DNA of 64,000 nucleotides from an uncultured Prevotellaceae bacterium (lineage in GTDB: Bacteria; Bacteroidota; Bacteroidia; Bacteroidales; Bacteroidaceae). Shown piece by piece: positions 1 through 64,000 of the stretch. Under the pieces are notes generated by a model. The model did not search any database and was not told the DNA's origin. It saw nothing but the letters and a program-made list of their open reading frames with translations. Location of the stretch: NCBI GenBank assembly GCA_900315095.1, contig OMXS01000001.1:62001-126000 (forward strand), given 5' to 3'. Made by a program: the position numbers and the translations under genes. Each line of letters starts with the position of its first letter. Position 1 is the first letter of the stretch.

Positions 1-1
1 C

Positions 2-1825
2 GACGAGTTCGTGGGACGACTCAAGGTGGAACGCGACTTTGCCTTCCTCATAAGCAACTCGAACATGTTTGCGCACGACATATTCATCCCGAAGAAAAAA
101 CTCAAGGGAGGAAAGGACGGCGACAAGGCTGTGGTGCGTATCACTCACTGGCCTTCTTCTGAAGACAAGAACATTGTGGGAGAGGTAGTTGACGTGCTCG
201 GTAAGGTGGGAGAGAACAATACCGAGATGCATGCCATACTCGCACAGTATGGACTTCCATACAAATATCCAAAGTTCGTGGAGGCTGCGGCAGAGAAAAT
301 CGACGCCACAATCACACCTGAAGAGATTGCGCGTCGTGAGGATTTCCGCGATGTAATGACATGCACCATCGACCCATACGATGCAAAGGACTTCGACGAT
401 GCATTGAGTATAAGGCAAATAAACACAGGAAAACCATCAGCCAACACCCAGTTATGGGAGGTCGGAGTGCACATTGCCGATGTATCCCACTATGTAAAGG
501 AAGGTTCAATAATTGACAAAGAGGCATATAAACGAGCAACAAGTGTCTATCTCGTTGACCGCACCATACCGATGCTTCCTGAACGATTGTGCAATTTCAT
601 CTGCTCGCTGAGACCCAACGAAGAGAAACTTTGCTATAGCGTGGTGTTCAACCTCGACTCTGAGGCGAACATCAAGTCATGGCGACTAGTGCACACCGTG
701 ATAAAGAGTGACCACCGTTTCGCCTACGAGGAGGTGCAGGACATTCTGGAAAAGAACGGCGTGAAGGATGGTACTGGCGAGCCTGCACCTGTTCATGTGA
801 AAGATCTTGAGAAGGCAAAGACCAACAAACCCGTGAACTGCGGTGATGCAAACGTGTCGCCTCAACTTGCATGTGGACTGCTTGTTCTTGATGCATTAGC
901 AAAGAAACTGCGCGAGAAACGCTTCAAGAACGGAGCAGTGAAGTTCGACCGCGAGGAACTTCACTTCGATGTTGATGAGAAAGGCAAGCCCACAAGGGCA
1001 TTCTATAAGAAGTCGAAAGACGCTAACAAACTCATAGAGGAATTCATGCTGCTCGCCAACCGCACCGTGGCAGAGAGCATAGGAAAAGTGCCTAAGGGCA
1101 AGAAAGCAAAGACGCTGCCCTATCGTGTGCATGACCAGCCAGACCCGAAGAAACTGGAAAACCTCTCACAGTTCATCACTCGTTTCGGATATAAGATAAA
1201 GACAGCAGGCACAAAGGGACAAATCTCTCGCTCGCTGAACCATCTTATGGACGATATCAACGGCAAACGCGAGCAGAATGTCATAGAGATGGTGGCTCTC
1301 AGGGCAATGATGAAGGCAAAGTATAGCGTGCATAACATCGGGCACTATGGCTTGGCGTTCGACTATTACACACACTTTACCTCGCCCATCCGGCGCTTCC
1401 CCGACACCATGGTTCACCGTCTGCTCACCCGTTATCAAGAAGGCGGGCGCTCGGCAAATAGAGACCACTATGAGGAAATGTGCGAACACTCGAGCGACAT
1501 GGAGGCTCTGGCACAGCAGGCAGAGCGCGACTCCATCAAGTATAAGATGGTGGAGTTTATGGAAGACAAGATAGGCAACGAGTATGATGCCCACATCAGC
1601 GGTATCACAAGTTACGGAATATATGCCGAAATCGATGAGAACCACTGCGAGGGAATGGTGTCTATGCACGACCTCGACGACGATTACTATGACTTCGACG
1701 AGAAAAACTACGTACTTGTAGGCCGCCGGCGCCATAACAAATACCAGTTGGGTGACCCTATCCGCATTGTGGTGGCACGTGCAAACATCGAAAAGCGCCA
1801 GCTCGACTTTACCATCGCTGACTGA
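2..1825 (+). CDS. rnr: Ribonuclease R, 3'-5' exoribonuclease (5' end outside window)
   Basis: RNase R degrades structured RNA from the 3' end in the cytoplasm. The reading frame is open from base 2, so the N-terminus is missing; the GTG at 11 lies inside the protein. Visible parts are a cold-shock-like OB segment (FAHDIFIPKKKLKGG), the RNB catalytic block with the acidic cluster DPYDAKDFDDALS encoded near 370-411, the conserved HYGLAFDYYTHFTSPIRRFPD stretch (near 1341-1400), and a C-terminal S1 domain (about 1560-1810). It ends normally at 1825. Family membership is clear. RNase II is the alternative, but the arrangement and Bacteroidales context favour RNase R. Confidence 0.93.
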   Translation, partial: DEFVGRLKVERDFAFLISNSNMFAHDIFIPKKKLKGGKDGDKAVVRITHWPSSEDKNIVGEVVDVLGKVGENNTEMHAILAQYGLPYKYPKFVEAAAEKIDATITPEEIARREDFRDVMTCTIDPYDAKDFDDALSIRQINTGKPSANTQLWEVGVHIADVSHYVKEGSIIDKEAYKRATSVYLVDRTIPMLPERLCNFICSLRPNEEKLCYSVVFNLDSEANIKSWRLVHTVIKSDHRFAYEEVQDILEKNGVKDGTGEPAPVHVKDLEKAKTNKPVNCGDANVSPQLACGLLVLDALAKKLREKRFKNGAVKFDREELHFDVDEKGKPTRAFYKKSKDANKLIEEFMLLANRTVAESIGKVPKGKKAKTLPYRVHDQPDPKKLENLSQFITRFGYKIKTAGTKGQISRSLNHLMDDINGKREQNVIEMVALRAMMKAKYSVHNIGHYGLAFDYYTHFTSPIRRFPDTMVHRLLTRYQEGGRSANRDHYEEMCEHSSDMEALAQQAERDSIKYKMVEFMEDKIGNEYDAHISGITSYGIYAEIDENHCEGMVSMHDLDDDYYDFDEKNYVLVGRRRHNKYQLGDPIRIVVARANIEKRQLDFTIAD

Positions 1826-1916
1826 CGACTCATGCCATTAACCGTCGCGTATACTGCGACGGCATCGATGCATAGGCAAAATGCTCTTTCGTGAAACGTA
1901 AACAACAACAATATAA

Positions 1917-2780
1917 ATGGACATTAAACAACTTCTTAAACTTGAAGGGAAACAGCGTCTGTGGGCCATTGGTGCTTTGGCAGGTGCACTTCTGCTTGTG
2001 ATAATACTCATCGTTTCCCTTGTAAAATGCTCTTCTGGGTCTTTTGGTGATGGAAAGTCGCTGCCCGTGAGCGAAGCCCTCGACAGTCTGGAACAGCGAC
2101 TGCCAAAGGGCACAGGATTTGTGGTTAAGTTCCCTGACGAGCGTCGTCATTGCCTCTTCTATCTTAACGGAGGACATCTTTATAAGTTCGACGGCAAGAC
2201 AAAGATGCTCGACGAGGTTACTTTCAGCAGTCTTACCGACGATGCTGCGATATATTACAACGACGAAGACCTCAATGCGGGAATACGTGAAGCCGTCTTG
2301 TCGCCCGACAAGGAGTACATCATGCTCACCGCCACCACCACTCCTACCGATGCTGACGGCAAGTCACGTCAAGGACTTTATCGAATGAACACCTCCAACC
2401 TCACTATTGAGGCTCTTGCTCAAGGCAATGTGAGCCGCGAGGGCGACCTTTTCTTTGTTGCCGTTATCGACAAGGTGACGGGAGTACAGCGTGCTCTGCT
2501 TGGTTTCGACAAGTCGGGAAAGCAACTCTCTCGTGAGCAACAGCAGGCTGCGATAAAGACTTACAAGCCAGCAGTAGCTAGAACTGAGACCAGCGAAAGT
2601 GAAGGCGGAGAGTCGTCAGGAGAAGCAAGCGGTTCTGAAAGCGGATCACCGGCAGCATCAGAAGGTGCATCTTCTACCCCTACTGCTACTGATGCACCTG
2701 CGGCAGCACCCGCTGCAGCGCCTGCACCAGCACCGGCGCCCGCTCCTGCTCCAGCACCGGCGGCACCTGCGTCAGAATGA
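1917..2780 (+). CDS. Single-pass membrane protein with Ala/Pro-rich tail, unknown function
   Basis: I do not recognise this 287-residue protein. A short cytoplasmic N-terminus (LLKLEGKQRLW) is followed by one hydrophobic helix at about residues 17-37. A soluble region of about 170 residues comes next, then a Ser/Glu/Gly-rich linker and a C-terminal Ala/Pro low-complexity tail from about residue 245. The most likely topology is N-in with the folded region in the periplasm. Its stop overlaps the start of the hemolysin III-like gene by four bases (ATGA), so the two are probably translationally coupled. The tail resembles a wall- or periplasm-spanning spacer, which is inference. Confidence 0.75.
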   Translation: MDIKQLLKLEGKQRLWAIGALAGALLLVIILIVSLVKCSSGSFGDGKSLPVSEALDSLEQRLPKGTGFVVKFPDERRHCLFYLNGGHLYKFDGKTKMLDEVTFSSLTDDAAIYYNDEDLNAGIREAVLSPDKEYIMLTATTTPTDADGKSRQGLYRMNTSNLTIEALAQGNVSREGDLFFVAVIDKVTGVQRALLGFDKSGKQLSREQQQAAIKTYKPAVARTETSESEGGESSGEASGSESGSPAASEGASSTPTATDAPAAAPAAAPAPAPAPAPAPAPAAPASE

Positions 2781-3430
2781 GAAAGATTCATTTCAACCAT
2801 AAAGAAGAACTTTGGAACTCATGGAGCCATGCCGGCGGCATCATTATTGGTGTCGCCGTTGGTTCCATATTTCTGTATATGTGCTTTGCTAAGGGTAACG
2901 GATGGGCAACAGCAGGCATCATCCTTTACCTCTTTGGCATGCTGATGTCATACGTTGCCAGTACTGTTTATCATAGTCTTAGCGCATGGTCGAAATGGAA
3001 AGAGCGGTTGCGCAAGTGGGATCATGCCGCCATCTACTGGCACATTGCAGGCAGTTATTCACCTATAACGCTTGTCGCACTTCGTCAAGAAGGTTATTGG
3101 GGATGGGCTTTATTCCTCTTTATATGGATTTCCGCCATTGCGGGAACTATCGTCTCATTCTGTAAACTTAGTGACCATAGTTACATAGAGACCGCATGTT
3201 TTGTGCTGATGGGTCTCTCTGTGCTTGTAGCTTTCGGTCCTTTGCTTCATTGTGTAAGTGCCGCCTCAGTGGTGTGGATCATCGCGGAGGGCGTTGCCTA
3301 CATCACTGGGGCGGTCTTTTACAGTCTCAACAAGCGCAAATACATGCACACGGTATTTCATTTCTTTGTTCTTGTGGGCTCCATTTGCCACATCATAGCC
3401 GTGTGGGACATGCTTATTGACTACCTATAA
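2777..3430 (+). CDS. Hemolysin III / PAQR family membrane protein
   Basis: A 217-residue polytopic membrane protein with about seven hydrophobic segments. It carries hallmark residues of the hemolysin III (YqfA, PAQR) family: an SHAGG segment near residue 17, STVYHSL near 62, a DHAAIYWHIAGSY block near 84, and a late HTVFHFFVLVGSICH block near 195. These His, Asp and Ser residues are thought to bind zinc in the PAQR superfamily. Despite the name, most bacterial members have no proven haemolytic role. Length is typical. The start is fixed by the ATGA overlap with the upstream gene. Confidence 0.88.
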   Translation: MRKIHFNHKEELWNSWSHAGGIIIGVAVGSIFLYMCFAKGNGWATAGIILYLFGMLMSYVASTVYHSLSAWSKWKERLRKWDHAAIYWHIAGSYSPITLVALRQEGYWGWALFLFIWISAIAGTIVSFCKLSDHSYIETACFVLMGLSVLVAFGPLLHCVSAASVVWIIAEGVAYITGAVFYSLNKRKYMHTVFHFFVLVGSICHIIAVWDMLIDYL

Positions 3431-3433
3431 ATA

Positions 3434-4792
3434 TTATTCTAATCGTTCAATATGCCATCCACGCTTGCTTGAACTTGACTTAGGCACCTCGTCATAATTA
3501 TTGTTAGAGTTGTTCTGAGGCGTATATGTCTTTTTCTTCTGCGTGTTGTAGTTGCTTGATTGCTTGTTCGTAGTCCTAGGCTTTGACGTTGTTGTCGGCG
3601 TAGTAGTCTGTCTTGGCAACGAAGGAACATCCTGAACACTCGGCTGTGGCTGACGATTCGCTTCCTTTTCTATCTCGTCTATGTTCTGATTATCAATGTT
3701 TTCGCCCTCATTGATGCCGCCATTGTTGTCATCACCTTCATTTTCATTACCGTTCTGAACGTTGTCATCACCTTCGTTGTTATTCACTCCGAAGTTGCTG
3801 TCAGTCGTTCCGTTGTCGGTTTTTGTGGCATTATCTGTCTTGTCTGTGCCATCTTTATTATTGCCATCAACAACTTCAATGTCTGTTCCTTTGTCTCTTA
3901 AGAAGAAGTAATAAACGGCACCTCCGATACCGCCGAGCAACAGCAGCAATGCCAACAATATGCCGATGATGAGACCAACATTACTTTTCTTCTTTGGCTG
4001 AACGTAAGGTTGCGTTGGACGCGGTGCAGCCTTAGGCGTTGCCGGAGCAGCAGAAGCAGCGGGTTTTGGAGGTTCTGGCTTTGGTACTGCCTGTGGTTCA
4101 GGAGCCGTTGGTGCAACTATTGTAGCCTCAGGCATCGCAGGAGTCTCTGGTACAGATGGTGCTTCGGGGGCTACCGGTGCCTCCGGAACTACTGGAGTCT
4201 CAGGAACTGAAGGAGTTTCAGGTATAACTGGCTCGGGAACAACAGGTGCTTCGGGCGCCATCGGTGCTTCCGGAACTACTGGAGACTCAGGAACTGAAGG
4301 AGTTTCAGGTATAACCGGCTCGGGAGCAACGGGTGTTTCGGGCGCTACTGGTGCCTCCGGAACTACTGGAGTCTCAGGAACTGAAGGGGTTTCAGGTATA
4401 ACTGGCTCGGGAGCAACAGGTGCTTCAGGCACAACTGGCGCCTCTGGAACTACTGGAGACTCAGGAACTGAAGGAGTTTCTGGTATCACTGGCTCGGGAG
4501 CAACGGGTGCTTCGGGTGCTACAGGTGCCTCAGGAACTACTGGAGTCTCAGGAACTGAAGGAGTCTCAGGTATAACTGGCTCGGGAGCAACGGGTGCTTC
4601 GGGCACAACAGGTGCCTCCGGAACTGCCGGAGCATCAGGAATTGCCGGTGTTTCCGGTACTTCCGGTATAGCAGGTTCTGGTACTGGAGGTTCTGGAACC
4701 GATGGTATTGGTGGTTCTGGTACTGGTGGAACGGGCGGTGTCTCGCCTGGAATTGGAGGTGTTCCCATAGGATTGTTGATGTCGTCTGTCAT
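3434..4792 (-). CDS. Membrane protein with Pro/Glu/Val/Ala tandem repeats
   Basis: A 452-residue protein in three parts. Residues 1 to about 260 are almost entirely Pro, Glu, Val, Ala, Ser and Thr, dominated by VPE/APE/IPE triplets. A single hydrophobic helix spans about 270-296. The remainder is rich in Asn, Asp, Gly and Thr and ends in a short basic segment ([14 protein letters not shown]). I cannot assign a function. By charge, Lys before the helix suggests that the Pro-rich part is cytoplasmic and the Asn/Asp-rich part periplasmic. The Pro-rich region contains five near-identical 29-residue units (listed separately). The gene converges with the hemolysin III-like gene, with three bases between stops. 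Confidence 0.8.
4221..4655 (-). repeat. Five tandem 87-bp units inside the Pro/Glu repeat gene
   Basis: Units begin on the + strand at 4221, 4308, 4395, 4482 and 4569, exactly 87 bp (29 codons) apart. Each encodes a variant of [20 protein letters not shown]. Successive copies alternate between SVPET and SVPES, implying an older 174-bp unit that was itself duplicated. The near identity at DNA level makes slippage or recombination, and so length variation, likely. Confidence 0.92.
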
Positions 4793-4826
4793 AAGTCTCA
4801 GTTTTATTAATATTTGGTATGTTCTG

Positions 4827-4858
4827 CAAATATCGCAAAAAAAACTGTCATCTGCAAA
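4827..4858 (-). promoter_or_regulatory. Candidate promoter of the Pro/Glu repeat gene
   Basis: Read on the minus strand, a -33 TTTG (4855-4858) is followed after 20 bp by GATATTTG (4827-4834). This has one mismatch to the Bacteroidetes TAnnTTTG -7 element. It lies 35 bp upstream of the start at 4792. Confidence 0.5.
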
Positions 4859-4882
4859 TTTTCAGGTCAGAAATGCTAATAT

Positions 4883-5905
4883 TCAGACCTTTAAACTGCG
4901 CTTAGCATTCTCCAAAGCATCGATTACCCTATCGCACCATTGGTCGAACTCAGGGTCCTCTATCTGGCATTCCTTATGACTAAGAACGTAATCTAAGGCG
5001 CGCCTTACTCCCTCGTCGAACCCCACATGCGGGCGGAACTCCGGCACAACACGCTTCAGTTTCGAATTGTCGAACACCACCGTGAGCGCTTTGTCACCAA
5101 GAAGGTTGCCCTCAAGGTCATACTCTTTCGGTCCCACTTCTGCCAAGAATGCCGATGAAACATAATAAGGTTTCAGTTCAACACCCAGCGCACGCGCCAC
5201 AGCACCATATATCTGATTCCACGAAAGCGATTCGTCGCTCGTTATCTGGAACGCCTCTCCGATGGCCTGAGGATTGCCTATGAGACCTGTGAAGCCAACG
5301 GCAAAGTCCTCGTTCCACGTCATTGTCCATAGAGAAGTGCCGTCTCCATGAATCAGGACAGGCTTTCCCTCCATCATTCGACGCAAAACCTGATAACTGC
5401 CTTTCGTCCCATGAAGTCCCAATGGCACGCTCCGCTCGCAGTAGGTGTGGCTCGGGCGCACTATAGTCACAGGGAATGCGTTCTCGCGATACTCCTTCCA
5501 GAGCAGTTCCTCGCATGCAATCTTATTGCGTGAGTACTCCCAATGAGGGTTCGCAAGCGTTGTCCCTTCGGTTATCACATGACTTCTCGCTGGCTTATTG
5601 TATGCCGATGCCGAACTAATATATATGTACTGATGCGTCTTGTTGCGGAAAAGGCGAATGTCACGCTCCACCTGTGACGGCAAGAAACCAATGAATTCGC
5701 ACACCGCGTCGAACTCCATACCTTCTATTTTCCGCGCCACTTCCTGCTCATTCTCTACGTCTGCCACTATCGTTTTCACGTTCTCGGGCAGTCCTTCGTT
5801 GCGGTTTCCGCGGTTCAGCAGATACAGTTCATGCCCTTGCTGAACCACCAGTCGGGTGATAGCGCTGCTTATCGTTCCCGTTCCTCCTATAAACAAAATT
5901 CTCAT
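4883..5905 (-). CDS. NAD-dependent epimerase/dehydratase-like SDR protein
   Basis: A 340-residue extended short-chain dehydrogenase/reductase. The N-terminal Rossmann fingerprint is [11 protein letters not shown] (residues 7-17). An acidic NAD-discriminating region follows, then YISSASAY and a YSRNK catalytic Tyr-xxx-Lys near residue 145. This subgroup has an atypical GxxGxxS fingerprint and is usually annotated as a generic NAD-dependent epimerase, related to plant CSP41-like proteins. A nucleotide sugar is a plausible substrate, but nothing in the sequence fixes it. The gene is monocistronic and has its own perfect promoter at 5936-5966. Confidence 0.82.
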
Positions 5906-5935
5906 GTTGATGTAGTTTGATGATTAAGTGATATG

Positions 5936-5966
5936 CAAAGATACACCATTATTCCCGTTTTTCAAA
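5936..5966 (-). promoter_or_regulatory. Bacteroidetes promoter of the SDR gene
   Basis: On the minus strand, TTTG (5963-5966), a 19-bp spacer and TATCTTTG (5936-5943) match the Bacteroidetes primary sigma consensus exactly. It lies 30 bp from the start codon at 5905. Confidence 0.8.
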
Positions 5967-6009
5967 AATTTTTATCATTAATCGTTGTGCAATATATGCT
6001 TACTTGCAT

Positions 6010-6175
6010 TCCCAAAAGGCATCAATGACACTCCAACTGATGGCTTTTGACAAGACAAAGTTAATAACTTTGTTCAACAATCTTATTAACTTTGTTCGAC
6101 TATGTTATTAACTTTGTTACCCCATTTGTATCTTGTTGAAACCCAAGCAGTTACAAAACGCTATTTTTGAGGGTA
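6010..6175. repeat. Dispersed intergenic repeat, copy A
   Basis: The element contains the left flank GATGGCTTTTGACAA (about 6039-6053), a core built from AACTTTGTT/AACAAAGTT inverted blocks (6055-6119), and the right flank ATCTTGTTGAA...GTTACAAAACGCT (about 6129-6162). The same flanks occur in copy B at 42540-42766, where the core is in reverse orientation. It fills most of the 471-bp gap between the SDR gene and the barrel gene. I see no coding potential in the rest of the gap. Confidence 0.8.
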
Positions 6176-6313
6176 AAAACGGGGCAAAAAAGCATATTTC
6201 TGGCCCTGTAAGTTATGGCGTCAGATGCTCTATATATTATAAAATGAAGGTCCGTGAAATCATCTGAAATAGGTATAAATAGGGTTTTTCCCACAATTAA
6301 TAGGAATATTCTC

Positions 6314-6344
6314 ATTGCCGTTTCTTCCGAAAATGCTATCTTTG
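6314..6344 (+). promoter_or_regulatory. Promoter of the outer-membrane barrel gene
   Basis: ATTG at 6314-6317, a 19-bp spacer and TATCTTTG at 6337-6344. The expected transcription start leaves a leader of about 25 bases before the ATG at 6377. Confidence 0.75.
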
Positions 6345-6376
6345 CGGTGAAGTTTTAATCATAAAACATTTAGATT

Positions 6377-7072
6377 ATGAAAAGGATTATCACAACATTG
6401 GTGCTGGCAGCATTCGTTTTGATGCCGTCATTTGCACAAAACTACACACACAGCAGGTATTACAACCGAAACACAGGACGTCTGGATTATAGCTATGGCA
6501 CACGAGGCAGTTACATGAATCGTGACACTTATTTCGGCTTCCGCGTAGGACCGGCATTCACAACAGTAAACTCTGACAACCCGTACCTCGACGGAGGAAA
6601 GATGAAGACGGGACTTAACGTGGGCGTAGCAGCAGGCTTTGCCCTCACCGACCGTGCCCCTCTGTTCCTCGAGTCGGGCATTTACTACGTTGAGAAGGGC
6701 GGCAAGAACGAAAAGAAAGGGTTGGACTTCACTTATAACCTGGGATATGTGGAGATGCCTTTCGTACTGAAATATGCCTATAACATCGACCGCACGTTCT
6801 CCATCCAGCCGTTCTTCGGCGGATATGTTGCATGCGGTGTGGCAGGAAAGATAAAGAACTTCAAAGAACGTGAGGCGTACAACTCGTTCGACGGTGATAA
6901 GGATGATACTTTCAAGCGCTTCGATGCTGGTCTCAGAATGGGCGTTGGCGTGGGCATCGACCTCTTCTATGCCGACCTCACTTACGACCTCGGACTCTCC
7001 AATATCGGCAACGACGACTTCGACGACGCACACAACAGCGCTCTGATGCTGACGTTTGGAGTGAATTTCTAA
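6377..7072 (+). CDS. Outer-membrane beta-barrel protein (PorT-like family)
   Basis: A 231-residue secreted protein. Residues 1-20 form a signal peptide ending in PSFAQ. The mature part alternates polar and aromatic residues in short strands, for example FGFRVGPAFTTV, GLNVGVAAGFAL, FLESGIYYVEKGG and ALMLTFGVNF at the terminus. A terminal aromatic (F) is typical of BAM substrates. This matches the porin-family/outer-membrane beta-barrel domain common in Bacteroidales, predicted as 8 strands. The cargo or partner is unknown. It has its own promoter and is followed by a hairpin-rich repeat. Confidence 0.82.
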   Translation: MKRIITTLVLAAFVLMPSFAQNYTHSRYYNRNTGRLDYSYGTRGSYMNRDTYFGFRVGPAFTTVNSDNPYLDGGKMKTGLNVGVAAGFALTDRAPLFLESGIYYVEKGGKNEKKGLDFTYNLGYVEMPFVLKYAYNIDRTFSIQPFFGGYVACGVAGKIKNFKEREAYNSFDGDKDDTFKRFDAGLRMGVGVGIDLFYADLTYDLGLSNIGNDDFDDAHNSALMLTFGVNF

Positions 7073-7079
7073 CCTTAGA

Positions 7080-7205
7080 TAGAGTTAGAAAAAGACGGAA
7101 GGAGATAGCCGCCCGATAGCGGTGGAGATAAAAGACATCACATGCTGCTTATATTAATATAAGGTGTTGTCTTCTATCTCCTTTCTTCTTTTACGATATC
7201 CCTTC
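7080..7205. repeat. Hairpin-forming intergenic element, copy 1
   Basis: GGAGATAAAAGACATCAC (from about 7123) pairs imperfectly with GTGTTGTCTTCTATCTCC (from about 7163), and AT-rich DNA lies between them. The same GGAGATA...TATCTCC design recurs at 16040-16170 and 44690-44815. It may act as a terminator for the barrel gene. Confidence 0.65.
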
Positions 7206-7225
7206 ATCTACTTTAAAACAAACTA

Positions 7226-9325
7226 ATGGAAAACAACCCCGAACTGCAACTGGCGTGGGACTTCGTGGAGAACACCGGAGTGAGCATTTTCTTAACAGGA
7301 AAGGCGGGAACGGGCAAGACCACATTCCTCAGAGAGGTGAAACGGCGCTCGCCGAAACGAATGGTGGTGGTGGCACCTACGGGTGTTGCCGCCATCAATG
7401 CTGGTGGGCAGACCATCCACTCCTTCTTCCAGTTGCCGTTGTCGCCATACGTTCCCGAGACGCGTTATAAGGAACGGTTCGACTTCTCGAAAGAGAAGAA
7501 GAAGATGTTGCGCACTCTCGACCTACTGGTTATCGACGAGATATCGATGGTGAGGAGCGACCTGCTCGACGCAATAGATAATGTTATGCGCCGATTCCGC
7601 GACCCGCGGCGACCTTTCGGGGGTGCTCAGTTGCTCATGATAGGCGACCTTCAGCAACTCACTCCTGTCGTGACGCCCGCCGACGAGGCATTGCTGAAAA
7701 ACCACTACGACACACCTTATTTCTTCGGTTCTAAGGCATTGCGCCAAACACAGTATGTTACACTCGAACTGAAGCACGTCTATCGTCAGCAAGACACAGC
7801 CTTCCTCGACATTCTGAACCATATTCGCGAGGACAGAGTGACCGCTAACGACATAGCCACTCTTAACCAACGGCGCATCCCGGACTTCCATCCCGCACCC
7901 GAAGAGGGCTACATCCGGCTGACCACTCATAACCATCTTGCCGACTCCTACAACGAGAGCGAACTGGCAAGTCTCACGTCTAAGGCGTTCACTTATAACG
8001 CCAAGATAGACGGAACATTCCCCGACTATGCCTATCCTACCGATGTTGAACTGACGCTGAAGCAGGGGGCGCAAGTTATGTTCGTGAAAAACGACCCTGA
8101 AGGACGTTACTATAACGGGCGCATAGGACGCGTCACGAGCATCGACAACTATCATGTCAGCGTGGTATGTCCCGGCGATGACAAAGAGATAAGCGTGGAA
8201 CCGGCAGAGTGGGAGAATGCGAAATACGAGTTAAACGAGAAGACAAAAGAGATAGAAACCACCGTTCAGGGCACGTTCAGACAACTTCCTCTGCGTCTGG
8301 CTTGGGCGATAACGATACACAAGAGTCAAGGACTGACCTTCGAGCACGCCATCATCGACGCGGCATTTTCATTCGCTGCGGGGCAAGTTTATGTAGCACT
8401 TAGCCGATGCAAGACGCTCGCCGGTATGGTGCTTGCAAAGCCCGTGAGACAAGAGAACATAATGAACGACCGACGAGTGGCGAGTTATATAGAGCAGCAA
8501 GAGACGGCGGCGCAACGCAGCATCGAAATGTTGCCAACGCTGAAGGAGCAGTTTCATCGCGAACAACTGCACCAACTGTTTGACTTCAGCGACCTTCAAC
8601 GGAGCGAGAACCAACTGGCAAGAGTGCTCGAAGAGCATTTCTCGCGTTCCTATCCGCGACTGGTGGCAGCTCACAGGCAGGCGCGCACAGACATAAACGA
8701 CAAGGTGGTAGAGGTGTCGCGCAAGTGGATTGCAGTCTTCATGGCACTCAACGGCGACCAACTACATGCCCCTGAGTTCTGCGAACGCGTGACACGCAGC
8801 GCCACTTACTTCCTGAACACCGTCACAGATGTGCTCGGCAACCTGCTCGGCAGCACCGTTGCAGAAAGCGACAGCGCTATGGTGAAGAAACGCTTCAACG
8901 ATGCTGTTGCAGACATCAATATGGTTTATGACATCAAGGTGGCAATACTGAAGGAGATTGCGGTGCAGGGCTTCGATGCCTCAACATTCATGCGACTGAA
9001 ACAGCGGGTAACTCTCGCTGTGGTGGACGGCAAGGAACAGAAGCCCGAAAAGCGCAAACGACGCAGTAAGAAAGAAGCGGAGAAAGCCGATGTCAACGTT
9101 AGCGACATCGAGAACGAGGAACTCTTCGAGCGTCTCCGCAAGTGGCGGATACACAAGAGTTTACAAAAGAAAATGCCAGTATACACCATCCTTCAGCAAA
9201 AAGCACTCATCGGGATTGCCAACAGCAAGCCGACGACAATAAAAGAACTCCTCGCCATACCCTATATCGGCAAGAAAACAGCCGAGGAATACGGGGAGGA
9301 GATTCTCTCTATAGTCAACAAGTGA
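7226..9325 (+). CDS. Pif1/RecD2-like SF1B helicase with C-terminal HRDC-like domain
   Basis: A 699-residue ATP-dependent DNA helicase expected to move 5'-3'. Walker A GKAGTGKT is at residues 25-32 and Walker B LLVIDE ends at 105. The Pif1 motif GDLQQLTPV and the helicase motif TIHKSQGLTFEHAIID, followed by QVYVALSRC, are all intact. A basic linker (KRKRRSKKEAEKA) leads to a C-terminal helical domain with the HRDC-like signature LLAIPYIGKKTAEEYG. This architecture is common in Bacteroidetes 'AAA family ATPase/helix-turn-helix' proteins. Likely roles are replication-fork and G-quadruplex maintenance, from family knowledge. Confidence 0.9.
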   Translation: MENNPELQLAWDFVENTGVSIFLTGKAGTGKTTFLREVKRRSPKRMVVVAPTGVAAINAGGQTIHSFFQLPLSPYVPETRYKERFDFSKEKKKMLRTLDLLVIDEISMVRSDLLDAIDNVMRRFRDPRRPFGGAQLLMIGDLQQLTPVVTPADEALLKNHYDTPYFFGSKALRQTQYVTLELKHVYRQQDTAFLDILNHIREDRVTANDIATLNQRRIPDFHPAPEEGYIRLTTHNHLADSYNESELASLTSKAFTYNAKIDGTFPDYAYPTDVELTLKQGAQVMFVKNDPEGRYYNGRIGRVTSIDNYHVSVVCPGDDKEISVEPAEWENAKYELNEKTKEIETTVQGTFRQLPLRLAWAITIHKSQGLTFEHAIIDAAFSFAAGQVYVALSRCKTLAGMVLAKPVRQENIMNDRRVASYIEQQETAAQRSIEMLPTLKEQFHREQLHQLFDFSDLQRSENQLARVLEEHFSRSYPRLVAAHRQARTDINDKVVEVSRKWIAVFMALNGDQLHAPEFCERVTRSATYFLNTVTDVLGNLLGSTVAESDSAMVKKRFNDAVADINMVYDIKVAILKEIAVQGFDASTFMRLKQRVTLAVVDGKEQKPEKRKRRSKKEAEKADVNVSDIENEELFERLRKWRIHKSLQKKMPVYTILQQKALIGIANSKPTTIKELLAIPYIGKKTAEEYGEEILSIVNK

Positions 9326-9335
9326 ACGATAAAGA

Positions 9336-9947
9336 CTACTCTGGTGTCAACGGAATAGCCATTTCGCCAGAAGGATACTCTGACAGATAGACGCACTCTG
9401 CAAGTCCCTGAGTGCTCCATATCTTTGCATAGTTGTCGCCAAACAGTTTGTTCGTGGAGTCGCGCAACTGCATAGCGCCGCTCAATGTGGCATAACAATT
9501 AAGACAAATCTTATAAACTGTCTTTCCGCCTTCTATGTCCTTATATACCGGAGAACCATCGAAGGCATCGGGACAATTATAGAAGAACTGCTTCACCTCG
9601 GCCATTGAGTTGCATGTGGAGATAACAACATAATGAACAGTGGGCAGTCCGCTAATCTTAACTGGCTTGCTGCTCAACGTTACGTACTTGCTGTGCACAT
9701 AGCCAACAACATTGTCCACGCGAACCTTCCACCATGTGCCTTTGCTGCTGAGCAACACAGCACCCTTGCGATTGGTGGCAAGTACGCCGATTATCTTTGA
9801 ACTGGCATTGGGCGTCTTCCTTACATTCACAAAACCATCGGTAGAAATTGAATACACCAGTTTTCTCCCCGCTTGCTGCTCCATGCTCCATCCGTTAAGG
9901 CAGAAGACCGTCATGAGGAGCGTCAGAAGAATCGTTTTTGTTTTCAT
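9336..9947 (-). CDS. Secreted bacterial SH3 domain protein
   Basis: A 203-residue exported protein. A signal peptide spans about residues 1-21. An SH3b domain follows at about 32-92, with the typical core VNVRKTPNASSKIIGVL and WWKVRVDNVVGYVHSKYV. The C-terminal part (about 103-195) alternates like a SPOR domain (HYVVISTCNSMAEVKQFF...VYKICLNCYATLSGAMQL) with three Cys. SH3b domains usually bind peptidoglycan peptides, so a wall-associated periplasmic role is plausible. It converges with the Pif1-like helicase and is driven by a perfect promoter at 9986-10016. Confidence 0.78.
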   Translation of the reverse strand: MKTKTILLTLLMTVFCLNGWSMEQQAGRKLVYSISTDGFVNVRKTPNASSKIIGVLATNRKGAVLLSSKGTWWKVRVDNVVGYVHSKYVTLSSKPVKISGLPTVHYVVISTCNSMAEVKQFFYNCPDAFDGSPVYKDIEGGKTVYKICLNCYATLSGAMQLRDSTNKLFGDNYAKIWSTQGLAECVYLSEYPSGEMAIPLTPE

Positions 9948-9985
9948 AAGTTTCTTAGTTTTTGTTCAAATTGTATTTATTGGTG

Positions 9986-10016
9986 CAAATATAAAACAAT
10001 AATCTGAATGTCCAAA
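9986..10016 (-). promoter_or_regulatory. Promoter of the SH3 domain gene
   Basis: Minus-strand TTTG (10013-10016), a 19-bp spacer and TATATTTG (9986-9993). It is divergent from the BASS promoter only about 30 bp away. Confidence 0.78.
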
Positions 10017-10046
10017 ACAAAAAAGTAGATTTTTCGTTGTGTTTCT

Positions 10047-10077
10047 TTTGTTCGGCATTTGTTTTTAAGTACCTTTG
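10047..10077 (+). promoter_or_regulatory. Promoter of the BASS transporter gene, close to the start codon
   Basis: TTTG at 10047-10050, a 19-bp spacer and TACCTTTG at 10070-10077. Only seven bases separate the -7 element from the ATG at 10085, so the transcript should begin at or next to the start codon. This also rules out the longer upstream reading frame from 10037. Confidence 0.8.
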
Positions 10078-10084
10078 CACCTGT

Positions 10085-11011
10085 ATGAAGAAGATATGCG
10101 ATTTCATAGCCCGATGGATGGGGCTTATAGTACTGCTCGCAGCAGTTTTTGCCTATCTGGTGCCTGCGCCGCTGAAGGCCATCGACACTTGGTTTATCAA
10201 CCCCCTTCTCGGAATGATAATGTTCGGCATGGGACTCACACTCTCTGCCAAGGATTTCCACATTGTTTTCAGCCGTCCTAAGGACGTGCTGCTGGGCTGT
10301 CTGGCACAGTTCACCATCATGCCTGCGATGGCTTGGCTGCTCACAAAGGCTTTCTCGCTGCCTGAAGAACTGGCACTCGGCGTGATACTTGTGGGCTGTT
10401 GCCCTGGAGGAACTGCCTCGAATGTCATCACTTTCCTTGCAAAGGGCGACCTCGCGCTGAGCGTCGGCATGACGGCATGCTCCACTTTGCTGGCTCCGTT
10501 GCTCACTCCGCTGCTGGTATGGCTGCTCGCTGGCACTATGGTTAATGTCGATACCGTTGGCATGTTGCTAAGCATCGTCTATGTAGTCATAGCACCAATC
10601 ATAGGAGGTCTGCTCTTCCAGCATTTCCTTCCTGAACTTACGAAGAAGGCTGTGGCATACCTGCCCGCCTTCTCCACGCTGATGATTGCGCTTGTTGCCA
10701 GCATCGTGGTGGGCCATAGCGCAGAAAAACTTACCGCTGGCGGTATTATCGTCATTCTCGTTGTGATGCTCCACAACCTCAGCGGTTATGCCTTAGGCTA
10801 CAGCATCGGCTGGCTGCTGCACCTGCCAATGAAGAAACGCACCGCTATAAGCATCGAGGTGGGAATGCAGAACTCTGGTCTCGCCGCATCACTTGCCGTG
10901 CTTCACTTTGCCGCCTTCCCTCTCGCAACCATCCCGGGAGCCATCTTTAGCGTGTGGCACAACATCAGCGGTGCCCTCATGGCTAAACTCTACAACAGAT
11001 ACAACAAATAA
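10085..11011 (+). CDS. Bile acid:sodium symporter (BASS) family transporter
   Basis: A 308-residue inner-membrane protein with about ten hydrophobic helices. It shows both BASS crossing-region signatures: GCCPGGTASNVITFLAKGD near residue 102 and EVGMQNSGLAASLA near 258. Distantly related members move pantoate, organic acids or sulfate conjugates, so 'bile acid' should not be taken as the substrate. The ATG at 10085 was chosen because the promoter sits immediately upstream. The stop is 19 bp before a GH127 arabinofuranosidase, suggesting an operon in which the transporter may import a product of glycan breakdown (inference). Confidence 0.88.
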   Translation: MKKICDFIARWMGLIVLLAAVFAYLVPAPLKAIDTWFINPLLGMIMFGMGLTLSAKDFHIVFSRPKDVLLGCLAQFTIMPAMAWLLTKAFSLPEELALGVILVGCCPGGTASNVITFLAKGDLALSVGMTACSTLLAPLLTPLLVWLLAGTMVNVDTVGMLLSIVYVVIAPIIGGLLFQHFLPELTKKAVAYLPAFSTLMIALVASIVVGHSAEKLTAGGIIVILVVMLHNLSGYALGYSIGWLLHLPMKKRTAISIEVGMQNSGLAASLAVLHFAAFPLATIPGAIFSVWHNISGALMAKLYNRYNK

Positions 11012-11030
11012 CATTAACGCTATATAACCT

Positions 11031-13082
11031 ATGAAAAAACTATTTTCTGCAATTATCGTGATTGCCGCAGCAACTTTGTCAGCGACTGCTCAAGGACAAC
11101 AGGGAAGCGGATATCCCATCGGTCAGGTCCCCTTTACATCGGTGAAACTTCAACAGGGCACGTTCTGGGGACAGCGACTGCAGGCAGCGCGCGATGTCAC
11201 CGTGCCGCTGGCATTCAGCAAATGCGAGAGCGAAGGAAGATACAAGAACTTCGTGCAATGCCAAAACCCAAGTCCTGACTATCCACCTTCAGGCTTTTCG
11301 TTCGACGACACCGATGTTTATAAGACCATAGAGGGCGCAAGTTATCTGCTGCAAACATTCCCTGACAAGAAACTGAAGTTATATATCGACTCGGTGCTCA
11401 ACTTCGTAGGCAAGGCTCAAGAACCCGACGGATACCTCTATACACCACGAACTATGAACCCATGGCATCCGCATAGCTGGGCAGGAGAGAAACGTTGGGT
11501 CAGCGAAGAAGTTCTCAGCCATGAGTTATATAACCTCGGTCATATGGTAGATGCTGCTTGCGCACACTATCAGGCCACTGGTTCGCGACAGTTCCTCGAC
11601 ATCGCCAAGAGATATGCCGATTGCGTGGTGCGCGAGGTAGGACCGCGAGATGGCCAGGCATGTGTCGTTCCCGGTCATCAGATTGCCGAGATGGCACTAG
11701 CACGTCTCTATGTGCTTACCGGCGAGAAGAAATACCTCGACGAGGCAAAATTCCTGCTCGACTATCGTGGCAAGACAACTATAAAGAATATCTATTCGCA
11801 AAGCCACAAGCCAGTGGTAGAGCAGACCGAGGCGTGGGGACACGCTGTAAGGGCTGGGTATATGTATGCCGGCATGGCTGATGTTGCTGCGCTGACTGGC
11901 GACTCGGCATACCTGCGCGCCATCGATGCCATAACGGAGAATATCATAAGCAAAAAGTATTATATCACTGGAGGTGTCGGTGCACGTCACGACGGCGAGG
12001 CATTCGGTGCCGACTATGAGTTACCCAATCTCACAGCATACAACGAGACATGTGCCGCCATTTCTATGGTTTATCTCTTCCAACGCATGTTCCTGCTACA
12101 TGGTGACTCAAAGTATATCGACTGTCTGGAACGTACCTTATATAACGGAGTCATCAGCGGAATGTCTATGGACGGAGGAAAGTTCTTCTATCCCAACCCT
12201 CTGTCAAGCGACGGAAAGTACAAGTTCAATGCCGATGGCAACACCACACGACAGCCTTGGTTTGGATGCGCATGCTGCCCGAGCAACCTGTGCCGCTTCA
12301 TTCCTTCAGTACCAGGATACATTTATGCTGTAAAGGACAACAGCATCTATGTAAACCTCTTCGCCGGAAATACTGCCAACATACAAGTGGGCGGTAAAGA
12401 TGTGCAGATAGAACAACAGACCAGCTATCCATGGGAAGGTGACATTACCATTAAGATACTTAAGAACAAAGCCGATGCCTTTGATATGGCTATCCGTGTA
12501 CCAGGATGGCTCACAAGTCCCGTACCCTCCGACCTCTACCGTTTCTCCGACAACAGTGGTGATAACGACGTTGCCAACGGCTATTACATAACAGTAAACG
12601 GCCAGACAGTACAGGGAAACATGGAGAAAGGATATTTCGTGATAAAAAGACAATGGAAGAAAGGCGACGTCATCAACGTCCACTTCGACATGCCCGCACG
12701 CACCGTTATGGCAAACGACAAGGTTACTGACGACCGCGGATGTGTCGCCATCGAGCGCGGACCACTTGTTTATTGCGCCGAGTGGGCAGACAACAAAGGC
12801 ACCGATGTTCACCACCTGCTGATGCCACAAAACCCATTGTTCGACATTGAGGATGACAAGACGATAGAGAACACCGAGTGTCAGATAGCCAACTCTCAGG
12901 CAAAGCGTTTCAACGTCACAGCATTGAAGACAAATGCCACCGAGGTTTCGCTTAACAACGACGGCACTATCTCCCAACGCCAAACAACAGTCACCTTGAT
13001 CCCCTACTACGCATGGAACCATCGCGGAGCAGGTAAAATGGACGTCTGGTTTGCCAACTCCCTGCGAGGACTCGATGACTAA
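11031..13082 (+). CDS. GH127 beta-L-arabinofuranosidase
   Basis: A 683-residue secreted glycoside hydrolase (DUF1680 family). The signal peptide spans residues 1-20. An (alpha/alpha)6 catalytic barrel is followed by beta-sandwich domains. In GH127 enzymes the zinc-cysteine active site uses one Glu and three Cys. Here they appear as Glu339 and Cys341 (YNETC) and Cys415-Cys416 (ACCPSN), close to the numbering of the Bifidobacterium enzyme HypBA1. Substrates of the family are beta-L-Araf residues of hydroxyproline-rich glycoproteins or rhamnogalacturonan II. It is co-transcribed with the BASS transporter and points to use of plant cell walls. Confidence 0.9.
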   Translation: MKKLFSAIIVIAAATLSATAQGQQGSGYPIGQVPFTSVKLQQGTFWGQRLQAARDVTVPLAFSKCESEGRYKNFVQCQNPSPDYPPSGFSFDDTDVYKTIEGASYLLQTFPDKKLKLYIDSVLNFVGKAQEPDGYLYTPRTMNPWHPHSWAGEKRWVSEEVLSHELYNLGHMVDAACAHYQATGSRQFLDIAKRYADCVVREVGPRDGQACVVPGHQIAEMALARLYVLTGEKKYLDEAKFLLDYRGKTTIKNIYSQSHKPVVEQTEAWGHAVRAGYMYAGMADVAALTGDSAYLRAIDAITENIISKKYYITGGVGARHDGEAFGADYELPNLTAYNETCAAISMVYLFQRMFLLHGDSKYIDCLERTLYNGVISGMSMDGGKFFYPNPLSSDGKYKFNADGNTTRQPWFGCACCPSNLCRFIPSVPGYIYAVKDNSIYVNLFAGNTANIQVGGKDVQIEQQTSYPWEGDITIKILKNKADAFDMAIRVPGWLTSPVPSDLYRFSDNSGDNDVANGYYITVNGQTVQGNMEKGYFVIKRQWKKGDVINVHFDMPARTVMANDKVTDDRGCVAIERGPLVYCAEWADNKGTDVHHLLMPQNPLFDIEDDKTIENTECQIANSQAKRFNVTALKTNATEVSLNNDGTISQRQTTVTLIPYYAWNHRGAGKMDVWFANSLRGLDD

Positions 13083-13168
13083 TCACTAACGCTGAGAGGT
13101 GAGTGCTGGTCATATAATATAGGGAACTATACCCTTCATATTTCTTCTTTATTATAGACTGTCAGCAT

Positions 13169-15772
13169 TTGGAGTTATATATTATCATTTTTCTAGATGT
13201 AGCTATTGTATTAGGCGTCATTTTTACAATAGTACGTTTCCGGCTCAAACATAAGTCGGAGTGGATAGAGTCTGAATTGTCGAAGATAAAAACAAGTAAA
13301 AGCACAAAAGAAATCGATGCATTAGCAAAGCAAAATACGGATTTTTCCACCGATATCATCACCGATATAGAAAACTCTTTCCCTAACCATTTCATAACAG
13401 CAGAAGAAGAACAATCTTTTTCAAAGAAATACGAAGAAATTTTCAAAGAAATAAGTTCTCTTATATCAAAGTTACGATTGTTCTATGTAACCCCAACAGA
13501 AAGAATAACTAAATTTGTTGATGACTTCAATAACATCCATGATGCTGTAGCAAGGCATAACGAAACCGTTACAAATAAAACACTTTCTGATAATAAAGAT
13601 TTCTTTGACAACTGCTTAAAATATCCATTAGATGAACAACAGAGAAGAGCTATTGTCTCTGAAGAGAATAACTGTCTTGTTGTCAGCAGTGCCGGAAGTG
13701 GAAAAACTTCCTCTATTGTAGGCAAAGTAAAATATCTAACCGAAATAAAGAAAGTAGACCCAACAAGAATTCTTCTCATTAGTTATACTAATAAAGCAGC
13801 CGCAGAACTTACAGACAGGATGAACATTGCTAAACTTCGTGGTTACACATTCCATAAGTTGGCAATGGATTTGATTGGAAAAGTGACAGGAAATAAACCC
13901 TCCATCTGTGAAAATACCGACACTCTTTTTGTTCAGATATACAAGAATTTGCAAGAGAATCCTAGCTTTAAAAAAAGCATCCTTACTTATTTTGTAGATT
14001 ATCCATTAAAAGAAGAAGATTGGGAAAAGAAAAAGAAAAAAAGAAGAGACAAATTATCAGAAGAAAAGAATGTTAGATTGAAAGCCATTCTTCCAGACAT
14101 GGACGGCAATGTCGTATTTGTAAAGAGTGAACAAGAACAAAGACTATGCTTTGTTCTGTCTTCTTTGGGCGTTAACTTTAGATATGAAGAACCCTATGAA
14201 TTTAAGGTGGCAGATGAAACACATTCACAGTATAGACCCGATTTTTCTATACATTTTACAAAAAACGGGAAACCTCAAAGAATATATCTTGAGCATTTTG
14301 GTGTTGACGAACACGGATTAGTGCCTGCATGGTTTGCTAAAGATAAGAACATTAGTTACGAGGAAGCTAATAAAAAATACAATGATGGTATCACATGGAA
14401 GAAAGAAGCCCATGCAAAATATGGGACAAAAATGATTGCAACCAACAGCGCAGACTTTAGTTTCTTTGACATTAGAGAAAAGATGAAAGAACTGCTTTGC
14501 CAAGCGGGCGTGCCCATTGTTGAAAAAACAGAAGAAGAGCTATATGATTTAATAATTCCCAAGGATAGCAAAAAGGAAAAAACTATAATACGTCTTATTG
14601 CCACATTCATCGCTTTATTGAAATCTAGTTGTAAGAGAATTGATGAAATAACTTCAAAAGCATATGCAGCAGACGACAAAAGAAGTGTATTTATTATAAA
14701 AGAAATATTCGAGCCTGTTTATAATTTATATGTTGAAGAATTAAAAACAAGGCACCAAATAGATTTTACGGACGCTATTATAAAAGCAACAGAACTGTGC
14801 AATTCATATCATCCATTAGAATATGATTACATAATCGTTGATGAGTTTCAAGACATTTCAATTGACAGGTACAAATTTCTAAAAGCATTGAGGGGAACAA
14901 AACCTGCTAAACTCTTCTGCGTTGGAGATGATTGGCAATCTATTTATAGGTTTTCTGGGAGCGACATGGCTCTATTTAACCATTTCTCTGATTTCTTTGG
15001 ACCTACAGATATCAAAAAAATAGAAAACACCTATAGATTCGGAGAACCTCTAGTAAGTCTTTCTTCAAAATTTATTCTTAGAAATGACGCACAAATAAAG
15101 AAATCAATACGCCCATACAACAATGATGTAAAGACCGAAATATTCTTTAAATCCTATGAAAGACAAACATTCTGTGATGAAATAGATAGTATCATTAAGA
15201 ACATTCCGAATGACAAGTCCATATTCCTTTTGGGGAGATATTCATTTGACGATTACTATCTATCATTCAAATACAAATGTATAAAAGACGGCAACCGTTT
15301 CTATTATAACATTTGTGGTAGAAGAATTGAATTTCTCACTGTACACAAATCAAAAGGTCTTGAAGCTGATTATGTAATTCTTTTGCAATGCAACAAGGAT
15401 ATCTTTGGATTTCCTTCACAAATGAGTGATGACCCAATACTGAATTATGTTTTGACCCAAAGTGACAATTTCCCATTTGGGGAGGAACGGAGATTATTCT
15501 ATGTTGCTATGACACGCGCAAAAATCTCGACTATAGTTCTTTATGACAAAAGATTCCCCTCTGTATTTGTGGACGAGTTCCTACATCCAGAAAAAGTAAC
15601 GGAGAAAAGTTATATGAAACATCCTAATGCCCAAAAGAAATGGACACGCGGAGAAGAGGCCTATTTGATTAAATTACATAGTAGTGGAAAGAGCATAAAA
15701 TTCATTTCACAAAAAATGGGAAGAAGCCAAACATCGATAATTATGAGATTAGGAAAACTGGGTATTGATTAA
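13169..15772 (+). CDS. Membrane-anchored SF1 (UvrD/helicase IV-like) helicase with nuclease-like insert and Myb/SANT-like tail
   Basis: An 867-residue protein encoded in DNA clearly more AT-rich than its neighbours. Residues 2-24 form a hydrophobic helix. Walker A (SSAGSGKTS) is near 175, IIVDEFQD near 555, the GDDWQSIYRF motif follows, then LTVHKSKGLEADYVIL and RRLFYVAMTRAK. Between the helicase motifs is YRPDF (about 356) followed by YLEHFG (about 373), a PD-(D/E)xK-like pattern also seen in helicase IV relatives. The last 45 residues (WTRGEEAYLIKLHSSGKS...MGRSQTSIIMRLGKL) resemble a Myb/SANT or GcrA-like DNA-binding helix set. The frame has no ATG upstream; TTG at 13169 is the best start. 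A repair or defence role is possible but unproven. Confidence 0.8.
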   Translation: MELYIIIFLDVAIVLGVIFTIVRFRLKHKSEWIESELSKIKTSKSTKEIDALAKQNTDFSTDIITDIENSFPNHFITAEEEQSFSKKYEEIFKEISSLISKLRLFYVTPTERITKFVDDFNNIHDAVARHNETVTNKTLSDNKDFFDNCLKYPLDEQQRRAIVSEENNCLVVSSAGSGKTSSIVGKVKYLTEIKKVDPTRILLISYTNKAAAELTDRMNIAKLRGYTFHKLAMDLIGKVTGNKPSICENTDTLFVQIYKNLQENPSFKKSILTYFVDYPLKEEDWEKKKKKRRDKLSEEKNVRLKAILPDMDGNVVFVKSEQEQRLCFVLSSLGVNFRYEEPYEFKVADETHSQYRPDFSIHFTKNGKPQRIYLEHFGVDEHGLVPAWFAKDKNISYEEANKKYNDGITWKKEAHAKYGTKMIATNSADFSFFDIREKMKELLCQAGVPIVEKTEEELYDLIIPKDSKKEKTIIRLIATFIALLKSSCKRIDEITSKAYAADDKRSVFIIKEIFEPVYNLYVEELKTRHQIDFTDAIIKATELCNSYHPLEYDYIIVDEFQDISIDRYKFLKALRGTKPAKLFCVGDDWQSIYRFSGSDMALFNHFSDFFGPTDIKKIENTYRFGEPLVSLSSKFILRNDAQIKKSIRPYNNDVKTEIFFKSYERQTFCDEIDSIIKNIPNDKSIFLLGRYSFDDYYLSFKYKCIKDGNRFYYNICGRRIEFLTVHKSKGLEADYVILLQCNKDIFGFPSQMSDDPILNYVLTQSDNFPFGEERRLFYVAMTRAKISTIVLYDKRFPSVFVDEFLHPEKVTEKSYMKHPNAQKKWTRGEEAYLIKLHSSGKSIKFISQKMGRSQTSIIMRLGKLGID

Positions 15773-16235
15773 ATACTTTTTTACTCCCATATATAATCAT
15801 CAATGGAAAAATAGACTTGAAAGGAAAATATCATGACTACCGAGCTCATTACCTTTCGCCTCTCCAGATGCCACAAGTGGTTTCTCACTTGTATATAAAC
15901 CGCATCTCATTAAGCGTCTAGTGGCTTCTCATTTACCTATCATTCGCTCCCCTCTTTCATAAAAAAACACGAAATTGAAAAAAGACCTCCCCACCTCACT
16001 TTTTCTGAATTCTTTATTTTTCAGCATATCTTTCTCTCCGCTTGCCTTGTAGATAAAAGAAGTTAGAAGAAGATAGTGGGAGATAAAAGGCGTTAGTTTT
16101 GCTGCAAGGAAACCGCACACAAAGTGTTGTCATCTATCTCCACCGATGATAGCGGCATATCTCCCTTAATCTTCATTTGGTATGTAGTTACAGTTTGTTT
16201 TAAAATACAACTGTCTCTACCAATTCCATCATTTG
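15773..16235. other. AT-rich gap downstream of the helicase gene
   Basis: No convincing gene is present. The stretch contains short imperfect repeats (AGTGGTTTCTCACTTG near 15877 and AGTGGCTTCTCATTTA near 15919) and copy 2 of the GGAGATA hairpin element. Composition changes from AT-rich to more balanced near 16200. Confidence 0.6.
16040..16170. repeat. Hairpin-forming intergenic element, copy 2
   Basis: GGAGATAAAAGGCGTTAG (about 16090) faces GTGTTGTCATCTATCTCC (about 16125). The adjacent CACCGATGATAGCGGCATATCTCC matches, in inverse orientation, the GATAGCGGTGGAGATA part of copy 1 near 7114, so the copies share ancestry. Confidence 0.65.
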
Positions 16236-16382
16236 ATGGAAGCCTCGTTCCTGCTCAGCACAACGTCACTCAGCATCGCACAGATTGCCGACCGTCTCCA
16301 TTTCGCTGACACCCCGTCGTTCAGCAAGTTTTTCTCACGTCTGAAGGGGCTGTCGCCGAGGGAATACCGAAAGAAGTCATAG
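16236..16382 (+). pseudogene. Remnant of an AraC-family regulator (C-terminal HTH only)
   Basis: An open stretch of 48 codons translates to the end of an AraC/XylS DNA-binding domain: LLSTTSLSIAQIADRLHF, then DTPSFSKFFSRLKG and LSPREYRKKS before TAG at 16380. This matches the second helix-turn-helix consensus. The frame is closed by a stop at 16185, and no sensor or first HTH part remains nearby. It is therefore a decayed fragment rather than a working gene. The start shown (ATG 16236) is only the first Met of the fragment. Confidence 0.78.
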
Positions 16383-16454
16383 CTACTGGCCTAGGTAATA
16401 ATTAAGAAAAAATCTTATAATTATTCCTATTATTCTAATTTCTTTCTTTTTCTT

Positions 16455-16485
16455 TTTGTATTGTCTCCAATTTCCACTATCTTTG
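16455..16485 (+). promoter_or_regulatory. Promoter of the succinate:acetate CoA-transferase gene
   Basis: TTTG at 16455-16458, a 19-bp spacer and TATCTTTG at 16478-16485, 26 bp before the ATG. Match to consensus is exact, fitting a highly expressed fermentation gene. Confidence 0.82.
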
Positions 16486-16511
16486 CACACAAATTATAAC
16501 TTAAACTTATT

Positions 16512-18017
16512 ATGGCATATACACGTATCACAGCAGCCGAAGCTGCTGCCCTGATTAAAAACAACGAGAACATCGCCCTTAGCGGATTCACTCCAGCAGG
16601 TGTGGCTAAGGCAGTAACCAAGGAGCTGGCCAAGATTGCAGTGGCTGAACACGAAGCTGGACGCGAGTTCAAGGTAGGCATCTTCACAGGTGCCAGCACC
16701 GGACAGTCTACCGACGGCGACCTGGCTAACGCACAGGCCATCAAGTATCGTGCTCCTTACACGACAAACCCCGATTTCCGCAAACACGTGAACTTGGGCG
16801 AAATCCCTTACAATGACTTGCATCTGAGCCACATGGCACAGGAACTGCGTTACGGCTTCTACGGCGAAGTGGACTGGGCTATCCTCGAGGTTTGCGACAT
16901 CGAGGAAGTAGGCGACGACTATCATGTATATCTGACAGCTGCAGGCGGTATCTCACCCACGGCAGCCCGTCTGGCCAAGAAGGTGATTCTGGAACTTAAC
17001 TCGTTCCACAGCCCTGATGCCAAGTACATCCACGATGTATATGAGCCATTGGATCCTCCTTACCGCAAGCCTATCCCAATCTTTAACGTCAGCGACCGCA
17101 TTGGTGTACCATACGTTTCCATACCGAAGTCAAAAGTGGTGGGCGTTGTGGAATGCAACATCCCCGACGAGGCTCGTGCCTTCAAGGACAGCGACCCTGT
17201 GACCAACCGCATCGGTTACCTGACAGCCGAGTTCCTTGTGGATGAGCTTCATGCTGGTCGTATGCCTAAGGAGTTCCTGCCTTTGCAGAGCGGTGTAGGC
17301 TCAACGGCCAACGCTATCCTCGGTGCTCTGGGCGAAGACAAGCACGTTCCCGACTTCAATATCTATACCGAGGTGCTGCAGGATTCCGTTGTAGGCATGA
17401 TGATGAACGGTCGTGTGAAAGACGCTTCAGCCTGCTCACTTACTGTCTCTAACGCATGTCTGAAACAGGTTTACGATAACATGGATTACTTCAAGAACCA
17501 CCTGACGCTACGTCAGAGTGAGATCTCTAACCATCCGGCTATCATCCGCCGTCTGGGTGTCATTGCCATCAACACCGCCATCGAGGTGGACATCTACGGT
17601 AATGCAAACTCAACGCACATCAGCGGCACGAAGATGATGAACGGTATTGGCGGCTCGGGCGACTTCATCCGCAACGCCTACCTCTCCATCTTCACCTGTC
17701 CGTCAATGGCTAAGGGCGGCCTCATCTCGAGCGTGGTTCCTTTCGTGACACACCAGGATTCATCGGAGCACGACGTGAACGTCATCGTAACCGAGCAGGG
17801 TGTTGCCGACCTACGTGGCAAGAGCCCTATGCAGCGTGCACAGACCATCATCGAGAATTGTGCACATCCAGATTACAAGCAGTTGCTTTGGGATTACCTG
17901 AAACTGGGAACAGGCGGACACACACGCCATTGTCTCACCGCTGCGTTCGCTATGCACGACACTTTGGCACGCAAGGGCGACATGCGACTCACCGACTTTG
18001 CTGAATATGTGAAGTAA
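16512..18017 (+). CDS. Succinate:acetate CoA-transferase (acetyl-CoA hydrolase/transferase family)
   Basis: A 501-residue cytoplasmic enzyme of CoA-transferase class I. It moves CoA between succinyl-CoA and acetate, or hydrolyses acyl-CoA, which is central to succinate/acetate/propionate fermentation in Bacteroidales. The catalytic glutamate is Glu287 in IYTEVLQDS. The CoA-binding glycine-rich loops SGVGSTANAIL and NGIGGSGDFIRNAYLS are intact, as is VTEQGVADLRGKS near the C-terminus. Length matches the Cat1/SucC-like family. It is monocistronic, with a consensus promoter and a strong terminator. 4-hydroxybutyrate CoA-transferase is a related alternative. Confidence 0.88.
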   Translation: MAYTRITAAEAAALIKNNENIALSGFTPAGVAKAVTKELAKIAVAEHEAGREFKVGIFTGASTGQSTDGDLANAQAIKYRAPYTTNPDFRKHVNLGEIPYNDLHLSHMAQELRYGFYGEVDWAILEVCDIEEVGDDYHVYLTAAGGISPTAARLAKKVILELNSFHSPDAKYIHDVYEPLDPPYRKPIPIFNVSDRIGVPYVSIPKSKVVGVVECNIPDEARAFKDSDPVTNRIGYLTAEFLVDELHAGRMPKEFLPLQSGVGSTANAILGALGEDKHVPDFNIYTEVLQDSVVGMMMNGRVKDASACSLTVSNACLKQVYDNMDYFKNHLTLRQSEISNHPAIIRRLGVIAINTAIEVDIYGNANSTHISGTKMMNGIGGSGDFIRNAYLSIFTCPSMAKGGLISSVVPFVTHQDSSEHDVNVIVTEQGVADLRGKSPMQRAQTIIENCAHPDYKQLLWDYLKLGTGGHTRHCLTAAFAMHDTLARKGDMRLTDFAEYVK

Positions 18018-18059
18018 TCTCTGCCGAACAAAAGGGCAAAATACACTTTATCATATATT

Positions 18060-18096
18060 AAAAGGACATAGGAATCCGTTCCCTATGTCCTTTTTT
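18060..18096 (+). terminator. Intrinsic terminator after the CoA-transferase gene
   Basis: A 12-bp perfect stem AAAGGACATAGG / CCTATGTCCTTT (18061-18072 with 18082-18093), a 9-base loop and a following T run. Confidence 0.9.
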
Positions 18097-18190
18097 ATGT
18101 TGTCAGAATCAGCCTTTTCGCTTGCCAAACATAGACTTTGAAAATGCCACTAGTAACTATCGGTTTTTCAATAGTATACAAGTGACTTAA

Positions 18191-18229
18191 CAATGTTATT
18201 AACTTTGTTCAACAAAGTTAATAACATTG
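18191..18229. repeat. Perfect 39-bp palindrome related to the dispersed AACAAAGTT repeat
   Basis: Two perfect 19-base arms (CAATGTTATTAACTTTGTT and its complement) are separated by one base. The arm contains the TTATTAACTTTGTT block that builds the core of the repeats at 6.0 and 42.6 kb. It sits 20 bp beyond the 3' end of the lipoprotein gene at 18249 and may serve as its terminator. Confidence 0.85.
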
Positions 18230-18248
18230 TCTCGCCATTAGATACATC

Positions 18249-19271
18249 TTAATTCACCATATGCCATTCTGGCTGCAACTGAACGGTCTCTCCGAGTGCG
18301 CCATTGTCGAGCATTGTCATTGCATCTTCGTACGGAATGTCCTTGCCATCCTTACTGCATTTAGTCTCCATGAGCTTTCCTTCCATGTCATACTGCTCGT
18401 TTACGGTGAACGAATAGTCTGCCTGGCTGTTCTTGAGGACGGTATATGACGACATATGACAGCCCGTTCCGCAGCTGCCCTGCACGCCTACGCCATGCTC
18501 GTAATAGACCAAATTACTGCGCGAATCAGCCATTTCGAGCAACTTCGCCTTTCCGCTTGCGATGGAGAACACAGCATTGTATTCTGGCTCTAATGAGGTG
18601 GCGCACAGTTCAGGCTTTCCGTCGCGGTCGATGTCAACAAGTGCAAAATTGCCGAATGTCACTTTGCCGCCGTCAATCTTCGATGCCTGGCTGTTCATAT
18701 CGGCAATATACTTGTTTATGTCGAACCCTACGATGAACTTAGCATCCTCAACATAGGTGCGCATGTTCACAAGCAGGTCGCTCTCGCCGTTGAAGATGGT
18801 ATTCACTCGCCATTGGCCATCTTCCACTTTCATCAGCCAAATAACATCTTCGCCTTCACTCTCATTGTCTTTCAGCGTGAACGACACTCTCGCCATACCG
18901 TTCGGGAGAATCTCTGCCTTGATGTCTTCTGCTGTTACCTTTTCTCCATAGAACTCAAAACTCCAAGGGTTAAAACCGTCGGCATAGAACCCCTCGTCGC
19001 GGCGTTGATCAACCATCTCTAGTTTCTGCATGGTCTGCTGCCACTCTTTTGTTCCAAACTTCTCATCGAGCCACGGTTCGCCCTCTTTGCGGTTGTTTAA
19101 ATAATCATAAACAGCCTTCACCTGCTTCACTACAGCCTCCTCGTTGTTAAGACTTTCTGGAATTTCTGTTTTCTGTTGGATTAGGTTATTGGCGTTTGCT
19201 GCCATTTCCTTAGATTTGTTTCCGCATGCAATCAATGCTGCTATAGCGGCGATAAAGATTATTTTTTTCAT
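18249..19271 (-). CDS. Lipoprotein with DUF3828-like region and Asp-rich loop, unknown function
   Basis: A 340-residue predicted lipoprotein. The signal peptide ends in the lipobox ALIAC (Cys16). Residues 40-175 resemble the small alpha/beta DUF3828-type fold. A later section carries the metal-loop-like DIDRDGKPELC near residue 219, the style seen in VCBS/FG-GAP-like modules, and a Cys-rich GSCGTGCHMSS near 265. I do not recognise a specific function. The lipoprotein at 53492 has the same DxDxDGxxE loop style and may be a distant relative. It is monocistronic. Confidence 0.75.
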   Translation of the reverse strand: MKKIIFIAAIAALIACGNKSKEMAANANNLIQQKTEIPESLNNEEAVVKQVKAVYDYLNNRKEGEPWLDEKFGTKEWQQTMQKLEMVDQRRDEGFYADGFNPWSFEFYGEKVTAEDIKAEILPNGMARVSFTLKDNESEGEDVIWLMKVEDGQWRVNTIFNGESDLLVNMRTYVEDAKFIVGFDINKYIADMNSQASKIDGGKVTFGNFALVDIDRDGKPELCATSLEPEYNAVFSIASGKAKLLEMADSRSNLVYYEHGVGVQGSCGTGCHMSSYTVLKNSQADYSFTVNEQYDMEGKLMETKCSKDGKDIPYEDAMTMLDNGALGETVQLQPEWHMVN

Positions 19272-19304
19272 ATTTGTGTTTGTTTAGGTAGTAATTCTTA
19301 TATA

Positions 19305-19378
19305 ATATTGAACGTTGAACGAGATAGATTATTATAAAAAATAATTGAATCTTCGTCCAACGTTCAACATTCAACGGT
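19305..19378. repeat. Imperfect inverted repeat of GAACGTTGAAC type
   Basis: TTGAACGTTGAACGAG near 19307 pairs with CGTCCAACGTTCAACATTCAAC near 19354 across an AT-rich centre. It lies between the rnc stop and the lipoprotein start. Confidence 0.6.
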
Positions 19379-19389
19379 TAACAAACCGT

Positions 19390-20436
19390 TCAGCAATTGA
19401 ACGCAGCTGCCTCTGCTGCTGCAATGATTTCCTCACGCGAAAGTTCTGCCTTGCTCATTGATATGTCTGAGAGGTCGAACTCGTCGTTGTCGCTTTGTTG
19501 TTCAGTCGCCTGCCTGTTGTTCTTCTTCACCTCTGTTTTGGGTGTCGTCTCATTATTATCGATAACACTCTGGTTAACTTTGTCCTCGTTGCCGTTGTTT
19601 GAGAGGATAAAGTCTTGCTTCATTTCCTGCTCTGGCACTCCCACAGGTTCCTCTTCCATCTTTGTTCGCGCCGATTTTGCAGCGAAGATAGAGTCGATAA
19701 ATCGTGGTTGCTTGCGCAGACGACTTAGTGTCAGGCGGCTTGCTTGCTGCTGGCTCTCCTTCTTAGAGTACCCCTTCCCCATGTCACCTTCTACTCCTTC
19801 AAGCACCGTCACATAGCAGAATGTTGGGTTACCGTCTTGGTCTTTTTCGCTCTTCACCAGCTTGAACTCGAGTTTCACCTTGTTTTTCTGACTCCATTCT
19901 ATCAGTTTCGACTTGAAGTTTACTTCCTTGTAAGCCACCTTGTCGATATTTATGAGTTGCGCCAATATGCGCTTCTCCATGAAACGCATACAGGCGTCGT
20001 AGCCTCTGTCCAGATAGATTGCGCCCACAAGTGCCTCGAAGGCGTTACCGCCCATGTAGTTGTTGTGGCTGGTATTTGTGCGTGACGACTGTATCAGACG
20101 GTTTATTCCCATCTCTTCTGCAAGGCGGTTGAGCGTTTCTCGCTGCACTATCTTTGAGCGGGTGTTAGTGAGAAAACCCTCACGTTTGCCCTCAAAGTGA
20201 TTAAATACGATATGCCCCACCACGGAGTCGAGCACCGCATCTCCGAGAAACTCCAGTCGCTCGTTGTTTACGGGACGTCCTTTCTCGTTACGGCTGCGCA
20301 TGCTCTTGTGCATCAGTGCCGTCTTGTAGTAGTCTATTTTGCGGGGATAGAACCCGAAGATATCGTAAAGAGCCGAAAAAAGCTCCTTCTCCTTGCGGAA
20401 AGGGAGCTTTATCCTGTCAATTAGATTATTCAGCAT
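19390..20436 (-). CDS. rnc: Ribonuclease III with long C-terminal tail
   Basis: RNase III cuts double-stranded RNA, including rRNA precursors. From Met at 20436 the protein has 348 residues. The signature NERLEFLGDAVLD is at 58-70, the second acidic site is in NAFEALVGAIYLDRG, and a dsRNA-binding domain lies at about 170-240. A tail of about 100 residues, rich in Glu, Asn and Ser, follows; E. coli RNase III (226 residues) lacks it. An upstream in-frame Met at 20469 is possible, but MLNNLIDRIK at 20436 gives the usual short N-terminus and overlaps the fabF stop by 11 bases. It is last in acpP-fabF-rnc. Confidence 0.93.
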   Translation of the reverse strand: MLNNLIDRIKLPFRKEKELFSALYDIFGFYPRKIDYYKTALMHKSMRSRNEKGRPVNNERLEFLGDAVLDSVVGHIVFNHFEGKREGFLTNTRSKIVQRETLNRLAEEMGINRLIQSSRTNTSHNNYMGGNAFEALVGAIYLDRGYDACMRFMEKRILAQLINIDKVAYKEVNFKSKLIEWSQKNKVKLEFKLVKSEKDQDGNPTFCYVTVLEGVEGDMGKGYSKKESQQQASRLTLSRLRKQPRFIDSIFAAKSARTKMEEEPVGVPEQEMKQDFILSNNGNEDKVNQSVIDNNETTPKTEVKKNNRQATEQQSDNDEFDLSDISMSKAELSREEIIAAAEAAAFNC

Positions 20437-21688
20437 ACTTCTTGAAGACAACACATGCGTTGTGACCACCGAAACCGAAAGTGTTGCTTATTGCAGCACG
20501 AACCTCGCGCTTCTGAGCCTTGTTGAAGGTGAAGTTGAGGTTGTAGTCGATTTCCTCGTCCTTATCGTCCTCATCATGATTGATGGTAGGAGGCACGATG
20601 TCATTCTTCACAGAGAGCACAGCAACCATTGCCTCAACTGCTCCTGCTGCACCGAGCAGGTGACCAGTCATTGACTTTGTAGAGCTGATATTCAGTTTGT
20701 ATGCAGCGTCACCAAACACTTCCTTGATGGCCTTCACCTCAGAGATGTCGCCCACATGTGTTGATGTGCCGTGCACATTGATGTAGTCGATGTCCTCTGG
20801 CTTGAGGTTTGCATCCTCAAGTGCTGCCTCCATAACGAGTTTCGCACCGAGTCCCTCAGGGTGAGAAGCGGTGATGTGATAAGCGTCACCGCTCATTCCC
20901 TCGCCAACCATCTCAGCATATATCTTCGCACCACGAGCCTTAGCATGCTCCAGTTCTTCGAGAATGAGGCATCCTGCACCCTCTGCCATCACGAAACCGT
21001 CGCGACTTGCGCTGAACGGACGGCTGGCACGAGCTGGGTCGTCGTTGCGTGTTGAAAGTGCATGCATAGCATTGAATCCTCCCACACCACACTCGCAAAC
21101 AGCAGCCTCTGCGCCTCCTGCTACGATAGCATTGGCTTTGCCCAGACGGATAAGGTTGAATGCATCAGCAAGAGCGTTGCTCGAAGAAGCACACGCACTA
21201 GTTGTTGCGTAGTTAGGTCCGTGGAATCCGAATTTTATAGAAATGTGACCAGCAGCGATGTCGCTGATCATCTTTGGAATGAAGAACGGGCTGAACTTCG
21301 GACCGTTCTCAACATTCTGACCGAAGTAAATCACTTCGTCCTGGAATGTCTTGATACCGCCGATACCGACACCGTAAACCACTCCTATTCTGTTCTTGTC
21401 GACTTTCTCTAAATCCATGCCGCTGTCCTCCACTGCCTGAATGGCACTGGCAAGAGCGAACTGTGAATAAATGTCAAGTTTGCGTGCTTCCTTGCGATCG
21501 AGATACTGACTTACGTCGAATCCCTTTACTTCGCAAGCAAATTGTGTCTTGAACTTAGAGATATCGAATTTCGTGATGGTTGCTGCGCCGCTCTTTCCAG
21601 CGAGGAGGTTATTCCATGTCTCCTCAGGGTTAAGACCAACAGGTGTAACGGCACCCAGTCCTGTCACTACTACTCTTTTTAACTCCAT
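20426..21688 (-). CDS. fabF: 3-oxoacyl-ACP synthase II
   Basis: The condensing enzyme of fatty-acid elongation (KASII), acting on malonyl-ACP and acyl-ACP in the cytoplasm. It has 420 residues from MELKRVVVTGLGAVTPVG. The Cys-His-His triad is Cys166 (TSACASSS), His306 (VHGTSTHVGD) and His343 (MTGHLLGAAGA), with the KSMTGH lysine present. Upstream in-frame codons back to 21769 run through an inverted repeat and are not family sequence, so 21688 is the start. It sits between acpP and rnc, the usual Bacteroidales order. Confidence 0.96.
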   Translation of the reverse strand: MELKRVVVTGLGAVTPVGLNPEETWNNLLAGKSGAATITKFDISKFKTQFACEVKGFDVSQYLDRKEARKLDIYSQFALASAIQAVEDSGMDLEKVDKNRIGVVYGVGIGGIKTFQDEVIYFGQNVENGPKFSPFFIPKMISDIAAGHISIKFGFHGPNYATTSACASSSNALADAFNLIRLGKANAIVAGGAEAAVCECGVGGFNAMHALSTRNDDPARASRPFSASRDGFVMAEGAGCLILEELEHAKARGAKIYAEMVGEGMSGDAYHITASHPEGLGAKLVMEAALEDANLKPEDIDYINVHGTSTHVGDISEVKAIKEVFGDAAYKLNISSTKSMTGHLLGAAGAVEAMVAVLSVKNDIVPPTINHDEDDKDEEIDYNLNFTFNKAQKREVRAAISNTFGFGGHNACVVFKKYAE

Positions 21689-21694
21689 TATATA

Positions 21695-21795
21695 AAAAAA
21701 ATGATTGATAATGGATAATTGATAATTGACAACGATTTGCCGCCTAAGTGACAACAAACAAATTATCAATTGTCAATTATCAATTATCAATCTGT
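21695..21795. repeat. Inverted repeat of GATAATTGATAATTGAC type
   Basis: ATGGATAATTGATAATTGAC (about 21711) is complementary to GTCAATTATCAATTATCAAT (about 21771). The pair forms a long weak AT hairpin between acpP and fabF and may set relative expression in the operon. Confidence 0.7.
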
Positions 21796-21806
21796 TTTAA
21801 ATAAAA

Positions 21807-22043
21807 TTATTTCTGGTTGTCCTCAATGTACTTGATAGCGTCGCCAACGGTACCGATCTTCTCTGCCTGATCGTCTGGAATAGAGATGTTGAACTCCTTC
21901 TCGAACTCCATAATCAACTCTACAGTATCCAAAGAGTCTGCACCAAGGTCGTTTGTGAAGCTTGCTTCTGGCTTAACCTCTTCTTCATTAACACCGAGTT
22001 TCTCAACGATGATGTCCTTTACTTTAGATTCAATTTCTGACAT
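21807..22043 (-). CDS. acpP: Acyl carrier protein
   Basis: A 78-residue acidic carrier for fatty-acid synthesis. Phosphopantetheine is attached at Ser37 in the invariant [12 protein letters not shown] motif. The rest ([17 protein letters not shown] and a C-terminal [11 protein letters not shown]) is typical of Bacteroidales ACPs. First gene of acpP-fabF-rnc. Confidence 0.97.
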
Positions 22044-22096
22044 AATTGTAAAATTTAAAATGTTAATAATATTCTCTAATATTTAAAAATCGGGTG

Positions 22097-22128
22097 CAAA
22101 GGAACAAATTTTTATTTAAGTGTGCAAA
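22097..22128 (-). promoter_or_regulatory. Candidate promoter of acpP-fabF-rnc
   Basis: Minus-strand TTTG (22125-22128), a 20-bp spacer and TTCCTTTG (22097-22104), one mismatch to TAnnTTTG. The leader would be about 45 bases. Confidence 0.55.
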
Positions 22129-22206
22129 TAATTTATCGAAAAAAACACTCTACATTGCACAAACCACCCCTAAGTGTGCAACTTTTTGATGTTTTTTTCT
22201 AAAAAC

Positions 22207-22237
22207 TTTGTCATTTAAAAATAAATATATATATTTG
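22207..22237 (+). promoter_or_regulatory. Promoter of the DUF4254-GT9-HD gene cluster
   Basis: TTTG at 22207-22210, a 19-bp spacer and TATATTTG at 22230-22237, 26 bp before the ATG at 22264. Confidence 0.8.
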
Positions 22238-22263
22238 CATCAAAACTAAAAAACACAAAGAAA

Positions 22264-22869
22264 ATGTCATTTACACAACTCTGTAACAATATTTTCAACA
22301 AGGCAATTAACGATTACCATGTTACCGACAACGTTGATACCCCCATCAACAATCCGTATGACCGCGACTCAATAGAAAACAGGCTCTACCTGAAGTGCTG
22401 GATAGATACTGTGCAATGGCATTACGAGGACATCATCCGCGACCCGCACATCGAACCAATAGATGCTCTGCAACTGAAAAGACGCATAGACAGAAGCAAT
22501 CAGGACCGCACCGACCTCGTGGAACAGATAGACAGTTATTTCCGACAGAAATACTGCGACGTGACGCCGCTGCCCGAGGCAAGGCTTAACACCGAGAGTC
22601 CTGCATGGGCAATAGACAGGCTCAGCATTCTCGCGCTGAAAATCTATCACATGAAGGAACAGGCTGAGCGCACCGATGCCTCAGAAGAGCACAAACAACG
22701 ATGCGCACAGAAACTTGCGGTGTTGCTCGAGCAACAGGTGGACCTTTCCACCGCCATCGACCAGCTGCTCGATGACATTGAAGCGGGAAAGATTTACATG
22801 AAAGTATATCGCCAGATGAAGATGTACAACGACCCTGCCACCAATCCTGTACTCTACGGCAAGAAATAA
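22264..22869 (+). CDS. DUF4254 domain protein
   Basis: A 201-residue soluble, mostly helical protein. The N-terminal NNIFNKAINDYHVTDNVDTP, the middle LYLKCWIDTVQWHYEDIIRDP and the NTESPAWAIDRLSILALKIYHM block fit DUF4254, a Bacteroidetes family of unknown function. It typically lies directly upstream of a family 9 glycosyltransferase, as here (5 bp to the next start). A role alongside LPS inner-core assembly is inferred from this linkage only. It is first in a run of five same-strand genes. Confidence 0.82.
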   Translation: MSFTQLCNNIFNKAINDYHVTDNVDTPINNPYDRDSIENRLYLKCWIDTVQWHYEDIIRDPHIEPIDALQLKRRIDRSNQDRTDLVEQIDSYFRQKYCDVTPLPEARLNTESPAWAIDRLSILALKIYHMKEQAERTDASEEHKQRCAQKLAVLLEQQVDLSTAIDQLLDDIEAGKIYMKVYRQMKMYNDPATNPVLYGKK

Positions 22870-22874
22870 TACCG

Positions 22875-23936
22875 ATGAAGACAGAACATCTGCTGATAAT
22901 TCGATTCTCCGCTCTTGGCGACGTGGCAATGACCGTGCCCGTAGTGAGTGCTTTGGCGCGCCAATATCCCGACTTGCGTATTACTGTGCTCAGCCGGTCG
23001 TTTATGCGGCCGCTGTTTGAGGACATTGCACCCAATGTTGGGTTTATGGGCGCCGACTTAAAGAAAGAATATCACGGCATCAGAGGCCTTAACGCTCTTT
23101 ACAGGCGACTAGTGGCGAAAAACTTCACCGCTGTTGCCGACCTTCACAACGTGCTGCGTTCAAGTTATCTGCGTATGAGGTTTAATGTTGCACGCTATCG
23201 TGTGGAACACATCGACAAAAACCGTAAGGGCAGACGCATGTTGACGCGTAAGGAAGGCAAGCAAATGGTGCCGCAGCAATCGTCGTTCGAGAAATATGCC
23301 GACGTGTTCGCACGCTTGGGGTATCCCGTGAAACTGGATTTTGTCTCAATCTTCCCACCCGAAGGGGGACCGATGCAAGAGATTGCTGATGTCATTGGCG
23401 AGAAGAAAGAGTCTGACACATGGATTGGCGTGGCTCCTTTTGCCGCCCATGATGGCAAAATTTATCCGCTGGGGAAAACATTAGAAGTGATTAAGTTGCT
23501 ATTGGGCAAGCATCCTTCAGCACGTATCTTCCTATTCGGTGGCGGAGAAAACGAGCTGGCAGAGATGGAGAAGTGGGCAAAAGAGATGCCTGAGTGTACT
23601 GTGGTGCCTCAAGTGCTGAAAGGTTTTCGCAAAGAACTGATACTTATGAGTCATCTCGACGTGATGCTGTCAATGGACAGCGCCAATATGCATCTTGCAT
23701 CACTCGTTGCAATTCCCGTGGTAAGTGTATGGGGTGCTACACATCCTTATGCCGGATTTACGGGATGGAACCAGAGCGAAGAGAACTGCATTCAGACCGA
23801 CTTACCTTGCCGTCCGTGCAGCATCTACGGCAACCGCCCCTGTCTGCGCGGCGACTATGCGTGCCTCAACAACATCACACCTCAACGCATTGCAGACAGA
23901 ATTGAGAAGACGCTGAACACTCGCACAAAACAATAA
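22875..23936 (+). CDS. GT9 family (heptosyltransferase-like) glycosyltransferase
   Basis: A 353-residue GT-B fold enzyme of CAZy family 9, which contains ADP-heptose:LPS heptosyltransferases I-III. The N-terminal LLIIRFSALGDVAMTVPVVSAL is the family hallmark. The C-terminal donor-site region shows a MSMDSANMHLASLVAIPVVSVWGATHP block and a Cys cluster (CIQTDLPCRPCSIYG). It likely adds a sugar to lipid A-core at the cytoplasmic face of the inner membrane. The exact acceptor cannot be read from sequence. Confidence 0.88.
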   Translation: MKTEHLLIIRFSALGDVAMTVPVVSALARQYPDLRITVLSRSFMRPLFEDIAPNVGFMGADLKKEYHGIRGLNALYRRLVAKNFTAVADLHNVLRSSYLRMRFNVARYRVEHIDKNRKGRRMLTRKEGKQMVPQQSSFEKYADVFARLGYPVKLDFVSIFPPEGGPMQEIADVIGEKKESDTWIGVAPFAAHDGKIYPLGKTLEVIKLLLGKHPSARIFLFGGGENELAEMEKWAKEMPECTVVPQVLKGFRKELILMSHLDVMLSMDSANMHLASLVAIPVVSVWGATHPYAGFTGWNQSEENCIQTDLPCRPCSIYGNRPCLRGDYACLNNITPQRIADRIEKTLNTRTKQ

Positions 23937-23978
23937 ACGAAGATTATTCTCTATGCCGGAACTTCCGGAAAGAACACC

Positions 23979-24635
23979 ATGTCACCAGAAGAATTCCAGA
24001 AGATAATTGCCGACAACGCCGAAACAATAAACGCAATAAAAGACTCGGCGCATAATCTGCACGCCAATGTAAACCAGCATTACGATGGCACGCTTCCCTA
24101 TGGGTTCCACCTTGATATGGTTGCTGACTCTATATATAAATATGGTGACGAGGTGTGCGCCGACGCCGACGATGTGCTGCCGCTGTTCTTCGGGGCATAC
24201 TATCATGACAGCATCGAGGATGCACGACTCACTTATAACGATGTCATTGCAGAAGCTTTGCGGTTCATGGACAAAAGGCAGGCGTTCATCGCTGCCGAGA
24301 TAGTATATGCTTTGACCAACGACAAAGGTCGCACGCGCGCGCAACGCGCAGGCGCGAAATATTATAGAGGTATACGCAAGACTCCCTATGCCCCATTCAT
24401 GAAACTCGCAGACCGTTTGGCCAACATTACTTATTCATGTCAAGGCAAAAACGAGAACAACTGCCACATGCGCGAGGTGTACCGCAGAGAACTGCCCCAC
24501 TTCCTTGAGGCTATAGATTGCACTCGATGTCCTTCAGAAAACGACAAACGGCATGATTGCCGCTTCTTGCTTCCAAAGAAGATGATTGAAAGAATAGAAA
24601 ACATAATCAATAGTTCCATATCAAATGAAAACTAG
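23979..24635 (+). CDS. HD-domain phosphohydrolase resembling the SpoT/MESH1 hydrolase domain
   Basis: A 218-residue HD-superfamily protein. The metal ligands appear as YGFHLDMVAD (His at about 42), YYHDSIEDAR (HD and ED at about 74-79) and KLADRLANI (Asp at about 143), the spacing seen in (p)ppGpp hydrolases. A separate Cys-rich tail (CTRCPSENDKRHDC) has no counterpart in MESH1. It may hydrolyse ppGpp or another nucleotide; no synthetase domain is present. The stop overlaps the next gene by 11 bases, indicating an operon. Confidence 0.78.
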   Translation: MSPEEFQKIIADNAETINAIKDSAHNLHANVNQHYDGTLPYGFHLDMVADSIYKYGDEVCADADDVLPLFFGAYYHDSIEDARLTYNDVIAEALRFMDKRQAFIAAEIVYALTNDKGRTRAQRAGAKYYRGIRKTPYAPFMKLADRLANITYSCQGKNENNCHMREVYRRELPHFLEAIDCTRCPSENDKRHDCRFLLPKKMIERIENIINSSISNEN

Positions 24636-25527
24636 AATACTAAGCATAATATCTGTCATCATGCTCGCCTTGCCCCTTTCAGCACAGGTACAGCAGGGCT
24701 ATGTCAAGACTCTCGGCCGTCCTGGCGTTCCAGGAAAACCGTTGCAAGGAGTGACGGTGCGGGTGAGAGGCGTAATGAATGCCCTCGTCAGCGATGCCAA
24801 TGGCAGCTTCAAGATACAGGCAACAGGAAAGAAAGACGGTGACGCAATCATCATAAACAGCGTTCGCAAGAACGGCTACGAACTGAAAGACAAGGACATC
24901 GTAGGACGCAACATTGTGTTCTCCTCGCGCGTACCTATTCAATTAGTAATGGTGTCGTCTGCACAACTAGCTGCCGACAAGAAACGTATAGAGGACAATG
25001 CATACAAGGTGGCTGAGACAAACTATAAGAAGAAATTGGCAGCTCTGGATAAGCAAAAGAAGCAGAACGAGCTGTCTTCAAAAGACTACGAGAAACAACT
25101 GCAAGAACTGGAGGCTCGCTATGAGAACTATATGGCTCTTGTGGGAGATATGGCTGAGAGATATGCGCTTACCGACTACGACAATCTCGACTCCATCGAT
25201 GCTCAGATAAACATTTGCATCGAGAATGGAGAACTTGACAAAGCCGACTCGCTTATCCATACCGTGTTCGACCCTACAACGGTGCTTCAACGCAACCGCG
25301 ATGCTAAGGCAGAAGTGGCCGAACGCATGAGGATTGCTCAAGAAGCCATCGACAAAGCACTTGCAGACAAAGAACAACTGCAACAGAATATAGAATATGC
25401 CGAGAAACTTGCAGAGAACTGCGAAAGTCTCGCCGAAGAATACCGCAGGCAGGGAATGGAAGAGAAGGCACAAGAGAACCTTAACCATGCTCAAGAACTG
25501 CGCAAACTGATTGAAAGCCTTCGCTAA
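24625..25527 (+). CDS. Exported protein with carboxypeptidase-regulatory-like domain and coiled coil
   Basis: A 300-residue secreted protein. The signal peptide spans 1-20 (ALPLSAQ). Residues 24-110 form a beta-sandwich of the carboxypeptidase D regulatory-like type (GKPLQGVTVRVRGVMNALVSDANGSFKI). From about 115 to the end it is a long charged coiled coil (heptads of Leu, Ala and Glu). It probably sits in the periplasm or outer membrane as a structural or partner protein. The start overlaps the HD gene, and a papain-like lipoprotein follows after 51 bp. Confidence 0.75.
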   Translation: MKTRILSIISVIMLALPLSAQVQQGYVKTLGRPGVPGKPLQGVTVRVRGVMNALVSDANGSFKIQATGKKDGDAIIINSVRKNGYELKDKDIVGRNIVFSSRVPIQLVMVSSAQLAADKKRIEDNAYKVAETNYKKKLAALDKQKKQNELSSKDYEKQLQELEARYENYMALVGDMAERYALTDYDNLDSIDAQINICIENGELDKADSLIHTVFDPTTVLQRNRDAKAEVAERMRIAQEAIDKALADKEQLQQNIEYAEKLAENCESLAEEYRRQGMEEKAQENLNHAQELRKLIESLR

Positions 25528-25578
25528 CAGTTTCCTTATCCCGTATCGCACGATGCTATCGTTCGCAACAAAAAACCC

Positions 25579-26607
25579 ATGCCCAGAACAATAACAGCCA
25601 TAGTAATACTTGCCCTCGTTCTTCTTAATTCATGCACCCAGAAGAAAGAGAGCAAGTTGACGCCAGAGAATTTCCAAACAGAAATCCTGCTGCCCACCAC
25701 CCCTGTGAAAGACCAAGGCAGCAGTTCGCTGTGCTGGGCATATGCTATGCTTGCAACAATAGAGACAGAACATATAGTGCAAGGCGACTCACTAAATCTA
25801 AGCACCACTTTCCTAGCTCGTCACTTGCTCGAAGATCAACTCGAGCACATCTATTTGTCATCTGCTGAAGACAAGAGAATGACTATAACCACTCGAGGTA
25901 TGGCTGGCGATGCCCTATGGTTGATGGAAACCTACGGCGCAATGCCATACGACACGTGGCACGACCGCGCCGATTATAAATTGCTGTGCCGTAAACTGCA
26001 ACAAATGGCTAAGGCTGCAGCAGTACATAAGACAGGACTAAAGAAAATGCTCGATGATGCCGAACCCGTAATGAACCAGCAGATGGGACCGAAGAAAGGC
26101 AGCGTTTACATGCTCGGCTCAGAATACACACCTCTCGAGTTTGCGCACAGTCTTTTCCGACATGGAGAATACGAGGCGTTAACAAGTTTCACCCATCATC
26201 ACTATGGCGAGCGCATTTCGCTCGAAGTGCCCGATAACCGATACGGCAACACCATGCTCAACGTGCCTCTCGACACACTAGTACAACGTATTGTCACAGA
26301 ACTCCGCAACAATCATCCAGTATGTTGGGAGGGTGACACCAGTAATCCCGGCTTCTCATTCAGCAGAGGGACAGCTATATTTGAAAACAATGTTGACGCG
26401 GCAAAACGACAGGAAGCATTTGAGAACCGCCAAACAACCGACGACCACTGCATGGCTATCGTAGGACTTGCCCGCGACAAGAAAGGCACTCTCTACTTCT
26501 TCTGCAAAAACTCATGGGGCATAGACAACCCCTACGGCGGATTCATGTACATGAGCGAAAACTATCTTCGTATGTACACGCTTGCTGTATGGATGAAGGT
26601 GTTTTAA
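25579..26607 (+). CDS. Papain-like (C1 family) cysteine peptidase lipoprotein
   Basis: A 342-residue predicted lipoprotein (lipobox LLNSC, Cys19) with a bleomycin-hydrolase/aminopeptidase C-like fold. The catalytic residues are Cys52 (GSSSLCWAYA), His290 (TDDHCMAIVG) and Asn311 (CKNSWG), with the preceding PVKDQG supplying the oxyanion Gln. All are intact, so it should be active outside the cytoplasm. Substrate unknown; the neighbouring coiled-coil secreted protein is a possible partner. Bacteroidales C1 enzymes of this type include toxin- and bacteriocin-processing members, but nothing here proves such a role. Confidence 0.85.
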   Translation: MPRTITAIVILALVLLNSCTQKKESKLTPENFQTEILLPTTPVKDQGSSSLCWAYAMLATIETEHIVQGDSLNLSTTFLARHLLEDQLEHIYLSSAEDKRMTITTRGMAGDALWLMETYGAMPYDTWHDRADYKLLCRKLQQMAKAAAVHKTGLKKMLDDAEPVMNQQMGPKKGSVYMLGSEYTPLEFAHSLFRHGEYEALTSFTHHHYGERISLEVPDNRYGNTMLNVPLDTLVQRIVTELRNNHPVCWEGDTSNPGFSFSRGTAIFENNVDAAKRQEAFENRQTTDDHCMAIVGLARDKKGTLYFFCKNSWGIDNPYGGFMYMSENYLRMYTLAVWMKVF

Positions 26608-26751
26608 GTTATCAAAGAAAGAAACTACTGTTTTTTTTTCAGCAATCCTATTCTTACATTTTACGTTTTTCGTCTTGTAAAATGTACACACCTTTAATTA
26701 TCTATTAGAATAATAAGCATCAGATTGCCTAAAATGGCATGAAATCAAGTG

Positions 26752-26872
26752 ATTTGCGACAAATAATGATGGCCTTTCCCCGTTTTGTCGCAAATCCGAG
26801 CGTTTGTCGCAACAAACGAAATAGAAATGAGGCATTTTATTATGCACCAGCGAAAAAAGGACATTATCTTTG
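26752..26872 (+). promoter_or_regulatory. Regulatory module A: three GCGACA/TGTCGC sites and promoter
   Basis: ATTTGCGACAAAT (26752-26764), TTTTGTCGCAAAT (26783-26795) and TTTGTCGCAACAAAC (26803-26817) place GCGACA or TGTCGC at 26756, 26786 and 26805. The -7 element TATCTTTG is at 26865-26872, with a weak TATG -33 at 26841-26844. The site spacing of 30 and 49 bp is identical in module B (27612-27730), and the distance to the -7 element differs by one base. The duplicated sites look like operators for one regulator. Confidence 0.8.
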
Positions 26873-26914
26873 CACCAGAAAACAAAAATAAACGAAAAGA
26901 AAAAAGCAAAAGAT

Positions 26915-27106
26915 ATGAAAAAAGTAGTTATCGGAATCATCATGATTTTCCAGGTTGCAGTTTCTCTCGACCTCATCACAACAAACACATCGAGCGAAGA
27001 GAGCATGGGCAGAGCAGAGATTGCTGCTAAGTCTTGCAACACTAGCAACTATATCGAGATTTCCGACTTTAACGAACTTGAAACATACGTTTGCACAAAT
27101 AAGTAA
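26915..27106 (+). CDS. Small secreted peptide, 63 residues, unknown
   Basis: The ATG at 26915 lies 42 bases after the -7 element. The product starts MKKVVIGIIMIFQVAVS, a signal-peptide-like helix with a Lys-Lys head. A polar, acidic mature region with two Cys follows (AAKSCNTSNY and ETYVCTNK at the end). No Ala-x-Ala cleavage site is obvious, so a membrane-anchored or leader-type peptide is also possible. It matches no family I recognise; it is reminiscent in size of the short Bacteroidales precursor peptides (for example the NVEALA type) but lacks their motif. No gene partner is adjacent. An intrinsic terminator follows 170 bases later. Confidence 0.6.
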   Translation: MKKVVIGIIMIFQVAVSLDLITTNTSSEESMGRAEIAAKSCNTSNYIEISDFNELETYVCTNK

Positions 27107-27276
27107 GTGAATAAGTTAGTGAAAGGTTAGATATAAATTCTAGTACATGATATTACACGTTAGGTTATAGGTTTTAAGTTGTATTTATTTGGTTATTAGT
27201 TACTATTAAGGTAAAGTCAATGAATTTCTGACTTGATGGCTTAAGTGCCTGTGAGAGGTATAAAAGTCAAAAAAAT

Positions 27277-27310
27277 GCCGAGACTTCTGAAAAGAAGTCC
27301 CGGCGTTTTC
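27277..27310 (+). terminator. Intrinsic terminator downstream of the 63-residue peptide gene
   Basis: GCCGAGACTTC (27277-27287) pairs with GAAGTCCCGGC (27294-27304), one mismatch, loop TGAAAA, followed by GTTTTC. The long 170-base untranslated stretch before it could itself be functional RNA. Confidence 0.8.
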
Positions 27311-27354
27311 TTTCTGGTAATTGTTACTTGTTAAAATTCTAACGGCATCTTGCC

Positions 27355-27424
27355 TCTACTTAAGTTCTACTTTGCTTCTACTTTAACTCTACTCGAATTC
27401 TACTTGTGTTCTACCTGATTCTAT
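27355..27424. repeat. TCTAC array phased every 11 bp
   Basis: TCTAC begins at 27355, 27366, 27377, 27388, 27399 and 27410, exactly 11 bp apart. A degenerate TCTAT follows at 27420. Most copies extend to TTCTACTT. Eleven is not a multiple of three, so this is not a coding repeat. The copies face the same side of the helix, as expected for co-operative protein binding. Confidence 0.85.
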
Positions 27425-27480
27425 GACATAATGCTCTAATTTCACCCCTATTATTTCCCATTAGCATGCTTCCCGCCTGC

Positions 27481-27568
27481 CACTTGTGCCTTTTCGGCTT
27501 GTCACTTGTGCCCTTTTGGCATGTCAAAGGTATACTATCCATCTGTCAGAGGTATACATCTCACACGG
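27481..27568. repeat. 22-bp-period tandem array
   Basis: Units at 27481, 27503, 27525 and 27547. The first two share CACTTGTGCC(C)TTTT-GGC, the last two share (A/G)AGGTATAC, and TGTCA recurs at each of the three unit junctions. The block GTGCC(C)TTTTGGCAT also occurs, inverted, in the repeats at 6.0 and 42.5 kb. Confidence 0.7.
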
Positions 27569-27611
27569 CGTTTAAGCACATTTGAACAACCATATATATG
27601 CAAGACATACT

Positions 27612-27730
27612 TATGCGACAACATCTGATGCCATTCGTCCCTTTTGTCGCAAATACAGGCACGTGTCGCCACAAACTACGTAGATTTGCTTTTTATGTGT
27701 TTGTGCGCCACTATTTACACGCTAACTTTG
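27612..27730 (+). promoter_or_regulatory. Regulatory module B: three GCGACA/TGTCGC sites and promoter
   Basis: GCGACA at 27615 and TGTCGC at 27645 and 27664 repeat the 30- and 49-bp spacing of module A. TTTTGTCGCAAAT (27642-27654) is identical in both. The promoter is perfect: TTTG 27700-27703, a 19-bp spacer and TAACTTTG 27723-27730. Confidence 0.82.
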
Positions 27731-27802
27731 CAAACGCAAAAAGGGACAAGCGGCCACAATGGCCAACATTCCTATAAAGTATCATTAAAATAAAGATCGA
27801 AC

Positions 27803-27934
27803 ATGAAGGCAATAAAAGAAATGTCTATCGTTAAGACATTTATCAAGGCTTGGAAGAACATGCGTTTCAGTTCTGCCGATACAGCTAAGTACAACTGTCA
27901 GATGTTTTTTACCGACAGGTATTTCTATTTTTAG
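27803..27934 (+). CDS. Candidate 43-residue peptide, unknown
   Basis: The ATG at 27803 follows the perfect module B promoter by 72 bases, and the frame ends at TAG 27932-27934. The product starts MKAIKEMSIVKTFIKAWKNM, a basic amphipathic helix, and ends in an aromatic tail (NCQMFFTDRYFYF) with a single Cys. There is no signal peptide. A basic leader with an aromatic core suggests a precursor or signalling peptide, or the transcript may be non-coding. It does not resemble the 63-residue peptide, so only the control regions are duplicated. The following 138 bp to the AsmA-like gene has its own promoter. Confidence 0.5.
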   Translation: MKAIKEMSIVKTFIKAWKNMRFSSADTAKYNCQMFFTDRYFYF

Positions 27935-28022
27935 AACAGGAAGTTAGGAGTTTGGAGTTGTTGGAGGCATACCTTAGTGTGTGCTCTTCCAGAAGTTATA
28001 AAGAAAGATAACGGGTGTTTTT

Positions 28023-28054
28023 CTTGATTATGTCAATGAAAATGCTTACCTTTG
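28023..28054 (+). promoter_or_regulatory. Promoter of the AsmA-like gene
   Basis: CTTG at 28023-28026, a 20-bp spacer and TACCTTTG at 28047-28054. The -7 element overlaps the possible TTG codon at 28052, which therefore cannot be the start; ATG at 28073 is used. Confidence 0.68.
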
Positions 28055-28072
28055 ACGCCAAACACTAATCAC

Positions 28073-29920
28073 ATGAAGGCGAATCGCATCTTTCGTATCT
28101 TGAAATGGACTGCGGGCATCATCATTTCTTTGGTGGTGCTCGTTGCCGTTGCTACCCTATTGGCAAACTCTAACTACGTGCAACAACAGCTGCTGAAGAA
28201 AGCAACAAGTTATCTCTCGGAGCGTCTGGGCACCAGCGTAAAGGCAGACAGCGTGAGTGTTAACCTCTTCGTGCCCTCGATGTCGCTCTACGGACTTGAC
28301 ATTGAGGACCAGCAGAAGCGACCAATGCTAAGAATGGGAGAGGCCAGCGCACGCATCACAATTGCAAGCATATGGGAGAAGAGCATCACCATAGAGCACA
28401 TCGAGGCAGACCGGCTGGAGGCAATGATTATAAAGGACAGCCTCGACTCTGCCCCCAACTACCAGTTCCTTGTTGACTCGCTGTCGAAGAAGAAAGATGT
28501 AAATAAGGAAAAGGAAAGCAACGGGAAGACTAAACTAAACATCGACATGCGGGAAGTTACCCTCAATAATGCCCGTTTCAGTTTCCAGCAGGGTGACAAG
28601 AAAAACGAAATATCTCTGGTTATGCTTGACGTGAATGCGAAAGGCGAAGGATATGACGTTAAACTGGACAGTCTACGACTGAAAACCAATAACCACATGC
28701 CACGAAAGAATACCAACCGACCGAATCGAGGATGGTTTGACGCGGGACATCTGGACATCACGGCTTCGCTGGAATGCTCTATCCACACAGCGAAGAAAGA
28801 CACCCTGTCGTTGACTCTCGACAACGCAACAATAAGCGACCGCATCACAGGAATCGACATCAAGGACATGCGCCTCACAGCTACATCTGACATGAAAACG
28901 ATGTGGCTGAAAGACATAGCGCTGAAGCAGGGTTCCACATCGCTCAACATCAGCAGCGCCGCCATAACTCTGCCAAACAAGAAAACAGGAAAGAAACTGG
29001 CATACAAGACAGGCGTAATAACCGGAAACGTGATACTTCGCGACATCGCACGCCCCTTTGCACCCGTGCTGAAGGGGTTCCAACTGCCGCTGAGGCTGAA
29101 AGTACAGATGAGTGGCAACGAAGACATGATGAGGTTCACCAATGTTCGAGTATCAACAACCGACAATCATCTCACCATTGCCGCCAACGGATACATAAAC
29201 AACCTTCGCGTGAAACATGGTTATAAGGTTAGTTTCGATGTCAACAACATGAAGATAAAGCAGGGAACGGCAGAGCGAGTCATCAACCAGTTCCCCGTGA
29301 AGCGCCTCATGATGTCACAACTGCAGAAACTGGGAGATATAACCTACAATGGACACTTCGACGCGGTATGGCGAAACGAGACGTTCATGGGACATCTTGC
29401 CACAGCTTGCGGGCCGTTTGACTTCCATTTCTCCATCGATGACAACAATAAATGGCTGAAGGGCGGCATCAGCACCACAGCATTCCGCCTGGGAACGGCA
29501 TTTGAAATTGCCGACCTTGGCGACGTGGCTTGTCACGCCGACTTCAACGTAGACATTTCAAAGGAGAGAACGGCACTTGCCCGTAAAGACAAGGGAGGCA
29601 AACTGCCCATTGGCTCGGTGTCGGCAACCGTTGACGACAGCAGTTACAAGAAACTGCATGTGAGGAATGTTGATGCCACCATCGACTGCGACGGCAGTAT
29701 TGCAGAGGGCGACATCACGCAACGAGGGAAGCATCGCGACATCTATTGCCACTTCACATATAACCCAAACCTAAGCAAAAGCAAGCTGAAACTGTCGAAA
29801 CCGGGTATCAGTTTCCACAAGAAAGATAAATCCAACGACGAGCAGACGACTGACTCCGTTGGTCAAAAGAAGAAAAAAGGTCTGTTGAGAGGTCTTTTCA
29901 AGAAGAAGTCAAAGGAGTGA
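28073..29920 (+). CDS. AsmA/TamB-like inner-membrane-anchored protein
   Basis: A 615-residue protein with one N-terminal membrane helix (about residues 11-33: WTAGIIISLVVLVAVATLLA). A long periplasmic beta-rich region of AsmA type follows (SERLGTSVKADSVSVNLFVPSMSLYGLDIED), then a Lys/Ser-rich C-terminal tail ending KKGLLRGLFKKKSKE. AsmA-like proteins form hydrophobic grooves that carry phospholipids between membranes. The basic tail is unusual and could contact membrane or nucleic acid if cytoplasmic, but topology places it outside. It is monocistronic. Confidence 0.78.
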   Translation: MKANRIFRILKWTAGIIISLVVLVAVATLLANSNYVQQQLLKKATSYLSERLGTSVKADSVSVNLFVPSMSLYGLDIEDQQKRPMLRMGEASARITIASIWEKSITIEHIEADRLEAMIIKDSLDSAPNYQFLVDSLSKKKDVNKEKESNGKTKLNIDMREVTLNNARFSFQQGDKKNEISLVMLDVNAKGEGYDVKLDSLRLKTNNHMPRKNTNRPNRGWFDAGHLDITASLECSIHTAKKDTLSLTLDNATISDRITGIDIKDMRLTATSDMKTMWLKDIALKQGSTSLNISSAAITLPNKKTGKKLAYKTGVITGNVILRDIARPFAPVLKGFQLPLRLKVQMSGNEDMMRFTNVRVSTTDNHLTIAANGYINNLRVKHGYKVSFDVNNMKIKQGTAERVINQFPVKRLMMSQLQKLGDITYNGHFDAVWRNETFMGHLATACGPFDFHFSIDDNNKWLKGGISTTAFRLGTAFEIADLGDVACHADFNVDISKERTALARKDKGGKLPIGSVSATVDDSSYKKLHVRNVDATIDCDGSIAEGDITQRGKHRDIYCHFTYNPNLSKSKLKLSKPGISFHKKDKSNDEQTTDSVGQKKKKGLLRGLFKKKSKE

Positions 29921-29972
29921 ATATCTTCCACATGCATAACATTTTCCATCTGCATGGAATTTAATGCAAACA

Positions 29973-30004
29973 TTTGGACATAAAGGAAAAATAGACTATC
30001 TTTG
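29973..30004 (+). promoter_or_regulatory. Promoter of glf
   Basis: TTTG at 29973-29976, a 20-bp spacer and TATCTTTG at 29997-30004, 20 bp before the ATG. Confidence 0.75.
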
Positions 30005-30024
30005 CAAACAAAAACACAGAGCAA

Positions 30025-31155
30025 ATGAAACACTATGACTATCTTATTGTCGGTGCAGGTCTTTTCGGATGTGTCTTTGCATACAGAGCAAAGCAGGCAG
30101 GAAAGAAATGCCTGGTAATAGACAAGCGTAATCATCTTGGAGGAAATCTTTATTGTGAACAGGTAGAAGGAATTAATGTGCATAAATATGGCGCACACAT
30201 ATTTCACACATCAAACAAACAAGTGTGGGACTTCGTGAACTCTATCGTTGAGTTCAACCGTTACACAAACTCTCCCGTTGCCAACTATCAAGGCACATTG
30301 TATAACCTGCCGTTCAACATGAACACGTTCTATCAGATGTGGGGCGTCACCACTCCTGAGGCAGCACGACAGAAGATCGAAGAACAGCGGCAGGCTGTAG
30401 TGGAGCAGATGAAGGCAGAGGGAAAGAGCGAACCACAGAATCTGGAGGAACAAGCGCTGATGCTGGTGGGCAACGACATCTATGAGCGTCTCATCAAAGG
30501 GTACACCGAAAAACAATGGGGCCGCAAGTGCACCGAACTGCCAGCATTCATTATCAAGAGACTTCCTGTACGTTTCGTTTTCGACAACAACTATTTCAAC
30601 GACAAATACCAGGGCATTCCTATCGGCGGATATAACAAACTGACCGAAGGACTGCTGGATGGTGTTGAGACAAAAACTGGCGCCGATTTCTTTGAAAACC
30701 GTGAATACTGGGAATCGGTTGCCGATAAGATTGTCTTCACCGGCAGCATCGACCAGTTCTTCGACTATTGCTACGGCAAACTGGAATACCGCACCGTAAG
30801 TTTCGAGCAAGAAACAATCGACACTCCAAACTATCAGGGCAACGCTGTGGTGAACTATACCGAGGCAGAGATACCATACACCCGCATTATCGAACACAAG
30901 CATTTCGAGATGTTCGGGCAACAAGTATATGACGTTCCTCGCACCGTGATATCACGCGAGTATTCAACAAAATGGGACATGGGCAAGGAACCTTACTATC
31001 CTGTTAACGACGAGCGCAACAACCAGTTGGCAGAAAAATACCGTCAGTTGGGCGCTACGAAGAAGAACGTCATCTTCGGTGGCCGTCTGGCAGAGTACAA
31101 ATATTACGACATGGCGCCGATAGTGGAAAAGGTGCTCAATATGAGTATTTCTTAG
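30025..31155 (+). CDS. glf: UDP-galactopyranose mutase
   Basis: A flavoenzyme that converts UDP-Galp to UDP-Galf, the donor for galactofuranose in surface glycans. It has 376 residues. The FAD fingerprint YLIVGAGLFGCVFAYRAKQ is near the N-terminus. Conserved blocks follow: HLGGNLYCEQVEGINVHKYGAHIFHTSNK, YTEKQWGRKC and FVFDNNYFNDKYQGIPIGGYNKL. The late VYDVPRTVISREYS and GRLAEYKYYDM segments carry substrate- and FAD-binding Arg and Tyr residues. It heads a glycan cluster with licD and two nearby transferases. Confidence 0.95.
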   Translation: MKHYDYLIVGAGLFGCVFAYRAKQAGKKCLVIDKRNHLGGNLYCEQVEGINVHKYGAHIFHTSNKQVWDFVNSIVEFNRYTNSPVANYQGTLYNLPFNMNTFYQMWGVTTPEAARQKIEEQRQAVVEQMKAEGKSEPQNLEEQALMLVGNDIYERLIKGYTEKQWGRKCTELPAFIIKRLPVRFVFDNNYFNDKYQGIPIGGYNKLTEGLLDGVETKTGADFFENREYWESVADKIVFTGSIDQFFDYCYGKLEYRTVSFEQETIDTPNYQGNAVVNYTEAEIPYTRIIEHKHFEMFGQQVYDVPRTVISREYSTKWDMGKEPYYPVNDERNNQLAEKYRQLGATKKNVIFGGRLAEYKYYDMAPIVEKVLNMSIS

Positions 31156-31203
31156 AAACATGCTTCCCGTGACAGTCAATTCTATAAAAGAATATTATAA
31201 ATA

Positions 31204-32154
31204 ATGATTGAACTAAATATAGACCTTCCTGACGGTTTCCTTGATGAGGAAGACCGAGGCGGGTATGTCGTGCCTGCAGAGATGAAACAGGTGTGGGCAA
31301 TACAAATGGACCTTCTCACACAACTCATCAATGTGTGCCAGCAGAACGACATAAAGATGTGGGTGGGAGGCGGCACTCTTCTTGGAACCATTCGCCATCA
31401 CGGGTATATTCCCTGGGACGATGATATTGATGTGATGATGCTGCGTGAAGACTATGACAAACTGATGGCAATAGGCAAAGACGCATTCGAGCACCCATAC
31501 TTCTTTCAGAATGCTTATACCGACTCTGGTTATTCACTCGGCCACGCACAGTTGCGCAACAGTCTGACAGCAGCAATACGTCCGGCAGACTCTTTCAAGT
31601 TATACAATCAAGGCATTTTCATCGACATTTTCGTACTAGATGCTGTCCCCGAAGACCCAGCGCTGAGAGTGTCTACGATTAAGGAAAGCAACCGCATCAG
31701 GCGATTCCTTAAGGCCAGAGACACCAATATCCTTTATTCTGGAAGGTTTACGCTTATTGGCAGGAAACTGAAAGCACGCCGTGCGGTAAAGAAACAAGGG
31801 TGGGGAAATATCTACCGAAAGAGTGAAGACATTTTGCGCAGCGTTTCCTTTGATAACTGCCGCTATGTTGCCGTACGCTCATTTACAGGCGACGAGTTCC
31901 TGTTTGACAAGCATATATTTGATGAAACCATATGGGTTGACTTCGAGCATATCAAAGTGCCTGTACCGAAGAATTATCATGAGTTTCTGACTGCGCAGTA
32001 TGGTAGCAACTATATGACGCCACGGCACGATTCAACCAACCACGGAGAACTTATTTTCGACACCTCGCGTAGTTATAAAGAGGTTCTCCCAGAAGTGAGA
32101 AAAGCGTTTAAGCACTCCCTGCTTAAACGACTATGGCATAAGATTTCAAAATAA
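31204..32154 (+). CDS. LicD family phosphotransferase
   Basis: A 316-residue protein of the LicD/fukutin nucleotidyltransferase fold. LicD proteins transfer phosphocholine, ribitol phosphate or related groups to glycans. The hallmark GGGTLLGTIRHHGYIPWDDDIDVMM (from about residue 57) holds the catalytic Gly motif and the Asp-x-Asp metal site, and HDSTNHGELIFD is near the C-terminus. It lies 48 bp after glf on the same strand. It could add a phosphate-linked substituent to the galactofuranose-containing glycan, which is inference. Confidence 0.88.
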   Translation: MIELNIDLPDGFLDEEDRGGYVVPAEMKQVWAIQMDLLTQLINVCQQNDIKMWVGGGTLLGTIRHHGYIPWDDDIDVMMLREDYDKLMAIGKDAFEHPYFFQNAYTDSGYSLGHAQLRNSLTAAIRPADSFKLYNQGIFIDIFVLDAVPEDPALRVSTIKESNRIRRFLKARDTNILYSGRFTLIGRKLKARRAVKKQGWGNIYRKSEDILRSVSFDNCRYVAVRSFTGDEFLFDKHIFDETIWVDFEHIKVPVPKNYHEFLTAQYGSNYMTPRHDSTNHGELIFDTSRSYKEVLPEVRKAFKHSLLKRLWHKISK

Positions 32155-32159
32155 CAAAC

Positions 32160-32199
32160 GACGGTATCAATAACAACCAAGACGCTCATTGATACCGTC
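32160..32199. terminator. Bidirectional hairpin between licD-like and GT2 genes
   Basis: A perfect 12-bp stem GACGGTATCAAT (32160-32171) / ATTGATACCGTC (32188-32199). It lies just after the licD-like stop and overlaps the last codons of the convergent GT2 gene. T runs are short, so termination may be partial. Confidence 0.65.
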
Positions 32200-33081
32200 T
32201 TTGTATGCTGACCACAGGTTACCGATGTCCTTCCAACTATAACCGCGGCGACTGATAGTGAGCCATAAGGCTGTGGCAAGATAGCCAATGAGACTGGTTA
32301 GCGTACGAACATAACGCACACCGAACGTTGTTCCATAATGATGGTTGAAATAAGCGGAGTTGCGCACCTGATAACGCCGCTTCCATTTCTTCTTCTTTTG
32401 TTTCTCTGCCCATGTGTCGTCGGAGAAAAACTTCTCCTTCTGCATGATGGCATCGGGAACATACACCACACGGAACCCAGCCCTCACGGCACGCAGGCTA
32501 TAGTCGGTATCATCATAGAAAATGAACAGGTCTTTGTTAGGGAAACCTATGCTCTCAACCACCTCACGTCTTATCAGCGGTCCTTCGAACACCATTCCCT
32601 CTATGTCAACAGGCTCTTTAACATCGACAGTAAGCCTCCCCTGATGCATAGAGGCAAAAGTGTGAGTGGTGTCTATCTTACGGCACTCGTTGACAAACAC
32701 CTCACCTGCCTGTATGCGGCGTGGACAAAGTATGCCGATGGAGGGTTGAGCGGCGTTTGCCTCTTGCTTGAGAGCTACCTTAAGTAATTCCGACAAACAG
32801 TCAGGCTCAGGAAAGACATCATCGTCCATGCACCATATCCAGTCGGCACCATCCTCATAGGCATGCTTGATGCCCGTATAGAAACCGCCTGAACCACCGA
32901 CATTAGACTGTGTGATGACCTCAATGCCCGTCTGTTTGGCTAGCCATTGGTCTGTGCCGTCTGTGGAACCATTGTTAACAACCACTATTGATGACAGCGC
33001 AGGGATGTCTTTTAGGCATCCTATGACACGCTTCAGCAGTTCTTTCCTGTTATATGTAACAACGACAGCAGTTATCTTCAT
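32167..33081 (-). CDS. Family 2 glycosyltransferase (galactofuranosyl/rhamnosyl-transferase type)
   Basis: A 304-residue GT-A enzyme. The N-terminal ITAVVVTYNRKELLKRVI and VVVNNGSTDGTDQWL form the nucleotide-binding part, and WIWCMDDDVFPEPDCL contains the DDD metal-binding motif. The IFYDDTDYSLR block matches the acceptor region of GlfT1/rhamnosyltransferase-type GT2 enzymes. Proximity to glf suggests UDP-Galf as donor, but rhamnose donors cannot be excluded. Its start is 12 bp beyond the next gene's stop, in an apparent three-gene minus-strand unit. Confidence 0.85.
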   Translation of the reverse strand: MKITAVVVTYNRKELLKRVIGCLKDIPALSSIVVVNNGSTDGTDQWLAKQTGIEVITQSNVGGSGGFYTGIKHAYEDGADWIWCMDDDVFPEPDCLSELLKVALKQEANAAQPSIGILCPRRIQAGEVFVNECRKIDTTHTFASMHQGRLTVDVKEPVDIEGMVFEGPLIRREVVESIGFPNKDLFIFYDDTDYSLRAVRAGFRVVYVPDAIMQKEKFFSDDTWAEKQKKKKWKRRYQVRNSAYFNHHYGTTFGVRYVRTLTSLIGYLATALWLTISRRGYSWKDIGNLWSAYKDGINERLGCY

Positions 33082-33093
33082 CGCTCTCCTTTC

Positions 33094-34134
33094 TTATTGA
33101 AGTTCACTTATTGCACTCTCAACGGCAGCCTTGAGGAACGCGCCGTTCTTCAGTCGGTTGCTGAGTTCACGCACATTTCGGCGCATTGTCTCTATTCGCT
33201 CTCGCTTCAGGGAGGGCAGCAACTCCTGCAATTGCTCTATGGAGTCGATGCAAAAACCTACGTCTTCACGCTCGATGATAGAGGCAACGGCCGCTTGTCG
33301 CCAGATAATGATAGGCAATCCGGCTCGCAAATAGAACGAAACCTTATGCGGGGAGTTATATCTGAGATATTCGCCGAAGTTTCCTGTACAACTCTCTGTA
33401 CTATCACCATCCCACACAAGACCGAAGTCGGCATCAACGTTACTGATGAAATCGTCGGCTGGCAGGAATCCATGAAATATTACCTGCGGGTTATCCTGCA
33501 TCTGTGGCAACCCGCCTCGATTGCCGAAAACATGCAACTGATAAGGCAACATCGACTTTGCCATTTCAAGCATAAAGGCATTCTTGCGCATCGACAGCGC
33601 ACCAGCATACACAATCCGCACAGTTCCTTCCTCGTTCCTCTTTTCTTTCGACTCACTATTAGAACGGTAGTCGAAAAGGCCGAGCGAACCAGTAGGCTTG
33701 CGGAAACCGTGATCTATAAGCCATTGTCTCATCACCTCGTTAGACGCAATGACATAATCGGTATTCATCAAACGTCTGATCTCCTTCTCCACCGTGAGTC
33801 TCTTGCGGCGGAATGAGCCGAGATCGTGAATCAACGTTATTGTCTTGGCTCCACGCCAGCGTGCTATGCGACAGATGAAAGAGAAATATTTCTTATGCGG
33901 ATACTGCAATACAATACGGTCTCCCTTACGCACAGAACAAACATAACGCGCGATTCCCGCCAAATCCACGAAAAAAGCAGCGATTTTGTTGCGGTGACCT
34001 GTGCGTTTGTTGGCTATATTCACCGCCCCCATCAGCGCCAAGGTGTCCTCGTTGTCGGTCTTGGCCTTATTTCCAGAACCGTCTGTGCTTGGGTAGTTTT
34101 TTGAGAGATAACAAAGTCTTTCCATAGTACTCAT
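33094..34134 (-). CDS. GT4-like transferase resembling beta-1,6-galactofuranosyltransferases
   Basis: A 346-residue GT-B protein without a sharp N-terminal signature. Features include GDRIVLQYPHKKYFSFICRIARWRG and TLIHDLGSFRRKR, the middle IVYAGALSMRKNAFML and the donor-side FGEYLRYNSPHKVSFYLRAGLPIIIW. This pattern fits the WbbI-like galactofuranosyltransferase group, consistent with glf nearby. The start at 34134 overlaps the kinase gene stop by four bases (ATGA), which favours it over the Met at 34125. Confidence 0.78.
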   Translation of the reverse strand: MSTMERLCYLSKNYPSTDGSGNKAKTDNEDTLALMGAVNIANKRTGHRNKIAAFFVDLAGIARYVCSVRKGDRIVLQYPHKKYFSFICRIARWRGAKTITLIHDLGSFRRKRLTVEKEIRRLMNTDYVIASNEVMRQWLIDHGFRKPTGSLGLFDYRSNSESKEKRNEEGTVRIVYAGALSMRKNAFMLEMAKSMLPYQLHVFGNRGGLPQMQDNPQVIFHGFLPADDFISNVDADFGLVWDGDSTESCTGNFGEYLRYNSPHKVSFYLRAGLPIIIWRQAAVASIIEREDVGFCIDSIEQLQELLPSLKRERIETMRRNVRELSNRLKNGAFLKAAVESAISELQ

Positions 34135-34892
34135 TCTTCTATCTTAAACGGTAGACCGTCCTTGTTCTTGTAGTGTCGCCAGAAGTTGCGACGCAGTCGC
34201 ATCACCACTTCTTCGCATGTAGCTGCATCAAAGCCTCGTGCCAAAGCGTAACTGCGCACCATTATACTGATAAGTTCGCGCGAGCCCCACATCTTCTTCA
34301 GGTTTTCGCAGCCCTCAAGCATGCTCACCTCCTTATCAAAACGCATGCGGTTGATGTCAACAAGGCAGAAATGGAAGATGCCATGAGAGTCTTGTTTCCA
34401 CAATATGTTACCAGGAGTGTAGTCAAGATGCATTATGCGTGCATCGTGTATTCGCGCCGAGTACTGCCCCAAAGCCTCCATTAGCGGGGCATAGTCGCTA
34501 GTCTTACCGTTCGCCACTTCATACATCGTGTGCCCATAATCGCATTGGATGCTCACAAAAAAGGAGTAACCCAGTATGCCGCCGTTGCGTTGCTCTATGT
34601 AAGCCACCGGTTCTGGAGTGTCGATACCCGCCGCCTGCAACCGCTCGGGATACTCGAAAGCACGCTTCCCCTTGGCCTTGCGTACGCCGAGTGAATAGAT
34701 GAAAGAGTTTGGGAATCGCGGCTTGTGATAGCGTTTCACGTTAAGCGTCAGCCCTCCAGGAGCATCCATCACCTTGATTACGTTGCGCAGGTTGTATATT
34801 TCACGTCCCCCGCTCTCGAACCTTTCGGGCAGAGTCTTGAGCCACTCTCGCAAACCCTCGTACTTTGGGTTAATGCGGATAGTTGTTTTCAT
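34131..34892 (-). CDS. Lipopolysaccharide kinase (Kdo/WaaP) family protein
   Basis: A 253-residue protein-kinase-like fold that phosphorylates LPS core sugars in this family. The catalytic loop is HLDYTPGNILW (Asp, Asn) and the metal-binding Asp is in FCLVDINRMRF. An N-terminal Lys region (GLTLNVKRYHKP) is the likely ATP-binding lysine. It is first in the unit kinase-GT4-GT2. A -7-like TATATTTG (34898-34905) ends only five bases before the ATG, implying a leaderless transcript. Confidence 0.82.
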   Translation of the reverse strand: MKTTIRINPKYEGLREWLKTLPERFESGGREIYNLRNVIKVMDAPGGLTLNVKRYHKPRFPNSFIYSLGVRKAKGKRAFEYPERLQAAGIDTPEPVAYIEQRNGGILGYSFFVSIQCDYGHTMYEVANGKTSDYAPLMEALGQYSARIHDARIMHLDYTPGNILWKQDSHGIFHFCLVDINRMRFDKEVSMLEGCENLKKMWGSRELISIMVRSYALARGFDAATCEEVVMRLRRNFWRHYKNKDGLPFKIEE

Positions 34893-34924
34893 GGGTGCAA
34901 ATATACGAAAAAAAAATTATAAAG

Positions 34925-35112
34925 GAGAATGTAAAATGGAGAATGTAGAATGGAGAATTATGATTACTTTCTTTAATGCAGAATGTAAAATGTAAAATGT
35001 AGAATTATGATAGCCTTTCAAGAACGTGCCCATAGAGCCAAACCACTAGTTGTAATCATAATTCTCCATTTTACATTATCCATTCTACATTATCATATCC
35101 ATTCTACATTAT
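34925..35112. repeat. Inverted repeat of AATGTAAAATGGAGAATG type
   Basis: Several copies of GAATGTAAAATGGAGAAT-like phrases at 34927-35008 face ATTCTCCATTTTACATTAT- and ATTCTACATTA-like phrases at 35060-35112. They form a large weak hairpin in the gap between the kinase gene and the Crp-like gene. No coding potential is visible. Confidence 0.7.
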
Positions 35113-35120
35113 AAATAGAA

Positions 35121-35705
35121 TCATATCTTTCCTTCTTCCTGAAGTTCTGACAGCGCACGCGAAAGCGAAGGTCGCGCCACTCCCATGTGTTGCGCCAATT
35201 CAGTCTGATTGGTTATAGGACCGTTCTCCTGAATATATTTCAGCAGTCGGGCTTTAAGAGTCATTGTTGAAAATTCTGAAAGTCTTACAGCCAGGAATTG
35301 GAATCTGTCTGATATCACACGCACCACATTCTGCATAAGGCGGTTGTTGCGCTTTGCATATCTTATCAAGCGGTCGCGTGTAATCAGTACCACCTCGCTG
35401 TCAATCGCCGCCTGTATGGTTGTCTGAAATCGCGGGTCGGAAGCAAAAATAAATGCCGGCACTATGAATGTAGGGGCGTACAGCGTCTTAACAATCACCT
35501 GTTTCTTTCCTCCTTCGCCCAACATGTTGTTCACAACACCCTCTGTAAGAATCATCAATCCTTTCACTTCGTCACCCTTATGCGCAATAATATCCCCCTT
35601 GCCGTATTGCTTGATGCTGTTAGGGTTGGAATAAATCATCTCGGTTAATTCTTCCTCGCTGATTCCTTCAAAGAGTTCTGACTCCAACATTTTGTGAATA
35701 TCCAT
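35121..35705 (-). CDS. Crp/Fnr family transcriptional regulator
   Basis: A 194-residue regulator. A cyclic-nucleotide-binding-like beta-roll spans residues 15-110 (YGKGDIIAHKGDEVKGLMILTEGVV). A dimer helix follows at about 115-140, and a winged helix-turn-helix lies at 160-190 (TNQTELAQHMGVARPSLSRALSELQEEGKI). It stops shortly after the recognition helix, so the wing is short. No Cys cluster of the Fnr iron-sulfur type is seen. A nearby TACTTTTG (35783-35790, minus strand) may be its -7 element. Targets unknown. Confidence 0.88.
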   Translation of the reverse strand: MDIHKMLESELFEGISEEELTEMIYSNPNSIKQYGKGDIIAHKGDEVKGLMILTEGVVNNMLGEGGKKQVIVKTLYAPTFIVPAFIFASDPRFQTTIQAAIDSEVVLITRDRLIRYAKRNNRLMQNVVRVISDRFQFLAVRLSEFSTMTLKARLLKYIQENGPITNQTELAQHMGVARPSLSRALSELQEEGKI

Positions 35706-35983
35706 GTCTTCGATTATGTTTATTCTAAGGGAAGGGTTTTGTGTTACCCTCTCTTTTGCGTTTTTTGTTATTATTAGATATGCAAAAGTAATAAAAAAAC
35801 GTCAAACACGCAACGGATAACCCACTTTTTTGCCAAAGATTTGCTTTGAAACAAAATAAACTCTTTCTTTTTTGTAGCATTTGTTACATTGCTCATATAA
35901 AAAAGGTTAAATCGGTTTTATTCCGCCACGTTTTTTATACCACACTTACCAAGTGACTGGTTTTTTGCCTACCTTTGCGTTCA

Positions 35984-36160
35984 AATAAAAAAGCCACGAG
36001 CTTTGCCCCAAGGCAATAAGCGAAGCCTATCAAGGGGGTTAATGCTATATTATTGTTATTACGGGGAGGGCTTCTTCGGGGCATGTGTGAAGCGATTCAC
36101 GCCGCCTCTATTGTTTCCGGTTCTGATGCAGCATACTGCATCTGTCCTCCCCGTTTTTTA
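35984..36160 (+). ncRNA. Candidate structured small RNA with intrinsic terminator
   Basis: A -7 element TACCTTTG (35970-35977) precedes about 175 bases with several hairpins. An enclosing 9-bp stem ACGGGGAGG (36061-36069) / CCTCCCCGT (36146-36154) holds GTGAA-gcga-TTCAC (36087-36100) and GATGCAG-cata-CTGCATC (36125-36142), and a T6 run follows immediately. The 5' part contains TGCC-ccaa-GGCA. I could not match it with certainty to 6S RNA, SRP RNA, tmRNA or RNase P RNA; 6S-like is the leading known alternative. A 79-codon frame crossing it has no family support. The rest of the 1,030-bp gap holds an inverted repeat and the next promoter. Confidence 0.6.
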
Positions 36161-36434
36161 TAAAAACAAGCAATTATATACTATTAATGCCCCATATGAC
36201 CGCACAAATCATAGTATTTGTTATTGGAATACATGTATTTAACATTGGTTAAATTGGTGAAAAGTACAGGAATTTCCATCGGAACAAGCGGTTATTGCAT
36301 ATCTTTTGAGGCCTTTTAGAGCAGAAAAATGCAGCCATTTGTGCCTTATGGAGGTTGTGTCGTCACATGTGAGATGTGGTTAAATAGCTGTATCTCATTG
36401 TTAATCAACCTTTTAGATGAATTAGTACGTGTCC

Positions 36435-36588
36435 AAGCGTTCCAGTTCCAGTTGTTCCAATTGTTTTTTAAGGGTGTCCCCTTTCTTATATTTATATATA
36501 ACTATCTATATATTAATTAGTTATAAAGAATTAAAGAAAGGGCATATACCTCATTTTTTTAATTGGAACTGGAACAACTGGAACGCTT
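36435..36588. repeat. Long imperfect inverted repeat, MITE-like
   Basis: Left arm 36435-36462 begins AAGCGTTCCAGTTCCAGTTG. Right arm 36561-36588 is its near complement, with a local shuffle of the GGAAC units. Pairing resumes inside (GTGTCCCCTTTCTT against AAAGAAAGGGCATATAC), leaving an AT-rich centre. No target-site duplication is obvious. Confidence 0.75.
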
Positions 36589-36668
36589 CGGTCATGTTTA
36601 CTTACTTTTCCTCTACCAAGTCTCACTCTATCCTTTTATATACCTCAGCAAACAAAAGAGACGTATTT

Positions 36669-36700
36669 TTTGTAAGAATGAGGATTTTTACCTACCTTTG
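36669..36700 (+). promoter_or_regulatory. Promoter of the ABC exporter gene
   Basis: TTTG at 36669-36672, a 20-bp spacer and TACCTTTG at 36693-36700, 35 bp before the ATG at 36736. Confidence 0.75.
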
Positions 36701-36735
36701 CGCTGACGAAACATCAATTGTTCCGTATTAAAGCA

Positions 36736-38562
36736 ATGAAAGAATTCCTTCGAGTACTGAGGCGCTTCGTGCCGCCATATAAGAAATATCTTATTCTGAC
36801 GGTGTTGTTCAACATGCTCTCGGCTGTGCTGAACATCTTCTCGTTCATGGCTCTCGTGCCCATCCTGCAAATCCTGTTCCAAACAAAGGAGACGCAGGAG
36901 CACTTCACTTATATGGCATGGGGAAGCGCGTCGCTGAAGGATGTGGCTATGAACAACATGAACTATTATGTTCAGGAGATGATAGGCAACCTCGGTCCCA
37001 CCACCACCCTGCTATTCATCGGACTCTTCCTTGCCCTTATGACTGCCCTGAAGACAGGTGCCTACTTCCTCTCCTCAGCAACAATAGTGCCCATAAGGAC
37101 GGGAGTGGTGCGCGACATTCGCAACCAACTGTACCAGAAAATCACATCTCTGCCGCTCGGATTCTTCAGCGAGGAGCGCAAAGGAGACATCATTGCACGA
37201 ATGAGCGGAGACGTTCAGGAGATAGAGAACTCTATCATGGCAAGTCTTGACATGCTCTTCAAGAACCCCATTCTTATCCTCGCCTACTTCATAACACTCA
37301 TTCTCACCTCGTGGCAACTGACGCTTTTTGCCGTCATCTTCGTACCTATCTTCGGATGGTTCATGGGCTTTGTGGGCAGGAAACTTAAGCAGAAGTCAAT
37401 CAAGGCACAGTCACTCTGGAGCGACACAATGAGCCAAGTGGAGGAGACTCTTGGCGGTTTGCGCATCATCAAGGCGTTTAATGCTGAGGAAAAAATGAAC
37501 CGAAGGTTCGATAAAGTGAACTCCGACTACCGCAGCAACATAATGCGCGTGAACATACGCCAGTCGATGGCCCATCCCATGAGCGAGTTCCTGGGCACCC
37601 TGATGATTGTCATCGTGCTGTGGTTCGGCGGAGTTCTGGTGCTCAACGATATGGCCTTGTCTGGTCCAGTGTTCATCTATTACATGGTGATTCTCTACTC
37701 CATCATCAACCCTCTTAAGGAGTTCTCGAAGGCAAGCTACAACATACCGAAGGGACTGGCATCGATGGAGCGTGTGGATAAGATTCTGCTGGCCGAGAAC
37801 AACATCGTAGAAGCAGAGCATCCGAAGCACATTGCGTCTTTTGAACGTGAGATAGAGTTCCGCAACGTGTCGTTCAAGTATGGCGAACAATGGGTGCTTC
37901 GCAACATCAACCTCGTCATTCCGAAAGGTAAGACGGTAGCACTTGTAGGGCAGAGCGGCGGCGGAAAGTCAACTATGGTTGACCTCATACCGCGCTACTA
38001 CGATGTCCAGGAGGGTGAGGTGCTCATCGATGGCATCAACGTAAAAGACCTCGGTATTCACGACCTCAGACAGCTCATAGGCAACGTGAACCAAGAGGCA
38101 ATCCTCTTTAACGACTCCTTCCGCAACAACATCACATTCGGCGTTGACAACGCCACAATGGACGATGTGGTGAAAGCGGCAAAGATAGCCAACGCCCACG
38201 AGTTCATTGAGGCTTCAGAACAGGGTTACGACACCAACATCGGCGACCGTGGAGGACGACTCTCGGGAGGACAGCGCCAGCGAGTGAGTATCGCGCGTGC
38301 CATACTTAAGAACCCTCCGATTCTCATTCTCGACGAAGCAACATCGGCACTTGACACCGAGAGTGAGCGACTTGTGCAGGATGCGTTGGAGCGACTCATG
38401 AAAACGCGCACTACAATAGCCATCGCTCACCGCCTCTCTACTATCAAGAACAGCGACGAAATCTGCGTTCTCCACGAGGGACAAATCGTTGAGCGCGGCA
38501 CCCACGAAGAACTCCTCGCCCGCGATGGATACTACAAGAAACTGCATGAGATGCAGAGTTAG
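36736..38562 (+). CDS. MsbA-like ABC exporter (membrane and ATPase domains fused)
   Basis: A 608-residue half-transporter that works as a homodimer. About six membrane helices span residues 15-330. The ATPase domain has Walker A GQSGGGKST (about 405-413), signature LSGGQRQR (about 509) and Walker B ILILDEATSALD (about 530). Bacteroidales proteins of this type are usually annotated as lipid A flippase MsbA or multidrug exporters; sequence alone does not decide. The start at ATG 36736 (MKEFLRVLRRF) was chosen; in-frame codons upstream to 36718 (TTG) are not typical. Confidence 0.9.
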   Translation: MKEFLRVLRRFVPPYKKYLILTVLFNMLSAVLNIFSFMALVPILQILFQTKETQEHFTYMAWGSASLKDVAMNNMNYYVQEMIGNLGPTTTLLFIGLFLALMTALKTGAYFLSSATIVPIRTGVVRDIRNQLYQKITSLPLGFFSEERKGDIIARMSGDVQEIENSIMASLDMLFKNPILILAYFITLILTSWQLTLFAVIFVPIFGWFMGFVGRKLKQKSIKAQSLWSDTMSQVEETLGGLRIIKAFNAEEKMNRRFDKVNSDYRSNIMRVNIRQSMAHPMSEFLGTLMIVIVLWFGGVLVLNDMALSGPVFIYYMVILYSIINPLKEFSKASYNIPKGLASMERVDKILLAENNIVEAEHPKHIASFEREIEFRNVSFKYGEQWVLRNINLVIPKGKTVALVGQSGGGKSTMVDLIPRYYDVQEGEVLIDGINVKDLGIHDLRQLIGNVNQEAILFNDSFRNNITFGVDNATMDDVVKAAKIANAHEFIEASEQGYDTNIGDRGGRLSGGQRQRVSIARAILKNPPILILDEATSALDTESERLVQDALERLMKTRTTIAIAHRLSTIKNSDEICVLHEGQIVERGTHEELLARDGYYKKLHEMQS

Positions 38563-38622
38563 GGCCATATTGCTATATCCTAACAAATAAATCGACATAA
38601 GAAAAAACAATATCACACTACT

Positions 38623-39447
38623 ATGAGAACAAAGAAAACTATTTTGAGAAGAATGACAGCAGCAGGCTTGATGCTGGCTTCTGCACTTTTGTTGATTATC
38701 GCTGGCTGCAGGGGTAATTTAGGACGTACCCAAACAAAAGCAAACGAAAACTCAACGTGGTACAAGGACACCGCGGCACTTGAGGCACTTTATCAAAAGG
38801 CGGTGGACGATGCGTCAGAACCCACACCAAGCAAGGTGGTGGACACGCTGGTAAGTATTACCAACGCTGCCGACAATCCCGACCAAGAGTGGATTAAAGT
38901 GGGCGATACCGACATGGTGCTTGTTGCCTCGCTGATGAAACAGAAGTTTGTTGATATGTACAGCAACGAGCCCGACACGTTCCGTCTTCAGTCGTCTGAG
39001 TCGTGGTTCACCGTACCTTCTGAGTGGAAGAAAAAGGCTAAATGCTTCGCCGAAATGGACTCTGTGGAGAGCCGCACCCGACTGCTTCAGATGCTGGGAT
39101 TGCCCCTTAGCACGGTACATACGCAGATCGTGGCCGTCTATGTGGATGCAAAGGCGCTGTTCCGCCCGTCACACGACCCTGAGATTACCGACCATACATC
39201 GCAGCTGTCCTATCCTAAGGGAGTGTCGGCGAACCATCATGACTGGTTCGAGTACAACGTCTCGTTCTCTTACGAGCCAGGAAATGCTTACCCTTGGACA
39301 CAGCTTGGCTATACATACGACTGGCATAACCCCGATGGACCTCACGTCGGCCTCAGCGAGTTTGTAGCATTCAAAGGCACTCTTGCTAAAGTCAAGTATA
39401 TTAAATCGTGCTGGCAGTTCATTCAGGAACTGCAAAACGGGCAATAA
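38623..39447 (+). CDS. Predicted lipoprotein, unknown function
   Basis: A 274-residue protein with a lipoprotein signal (basic head, hydrophobic helix, LIIAGC with Cys29). The mature part has no recognisable catalytic motif. It contains several Trp and aromatic clusters (SESWFTVPSEWKKKAKCF, YPWTQLGYTYDWHNPDGPHVGLSEFVAF). It lies between the ABC exporter (60 bp) and a GH3 enzyme (30 bp) on the same strand, so co-transcription is likely. A surface or periplasmic role is inferred from the signal only. Confidence 0.72.
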   Translation: MRTKKTILRRMTAAGLMLASALLLIIAGCRGNLGRTQTKANENSTWYKDTAALEALYQKAVDDASEPTPSKVVDTLVSITNAADNPDQEWIKVGDTDMVLVASLMKQKFVDMYSNEPDTFRLQSSESWFTVPSEWKKKAKCFAEMDSVESRTRLLQMLGLPLSTVHTQIVAVYVDAKALFRPSHDPEITDHTSQLSYPKGVSANHHDWFEYNVSFSYEPGNAYPWTQLGYTYDWHNPDGPHVGLSEFVAFKGTLAKVKYIKSCWQFIQELQNGQ

Positions 39448-39477
39448 AATAATACTAACCATTAAACAATTCAACAC

Positions 39478-41859
39478 ATGATACACGATATCCGGAAAAT
39501 AATGAGCCGTTTCTTTGCACTTGCCCCGATGGGCGCAGCAGCGTTAATGACTGGTTGTAACTCGGCACCCGACATTGAACAACAGGTGAATGAACTCTAC
39601 AACAAGATGTCTAACGAGGAGCGCATCGCACAGTTGAGGAGCATGTATATGGACGAGCTCTTCAACGGGCAAGGAAAGCTGGATACTGCCATGTGCCGAA
39701 AACTGATACCAAACGGCATCGGCCACTTCTCGCAGTTCGCCATGCAGAAGCCCAGAACACCCAACGAACTGCGCGACCGTGCCGCAGCCATTCAGGACTG
39801 GCTTATACATAACACGCCCAACGGCATTCCCGCGTTGCTTCACGAGGAAGTTCTAAGTGGCGTGAACACGCTAGGTGCAACTATCTATCCTCAGCAGATA
39901 GGACAGGCTGGGTCGTTCAACCCCGAACTGGCAGAACTTAAAACCCGCCAGACAAGCACCTTGATGCGCAAGATGGGCGGTGTGCTGGCTCTCTCGCCAA
40001 TGGTAGACGTGTGCCGCACTCCATCGTTCAACCGTCTTGAAGAGTCGTATGGCGAAGACGGTTACTTGTCTGCCGTTATGGGAACGGCATTCGTGCGCGG
40101 CCTCCAACAGGACGACTTGAAGAAAGGCGTGGGCGCTTGCTCTAAGCACTACCTCGGTTATGGAGGAGGCGGTGATGCCGAAGAGAAGGAACTGATGGAA
40201 GAAATCCTCCTGCCACACGAGGCTATGATACGTCTAGCAGGCAGCAAGGCGGTGATGCCGGGATATCATGACGTTCACGGAATAAGGTGCGTTGCCAACT
40301 CAGAAATTCTGCAAGACATCCTCCGCAACTATGTTGGCTTCGACGGAATGGTGGTGAGCGACTATACCGCCATCGACCAGATACCTGACTTGAGCACCCC
40401 TGTGGAAAAGGCAGCAGCGGCCATCAACGGCGGCAATGATGTCGACTTCCCAACCGGTTCCGACTATAAGTATCTGCAGGAGGCCATCGACAAGGGAATG
40501 GTTAAGCCCGAAACGCTGGAGCGTGCGGTAAAGAACGTGCTGCGACAGAAGTTCCGTGCAGGTCTATTCGATAAGGATGCTTACCTTTACTCTAAGGAAA
40601 ACATCACCCTCGACACGCCCGAGGAACGCCAGACTGCATACGACATAGCAACACAATCGGTAGTTCTGCTGGAGAACAACGGCATCTTGCCACTATCACC
40701 CAACAGCCAACACCCAACAGCCAAAATACTTCTCACCGGTCCAAATGCCAACTCCGTATGGGCAATGTGCGGCGACTACACCTATCCAGCAATGTCTTAC
40801 TTCTGGAAAAGGGTGGAAGATGTGGCCGACCACGACCAGCCACACATCGTGCGTCTGCTTGAAGGCATGACGAAAAGCAAGCCCGAAGGCGTTATCCTCA
40901 CATACTCTCGAGGCTGCGACTGGACAGAAGACATTGAGACACTTTATGGCGAAGGAGGCGACGAACGTGCTTGGGAGTATGAACTATTGCACCGAAAAGT
41001 GGATTCGGGCGAGAAAGCTGACAAGGCAGAAGCGCTCCGCATGGCTCGCGAGGCCGATGTCATCGTGGCTGCAGTTGGCGAGAACGTGATGCTATGTGGC
41101 GAGAACCGCGACCGCAAAGGTCTGCGTCTGCCAGGCAAGCAAGAGCAGTTTGTTGATGAACTAATAAAGATTGGCAAACCCGTAGTACTCGTTATCTTCG
41201 GCGGTCGTGCACAGGTGGTGTCTGGTATTGCCGAGCGTTGTGCCGCAGTCATTCAGGCGTGGTATCCTGGCGAAGAAGGCGGACGTGCCGTTGCTGATAT
41301 CCTGTACGGCAAAGTGTCGCCATCTGCTAAGCTCTCCGTTAGTTATCCCAACACCGAAATCAAGGAACCTATCTGTTATAACTACTCGGCAGAAAAGGAC
41401 TCGCGCATACAATGGCCTTTCGGTTATGGTCTTAGCTACACCACATTTGAGTATTCCAACCTGAAAGTGGATAAGGAAGCGGCCACAAACTCTGATGCCA
41501 TAAGTGTCACATTCGACCTTAAGAACACAGGAAAGATGGCTGCTGACGAAGTGGCACAGATTTATCTGTCGCCGACTGCTGCCAACCAAAACATTCGTCC
41601 GATACAGTTGCAGGGCTTCGCTCGCGTTTCGCTGAAGCCAGGTGAAAGCAAGACGGTGAAGATGAAACTGTATACCGAGCAGTTCGGTTATTACTCTAAC
41701 AACGGCAAACGCCAATGGAACATCGCTCCGGGACAGTTCATCGTGAAGGTGGGAGCATCGTCTGCCGACATCAAGTTGCAGCAGAACATCACCCTTAAAG
41801 GACAAACTGTCGTGAAACCGCTGCGCGATCATTATTTTTCTGAGGTAAACGATAAGTGA
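39478..41859 (+). CDS. GH3 family beta-glucosidase/xylosidase
   Basis: A 793-residue exported glycoside hydrolase. The signal region ends in a lipobox-like LMTGC (Cys27). The (beta/alpha)8 domain contains the nucleophile Asp295 in VVSDYTAI and the substrate-binding KHYLGYGGG region. The second alpha/beta sandwich carries the QVVSGIAERCAAVIQAWYPGEEGG block. A C-terminal fibronectin III-like domain closes the protein. The family releases glucose or xylose from non-reducing ends. It is co-oriented with a lipoprotein and an acetyltransferase and suggests plant glycan or oligosaccharide use. Confidence 0.9.
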   Translation: MIHDIRKIMSRFFALAPMGAAALMTGCNSAPDIEQQVNELYNKMSNEERIAQLRSMYMDELFNGQGKLDTAMCRKLIPNGIGHFSQFAMQKPRTPNELRDRAAAIQDWLIHNTPNGIPALLHEEVLSGVNTLGATIYPQQIGQAGSFNPELAELKTRQTSTLMRKMGGVLALSPMVDVCRTPSFNRLEESYGEDGYLSAVMGTAFVRGLQQDDLKKGVGACSKHYLGYGGGGDAEEKELMEEILLPHEAMIRLAGSKAVMPGYHDVHGIRCVANSEILQDILRNYVGFDGMVVSDYTAIDQIPDLSTPVEKAAAAINGGNDVDFPTGSDYKYLQEAIDKGMVKPETLERAVKNVLRQKFRAGLFDKDAYLYSKENITLDTPEERQTAYDIATQSVVLLENNGILPLSPNSQHPTAKILLTGPNANSVWAMCGDYTYPAMSYFWKRVEDVADHDQPHIVRLLEGMTKSKPEGVILTYSRGCDWTEDIETLYGEGGDERAWEYELLHRKVDSGEKADKAEALRMAREADVIVAAVGENVMLCGENRDRKGLRLPGKQEQFVDELIKIGKPVVLVIFGGRAQVVSGIAERCAAVIQAWYPGEEGGRAVADILYGKVSPSAKLSVSYPNTEIKEPICYNYSAEKDSRIQWPFGYGLSYTTFEYSNLKVDKEAATNSDAISVTFDLKNTGKMAADEVAQIYLSPTAANQNIRPIQLQGFARVSLKPGESKTVKMKLYTEQFGYYSNNGKRQWNIAPGQFIVKVGASSADIKLQQNITLKGQTVVKPLRDHYFSEVNDK

Positions 41860-41872
41860 GAAAGATACCGAA

Positions 41873-42484
41873 ATGAAACGAAACGAGGAACTTGCGAACA
41901 ATCCTGCACTGCAAGACGAGGTGCGGCGAATGAAGAGTGGGCAGCCGTATGATGCCCACACGCCAGAGATGCGCGCCCTGCGAGCAGAGACAAAACAACT
42001 GCTGAAGAAGATAAACATCACCGACTATCAGACGCCCGAGATGTTCGAGGCAATTCGGGAACTGCTTCCTAATGCCGCACCAGACATTTATGTGGAGCCG
42101 CCTTTCTATTGTGACTACGGCAACTTCATATATGCCGGCGAGGGGGTGTATATCAATTTTGGCAGCATCATTCTCGATGGAGGCGGCGTTTACATTGGAC
42201 GCAAGACGCTCATTGCGCCTGGAGTGCATATCTTCACAGCCGAACACCCCACCGAAATACACGAACGCCGTCAATTCGAGATGTGCCGTCCTGTAAGGAT
42301 AGGTGAGGAATGCTGGATTGGAGGCGATGTAACCATCTGCCCGGGAGTCACCATTGGCGACCGAACGGTTATTGGTGCGGGCAGCGTGGTGACACGTGAC
42401 ATTCCCGCCGACTGCGTGGCGGTGGGCAATCCTTGTCGAGTGGTAAAGAAAGTGAACCAAAAGAAAGGTGAAGGTCGTTGCTAA
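41873..42484 (+). CDS. Maltose/galactoside-type O-acetyltransferase
   Basis: A 203-residue left-handed beta-helix enzyme that acetylates sugar hydroxyls with acetyl-CoA. The N-terminal maltose acetyltransferase region (EMRALRAETKQLLKKINITDY) is followed by hexapeptide repeats (VYINFGSIILDGGGVYIGRKTLIAPGVHIFT). The catalytic His is in FTAEHPTE, and the WIGGDVTICPGVTIGDRTVIGAGSVVTRDIP coil follows. It starts 13 bp after the GH3 stop, consistent with one transcript. It may be a detoxifying step for sugar products (inference). Confidence 0.88.
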   Translation: MKRNEELANNPALQDEVRRMKSGQPYDAHTPEMRALRAETKQLLKKINITDYQTPEMFEAIRELLPNAAPDIYVEPPFYCDYGNFIYAGEGVYINFGSIILDGGGVYIGRKTLIAPGVHIFTAEHPTEIHERRQFEMCRPVRIGEECWIGGDVTICPGVTIGDRTVIGAGSVVTRDIPADCVAVGNPCRVVKKVNQKKGEGRC

Positions 42485-42539
42485 CGATAACACCAAATAT
42501 CACCTTTCACCACTCCATCATAATGGAGTGAGAATGCCA

Positions 42540-42766
42540 AAAGGCACATATCGCATTGCAAGAGATGGCTTTTGAGGGTGCGAAAGATGGCTTTTGACAA
42601 TGCAAGAGATGGCTTTTGACAATGCAAGAGATGCTTAATGACCGAACAAAGTTAATAACATAGTCGAACAAAGTTAATAAGATTGTTCAACAAAGTTATT
42701 AACTTTGTTCGGTCTCTTTTATCTTGTTGAATACCAAGAAGTTACAAAACGCTGTTTCAAAGGTGT
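42540..42766. repeat. Dispersed intergenic repeat, copy B, with 22-bp tandem units
   Basis: Four 22-bp units start at 42557, 42579, 42601 and 42623 (TGCAAGAGATGGCTTTTGACAA type). A core of AACAAAGTTAATAA inverted blocks (about 42643-42711) follows, then the flank ATCTTGTTGAA...GTTACAAAACGCT (42721-42753). Relative to copy A (6010-6175) the flanks have the same order but the core reads in the opposite direction. Nothing else is visible in this 285-bp gap. Confidence 0.82.
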
Positions 42767-42769
42767 TTT

Positions 42770-44161
42770 TTAAGCCTTTCCGTCGCTCTTTATCAGTTCC
42801 AGAAGTCGTTCAACAGCCTCTTCCTCTGGAATGTTCTTGAGGACGCACTCCTTGTTCTTATAAAGGCTTATCTTGCCGCGTCCGGCGCCAACATATCCGT
42901 AGTCGGCATCTGCCATCTCACCAGGACCGTTGACAATGCAGCCCATTATGCCTATCTTAAGTCCGGTCATGCCGCGCGTTGCCTCCTTAATGCGGGCAAT
43001 GGTGGTGCGCAGGTCATAAAGAGTTCGGCCGCATCCAGGACATGAGATATATTCTGTCTTCGTGAATTTTATGCGTGCTGCCTGCAGGATAGAGTCCTGA
43101 AGGTCGGTGAGTTGCTGGCTGGTAGGGGCAGAAACGGCATCGCTGCATGCGGGACAAGAGATGACAAGGTTGTGCGCTTTCTTGTCTATCAAGATAGCAC
43201 CTGCCGCCATTGCGGCCTTCAGTTGCAGGTCTTCCCAAGTGTCAGCGTTAATATCGAGATAGAGGGTATCGTCTTTTATCACGGCATTTTCACGCAAGGC
43301 GGTGCACTCAGGGATAAGTTCCACCAGGCGGCGAGCCACAGGAATCTCAGCCTCTGGCTCCTCCGAGAGCGACACGCGGATGGTGTCACCGATGCCCTCG
43401 GTGAGCAGTGCCCCAATGCCTACTGCACTCTTAATGCGTCCGTCCTCACCTTCTCCAGCCTCGGTGACGCCGAGATGCAGCGGATAGTGCATGTCCTCTT
43501 TGTCCATTGTCTCTACAAGCAGCCGCACGGTGTTCACCATCACCACGGTGTTTGAAGCCTTTATAGATATTACGATGTCGTTGAAATCCTCGCGGCGGCA
43601 TATTCTGAGAAACTCCATACAACTCTCCACAATACCCTCTGGTGTGTCGCCGTAGCGCGACATTATGCGGTCTGAGAGCGAGCCATGGTTCACTCCTATG
43701 CGCACTGCGGTGTGATGCTCCTTGCAGATATTAAGGAATGGCACCAGTGTACGCTCTATCTTCATCAGTTCCTCGGCATATTCTGCGTCGGTATATTCCA
43801 GATGTTTGAACGTACGACCTGGGTCAACGTAGTTTCCAGGGTTTATTCTCACCTTCTCGCAGTAGAGTGCTGCCACGTCGGCAGTATGCGCCGTGAAGTG
43901 CACATCGGCAACAAGCGGCGTGTCGTAGCCGTCGGCCTTGAGCCTGTCACTTATGTTCTTCATGTTCTCGGCCTCGCGTTTGCCCTGCGTGGTGAAGCGT
44001 ACCAGTTCGCCGCCAGCATCGATGATGCGCTTCGCCTGCGCCACCGAAGCCTCGGTGTCGTTGGTGTCTGTGGTAGCCATCGACTGTATCCTGATGGGGT
44101 TGTCGCCGCCGATGGCGATGTTACCCACATGTGTTACAGATGTCTTTCTGCGCTCTGCCAT
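42770..44161 (-). CDS. ispG: 4-hydroxy-3-methylbut-2-enyl diphosphate synthase
   Basis: The iron-sulfur enzyme of the MEP isoprenoid pathway (GcpE), converting MEcPP to HMBPP. It has 463 residues. The TIM-barrel part opens with HVGNIAIGGDNPIRIQSMATTDT and includes ADVHFTAHTADVA and RIGVNHGSLSDRI. The [4Fe-4S] part has SCPGCGRTLYDL and IMGCIVNGPGE. E. coli IspG has 372 residues, while Chlamydia, plant and many Bacteroidetes forms exceed 600 because of an inserted domain. This one keeps only a short insert (about residues 265-360), an intermediate size. Its stop is 1 bp from the dispersed repeat region. Confidence 0.93.
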   Translation of the reverse strand: MAERRKTSVTHVGNIAIGGDNPIRIQSMATTDTNDTEASVAQAKRIIDAGGELVRFTTQGKREAENMKNISDRLKADGYDTPLVADVHFTAHTADVAALYCEKVRINPGNYVDPGRTFKHLEYTDAEYAEELMKIERTLVPFLNICKEHHTAVRIGVNHGSLSDRIMSRYGDTPEGIVESCMEFLRICRREDFNDIVISIKASNTVVMVNTVRLLVETMDKEDMHYPLHLGVTEAGEGEDGRIKSAVGIGALLTEGIGDTIRVSLSEEPEAEIPVARRLVELIPECTALRENAVIKDDTLYLDINADTWEDLQLKAAMAAGAILIDKKAHNLVISCPACSDAVSAPTSQQLTDLQDSILQAARIKFTKTEYISCPGCGRTLYDLRTTIARIKEATRGMTGLKIGIMGCIVNGPGEMADADYGYVGAGRGKISLYKNKECVLKNIPEEEAVERLLELIKSDGKA

Positions 44162-44162
44162 A

Positions 44163-44672
44163 TTAGTTTGTTTTGAAGTTGAACTTTATTTCAGCAAGGT
44201 CTGCATTGGCCTTCTCTATCTTCTTGCCAAGTCCCGACTTATATTCGGCAAACTTCTTTGCCATCGCCTCATCGCCGAGAGCAATCATCTGCATGGCGAG
44301 GATGGCTGCATTGAGAGCGCCATTAATGGCAACTGTGGCAACGGGAATGCCTGGAGGCATCTGAAGAATACTGTAAAGAGCATCCACACCGTCGAGCACC
44401 GAGCCCTTGATAGGCACTCCGATAACTGGCAATGTGGTTTGTGCGGCGATGACACCAGGCAGAGCTGCCGCCATTCCTGCACCTGCAATGATAACCTTAA
44501 TGCCGCGACCAGCTGCCTCAGTTGCAAACTGCTCTACTGCCGCGGGTGTGCGGTGAGCCGACAGAGCATTCACCTCGAACGGTATTTCCATCTCGTCGAG
44601 AAACTTCATTGCTTTTTCCATAACGGGCATATCGCTCGTGCTGCCCATGATAATACTTACTATTGGTTTCAT
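44163..44672 (-). CDS. purE: N5-carboxyaminoimidazole ribonucleotide mutase
   Basis: A purine biosynthesis enzyme (class I PurE) of 169 residues. The N-terminal VSIIMGSTSDMPVMEKA and the middle SAHRTPAAVEQF with its catalytic His are present. So are GAGMAAALPGVIAAQT and the GVPIKGSVLDGVDALYSILQMPPGIPVATV block. It is directly upstream of ispG with one base between stop and start, so the two should be co-translated. Confidence 0.95.
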   Translation of the reverse strand: MKPIVSIIMGSTSDMPVMEKAMKFLDEMEIPFEVNALSAHRTPAAVEQFATEAAGRGIKVIIAGAGMAAALPGVIAAQTTLPVIGVPIKGSVLDGVDALYSILQMPPGIPVATVAINGALNAAILAMQMIALGDEAMAKKFAEYKSGLGKKIEKANADLAEIKFNFKTN

Positions 44673-44689
44673 ATTTTTACTTTTTTTGG

Positions 44690-44815
44690 AAATAGAAGGA
44701 GATAAAAGAAGGTAGAAGGAGATAGAAGACGACAGCTATTGTTTGTCGTCTTTATGTTTTAGTGGTGTCCTCTGTCTCTGTTTATCTTCATCTTTCTCCT
44801 TATATCTACTCTACA
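44690..44815. repeat. Hairpin-forming intergenic element, copy 3
   Basis: GAAGGAGATAAAAGAAGG and GGAGATAGAAGACGACAG (about 44697-44738) face TGTCGTCTTTATG and CTTTCTCCTTATATC (about 44746-44808). Two nested stems of the same GGAGATA type as copies 1 and 2 result. It separates purE from the PAP2-like gene. Confidence 0.62.
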
Positions 44816-44816
44816 A

Positions 44817-45446
44817 TTAAACAATATTCCTATAATAAATAACTGACAGGAAGGCAACAATGATGCCCATGATGAAGCCCATCGACACCTCCATCAGCGT
44901 GTGCTGCCGCAATATCATGCGACTTGTACCAACAAGTCCCGCCATGAAGAAGAGCAGGAACAGCCACCATGTGGGATTGAACGTGAAAAGGAACGAGAAT
45001 GCTATCACGCTGCCTATCACGCCACCGATGGCTGCCGAGTGAGTTGAAACCTTCCATCGAAGGTTTATCAAGGCGCAAACCACCTGTATGGCGAGTGCCG
45101 CTATTATTACCGTTCCTATGAAATGAGGCATGTGCAGCACGTTCAAGATGTAATAACAAGCGAAGTAACACACTATGCTTATTACATATGGCACCATTCG
45201 CCTCTCCTTTTGCCCGAGCTGTATCGGCGTCCATCCGTGGTAATACTGATATATTCTAATAAGATAGGTGGGAATAATGGCAGTAAAAAGATACACTATC
45301 AGCAACACGCGCAACTTCATCCATGTTTCGAGCATGCCAAGATATGTGAACATGAACAGCGCTATCACGCCGAACATGGGCAAATAGAAAGGCGATATAA
45401 TGCTGCTTATCACCCTCGATGCTATAATAAGTCGTTTCTCTGTCAT
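44817..45446 (-). CDS. PAP2-like integral membrane protein
   Basis: A 209-residue protein with about six membrane helices. The segments KVSTHSAAIGG and SRMILRQHTLMEV match the second and third phosphatase motifs of the PAP2 superfamily. A classical KxxxxxxRP motif is not clear, and QKERRMVPYVIS (about residue 79) may take its place. Undecaprenyl- or lipid-phosphate phosphatase activity is possible. The start overlaps the rpoN stop by four bases (ATGA). Confidence 0.75.
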   Translation of the reverse strand: MTEKRLIIASRVISSIISPFYLPMFGVIALFMFTYLGMLETWMKLRVLLIVYLFTAIIPTYLIRIYQYYHGWTPIQLGQKERRMVPYVISIVCYFACYYILNVLHMPHFIGTVIIAALAIQVVCALINLRWKVSTHSAAIGGVIGSVIAFSFLFTFNPTWWLFLLFFMAGLVGTSRMILRQHTLMEVSMGFIMGIIVAFLSVIYYRNIV

Positions 45447-46942
45447 TGCTTCCTCAGTCTTGCAACAGGTATCCCCATCTGTTCACGATACTTCGCCACA
45501 GTACGCCGTGCAATAGGAAATCCGCGCTGCTTCATCTCTTTGCTTAAGGCATCATCGCCCAAAGGCTTCTTCTTGTCTTCGTTGTTTATAATGTCAAGGA
45601 GCACCGTCTTGAGTTTCCTTGTTGACAGTTCTTCTCCTGTTTCGGTCTTTATGCTGTCGCTAAAGAAATGTCTCAGGCGGAACGTTCCCCATCGTGTCTG
45701 TGCATATTTCTGATTGCTAACTCGCGACACTGTGCTTATATCAAGTCCCGTTCGGTCGGCAATATCCTTCAGAATCATTGGTTTCAGCTCTCCCTCGTCA
45801 CCTTCCTGGAAATATTTCTTTTGTATTTCTATTATCGCCCGCATCGTTATGTAGAGCGTATGACGGCGTTGCTTTATGGCATCTATAAAACCTTGCGCAC
45901 GGTCTATTTTCTCTTTGGCGTATATAAGAGCTTCTTTCTCCTGCGTACTAAGTTTCGTTTTGTCCTTCTGATATGTCTTTACAAGGTCGGTGAAAGAGTC
46001 ACTTACATAAAGATCAGGCACTCGTCCCTTGGTAATTGTAAACGTTACGGTACCGTCATCGGCAGTATCGATGATAAAATCGGGCGTTATCTGTTGAAGG
46101 TTTAGTCCCTCTGTTTCGCCTAAAGAAGCACCTGGCTTGGGATTAAGCCTACGCAACTCTTTTCTCAACTGCTCCACATCGTCATCGCTGAGCGCCATTG
46201 TCTGCGCCAACTTATCCCATCGCTTGCTTATAAAGTCGTCATAATGCTTGTCTATTATTTCCCTTAGAAGCAGACGAATGCGGTTTCCCTGCTTGCGGTC
46301 TATCTGTATCAGCAGACATTCTTTTAATGTCCGGGCACCTATTCCGGCAGGATCGAATTCCTGTATCTCCTCCAATATCTCCTTCACCTCTTTTTCCGAA
46401 GTGTATATATTATGGTAGATTGCCAGTTCATCAACGATAACGTCTATCTTTTTTCTTAACAAGCCATCATTATCGAGCGAACCTATTATATATTCCATGA
46501 TATCTCGCTGCTGGTCAGAAAGGTCAAGTTCACCCATCTGTTCCTTAAGTTTATCATAGAAAGATGTCTGGTCGCCAAAAGCGAAGAAATAACATTTGGC
46601 ATTCTGGTTTTGGTTTGTTGTAGGACCACTTGCCTCTGGCATCTCGTCATCGCCCATCATGTTTTGAAGCGCCTTGTCCAGTTCGTCCTTTCGTTCCTCC
46701 TTTTCTTCACTATTATACAATTCGTTTTCGTCTGTATCTACGTCTATAGTCCCTCCAGCCTCATCATAGTCATCGCCATCATTAGCCACAGATTCCAAGG
46801 CGGGATTATCGTCTATCTCCGCCTGAACACTTTGTTCAAGTTCAGCCAAAGGCATCTCCAGCAACTTCACTTGCAACATCTGCTGTTGTGTGAGTTTCTG
46901 TCTCTGTTCCAGCTTTTGTTCTTGAGTCTGTTCTAATCGCAT
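45443..46942 (-). CDS. rpoN: RNA polymerase sigma-54 factor
   Basis: A 499-residue alternative sigma factor needing an enhancer-binding ATPase. Region I (QRQKLTQQQMLQVKLLEMPLAELEQSVQ) is at the N-terminus. An acidic linker follows, then the core-binding domain (DPAGIGARTLKECLLIQ) and DNA-binding parts. The RpoN box ARRTVAKYRE is near residue 477. No -24/-12 promoter is evident in the immediate neighbourhood. The gene overlaps the PAP2-like gene and is preceded by a conserved unknown gene. Confidence 0.95.
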   Translation of the reverse strand: MRLEQTQEQKLEQRQKLTQQQMLQVKLLEMPLAELEQSVQAEIDDNPALESVANDGDDYDEAGGTIDVDTDENELYNSEEKEERKDELDKALQNMMGDDEMPEASGPTTNQNQNAKCYFFAFGDQTSFYDKLKEQMGELDLSDQQRDIMEYIIGSLDNDGLLRKKIDVIVDELAIYHNIYTSEKEVKEILEEIQEFDPAGIGARTLKECLLIQIDRKQGNRIRLLLREIIDKHYDDFISKRWDKLAQTMALSDDDVEQLRKELRRLNPKPGASLGETEGLNLQQITPDFIIDTADDGTVTFTITKGRVPDLYVSDSFTDLVKTYQKDKTKLSTQEKEALIYAKEKIDRAQGFIDAIKQRRHTLYITMRAIIEIQKKYFQEGDEGELKPMILKDIADRTGLDISTVSRVSNQKYAQTRWGTFRLRHFFSDSIKTETGEELSTRKLKTVLLDIINNEDKKKPLGDDALSKEMKQRGFPIARRTVAKYREQMGIPVARLRKQ

Positions 46943-46997
46943 AAACTTATATTATAAACACTACTCCATCACCAAATATCATACACTCAACACCCAA

Positions 46998-47642
46998 TCA
47001 GAAATACTCTATCAGTTGTCCTGCAAGTGCCGACAGTTCTTCTGGATTATCGTTTCCGAAACGCTGCCATACCTTTTGACAAGGACCGAGAAGACTGCTG
47101 AATATCATCTCCTCGCGCTTAAGGTAAGGATCAAATATCTGGTATATGTCCATTACCTCAACCACAACGCTCGGCTTAATCTTCATTTTCTTTGCCAGTT
47201 GCTGTATCTCTGGCGTCTCCTCCACCATCGTTATAGGCGTCAGTTGGAAATAAAGATTCAATATCATTACAAGCATTACCGGCTTAAGTTCAGGTCTTTC
47301 ATCAATAGGACGGAAATATTTCTCGAAACTCTCGTTTATCTCTACGCCCTCATAAAACTCATCTGCATTACTGAATCCTTTCATCTGGCGCAGTTTCTTT
47401 ATCCCTCTCGATAATTTCTGAGGGTTCTTTCCGTAGGTGTTCCAAAGTTTCTCTATCCTCGGTTCATCAAGACTGCGCAACTTAAACATTTTCTCACGCA
47501 GATACTGTGGCGGTATGTGCAACTCCATACTCAAGTCAACCATTTGCTTACTGTATAGAGGTTTCACCCCCGCTGGCTTCTTCAGATAAAGTTGCATCAG
47601 CAAAAGCCAATATTCATCTTGCCATAGATTATCCTTAGCCAT
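46998..47642 (-). CDS. Conserved hypothetical protein upstream of rpoN
   Basis: A 214-residue soluble, all-helical protein without recognisable catalytic motifs. The N-terminal WQDEYWLLLMQLYLKKPAGVKPLYSK and the central PPQYLREKMFKLRSLDEPRIEKLW have the look of a winged-helix or tetratricopeptide-like helical bundle. A TATCTTTG element (47662-47669, minus strand) just upstream suggests it heads a unit with rpoN, 55 bp downstream. I do not recognise the family. Confidence 0.78.
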   Translation of the reverse strand: MAKDNLWQDEYWLLLMQLYLKKPAGVKPLYSKQMVDLSMELHIPPQYLREKMFKLRSLDEPRIEKLWNTYGKNPQKLSRGIKKLRQMKGFSNADEFYEGVEINESFEKYFRPIDERPELKPVMLVMILNLYFQLTPITMVEETPEIQQLAKKMKIKPSVVVEVMDIYQIFDPYLKREEMIFSSLLGPCQKVWQRFGNDNPEELSALAGQLIEYF

Positions 47643-47715
47643 AACATCTCTCTTTTGAATACAAAGATAGTGAAAATTCCAATAACAAGAAAATAATAGG
47701 ATAAAAATTTCTTTT

Positions 47716-48804
47716 TCACCTTCCTAAAAGCAATGATAATACTTTTGGAGTAAATCTTTCTAACATTCTGTAAGTACCGTAAAGAAGTAATATGCTTATA
47801 ACATATGAAAGCACATCTGTCATAATATATCCTAAATCATTAGATAGTTTGAGCAATAACATTATCAACTTTATCATCTTACTGCATATAATACCATGCG
47901 AAAGATAAATAAAGTAGGCAGAACCAAAATACTTTTGTGTAGCATTTATTATTTTTCCATGAGAAAGATATTCTGCAAATGATATATAAAATACTATTCC
48001 TACGAGAATGTTAAATAACTTAAGACAATATAAATTCTCTATATTATAAAAGAATATAATGCTTAAAAAAATGCTCAATATTATGTAAACAACCATCGAA
48101 GGCTTATACCACTTGCTTAAAATACTTACTATATCTTTTCCATATAATGAAAAATAAGCACCTAAAGAGAAAAAGAATATACCGTCTCTTGGGAAATATA
48201 TCGATGGAGTTTGTATTGAGAACCACACCCAAATACCACAAGTAAGAATGAGAAAGACCACCTTTAACCTTGTCAAAAGCCATCTAATGACAGGCGAAAG
48301 GACCACCATTACCATCAAATCACGTATATACCACAAAGGCATATCTATAGGAGCAGGTTCTGAAGATACATTTACTCCAGCAAGAGCGCCATCATAACTC
48401 CAATAACACGAAAGTATATTAAAAAATGAAATATCTAACTTATCACCATATTTCATCATTGAGACAAGTGGTGAAAGCAGCACTATGATAAGCAATATTA
48501 TAGCAATAGTATTCCAAACTACGTATGGAACCAGTAATGACTTTATCCTTCTACGCAGTTTTTTATAATACTTTTCTATAGAAAACTCACCTCCTAAGAA
48601 AAATAGATATCCTGAAATGAAGAAATAAATAGGAACACTCTGACCTCGTAAAAATCCACTTATTATACTTGTAAACGAAAACAAAGCTGGATTGTTTTCC
48701 CTGCTCACATCTTCAAAACATACTGTTCCAAAGTAATGTGCAGCAAGAACAAACAGCACCAGCAATGCTTTCAGAAAGTCAAGGCTCTCTATTCGTTTAG
48801 ACAT
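47716..48804 (-). CDS. Acyltransferase family 3 membrane protein
   Basis: A 362-residue, roughly ten-helix protein. The N-terminal ESLDFLKALLVLFVLAAHYF carries the catalytic His of OafA/NodX-like acyltransferases, and SVPIYFFISGYLFFLGG follows. These enzymes O-acylate sugars of surface polysaccharides. The coding sequence is strongly AT-rich compared with rpoN, hinting at horizontal gain. It lies 9 bp downstream of nadA on the same strand. Confidence 0.85.
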   Translation of the reverse strand: MSKRIESLDFLKALLVLFVLAAHYFGTVCFEDVSRENNPALFSFTSIISGFLRGQSVPIYFFISGYLFFLGGEFSIEKYYKKLRRRIKSLLVPYVVWNTIAIILLIIVLLSPLVSMMKYGDKLDISFFNILSCYWSYDGALAGVNVSSEPAPIDMPLWYIRDLMVMVVLSPVIRWLLTRLKVVFLILTCGIWVWFSIQTPSIYFPRDGIFFFSLGAYFSLYGKDIVSILSKWYKPSMVVYIILSIFLSIIFFYNIENLYCLKLFNILVGIVFYISFAEYLSHGKIINATQKYFGSAYFIYLSHGIICSKMIKLIMLLLKLSNDLGYIMTDVLSYVISILLLYGTYRMLERFTPKVLSLLLGR

Positions 48805-48813
48805 TTCCTTTTT

Positions 48814-49803
48814 CTAACTCAATTCAAGCATCCTTTCTATAGGCTTTACTGCCTCCACTCGTATTTCTTCTGGTACATCTACAGTAGGCCATTCATACTT
48901 TAATGTATTATATATTTTCTCAAGTGAGTTGAGTTTCATATAGTTACACTCATTACAAGAACAACCTACGCTTCCCTCACTTATCTCTGGTGGTACAGGA
49001 TAGAATGTTTTTCCTTCACATTGACGCTCTATTTCATGAAGTATTCCAGCCTCTGTTGCTATTATAAACTCTTTCTTATCACTCTCTACACAATATTTAA
49101 GTATAACGGCAGTACTGCCCACTACATCAGCAAGAGCAAGCACAGGTCCTTTACATTCCGGATGAGCAAGAACAACAGCATCAGGATGTTCTTCCTTCAG
49201 TTTTACTATCTCTTCAACCGAGAAACGCTCATGTACATGACAACCTCCATTCCATAAAAGCATATTTCTTCCCGTAATGCTATTTATATAAGAACCGAGG
49301 TTATAGTCAGGACCAAAGATTATCTTCTCGTCTTGTGGCATAGTGTCAACTATCTTCTTTGCATTACCACTTGTAACAACCACATCTGTCAATGCCTTTA
49401 CTGCAGCAGTAGTATTCACATAACTTATAACCTTATATCCTGGATGTTCTTCTTTATATTTCTTCAAATCATCAGCATTACAAGAATCAGCCAAAGAACA
49501 GCCAGCATTAAGATCGGGACAGAGCACCAATTTCTCTGGACAGAGTATCTTACATGTCTCTGCCATAAAGTGTACTCCACACATAACTATTATCTTTGCA
49601 TCAGTCTTTGCAGCCTTCTGAGCAAGAGCCAGCGAGTCACCAATGAAGTCTGCCACCTCTTGTATTTCGCCTTTAGTGTAGTAGTGAGCAAGAATAACAG
49701 CATCTTTCTCCTTTGCTAAACGCCTAATTTCACTCTTCAGGTCTGTGCCTTCTGCTATAGGTTCATCTATGAAACCTTTCTCCTTCCATTCTTTTTTCAA
49801 CAT
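48814..49803 (-). CDS. nadA: Quinolinate synthase A
   Basis: NadA condenses iminoaspartate with dihydroxyacetone phosphate in NAD synthesis and carries a [4Fe-4S] cluster. It has 329 residues. Three cluster cysteines are probably those in VMCGVHFMAET, HPECKGPV and the C-terminal GCSCNECNYM. The motifs AHYYTKGEIQEVADFIGDS and GPDYNLGSYI are typical. No nadB or nadC neighbour is present here. A highly AT-rich, DnaA-box-containing gap lies upstream. Confidence 0.95.
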   Translation of the reverse strand: MLKKEWKEKGFIDEPIAEGTDLKSEIRRLAKEKDAVILAHYYTKGEIQEVADFIGDSLALAQKAAKTDAKIIVMCGVHFMAETCKILCPEKLVLCPDLNAGCSLADSCNADDLKKYKEEHPGYKVISYVNTTAAVKALTDVVVTSGNAKKIVDTMPQDEKIIFGPDYNLGSYINSITGRNMLLWNGGCHVHERFSVEEIVKLKEEHPDAVVLAHPECKGPVLALADVVGSTAVILKYCVESDKKEFIIATEAGILHEIERQCEGKTFYPVPPEISEGSVGCSCNECNYMKLNSLEKIYNTLKYEWPTVDVPEEIRVEAVKPIERMLELS

Positions 49804-50255
49804 AATATTATAATTTTATTATTTCTTTCTTTTTAAAAGAAAAAGAATTATGAGTATGATGTGGTGTGGATAATGTGAAAAACATTTTTACTTAGAAAGT
49901 TTTAAATTTGTTTTCAACATCTTGTCCGCACTTATCAACAATTTATGAATAGTCTTTTTGTTTCTTTATTAGATACTTAAGATGTTTTTCCACATATTCT
50001 TTTTCTGCCTGCAAATATAATAAGTTTATATCTTTTTCTTTTCTTTTTTAGTGGAAAAGTTTAGGAAAAGCATTAAATAAAATGGTTGATTTAAACATAT
50101 TCGCTACCCTACCTCATTTTCATGTTGAAACTAACAAAGTTATAAACATAGTTTTCAACAGAGTTATCAACAACTATTTTACTTAATAAAAACGTGCTAA
50201 TATAAAATAATTTAGTATTTTTGCATTCATAAAATATATTACCTGACGAGTAATA
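49804..50255. other. AT-rich gap with clustered DnaA-box-like sites (possible oriC)
   Basis: Within about 310 bp there are TTATCCACA (49865-49873, minus strand, perfect), TTTTTCACA (49874-49882, minus), TTTTCAACA (49911-49919), TTATCAACA (49932-49940), TTTTCCACA (49986-49994), TTATAAACA (50140-50148), TTTTCAACA (50152-50160) and TTATCAACA (50164-50172). Pyrimidine-rich and A/T-rich stretches lie between. The genes on either side diverge. This is the pattern of a chromosomal replication origin. dnaA itself is not in the window, and GC skew could not be computed here. Confidence 0.5.
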
Positions 50256-51629
50256 ATGAGGAATAGAATAATTATAATAAGTGTTTTGACTTTACTTATA
50301 GCCATTATAGGCATGAGGACATGTATATTCTGGGACAATACTACATTTGTAACGTCTATGGGAAATGCACTTTATGAGAATGGTATATTCGCCTGGGGAA
50401 GTTTTCCTATAGACTTTGATCCAGGACATCCTCCTTTTATTGCTACACTCATTGCTGCTGCTTGGAAATTATTTGGACGCACTTTATTTGTATCACATAT
50501 TGTTATAATACCTTTCATTTTTGGTATTTTGTGGCAAGTATGGAGTATTTGCGATTATTTTATAGATAATAAAAAAGAGAGAATATATGCTTTTATGCTT
50601 GTAATAGCAGATGCTACCCTACTCTCTCAGATGACACTTATAACGCCGGATGTACCGCTTTTGTTTTTTTTCTTTGTAGCACTTAACGGATTATTAAGAA
50701 ATAAAGGATGGCTGAAAGCATTGGGATTGTTTTTCCTCGGAATAGTTTCTTTACGTGGAATGATGCTCTGTGGAGGATTATTTATTGTTGACTTGTTGCT
50801 TAATAAACGTTCTATTAAATGGCAACCATACATTATTGGTGCATTACCTGCTATTTCTTTTATAGTATGGCGACTAACAACTAAAGGCTGGATAATAAAC
50901 AATCCTTATAGTAATTGGGGCAATCCTACGGAATATGGTTCATTAGCGGGCTTTTTAAAGAACTTCACTTGGAACATAGCGGTATTGTGTCAGCGTTTCC
51001 TTGACTTTGGACGCATAGTTCCGATAATGTTCGTTCTCTTTACATTAGTGTTGCGTAGAGGATGGAAAAAAGCAGAATATAGAAAGTTATTCATTATTGC
51101 TATTGCCTCAACATCTGTGGTATGGTTATCTAGTTTGTTTATAGTAAACACTATGGGTCATAGATATTACATAGTGAGTTATATGCTCCTCGCTTTACTT
51201 GCCTTTATGATGTTGCATGAATATGCACATAAGTGGGTTATCTATTGCATACTGATAATATCGCTATTAGCGGGCAACTTCATTATCTATCCTGATAAGA
51301 TGGCGCAAGGATGGGATGCTTCGCTGGCACAACTCCACTATTGGGAGGTGCGACATGATATGATAGAGTATATGGATAAACAAGGAATAGCTATAAACAA
51401 GACTGCCACTTTCTTCCCTAACGAGGGTGAAATAGATGCAGTTGATATAAATAATGACCATCGTGAATGGGCAGAATATACAGGCAAAGAGCAGTATGTG
51501 TTCTATTCAAACGTGTTTAATCTTCCAGATGAGACAATAGAAATCATTCATCGTGACTATCATTTAGTACAGTCTTTTTCTTCCTTCGGCGTACGTACCG
51601 AACTATATGAGAAAAAAACTGTGCCGTAA
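50256..51629 (+). CDS. GT39-like membrane glycosyltransferase (PMT/ArnT type)
   Basis: A 457-residue polytopic protein with about eleven helices. The first periplasmic loop contains DNTTFVTSMGNALYENGIFAW and DFDPGHPPFIATLIAAAW, the acidic and His residues typical of PMT_2/ArnT enzymes that use polyprenyl-phosphate sugars. A soluble C-terminal periplasmic domain follows (from about residue 370). It may glycosylate lipids or proteins on the outer face of the inner membrane. Very AT-rich codons. A possible -7 TATTTTTG (50216-50223) lies upstream. Confidence 0.82.
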   Translation: MRNRIIIISVLTLLIAIIGMRTCIFWDNTTFVTSMGNALYENGIFAWGSFPIDFDPGHPPFIATLIAAAWKLFGRTLFVSHIVIIPFIFGILWQVWSICDYFIDNKKERIYAFMLVIADATLLSQMTLITPDVPLLFFFFVALNGLLRNKGWLKALGLFFLGIVSLRGMMLCGGLFIVDLLLNKRSIKWQPYIIGALPAISFIVWRLTTKGWIINNPYSNWGNPTEYGSLAGFLKNFTWNIAVLCQRFLDFGRIVPIMFVLFTLVLRRGWKKAEYRKLFIIAIASTSVVWLSSLFIVNTMGHRYYIVSYMLLALLAFMMLHEYAHKWVIYCILIISLLAGNFIIYPDKMAQGWDASLAQLHYWEVRHDMIEYMDKQGIAINKTATFFPNEGEIDAVDINNDHREWAEYTGKEQYVFYSNVFNLPDETIEIIHRDYHLVQSFSSFGVRTELYEKKTVP

Positions 51630-51724
51630 TAATATATTTTATAGTAGTAGTCAAATAATAAAAAGCATAATATTTGGTTTATATTTTTAAATATATATAA
51701 TTAATAATCTATTATCTTAATCTT

Positions 51725-53272
51725 ATGAAAAAAGTTTTATTACCTCTTCTGCTCTTATTAGCAGTCTCAGTAAATGCAGAAGAAAACCCTGTGTTAACAA
51801 TTGAAGGTGGTCAGATACAAGGCGTACTGACCGATGATCATCCCGATGTGTATGTTTATCGTGGAATACCTTATGCAGCACCTCCTATTGGAGAGAATCG
51901 TTGGAAGGAACCTCAGCCCGTTGTGCCTTGGAAAGGTGTGAAGAAATGCGACACCTTTGGTCGACCCAGTTATCAGGCAATCCAGTATACAGGTGGTTAC
52001 TATACTGAGTGGGGTTATGGCAAGGAAGCTGCATTCAGCGAGGACTGTCTATATCTAAACGTATGGACAAAAGCCCCAGGTCAGGTAAACAAAAAACTAC
52101 CTGTTGCCTTATGGATTCATGGTGGTGGTTATCGTGAGGGCTTCGGTTCTGAACCAGAGTTCGATGGCCAAGAGTGGGGAGCGAAGGATGTGGTGCTTGT
52201 AAGCATAAACTATCGTCTCGGAGTGTTTGGATTCCTTGTACATCCTGCTCTAACTGCGGAAAGTCCACATCATGTGTCAGGTAACTATGGTATTCTCGAC
52301 CAAATTGAAGCCTTGAAGTGGATAAAGAAGAATATTGCGCAGTTTGGTGGTGATCCCAATAACGTAACAATCTTCGGACAAAGTGCTGGTGGTGGTAGTG
52401 TTCGTACACTATGTGAGTCTCCGTTGGCTCGAGGTTTGTTCCACAAGGCTGTAATCATGAGTGCCCAAGGACTGAGCATTCCCGATGCTAATGGCAATAT
52501 GATGGGCGGTCGTTATAGTGGTGGCTCTTTTGCAGATGCAGAAGCCAATGCAAAGAAGATGTTTGACTGGGCAGGACTAACTGATTTGCAGAAGATGCGC
52601 GCAGCATCGACAGAGACAGTTTTCGCTCTCAATACGCTTTATCATCAGATAAATAGCGACGGACAACCAGCAGGTATGCCGATGATGTTCAGAGGACTGC
52701 CATTCATGCCGATGATTGATGGCTATGTGAGCGAGAAGAGTTTCGATGATGCTACACGAGGTGGCACTTTAGCCGATGTACCTTATATGATTGGTTTTAC
52801 TCTCAACGATATGGGTAATATGGCACCAAATATAGCTGAGTTCTGTAAGGTTCGTGATCAGAAAGGCGGTAAGGCTTGGGCTTACGAGTTTGCTCGTCCA
52901 TTGCCTGATGATGGTTCTCATCCTGAGGTTACACAACGTTTAAAGGGTGCTTTCCACTCAAGCGACCTATGGTTTGTTTTCAAGTCGCTTAAACATTGCT
53001 GGCGTCCTTGGACCAAGGGTGACTGGGACCTCTCTGAGAAGATGCTGACAGCATGGACAAATTTTGCCAAGTACAGCGATCCTAATGGTCCTAAGGGTGG
53101 TGCCTGGAAACCGTGTACGGAAAAGAACGCGAAGTTCATGGTATTCAAACTAAACGATAAAGATGAAGAGGCCTCAGTCTTTGGTGAACCAGAGATAGCT
53201 CCTCTACCACAGGGATTTCCCTTCGGTCCTGCTCCTGGCGGCCCCGGTGCTCCTGGCGCTCCCAGAAGATAA
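51725..53272 (+). CDS. Secreted type B carboxylesterase
   Basis: A 515-residue alpha/beta-hydrolase. The signal peptide spans about residues 1-18 (LLLLLAVSVNA). Type B marks are YRGIPYAAPPIGENRWKEP, EDCLYLNVWT and the nucleophile Ser220 in FGQSAGGGS. The catalytic His is probably in KGAFHSSDLWFVF near residue 414. A Gly/Pro-rich tail (PFGPAPGGPGAPGAP) closes the protein. Substrates of the family include esterified plant polysaccharides and pesticides. It probably acts in the periplasm or outside. Confidence 0.9.
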   Translation: MKKVLLPLLLLLAVSVNAEENPVLTIEGGQIQGVLTDDHPDVYVYRGIPYAAPPIGENRWKEPQPVVPWKGVKKCDTFGRPSYQAIQYTGGYYTEWGYGKEAAFSEDCLYLNVWTKAPGQVNKKLPVALWIHGGGYREGFGSEPEFDGQEWGAKDVVLVSINYRLGVFGFLVHPALTAESPHHVSGNYGILDQIEALKWIKKNIAQFGGDPNNVTIFGQSAGGGSVRTLCESPLARGLFHKAVIMSAQGLSIPDANGNMMGGRYSGGSFADAEANAKKMFDWAGLTDLQKMRAASTETVFALNTLYHQINSDGQPAGMPMMFRGLPFMPMIDGYVSEKSFDDATRGGTLADVPYMIGFTLNDMGNMAPNIAEFCKVRDQKGGKAWAYEFARPLPDDGSHPEVTQRLKGAFHSSDLWFVFKSLKHCWRPWTKGDWDLSEKMLTAWTNFAKYSDPNGPKGGAWKPCTEKNAKFMVFKLNDKDEEASVFGEPEIAPLPQGFPFGPAPGGPGAPGAPRR

Positions 53273-53282
53273 TGTGTTATAG

Positions 53283-53440
53283 ATGAAACCATACTAAGAA
53301 AGGTATTGTCTCTGACGTTGCTGTTGGGTGCAGCGACGACGTGCCATGCGCAGAAGGCTCCGCTGAACGTCTGTGAAGCCACTGACCATGGTACGTTCAA
53401 CTTAAAGGCATATCAAAGAATCATCGTAATCGTTAAATAG
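53283..53440 (+). pseudogene. Remnant of a secreted-protein gene start
   Basis: An ATG at 53283 opens MKPY and stops at once. In the next frame (53303-53440) the sequence reads VLSLTLLLGAATTCHAQ, a clear signal peptide, then KAPLNVCEATDHGTFNLKAY and a stop after 45 codons. A frameshift near 53300 plus 3' loss explains both. No Met start exists in the second frame. It may be the left-over 5' end of a second enzyme gene next to the esterase. Confidence 0.6.
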
Positions 53441-53491
53441 AAAAAGAATCTTTCTCGTTTAAAAGAGAGTAATAAAAAATAAACTATAAAT

Positions 53492-54355
53492 ATGATACAG
53501 AACAAAACAAACAAAATGGTAGTCTTTTTGCTTATTTCATTAATAATGTTTTCATGTGCAGGCGATGGTAAGAAAAGCGAAGGAAGTAAAGGTCACAAGA
53601 TTGAATATCAAGTGGTTGAGTCGGCAAGTGGTGACGTTGAGGATGAAGAGATTTGGGCAACTATGGATGGCAAATTCCAAAACACGGGGATTGAACCGAA
53701 TGTTGTCTATGAAATTATTGACCAGCGTGACTATGATGGAGATGGATTAGAAGAAGCGTTTGTTTTTCAATCGTCGGGCGGCAGTGCAAATATGCCTCGG
53801 TTCATTGTATATTATAACAAAGAAACAGAAGCATTCCAGAAGGTTGAGTTTCAAAATGTAGGTGTGTTTCTGAATGACTCTATAGAGGAATGGAATGGGA
53901 AATGGTCTTTCTATGGTGGAAACGATGCACACTACGAACGTTTCATTTTTGAAAATGGTCGAATTATAAAAGTAGATAAATACATGCGTCCCAAGCCAGA
54001 AGGAGCAGAGACTTTGCTTACACTATCTCCCTCCAAAATGTTTGGTGATGAAACGGAGGCTGAAGCTGGCGACAAGAAAACTGCAAGTTATGACCTTGAT
54101 GGTGACGGAAAGAATGAAATAATAGAATGTGAATATATGCATGGAATTTTGTGGGGTGACCCAGAGAGAGACCGCAAGCCTACCATGCATATAACAATTT
54201 ATTGGAGCAATGGATTCACATCGGATTTGACAGGCGAAGAATATTGGCTTGAAATGAATGTCCTTTCAACCAAGACAAATGGTGTGAATGATTTAAGCAA
54301 TGGTCAGATAGGCGTTACTTACAGATGGGATGGTAGACAATTTAAACAGCAGTAG
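53492..54355 (+). CDS. Lipoprotein with two DxDxDG loops, unknown function
   Basis: A 287-residue protein. The lipoprotein signal ends in IMFSC (Cys22). Two calcium-loop-like segments, DYDGDGLEEAFV (about 82) and DLDGDGKNEIIE (about 202), fit VCBS/FG-GAP-like repeats found in surface proteins. The remainder has no catalytic motif I can name. The lipoprotein at 18249 has one such loop. It is followed by 278 bp with no gene, before the minus-strand block. Confidence 0.72.
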   Translation: MIQNKTNKMVVFLLISLIMFSCAGDGKKSEGSKGHKIEYQVVESASGDVEDEEIWATMDGKFQNTGIEPNVVYEIIDQRDYDGDGLEEAFVFQSSGGSANMPRFIVYYNKETEAFQKVEFQNVGVFLNDSIEEWNGKWSFYGGNDAHYERFIFENGRIIKVDKYMRPKPEGAETLLTLSPSKMFGDETEAEAGDKKTASYDLDGDGKNEIIECEYMHGILWGDPERDRKPTMHITIYWSNGFTSDLTGEEYWLEMNVLSTKTNGVNDLSNGQIGVTYRWDGRQFKQQ

Positions 54356-54633
54356 ATTTGATTACACAGCAGAGACCCCTATTTGAAATTCTTGAAATAA
54401 TGTGGAGGAGCATCGCACTCTTGAAAGGTTTTGGGATGCATGATTCTGGTATAGACACTATCAGTCCTCGTAATATAAAAACAATATAGAAAACTATTCG
54501 GATTTTCTTTAGGATGAATGGCGTGACAACATCACGTTTTGGATACGAAAACCATTAATTAAGGATGAAGAGTTTTGACGGTTTGAAGCTGACCAATCAG
54601 TATAAATAGTTGTTTTTAGTATATTGTTGCAAT

Positions 54634-57033
54634 CTATTTCACTATATACTTCTTTCCGTTCTTTATGTAAATACCGCTCTTGGGATTCTCCACTACCCTA
54701 CCTTGAAGGTCGTATGTGGGTGTTGAATGATGGGTGTTGGATATTGAAATGTCTTTGATGACGGTTGCGGCGGGCATATTTGCATCCATCCAAAGTTTTC
54801 TGTCAGCAAACCATTGGCGCAATTTTGTAATTTCTTCTTGAACAGAAAGTCGTGTGAAACCCCATCTCTCGCAATCCCATTGCTTTGAAGTCTGCAAATC
54901 GGCCGCTAATGGTGATGTTGAAAGAGAGTCGAGCAGGAAATCCATTCTGTCAAAAATACCAGGCGAAAGTTCGTGATAGCGATTAATATATGTGTCTTTA
55001 AATAATGTGTTCGGGCTGTTCAGCAAGTCGTTGAAGTGGTATCTATAATGAATAGAAGCCCATGTGCCTTCGTTCATACATATTGTGTCAAAATCCCATA
55101 GGTTTGCCATTTTGAAAAGAGAGGAGTCTGTATTGTCGTATTTCGTCATGTAGATGTTCGATCCAAGACCATCTTGAGTGCCCAGAATGTCATGAGCGAC
55201 AAGCCAAGAAGCAAAAGATAAGACATCTATATAAGATGGATAGGTGCCGTCTTTTAACGACTGTTCCATTTCAAGTACAGCATTACTGATGTAAGTGGTG
55301 CTTTCTTCGGTAAAGTCTTCTACATCAGGATGCTTGAAAGTATAGTTGTCGCTATAATTGCTTGGCACAAAGAAATCCTCGTTCCACCAATAAGGATCAT
55401 ACTCAAAGATGTATCCTGCGTCTTTATTAACATCAAGACGGCAGTCAGAGTTGCGCCTTACCGACTCGCAAAGGGCATAAAGACCACGGAAATCGCCGTT
55501 AATGATAACATTAACAAATTGGAAAGCGGGTGTCCAAGGCATTTCCGCAAGGCGGTTTATCTCTGTTCCGGCATAGAGATTTAACAAAGTGTGCTCTTCC
55601 TTCAAAAGTACCCAGTTGCGGTCATTATACTTTTTATTGCCTCGACAGAGAAGATCTGCCTTCTTCTCCAACTTTATCTTGAAAGGTTTTTTTGGCAACC
55701 AGGAACTCCAGTTGCCACGAATGTTATACTTCATTCCGCTTACTCCCTCTTCATACTCCCCGCTATCGTAGAGCGTTTCGTCACCTTTATAGATGACAAG
55801 AGAGCCAGGCACCTTAGTGGCATTACGTATTGAACCGCCGTTGCAACCTTCAGGAGCAACAACATACTCGCCTGTTGGCTCTTCATTATCTATGGTGTTA
55901 ATCACCACAACGGGCATACTGAGACTTCGCAATGTGGCAAGACTTGGTTGTTCTTGTGCCGAGACATTTGCAGGAAACATCACCATTAAAAAGAAAGTGG
56001 CGGTTATAGCGATTTCCTTTTGCTTTCCTATAAGAAATGGTAGATAACGATAGATAATGTAAGCGATGATGGTGCAGAGGTCATAAACAAGTATCAAAGC
56101 TATCAGCATTTGCCAATAACTGCTATATGTGAACCCTATCTTGTTCAACAAAAGGGCTACAAACGTTGGCGAAGCACCGCAGAAGAAGTAATATACCAAA
56201 GAATGGGCTCCCGTCCAGCTAACCATAAACACCCGTCCAAGCCATTTGCAGAGGGCAACAAGGAAAAGAGTGGAAACGGCAATGTCGGCAAGGAAGAGAG
56301 GTATGTTAGACACCTCTACACTACCGATGACCGTATCCTCGTTGCCTGTCATTATCATTATCTTTATTAGTATTAATAGAAAGAGTAATGATGAAGTATA
56401 TATAATGGGGTGGAAACGGTTGAAAACCGCTTCAAAACGATGGTAGAGTGCACCGCAAATCATTATTCCAAGGGCAAGCATACCATCGTTTACAAACCAC
56501 AGGTTTTGTTGATAAAAGAGTGGAGAAGGGTTGTATTTGTTGCCGATAACAAAGGCTGCGGCAAACGAAAGCACAGCAAAGAGACACAACAAAAGTGTTT
56601 TTCCATGTGTTATAAACATCGTTATGCACATCAATAGTTCTGCAACGATGAGGGCAGCAACGAACCATGATGCTTGTCCAAGGATTATTTTGGTGAACAC
56701 TTCAGCTGCATCGGCATGCTGAAAAACTATCTTTAAGACACCAAGAATTATAGTGAAGATGAAATAAGGCAACACAAGTGACCTTGCGATGGACTTTATC
56801 TTATGAGCAAAAGAAAACCCTTTGTCACCTATAAACAAATATCCAGAGATGAAGAAGAACCCTGCCAGAGCGTTATGTACATAACATTGATAAGGTGTTA
56901 TGATGCCATCTGCGTAATAAACCTCGGTATGAAAGAGCAGTATAGCAATCATGCATATGCCCCGCATGGTGTCTATCCAGGGCAGACGGTTATTGTTTGT
57001 AGACGTAACAGCATCTCTTTGCACCTTCTTCAT
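54634..57033 (-). CDS. Fusion of acyltransferase-3 membrane domain with CotH-type kinase domain
   Basis: A 799-residue two-part protein. Residues 15-330 form an acyltransferase family 3 membrane domain (LPWIDTMRGICMIAILLFHTE, GFFFISGYLF). Residues 335-356 (KEIAITATFFLMVMFPANVSAQ) read like the signal peptide of a second protein, now the last membrane helix. Residues 370-720 match CotH-like kinases: KYNIRGNWSSWLPKKPFKIKLEKK, DRNWVLLKEE, VAHDILGTQDGLGSNIYMTK and LWDFDT near 650. The C-terminus YDLQGRVVENPKSGIYIKNG resembles Prevotella secretion/sorting tails. CotH phosphorylates proteins in spores; a substrate here is unknown. No stop or start separates the two halves. Confidence 0.82.
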   Translation of the reverse strand: MKKVQRDAVTSTNNNRLPWIDTMRGICMIAILLFHTEVYYADGIITPYQCYVHNALAGFFFISGYLFIGDKGFSFAHKIKSIARSLVLPYFIFTIILGVLKIVFQHADAAEVFTKIILGQASWFVAALIVAELLMCITMFITHGKTLLLCLFAVLSFAAAFVIGNKYNPSPLFYQQNLWFVNDGMLALGIMICGALYHRFEAVFNRFHPIIYTSSLLFLLILIKIMIMTGNEDTVIGSVEVSNIPLFLADIAVSTLFLVALCKWLGRVFMVSWTGAHSLVYYFFCGASPTFVALLLNKIGFTYSSYWQMLIALILVYDLCTIIAYIIYRYLPFLIGKQKEIAITATFFLMVMFPANVSAQEQPSLATLRSLSMPVVVINTIDNEEPTGEYVVAPEGCNGGSIRNATKVPGSLVIYKGDETLYDSGEYEEGVSGMKYNIRGNWSSWLPKKPFKIKLEKKADLLCRGNKKYNDRNWVLLKEEHTLLNLYAGTEINRLAEMPWTPAFQFVNVIINGDFRGLYALCESVRRNSDCRLDVNKDAGYIFEYDPYWWNEDFFVPSNYSDNYTFKHPDVEDFTEESTTYISNAVLEMEQSLKDGTYPSYIDVLSFASWLVAHDILGTQDGLGSNIYMTKYDNTDSSLFKMANLWDFDTICMNEGTWASIHYRYHFNDLLNSPNTLFKDTYINRYHELSPGIFDRMDFLLDSLSTSPLAADLQTSKQWDCERWGFTRLSVQEEITKLRQWFADRKLWMDANMPAATVIKDISISNTHHSTPTYDLQGRVVENPKSGIYIKNGKKYIVK

Positions 57034-57070
57034 CTCTCTTTCTCCCTTCCTCTTTTTTCCTTTCTCAGGA

Positions 57071-59203
57071 TTATCTCACAATAGCAATCTTGCAAACAGT
57101 ACCAGCATCGCCGTCGGCTGTTGCTGTTTGAACCATATAAATGCCAGAAGCCACGCGCTTGCCGTTGAGGTCACAGCCGTCCCAAGTGTACATACCGCCG
57201 TTGCTGCGACCTTGATTTACCAGCACACCGTTGCTTGTTGTTATTTTCACATCGGCGTTCATAGAGAGTCCAACGACGGTTATCATGCCGTTGAAGTCGG
57301 GCTTAACGGGGTTGGGATATGCATAGACGTTGTCTGTGGTCATCTCTTCGTTGGAAGCAGAGGCATCACTCATGTAAGAGCAAAGTCCGCGATTGGTGCC
57401 GAAGAACACCTCACCCGTCTTGTTATTGATGGCTATCGACTCTATCTCATTGTCCAAGAGATTGCTGTTCTCGGTAGTGAAATGCTGCAGTTCGGTGGTG
57501 TTATCGCTGTCTATAAGATATACTCCGTCGTCGAAAGTGCCAAACCACTTGCGGCCGGCAGCATCCTCTGCCATACAGTTTATGTTGATACCGCCAAGCA
57601 GATAGTCAGCAAGGTTAGTGCCATCGTTGCGCGGCACCTTTGGCTGAACAAGCGACTGGTCGTCTGTTCCTATTTGATTCTTAGGCAGATATGCCGGTCC
57701 TCCATTTCCTCCTATCCATATATCGCCGCTTCTACTCTCCATGATGCACTCCACAGCATTGCTTGTGTATTCTGTTCCATCTTGGTTTTTATAGGGCATA
57801 TTATAAGCAACGAGAGCGTCGTTAGCGGTGTCATAACTATAGTAACTTGGCTTTACCCAATAGTCGTTGGTAAACCATAGTGTTCCGTTGCTGGCTTTAA
57901 AGAGGTGTGAAGGATAGTGAAGCGCCACGTTCTTATCCTGAATGAGGTCGCTCTTAGGGAACGTCTTCCATTCTCCGTTGGCACTATAGCGCAGCAGACA
58001 GTTATCGTATACCATTCCGTTTAGTACCCACAGGTCGCCGTTGTCGTTATATCTGAGTCCGAAGACGAGCACATATGTGTTCTTCAGAACGGTGTAGGCT
58101 GCCTGCAAAGGACTGTTATCGGTGTTGTATAGTTTCACAAACTTGCCATCGATAAACTCGTACATGCCTGTTCTGCCGCCTGCCATAAGACGCACACCGG
58201 CGGTGTATGTTGGGTCGATGTCAAAGTCCATGAGGTCTACATATCTTATTCCTGTCTTCTTTTCGAGGTTGTCTTCATAATTCACCCATTCGTTGCCGTC
58301 GTACACCTGTATGCATCCTGGACGCGCCTTGTCGCCCCATCGTGTGAAACTTCCACCGCAAGAGTAGAGCTTATCGCCATAAAAGCGCATAGTGGTGAAG
58401 TAGTTATACGATGGTCCGTCAGGCTGAATGCCGCTTGCGGTGATAGTTCTGCTGCTGTCTTCAGCTTTTTTCCACGACTGCAGTTTACCGTCCTGCTGCG
58501 TGCTCCAGTAGCATTTGTTCACCTGGTCGTAGGCAATCAGCTCGTTGTATCCTTGCTTGTTGCTTGTCGTTATGGTGTTATCGTCAATGTAAGTGGGATT
58601 CTCTCCGCTTTTCAGCGATGTCCAGTTGGCTGGGTCGAGCAGGTTGTCGTTCATGTCACCGCGTATGTTTCCGTCTGTTGTATTGCAGAAAATGACGCCG
58701 CCAGAGACTTGAATCTTGTTCACTCTTTTGCCGAAGTTATAAGTAGCACTTATCTCGTTGTTTGCCACATCCATCTTAATCACGCCGAAACCTGTGCCGA
58801 TGAAGGCATATTTCGCGCTTATTGTGAGGCAATAAACGGTTTTGTTTTCAGTCATCGACTTTGTGTAGAAACTGCTGTTGTTCTCTACTGTACCGTCGTT
58901 CTGCATGAGGTCGATGTTCTGGTTGCTGTATATTATGACCAGTTTCTTTGCTGCCTTGCACCATGCAATAAAAGAGATGCCGGTGTCGGAGAGTGAGTTT
59001 GCCTTGTCGTAGGTCTCTATGCTCTGGTCGTTTGGATTGTATGAGTAAAGGTTAGTGCTTGCAAGCACGAAAACTTTCTCGCCCGACGGCTCAATGTCTG
59101 TTATCGACTTGTAAGCCAAATAGGTGTTCCATTGTCCGATGCTAGCGGCACTTACTGCTGCCGAAAAAAGCGTTGCGACGATAGTTAATATATGTTTCCT
59201 CAT
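57071..59203 (-). CDS. porZ: PorZ-like type IX secretion system protein
   Basis: A 710-residue exported beta-propeller protein. The signal peptide spans about residues 1-19. The N-terminal IGQWNTYLAYKSITDIEPSGEKVFVLASTNLYSYNPNDQSIETY is typical of PorZ. Further propeller blades follow (GDIWIGGNGGPAYLPKN, GEVFFGTNRGLCSY), then a C-terminal type IX domain starting at about VYAYPNPVKPDFNG and ending GIYMVQTATADGDAGTVCKIAIVR. PorZ sits on the cell surface as part of the attachment complex that links A-LPS to type IX cargo. It lies next to a protein with a sorting-like tail. Confidence 0.78.
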   Translation of the reverse strand: MRKHILTIVATLFSAAVSAASIGQWNTYLAYKSITDIEPSGEKVFVLASTNLYSYNPNDQSIETYDKANSLSDTGISFIAWCKAAKKLVIIYSNQNIDLMQNDGTVENNSSFYTKSMTENKTVYCLTISAKYAFIGTGFGVIKMDVANNEISATYNFGKRVNKIQVSGGVIFCNTTDGNIRGDMNDNLLDPANWTSLKSGENPTYIDDNTITTSNKQGYNELIAYDQVNKCYWSTQQDGKLQSWKKAEDSSRTITASGIQPDGPSYNYFTTMRFYGDKLYSCGGSFTRWGDKARPGCIQVYDGNEWVNYEDNLEKKTGIRYVDLMDFDIDPTYTAGVRLMAGGRTGMYEFIDGKFVKLYNTDNSPLQAAYTVLKNTYVLVFGLRYNDNGDLWVLNGMVYDNCLLRYSANGEWKTFPKSDLIQDKNVALHYPSHLFKASNGTLWFTNDYWVKPSYYSYDTANDALVAYNMPYKNQDGTEYTSNAVECIMESRSGDIWIGGNGGPAYLPKNQIGTDDQSLVQPKVPRNDGTNLADYLLGGININCMAEDAAGRKWFGTFDDGVYLIDSDNTTELQHFTTENSNLLDNEIESIAINNKTGEVFFGTNRGLCSYMSDASASNEEMTTDNVYAYPNPVKPDFNGMITVVGLSMNADVKITTSNGVLVNQGRSNGGMYTWDGCDLNGKRVASGIYMVQTATADGDAGTVCKIAIVR

Positions 59204-59225
59204 GTTGCTTATCTTCTTAACTCCA

Positions 59226-60119
59226 TTAACTCCTTTTGTTTCTCAGCTCCTCAAAATATAAAAGCTTGTATATATTAAACTTAAAAACGCTCGGATTATT
59301 GCCTTCTAAGTTGTGTAAGAGTGATTTATGAAGCAATTTATACATGAGATGAAAGAGAGGAGCGAGGTGCAATCGTCTTATTTTTCGGTCGTAGTCGAGC
59401 AGCGGGGAGAAGCCTTGCAGTTCGTCGCTGAACTGATGTAGCGTGCGCAGTCCTTCTTCCGTCTTGCGCACAAAGTGCTCGTTTGTCTCGAAGTCGGTTG
59501 CTGTTACGGGGTTATTTATGTGCTTTATGGCGATGCTGTTGTCGCAAAGAGTCTTACCCCAAAGCACATCCTCATAGCCGTAATAACGGAAACGCTCGTC
59601 GAAGGGGAATCGTGTCATAACCTCCTTGTTGACTAAGAAGTTTTTTGTGTTGAAGTTCTGGTATGGTCTTTGTTGTCGAATGGCGACGCTGTGGTTGCCC
59701 TCTGCCTTCAGTTCATAACGGTAACGAAGGTTTGAAAGCAGCGAACTATCATCATGAATAATATCATATCCGCCATAAACTACGGGCGTCTCATGGGCGA
59801 GATAGTTGCTGATGAATTTGTCGTTACGCAAACTGTTGTCGCCGTCGAGGAACAACAAGCGGTCGTATTGCGCCTCGCCGGTAAGGAAATTCCTTATCTT
59901 CGCGCGACCAGAATTAACCTCTCTCTCTATCAACCGCACGTTTTCAAGCGAGCAGATGGCTCGGTTCTCCGCTTTCATCTGCTCGTCATCAGAGCCATCG
60001 TCGGCAACGATAATCTCCCATTGGATGGCCTCTTTGCACAACTGCTCGTGCAAAGCTGTCACCAAGTCGTGACAACTGCAGTTGAAAACAGGTATAAGTA
60101 CGGAGAGAGAATGGTTCAT
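59226..60119 (-). CDS. Family 2 glycosyltransferase
   Basis: A 297-residue GT-A enzyme. LSVLIPVFNCSCHDLVTALHEQL and EIIVADDGSDDEQMKAENRA form the nucleotide site, and LLFLDGDNSL holds the metal-binding DxD. The FRYYGYEDVLWGKTLCDNS block is the ED-type catalytic motif of GT2. Donor and acceptor are unknown. The stop of rdgB and this start overlap by one base (TAATG), indicating translational coupling. Confidence 0.85.
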   Translation of the reverse strand: MNHSLSVLIPVFNCSCHDLVTALHEQLCKEAIQWEIIVADDGSDDEQMKAENRAICSLENVRLIEREVNSGRAKIRNFLTGEAQYDRLLFLDGDNSLRNDKFISNYLAHETPVVYGGYDIIHDDSSLLSNLRYRYELKAEGNHSVAIRQQRPYQNFNTKNFLVNKEVMTRFPFDERFRYYGYEDVLWGKTLCDNSIAIKHINNPVTATDFETNEHFVRKTEEGLRTLHQFSDELQGFSPLLDYDRKIRRLHLAPLFHLMYKLLHKSLLHNLEGNNPSVFKFNIYKLLYFEELRNKRS

Positions 60120-60721
60120 TATAAGAGATAGTCTGCAAGTTTTTTCACCGCTCGTGCACGATGAGATATCTGGTTTTTCACGTCAAGACCGAGTTCGGCA
60201 AATGTCTTGTCGTAGCCTTCAGGCATAAAGATGGGGTCGTAACCGAAGCCCTCTGCACCGCGCTTTTCTTTGATAATGCTACCCTCCACCTTACCTTCGA
60301 AGATGTGAAGAACAGAACCTTCGCCTGCGCTTTCGCCGCTCTGTTGCTTTTGAAGCAATGCTATTACGGTACGGAAGCGTGCCGAACGATGTGTCTCATC
60401 ACCCAGTTTGCGCAGCAGTTTGTCCATATTAGCGTTGCTGTCATGATCGGTTCCCTCGGCGTAACGTGCGCTATGAACGCCTGGTTCGCCGTCGAGAGCA
60501 TCAACCTCAAGGCCTGTGTCGTCGGCGAAACAGTCGTAACCATATTTATCAAAGACATAACGCGCCTTCTGAACGGCATTGTCCAGCAGAGTGTCTCCTG
60601 TCTCCGGAATATCCTCGTGGCAGCCAATCTCAGCGAGAGACATCACCTCGAAGCCGCTGCCTAGTATCTCCCTTATCTCAGAGAGTTTGTTTTTGTTGTT
60701 TGTGGCGAATACTATTTTCAT
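60119..60721 (-). CDS. rdgB: Non-canonical purine NTP pyrophosphatase
   Basis: A HAM1/RdgB family house-cleaning enzyme that hydrolyses dITP and XTP, preventing their incorporation into DNA. It has 200 residues. [16 protein letters not shown] is the substrate-binding N-terminus. [27 protein letters not shown] has the catalytic Asp, and [20 protein letters not shown] and SHRARAV complete the signature. It overlaps yitT (four bases) and the GT2 gene (one base). Confidence 0.95.
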
Positions 60722-61704
60722 TGCTTTATATCAGTATCTATGTCTTGATTGTCTATTATCATGCCCGCTTTCTCAATGTGTTCACGTTTCACTTTCACCT
60801 TAATCTTGTCGAAACCCTCGCCAAAGACTCCGATGACAGCACTTTGGCTGACAAACGCGTTGGGGTCGATCATCTTCACTATTCGGAAGATTGTGACGCT
60901 CTCACTTTTCTTTGCGAGCAGCACAATCACCTTAACCTCCTTGCCGCTGTACCATCCGTGTCCGTCAAGAATTGTCATCGTGTGGTCTGTTTGCATAGCA
61001 AGCGCCTTAGCAATCTCCTGGTATTTCTTCGAGAAAATCATGAACTGTACCGACTGGCGCTGACGGTTCATGATGTAATCGAGCATGAAGTTCTCGATAA
61101 TCATGGTGCAGAAGCCGAACACCACCATTGTCATTCGCTCGAGGAATGTGCCGAACTGCGGTATGAAAAGACAGCTGCCGATGATTATGAAGTCGGCAAA
61201 GATGAGTATCGTTCCAAGTGAAAAGTCGTGGTACTTGTTAATAGAAGCAGCGATGATGTCGGTTCCTCCCGTGCTGCCATTATAGAGGAAGGTGAGTCCA
61301 AGAGCCGTTCCCGTCATCAAACAGCCAATGAGCAACGACATGAAGTCTTGTCCCTCGCCCAGTATTTTTATCATGTTGCCCGCCTCGTCAACAGGTGCTA
61401 TCTCCTTCATAAACCACAAAAGGAACGACAGCATCAGCGTAGCGTAGATGGTTTTCATAAGGAATTTCACTCCCAGAATCTTCAATGCTACAACCAAAAG
61501 CGAGGCATTTATGAGGAAATAGGTGTAGGAGTTGGGGAACGAGGTGGCGTAATACACGATGGCGGCAATACCTGCCACACCGCCCGTCACTATCTCGTAG
61601 GGCATAAGAAAGAATGTAAACCCGAAGGCGTACAACACAAGCGCAAGGGTTATTCCTATATAATCCTTCAGCTCGTTTCTTATTATGGTTTTATTCATAG
61701 TCAT
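60718..61704 (-). CDS. YitT family membrane protein with DUF2179 domain
   Basis: A 328-residue protein. About five or six membrane helices span the first 210 residues ([61 protein letters not shown]). A soluble C-terminal DUF2179 domain follows ([25 protein letters not shown]). Function of the family is unsettled. The reading frame extends upstream to 61734, but [12 protein letters not shown] at 61704 (or Met at 61698) is the likely start because the upstream codons fall inside an inverted repeat. Confidence 0.87.
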
Positions 61705-61706
61705 TT

Positions 61707-61772
61707 TAAGGAGTGTAGAAGTGTAGGAGTGCAAGAGTTAGGAGTGATTCCTACACTCCTGAACTCCTATAT
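61707..61772. repeat. Inverted repeat of GGAGTGTAGGAGTG type
   Basis: AGGAGTGTAGAAGTGTAGG (about 61709) faces CCTACACTCCTGAACTCCT (about 61761), with a GGAGT-rich centre. It lies in the 84-bp gap between leuS and the yitT-like gene. Confidence 0.65.
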
Positions 61773-61788
61773 ATAGTATTCGAGTGCT

Positions 61789-64000
61789 TTACTTCAGCAC
61801 CACGTTCACCATTCTCTTAGGAATGATAATCACCTTAACGATTTGCTTGCCGTCGATGTATTTCGGCGTGCGTTCATCGTTCATTACGGCCTCTTCAACA
61901 GTCTTGTTGTCGGCATCAGCTGCAAACTGCATCTCGAAACGGCGCTTTCCGTTGAAGGCAACACCCATAGTGACGCTGCTTTCCACGAGATACTGCTCGT
62001 CCCATGATGGCCACTGAGCATCGCAAACGCTGCCCTCTTGTCCCAGACGCTCCCACAGCTCTTCTGCGATATGTGGTGCGAAAGGTGCTATGAGCACAGC
62101 AAGTGTCTTCAGAACATCGCGGTTGGTGCACTTCTGTTGTGACAGTTCGTTCACGCAAATCATGAATGCCGAGATGCTGGTGTTGTAAGAGAAGAGCGGA
62201 ATGTCTTGCGACACCTTCTTTATCAGCTTGTGCAGACTCTTCAGCGAGTCGTTGCTTGCTGGCTCGGAAGTCTCCTTTGAGAGAGCGTTGTCAAAGAGAT
62301 TCCAGAACTTCTTCAGGAAACGGTGACAACCGTCGATGCCGTTTGTGTCCCAAGGTTTTGACTGCTCGACAGGTCCGAGGAACATTTCGTAGAGGCGAAG
62401 AGTGTCGGCTCCGTACTTCTCTACAATCATGTCGGGGTTCACGACATTAAACATAGACTTCGACATCTTCTCTATTGCCCATCCGCAAACATATTTACCA
62501 TCCTCCAGAACGAACTCGGCATCGTTGTATTCGGGGCGCCACGCCTTGAAGGCATCAATGTCCAGAACGTCGTTGCTCACGATGTTCACGTCCACATGAA
62601 TAGGAGTTACGTCGGCATATTGTCCCTTCAGGCCGAGCGAAACGAACACGGGGTGGCCCTTAGAGTTGCTTGCCTCGTTGTCGCGATATACGAAGTTGGA
62701 GCGTCCCTGAATCATTCCCTGGTTCACAAGTTTCTGGAATGGTTCTTCCTTGCACGACACTCCGAGGTCGAAGAGGAACTTGTTCCAGAAGCGAGAGTAT
62801 ATCAAGTGGCCTGTGGCATGTTCCGTTCCGCCCACGTAGAGGTCAACATTCTGCCAGTAGTTGTCGGCTTCCTGGCTCACCAAAGCCTGCTCGTTCTTCG
62901 GGTCCATATAGCGCAGATAGTATGCGCTTGAGCCCGCAAAGCCCGGCATAGTGTTAAGTTCGAGTGGGAAAACAGTCACGTTATCGATGTTGGCAACATC
63001 GACAACAGAGTTTGTTTTGGTGTCCCAAGCCCAGCGCTTAGCATGTCCCAGAGGCGGTTGTCCGTCCTCTGTTGGCTTGTATTTGTCTATCTCAGGCAGT
63101 TCGAGAGGCAGACATTCCTCAGGTATCATGTAAGGCATGTTGTCCTTATAGTACACAGGGAACGGCTCGCCCCAGTATCTCTGGCGTGAGAAGATGGCGT
63201 CGCGCAGACGGAAGTTCACCTTCACTCGTCCCAGCTGATGTTCGGTAACATATTTCTTTGTGGCAGCAATTGCCTCCTTAACGGTAAGTCCATTGAGCGA
63301 GAACTTCTTCGACTCAGAGTTGCAAACGATGCCTTCCTTTGCGTCATAACTTTCCTCCGACACGTCAGCCCCCTCAATAAGCGGGATGATAGGAAGGTTG
63401 AAATGGCGTGCGAAAGCATAGTCGCGAGAGTCGTGGGCAGGCACAGCCATAATGGCACCTGTGCCGTATCCTGCGAGCACATATTCGGAAATCCAGACAG
63501 GAATCTTCTCGTCGGTGAAGGGGTTGATGGCGTATGAGCCAGAGAAAACTCCCGTAACTTTCTTGTCGGAGATACGGTCGCGCTCGGTACGTTTCTTCAC
63601 ATAGGCGATGTACTCCTCCACTTCCTTCTTCTGCTCGTCGGTAGTCAGCTGGGCAACGAGTTCGCTCTCGGGTGCAAGAACCATGAAGGTGACGCCGAAC
63701 ATCGTGTCGGCGCGGGTGGTGAAGATAGTGAACGACTTGTCGCTGTCTGCCACATTGAACTCCACTTCTGTTCCTTCGCTACGTCCAATCCAGTTCTTCT
63801 GTGTCTCCTTCAGCGACTCTGTCCAGTCGATGGTGTCAAGTCCGTCGAGCAGACGCTGGGCGTATGCCGACACGCGAAGGCACCATTGGCGCATCTTCTT
63901 CTGAACAACGGGATAGCCGCCGCGCACGCTGACGCCGTCGACAACCTCGTCGTTGGCAAGCACGGTGCCAAGACCTGCGCACCAGTTGACCATCGTCTCG
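61789..64000 (-). CDS. leuS: Leucyl-tRNA synthetase (N-terminus outside window)
   Basis: Class I aminoacyl-tRNA synthetase charging tRNA-Leu. About 736 C-terminal residues are present. The frame is open to the window edge (..[19 protein letters not shown]), so the ATG at 63993 is internal and the HIGH motif lies upstream. Visible parts are the editing domain ([19 protein letters not shown]), the second catalytic half with [10 protein letters not shown] (KMSKS) near 62470, and the anticodon-binding and C-terminal regions. It heads the minus-strand run leuS-yitT-rdgB-GT2-porZ-fusion. Confidence 0.96.

Follow-up and report, generated by a model that had tools for sequence, protein, structure and literature searches.

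Two very small genes in the DNA of an uncultured Prevotellaceae bacterium raise the question of what binds the matching control sequences ahead of them, and of how far beyond this pair that control extends. The genes lie in a stretch of 64 000 nt that was analysed as a whole (the window), and the original prediction made from its sequence was that each is preceded by three precisely spaced GCGACA/TGTCGC sites and a -7 promoter element, as part of a regulon of small peptides or RNAs under one regulator. To our knowledge, few regulons of rumen Prevotella have been mapped, and stress control of the sigma-B type has not been described there. We argue, with a probability of roughly three in four, that the modules would be activator-dependent promoters of a dispersed regulon, with a coiled-coil AraC-family protein as the activator and, more tentatively, with partner switching as the means by which it is set.

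Two operator-promoter modules and their genes

Inspection of the window places all six sites where they had been predicted. In the first module, site 1 (26756..26761) carries TGTCGC on the minus strand and reads GCGACA on the forward strand, and sites 2 (26786..26791) and 3 (26805..26810) carry TGTCGC on the plus strand, inside TTTTGTCGCAAAT and as TGTCGCAACAA respectively. The second module repeats this arrangement, with site 1 at 27615..27620 (minus strand, GCGACA forward), site 2 at 27645..27650 (plus strand, again inside TTTTGTCGCAAAT) and site 3 at 27664..27669 (plus strand). The promoter consensus of the Bacteroidota at -7 is TAnnTTTG, and the predicted spacing of this element holds as well: TATCTTTG (26865..26872, plus strand) starts 54 nt past site 3 of the first module and TAACTTTG (27723..27730, plus strand) 53 nt past that of the second, or 60 and 59 nt from the start of the site. 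The two modules have 71 nt in common at 72 % identity, lie 859 bp apart, and correspond to positions 88756 (window 26756) and 89615 (window 27615) of contig C46 in our numbering of the source genome (G000). Scans of this region of the window for sigma-70 promoters and for terminators gave counts at chance level, and Rfam returned no match in it.

The first module precedes a gene for a 63-aa protein (26915-27106, plus strand) with an N-terminal hydrophobic helix that by eye is signal- or anchor-like, and the second a gene for a 43-aa protein (27803-27934, plus strand) with an aromatic C-terminus; neither matches a Pfam or NCBIfam family. By comparison with two relatives, the 63-aa frame is under purifying selection, since orthologues are kept in both G325 (62 aa, 49/62 identical, dN 0.13, dS 0.62) and G341 (62 aa, 36/62 identical). 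For the 43-aa frame the evidence is the length, start, stop and DR[YF]F[YF]F tail kept in G341 (43 aa, 13/43 identical), because the G325 copy, identical at 42 of 43 residues, lies in an unusually similar patch. Gene order is also kept: G325 has module, 62-aa protein, module, 43-aa protein and then a DUF748 gene, which we take to be AsmA-like, and in G341 the 62-aa and 43-aa genes each lie behind a module and are followed by the DUF748 gene.

Taken in steps of 250 nt, the patch itself (window 27140-28250) has about 94-97 % identity with G325, against 75-87 % in the steps just outside; other intergenic gaps are about 47-65 % identical, and the coding window 24251-24500 also reaches 97 %. It could be either a recombined patch or constrained non-coding DNA. 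Downstream of the 63-aa gene there is a terminator-like 12-bp stem-loop on the minus strand (27277..27304) that is conserved in G325; with one such structure found and 1.1 in shuffled sequences, it may have arisen by chance. Directly 5' of the first module is a gene for a C1-like cysteine peptidase (window 25579-26607; Peptidase_C1_2, E = 6e-12), which by eye is also present in G325 and G341.

Copies of the module in the genome and in relatives

It had been proposed to search for the three-site pattern in the complete genome and in relatives, and both hold more copies. The genome (3.24 Mb, 58 contigs) has 15, of which 13 are exact and two have one mismatch each. The exact copies were found with slack allowed in both gaps, a search in which the reversed-pattern control gave none and about 0.002 matches are expected from base composition (G+C taken from sampled stretches of the genome); the gaps are 24 and 13 nt in 12 of these copies and 25 and 13 nt in the other. 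Fixing the gaps and allowing up to two mismatches added the other two copies, with one match in the control. In 14 of the 15 modules the distance from site 3 to the start of TAnnTTTG is 53-55 nt; the module at C36:4027 has no -7 element of exactly this form. Direct repeats of the form TGTCGC-N10..16-TGTCGC number 24 in the genome (control 4); 14 of them read TGTCGCAA-N11-TGTCGC, and because all 14 sit inside three-site modules the three boxes behave as a single unit.

When named species genomes were scanned, at least 116 stretches matched the module. The titles of the 80 matches listed are those of Prevotella, Prevotellaceae, Bacteroidaceae, Muribaculaceae or Bacteroidales metagenome-assembled genomes, with one 'uncultured bacterium', and many of the titles among them name the rumen, reticulum, omasum or abomasum. 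An alignment of 147 copies, 133 from other genomes and 14 from G000, with the 24- and 13-nt gaps fixed by the search, gives a tight logo in which the conserved flanks are TTTGTCGCAAAT for box 2 and TGTCGCAACAA for box 3; ahead of a weakly conserved -33 region is a tract rich in A. Of the 135 copies examined in other genomes, 129 have a -7 element, either TAnnTTTG or a form with one extra base, at 53 or 54 nt; among the remaining six it lies at 51 or 52 nt in two and was not found in four.

Genes behind the modules

Taking the first gene 3' of each module as its target, by our own reading, we find that common control DNA ahead of unrelated products, as seen in the window, is borne out across the genome. 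Six of the 15 modules precede ORFs of less than about 85 aa and one precedes no plausible ORF; the other eight precede larger proteins. A regulon of small peptides or RNAs is thus too narrow a description, and a purely small-peptide regulon was set aside. The larger targets are three PepSY-like proteins, all on C36, an outer-membrane barrel at C46:23264 whose match is below the Pfam cut-off, the membrane-fusion protein (adaptor) of an RND efflux system on C24, and three proteins without a family on C20, C34 and C43; secreted-looking proteins are among the targets. The small ones are the two proteins of the window, one of 81 aa on C49 and three short hydrophobic frames: one on C25 of 26 aa, or 43 aa if an earlier start is used, one on C29 of 41 aa, overlapped by a 67-aa frame, and one on C58 of 24 aa. 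By eye, the 24- and 26-aa frames look like the signal peptides that larger members of the regulon have in relatives.

The C29 peptide (L020) has, by eye, a relative behind a module in L108. The C22 module (L018:6735) is followed by a -7 element and then by no plausible ORF, with a hairpin-like stretch about 210-245 nt downstream by eye, and its product could be a non-coding transcript. Between module-driven PepSY-like genes on C36 is a gene for a 1517-aa C10 peptidase with a Spi inhibitor domain (L016:4292-8842).

In relatives, 135 modules gave 85 proteins of at least 62 aa with a start within 260 nt, from which six were dropped by eye. The 79 retained include 19 PepSY_like, seven OMP_b-brl, six TssD, four DUF4468, three SpoIIE and three clostripain proteins, a single C10 peptidase, a single OmpA protein and others, such that genes for TssD/Hcp, clostripain, C10 peptidase and SpoIIE all occur behind modules. 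At locus L223 a module sits between the gene for a more diverged (class B) form of the candidate regulator described below and that for TssC, which is followed by TssD; L224 has the same gene order, with a gene for a SpoIIE protein with a PDC sensor domain about 6 kb away. This suggests that in some Prevotella the genes for the type VI tube and sheath may share the same switch. Two modules (L223:8834 and L061:2598) lie inside type VI secretion clusters and adjoin TssC/TssD, and a class B coiled-coil AraC gene is present in the cluster.

A candidate regulator

Clustering of the ORFs over module loci gave a gene set of SpoIIE/HATPase, STAS and a protein of about 186 aa. The last of these has one orthologue in the genome, a 185-aa AraC-type protein (G000:C31:72090-72644) with 75 % identity to the query P0001, the next best AraC protein reaching 31 % over partial length. 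The protein of about 186 aa has an AraC domain with two helix-turn-helix motifs (HTH_18, E = 3.5e-16), and its structure model (mean pLDDT 89.5, helix block pLDDT 78-95, pTM 0.60, from a seven-sequence alignment) consists of one N-terminal helix of about 85 residues (3-87) and an AraC fold. The C-terminal part of the model matches solved AraC domains, with those of YesN, AdpA and MarA among the matches. A cupin-type N-terminal domain for ligand binding or dimerization is common, if not universal, in AraC/XylS regulators, and none was found in the model, where the helix takes its place. No receiver domain was matched on P0001 or P0002 by Pfam, or on P0001 by NCBIfam. An RprY-like response regulator had first been entertained, and was dropped once gene neighbourhoods and co-occurrence pointed to the AraC gene. 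The C31 gene adjoins neither SpoIIE/STAS genes nor a module in G000; it is the best candidate for the regulator, and a strong one.

Regulator and module were then compared across two samples, with 11 candidates scored per genome at first look. Among 301 genomes of the family a close regulator is present in seven and a module in ten (reversed control one), and all seven regulator genomes have the module. Three family genomes have a module and no close regulator: G065, 81 % complete, has one site, G100, 89 % complete, has three, and the single site of G158 is off consensus. None of the three has a regulator match at E <= 1e-8 with all candidates scored. Among 300 genomes of the genus, 50 have a close regulator (E <= 1e-60) and 68 a module (reversed control 0), with both in 42, regulator only in eight, module only in 26 and neither in 224 (Fisher p = 2.6e-25, a value that ignores kinship). 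Including the diverged regulator classes A2 and B, the counts become 52, 22, 16 and 210. Class B is itself associated with the module, which occurs in 10 of 21 genomes that have class B and neither A nor A2, against 16 of 226 (p = 5e-6), the other 11 of the 21 having none by exact search; for genomes with weak AraC matches only, the figures are 4 of 24 against 12 of 202 of the rest (p = 0.07).

The exceptions run in both directions. Sixteen of the 68 module-bearing genus genomes have no class A, A2 or B regulator, and in 13 of these the scoring of all first-look candidates gave no regulator match at E <= 1e-20. G308, which is 99 % complete, has ten modules and no close regulator, its only coiled-coil AraC matches being of 28-29 % identity, and one of these diverged proteins is encoded 4-5 kb from a module (L220). 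The gene at L220:2240-3046 (G308:C12) encodes an AraC protein whose coiled coil is preceded by a hydrophobic N-terminal segment. Conversely, 11 of 53 genomes with a class A or A2 regulator have no exact module; in two of these a module with one mismatch is present, and the other nine lack one even at up to three mismatches, a level at which one of 20 control genomes negative for regulator and module gave a match.

The SpoIIE-STAS neighbourhood

The surroundings of the regulator gene were inspected in 26 of the 56 close-regulator genomes, those in which the locus extends about 1.5 kb or more upstream. In 21 of them the AraC gene is preceded, on the same strand and at 11-236 nt, by a STAS match, and in 19 a SpoIIE match comes ahead of the STAS gene; neither was detected beside the AraC gene in G000, G325, G341, G060 and a fragment from G171. 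In G000 the SpoIIE-STAS pair is on C37 and the AraC gene alone on C31; the C37 proteins share 46 % (SpoIIE) and 65 % (STAS) identity with their counterparts at L064, a locus at which the three genes are neighbours. G000 has a second SpoIIE protein on C24, near a module. The domain matches are strong (SpoIIE, E = 7e-51 in L055 and 5e-54 in L086; STAS, E = 5.6e-18 in L148). An RsbW/SpoIIAB-like HATPase is present as HATPase_c_2 in L055 and L086 and as a separate protein in L156, and the motif YISSSGLR, the region of the phosphorylatable serine, occurs in the C37 STAS protein, L148 and L064. Because a module directly precedes the SpoIIE gene in L055, L086, L124 and L150, autoregulation of the SpoIIE locus is suggested.

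No sigma-factor gene was seen beside SpoIIE-STAS on inspection of the listed loci; seven sigma-factor-like ORFs, one of them checked with Pfam, occur in six module loci, all kilobases from the module. One ECF sigma-factor gene (L020:4375-4884; Sigma70_r2, E = 1e-14) is about 2.6 kb from the C29 module. Just upstream of the C37 SpoIIE-STAS pair are type III-like cas genes, by ORF reading only, and a CRISPR-like array (L177:79-1106) with 16 copies of a 44-nt match at 65-66 nt spacing.

Discussion

The operator has a rigid geometry, with box 1 inverted and boxes 2 and 3 direct and 19 bp apart, and the -7 element starts about 60 nt past the start of box 3. The AraC-family protein would bind these boxes and recruit RNA polymerase, its long N-terminal helix probably forming a coiled coil that dimerizes or docks to a partner. 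Three boxes are a poor fit to a simple dimer, and this counts against the AraC explanation. That the activity of the protein is set by partner switching is plausible and more weakly inferred: the AraC protein, in place of a sigma factor, would be released or retained by a STAS antagonist and a membrane sensor in which a sensor part of dCache type is fused to a SpoIIE phosphatase and an RsbW-like HATPase. Once dephosphorylated, the STAS protein would bind the HATPase or else the AraC helix. Most inspected relatives have the three genes next to one another in operon-like order, and in G000 they are split between C37 and C31. The output would comprise proteins of the envelope, secreted proteins and tiny signal-like ones, to which some relatives would add components of type VI secretion. 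We incline slightly towards the full form of this proposal, in which a fused SpoIIE/RsbW-like sensor and a STAS protein control a ligand-free coiled-coil AraC protein, which by way of the rigid three-box operator governs a large Prevotella regulon of envelope proteins and micropeptides that in some genomes extends to type VI secretion.

The original prediction had noted that the modules might prove to be fragments of a larger mobile repeat rather than operators, and the near identity of the C24 and C58 copies in G000, including about 25 nt upstream, would fit such an origin. We give it almost no credence, given that over the 147 copies conservation ends at module and promoter, with no conserved, MITE-like element with termini beyond the operator (the C24/C58 pair being an exception), that the -7 distance is near-invariant and that copies precede the start codons of unrelated genes. 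It is more conceivable, if still improbable, that some other regulator, such as a response regulator or another AraC protein, binds the module, and that the coiled-coil AraC protein co-occurs with it through common clades: G308 and 15 other module genomes have no class A, A2 or B regulator, and the co-occurrence statistics ignore phylogeny. This reading has nevertheless to accommodate the presence of the module in all seven regulator genomes of the family, the separate association of class B, the position of the L223 module directly between the class B gene and TssC, and the diverged coiled-coil AraC gene near a module in G308.

A more serious competitor, which we think possible and clearly less probable than not, accepts the AraC protein as the regulator but has it controlled by its own level or another signal, with the SpoIIE and STAS neighbours controlling something else. 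The five genomes in which neither was detected beside the AraC gene, G000 included, favour it; against it are the STAS gene directly upstream in 21 of 26 genomes and the SpoIIE gene preceding it in 19, the module before SpoIIE at four loci, and the retention in G000 of the SpoIIE-STAS pair closest to the L064 type. Binding and activation of the modules by the coiled-coil AraC protein, which we hold likely, are the firmer part of the preferred reading and partner switching the weaker.

Among the papers listed in a search of the literature, none was recognizable as an account of the system or of the motif. The nearest parallel is the Rsb system (RsbU/RsbV/RsbW, sigma-B), in which a SpoIIE phosphatase, an RsbW-like HATPase and a STAS protein with an SSSG motif are likewise encoded together; here, however, phosphatase and HATPase are fused in one sensor (with a separate HATPase in L156), and what follows the STAS gene (21/26 inspected genomes) is a gene for an AraC protein and not, so far as inspection of the loci goes, for a sigma factor. 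AraC proteins held by a partner are represented by ExsA, with its anti-activator chain ExsD/ExsC/ExsE. The candidate regulator shares with ExsA and the AraC/XylS family a complete two-motif AraC domain, but it has the helix of about 85 residues in place of a ligand-binding domain, and its proposed partners are SpoIIE and STAS proteins. Among Bacteroidota promoters the likeness lies in a -7 element at near-fixed distance, and the difference in the three-box operator upstream and the weakly conserved -33 region. SiaABCD of Pseudomonas is a case of partner switching with a non-sigma output, and SiaA is the best NCBIfam match of the L055 sensor, albeit at 86.7 bits against a cut-off of 700. With SiaABCD, with BtrU/V/W of Bordetella, which governs type III secretion by partner switching (PMC8256260), and with the SypE/SypA partner switch of Vibrio fischeri (PMC12826045), the present system shares a SpoIIE-type phosphatase and a STAS protein outside the classic stress pathway. 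For BtrU/V/W and SypE/SypA, no AraC-type output or Bacteroidota example was found in the excerpts of these sources or among the papers listed, and neither 'AraC' nor 'Bacteroid' occurs in the main text of PMC8256260.

The operator is now defined, the regulator has a named candidate, and a candidate chain of signalling and a list of targets are at hand; the regulon also offers a route to the function of the PepSY-like proteins and of several tiny signal-like peptides. PepSY-like and RND genes regulated by iron or in colitis are described for Bacteroides in an excerpt of PMC10434189, an observation that we have not counted as evidence.
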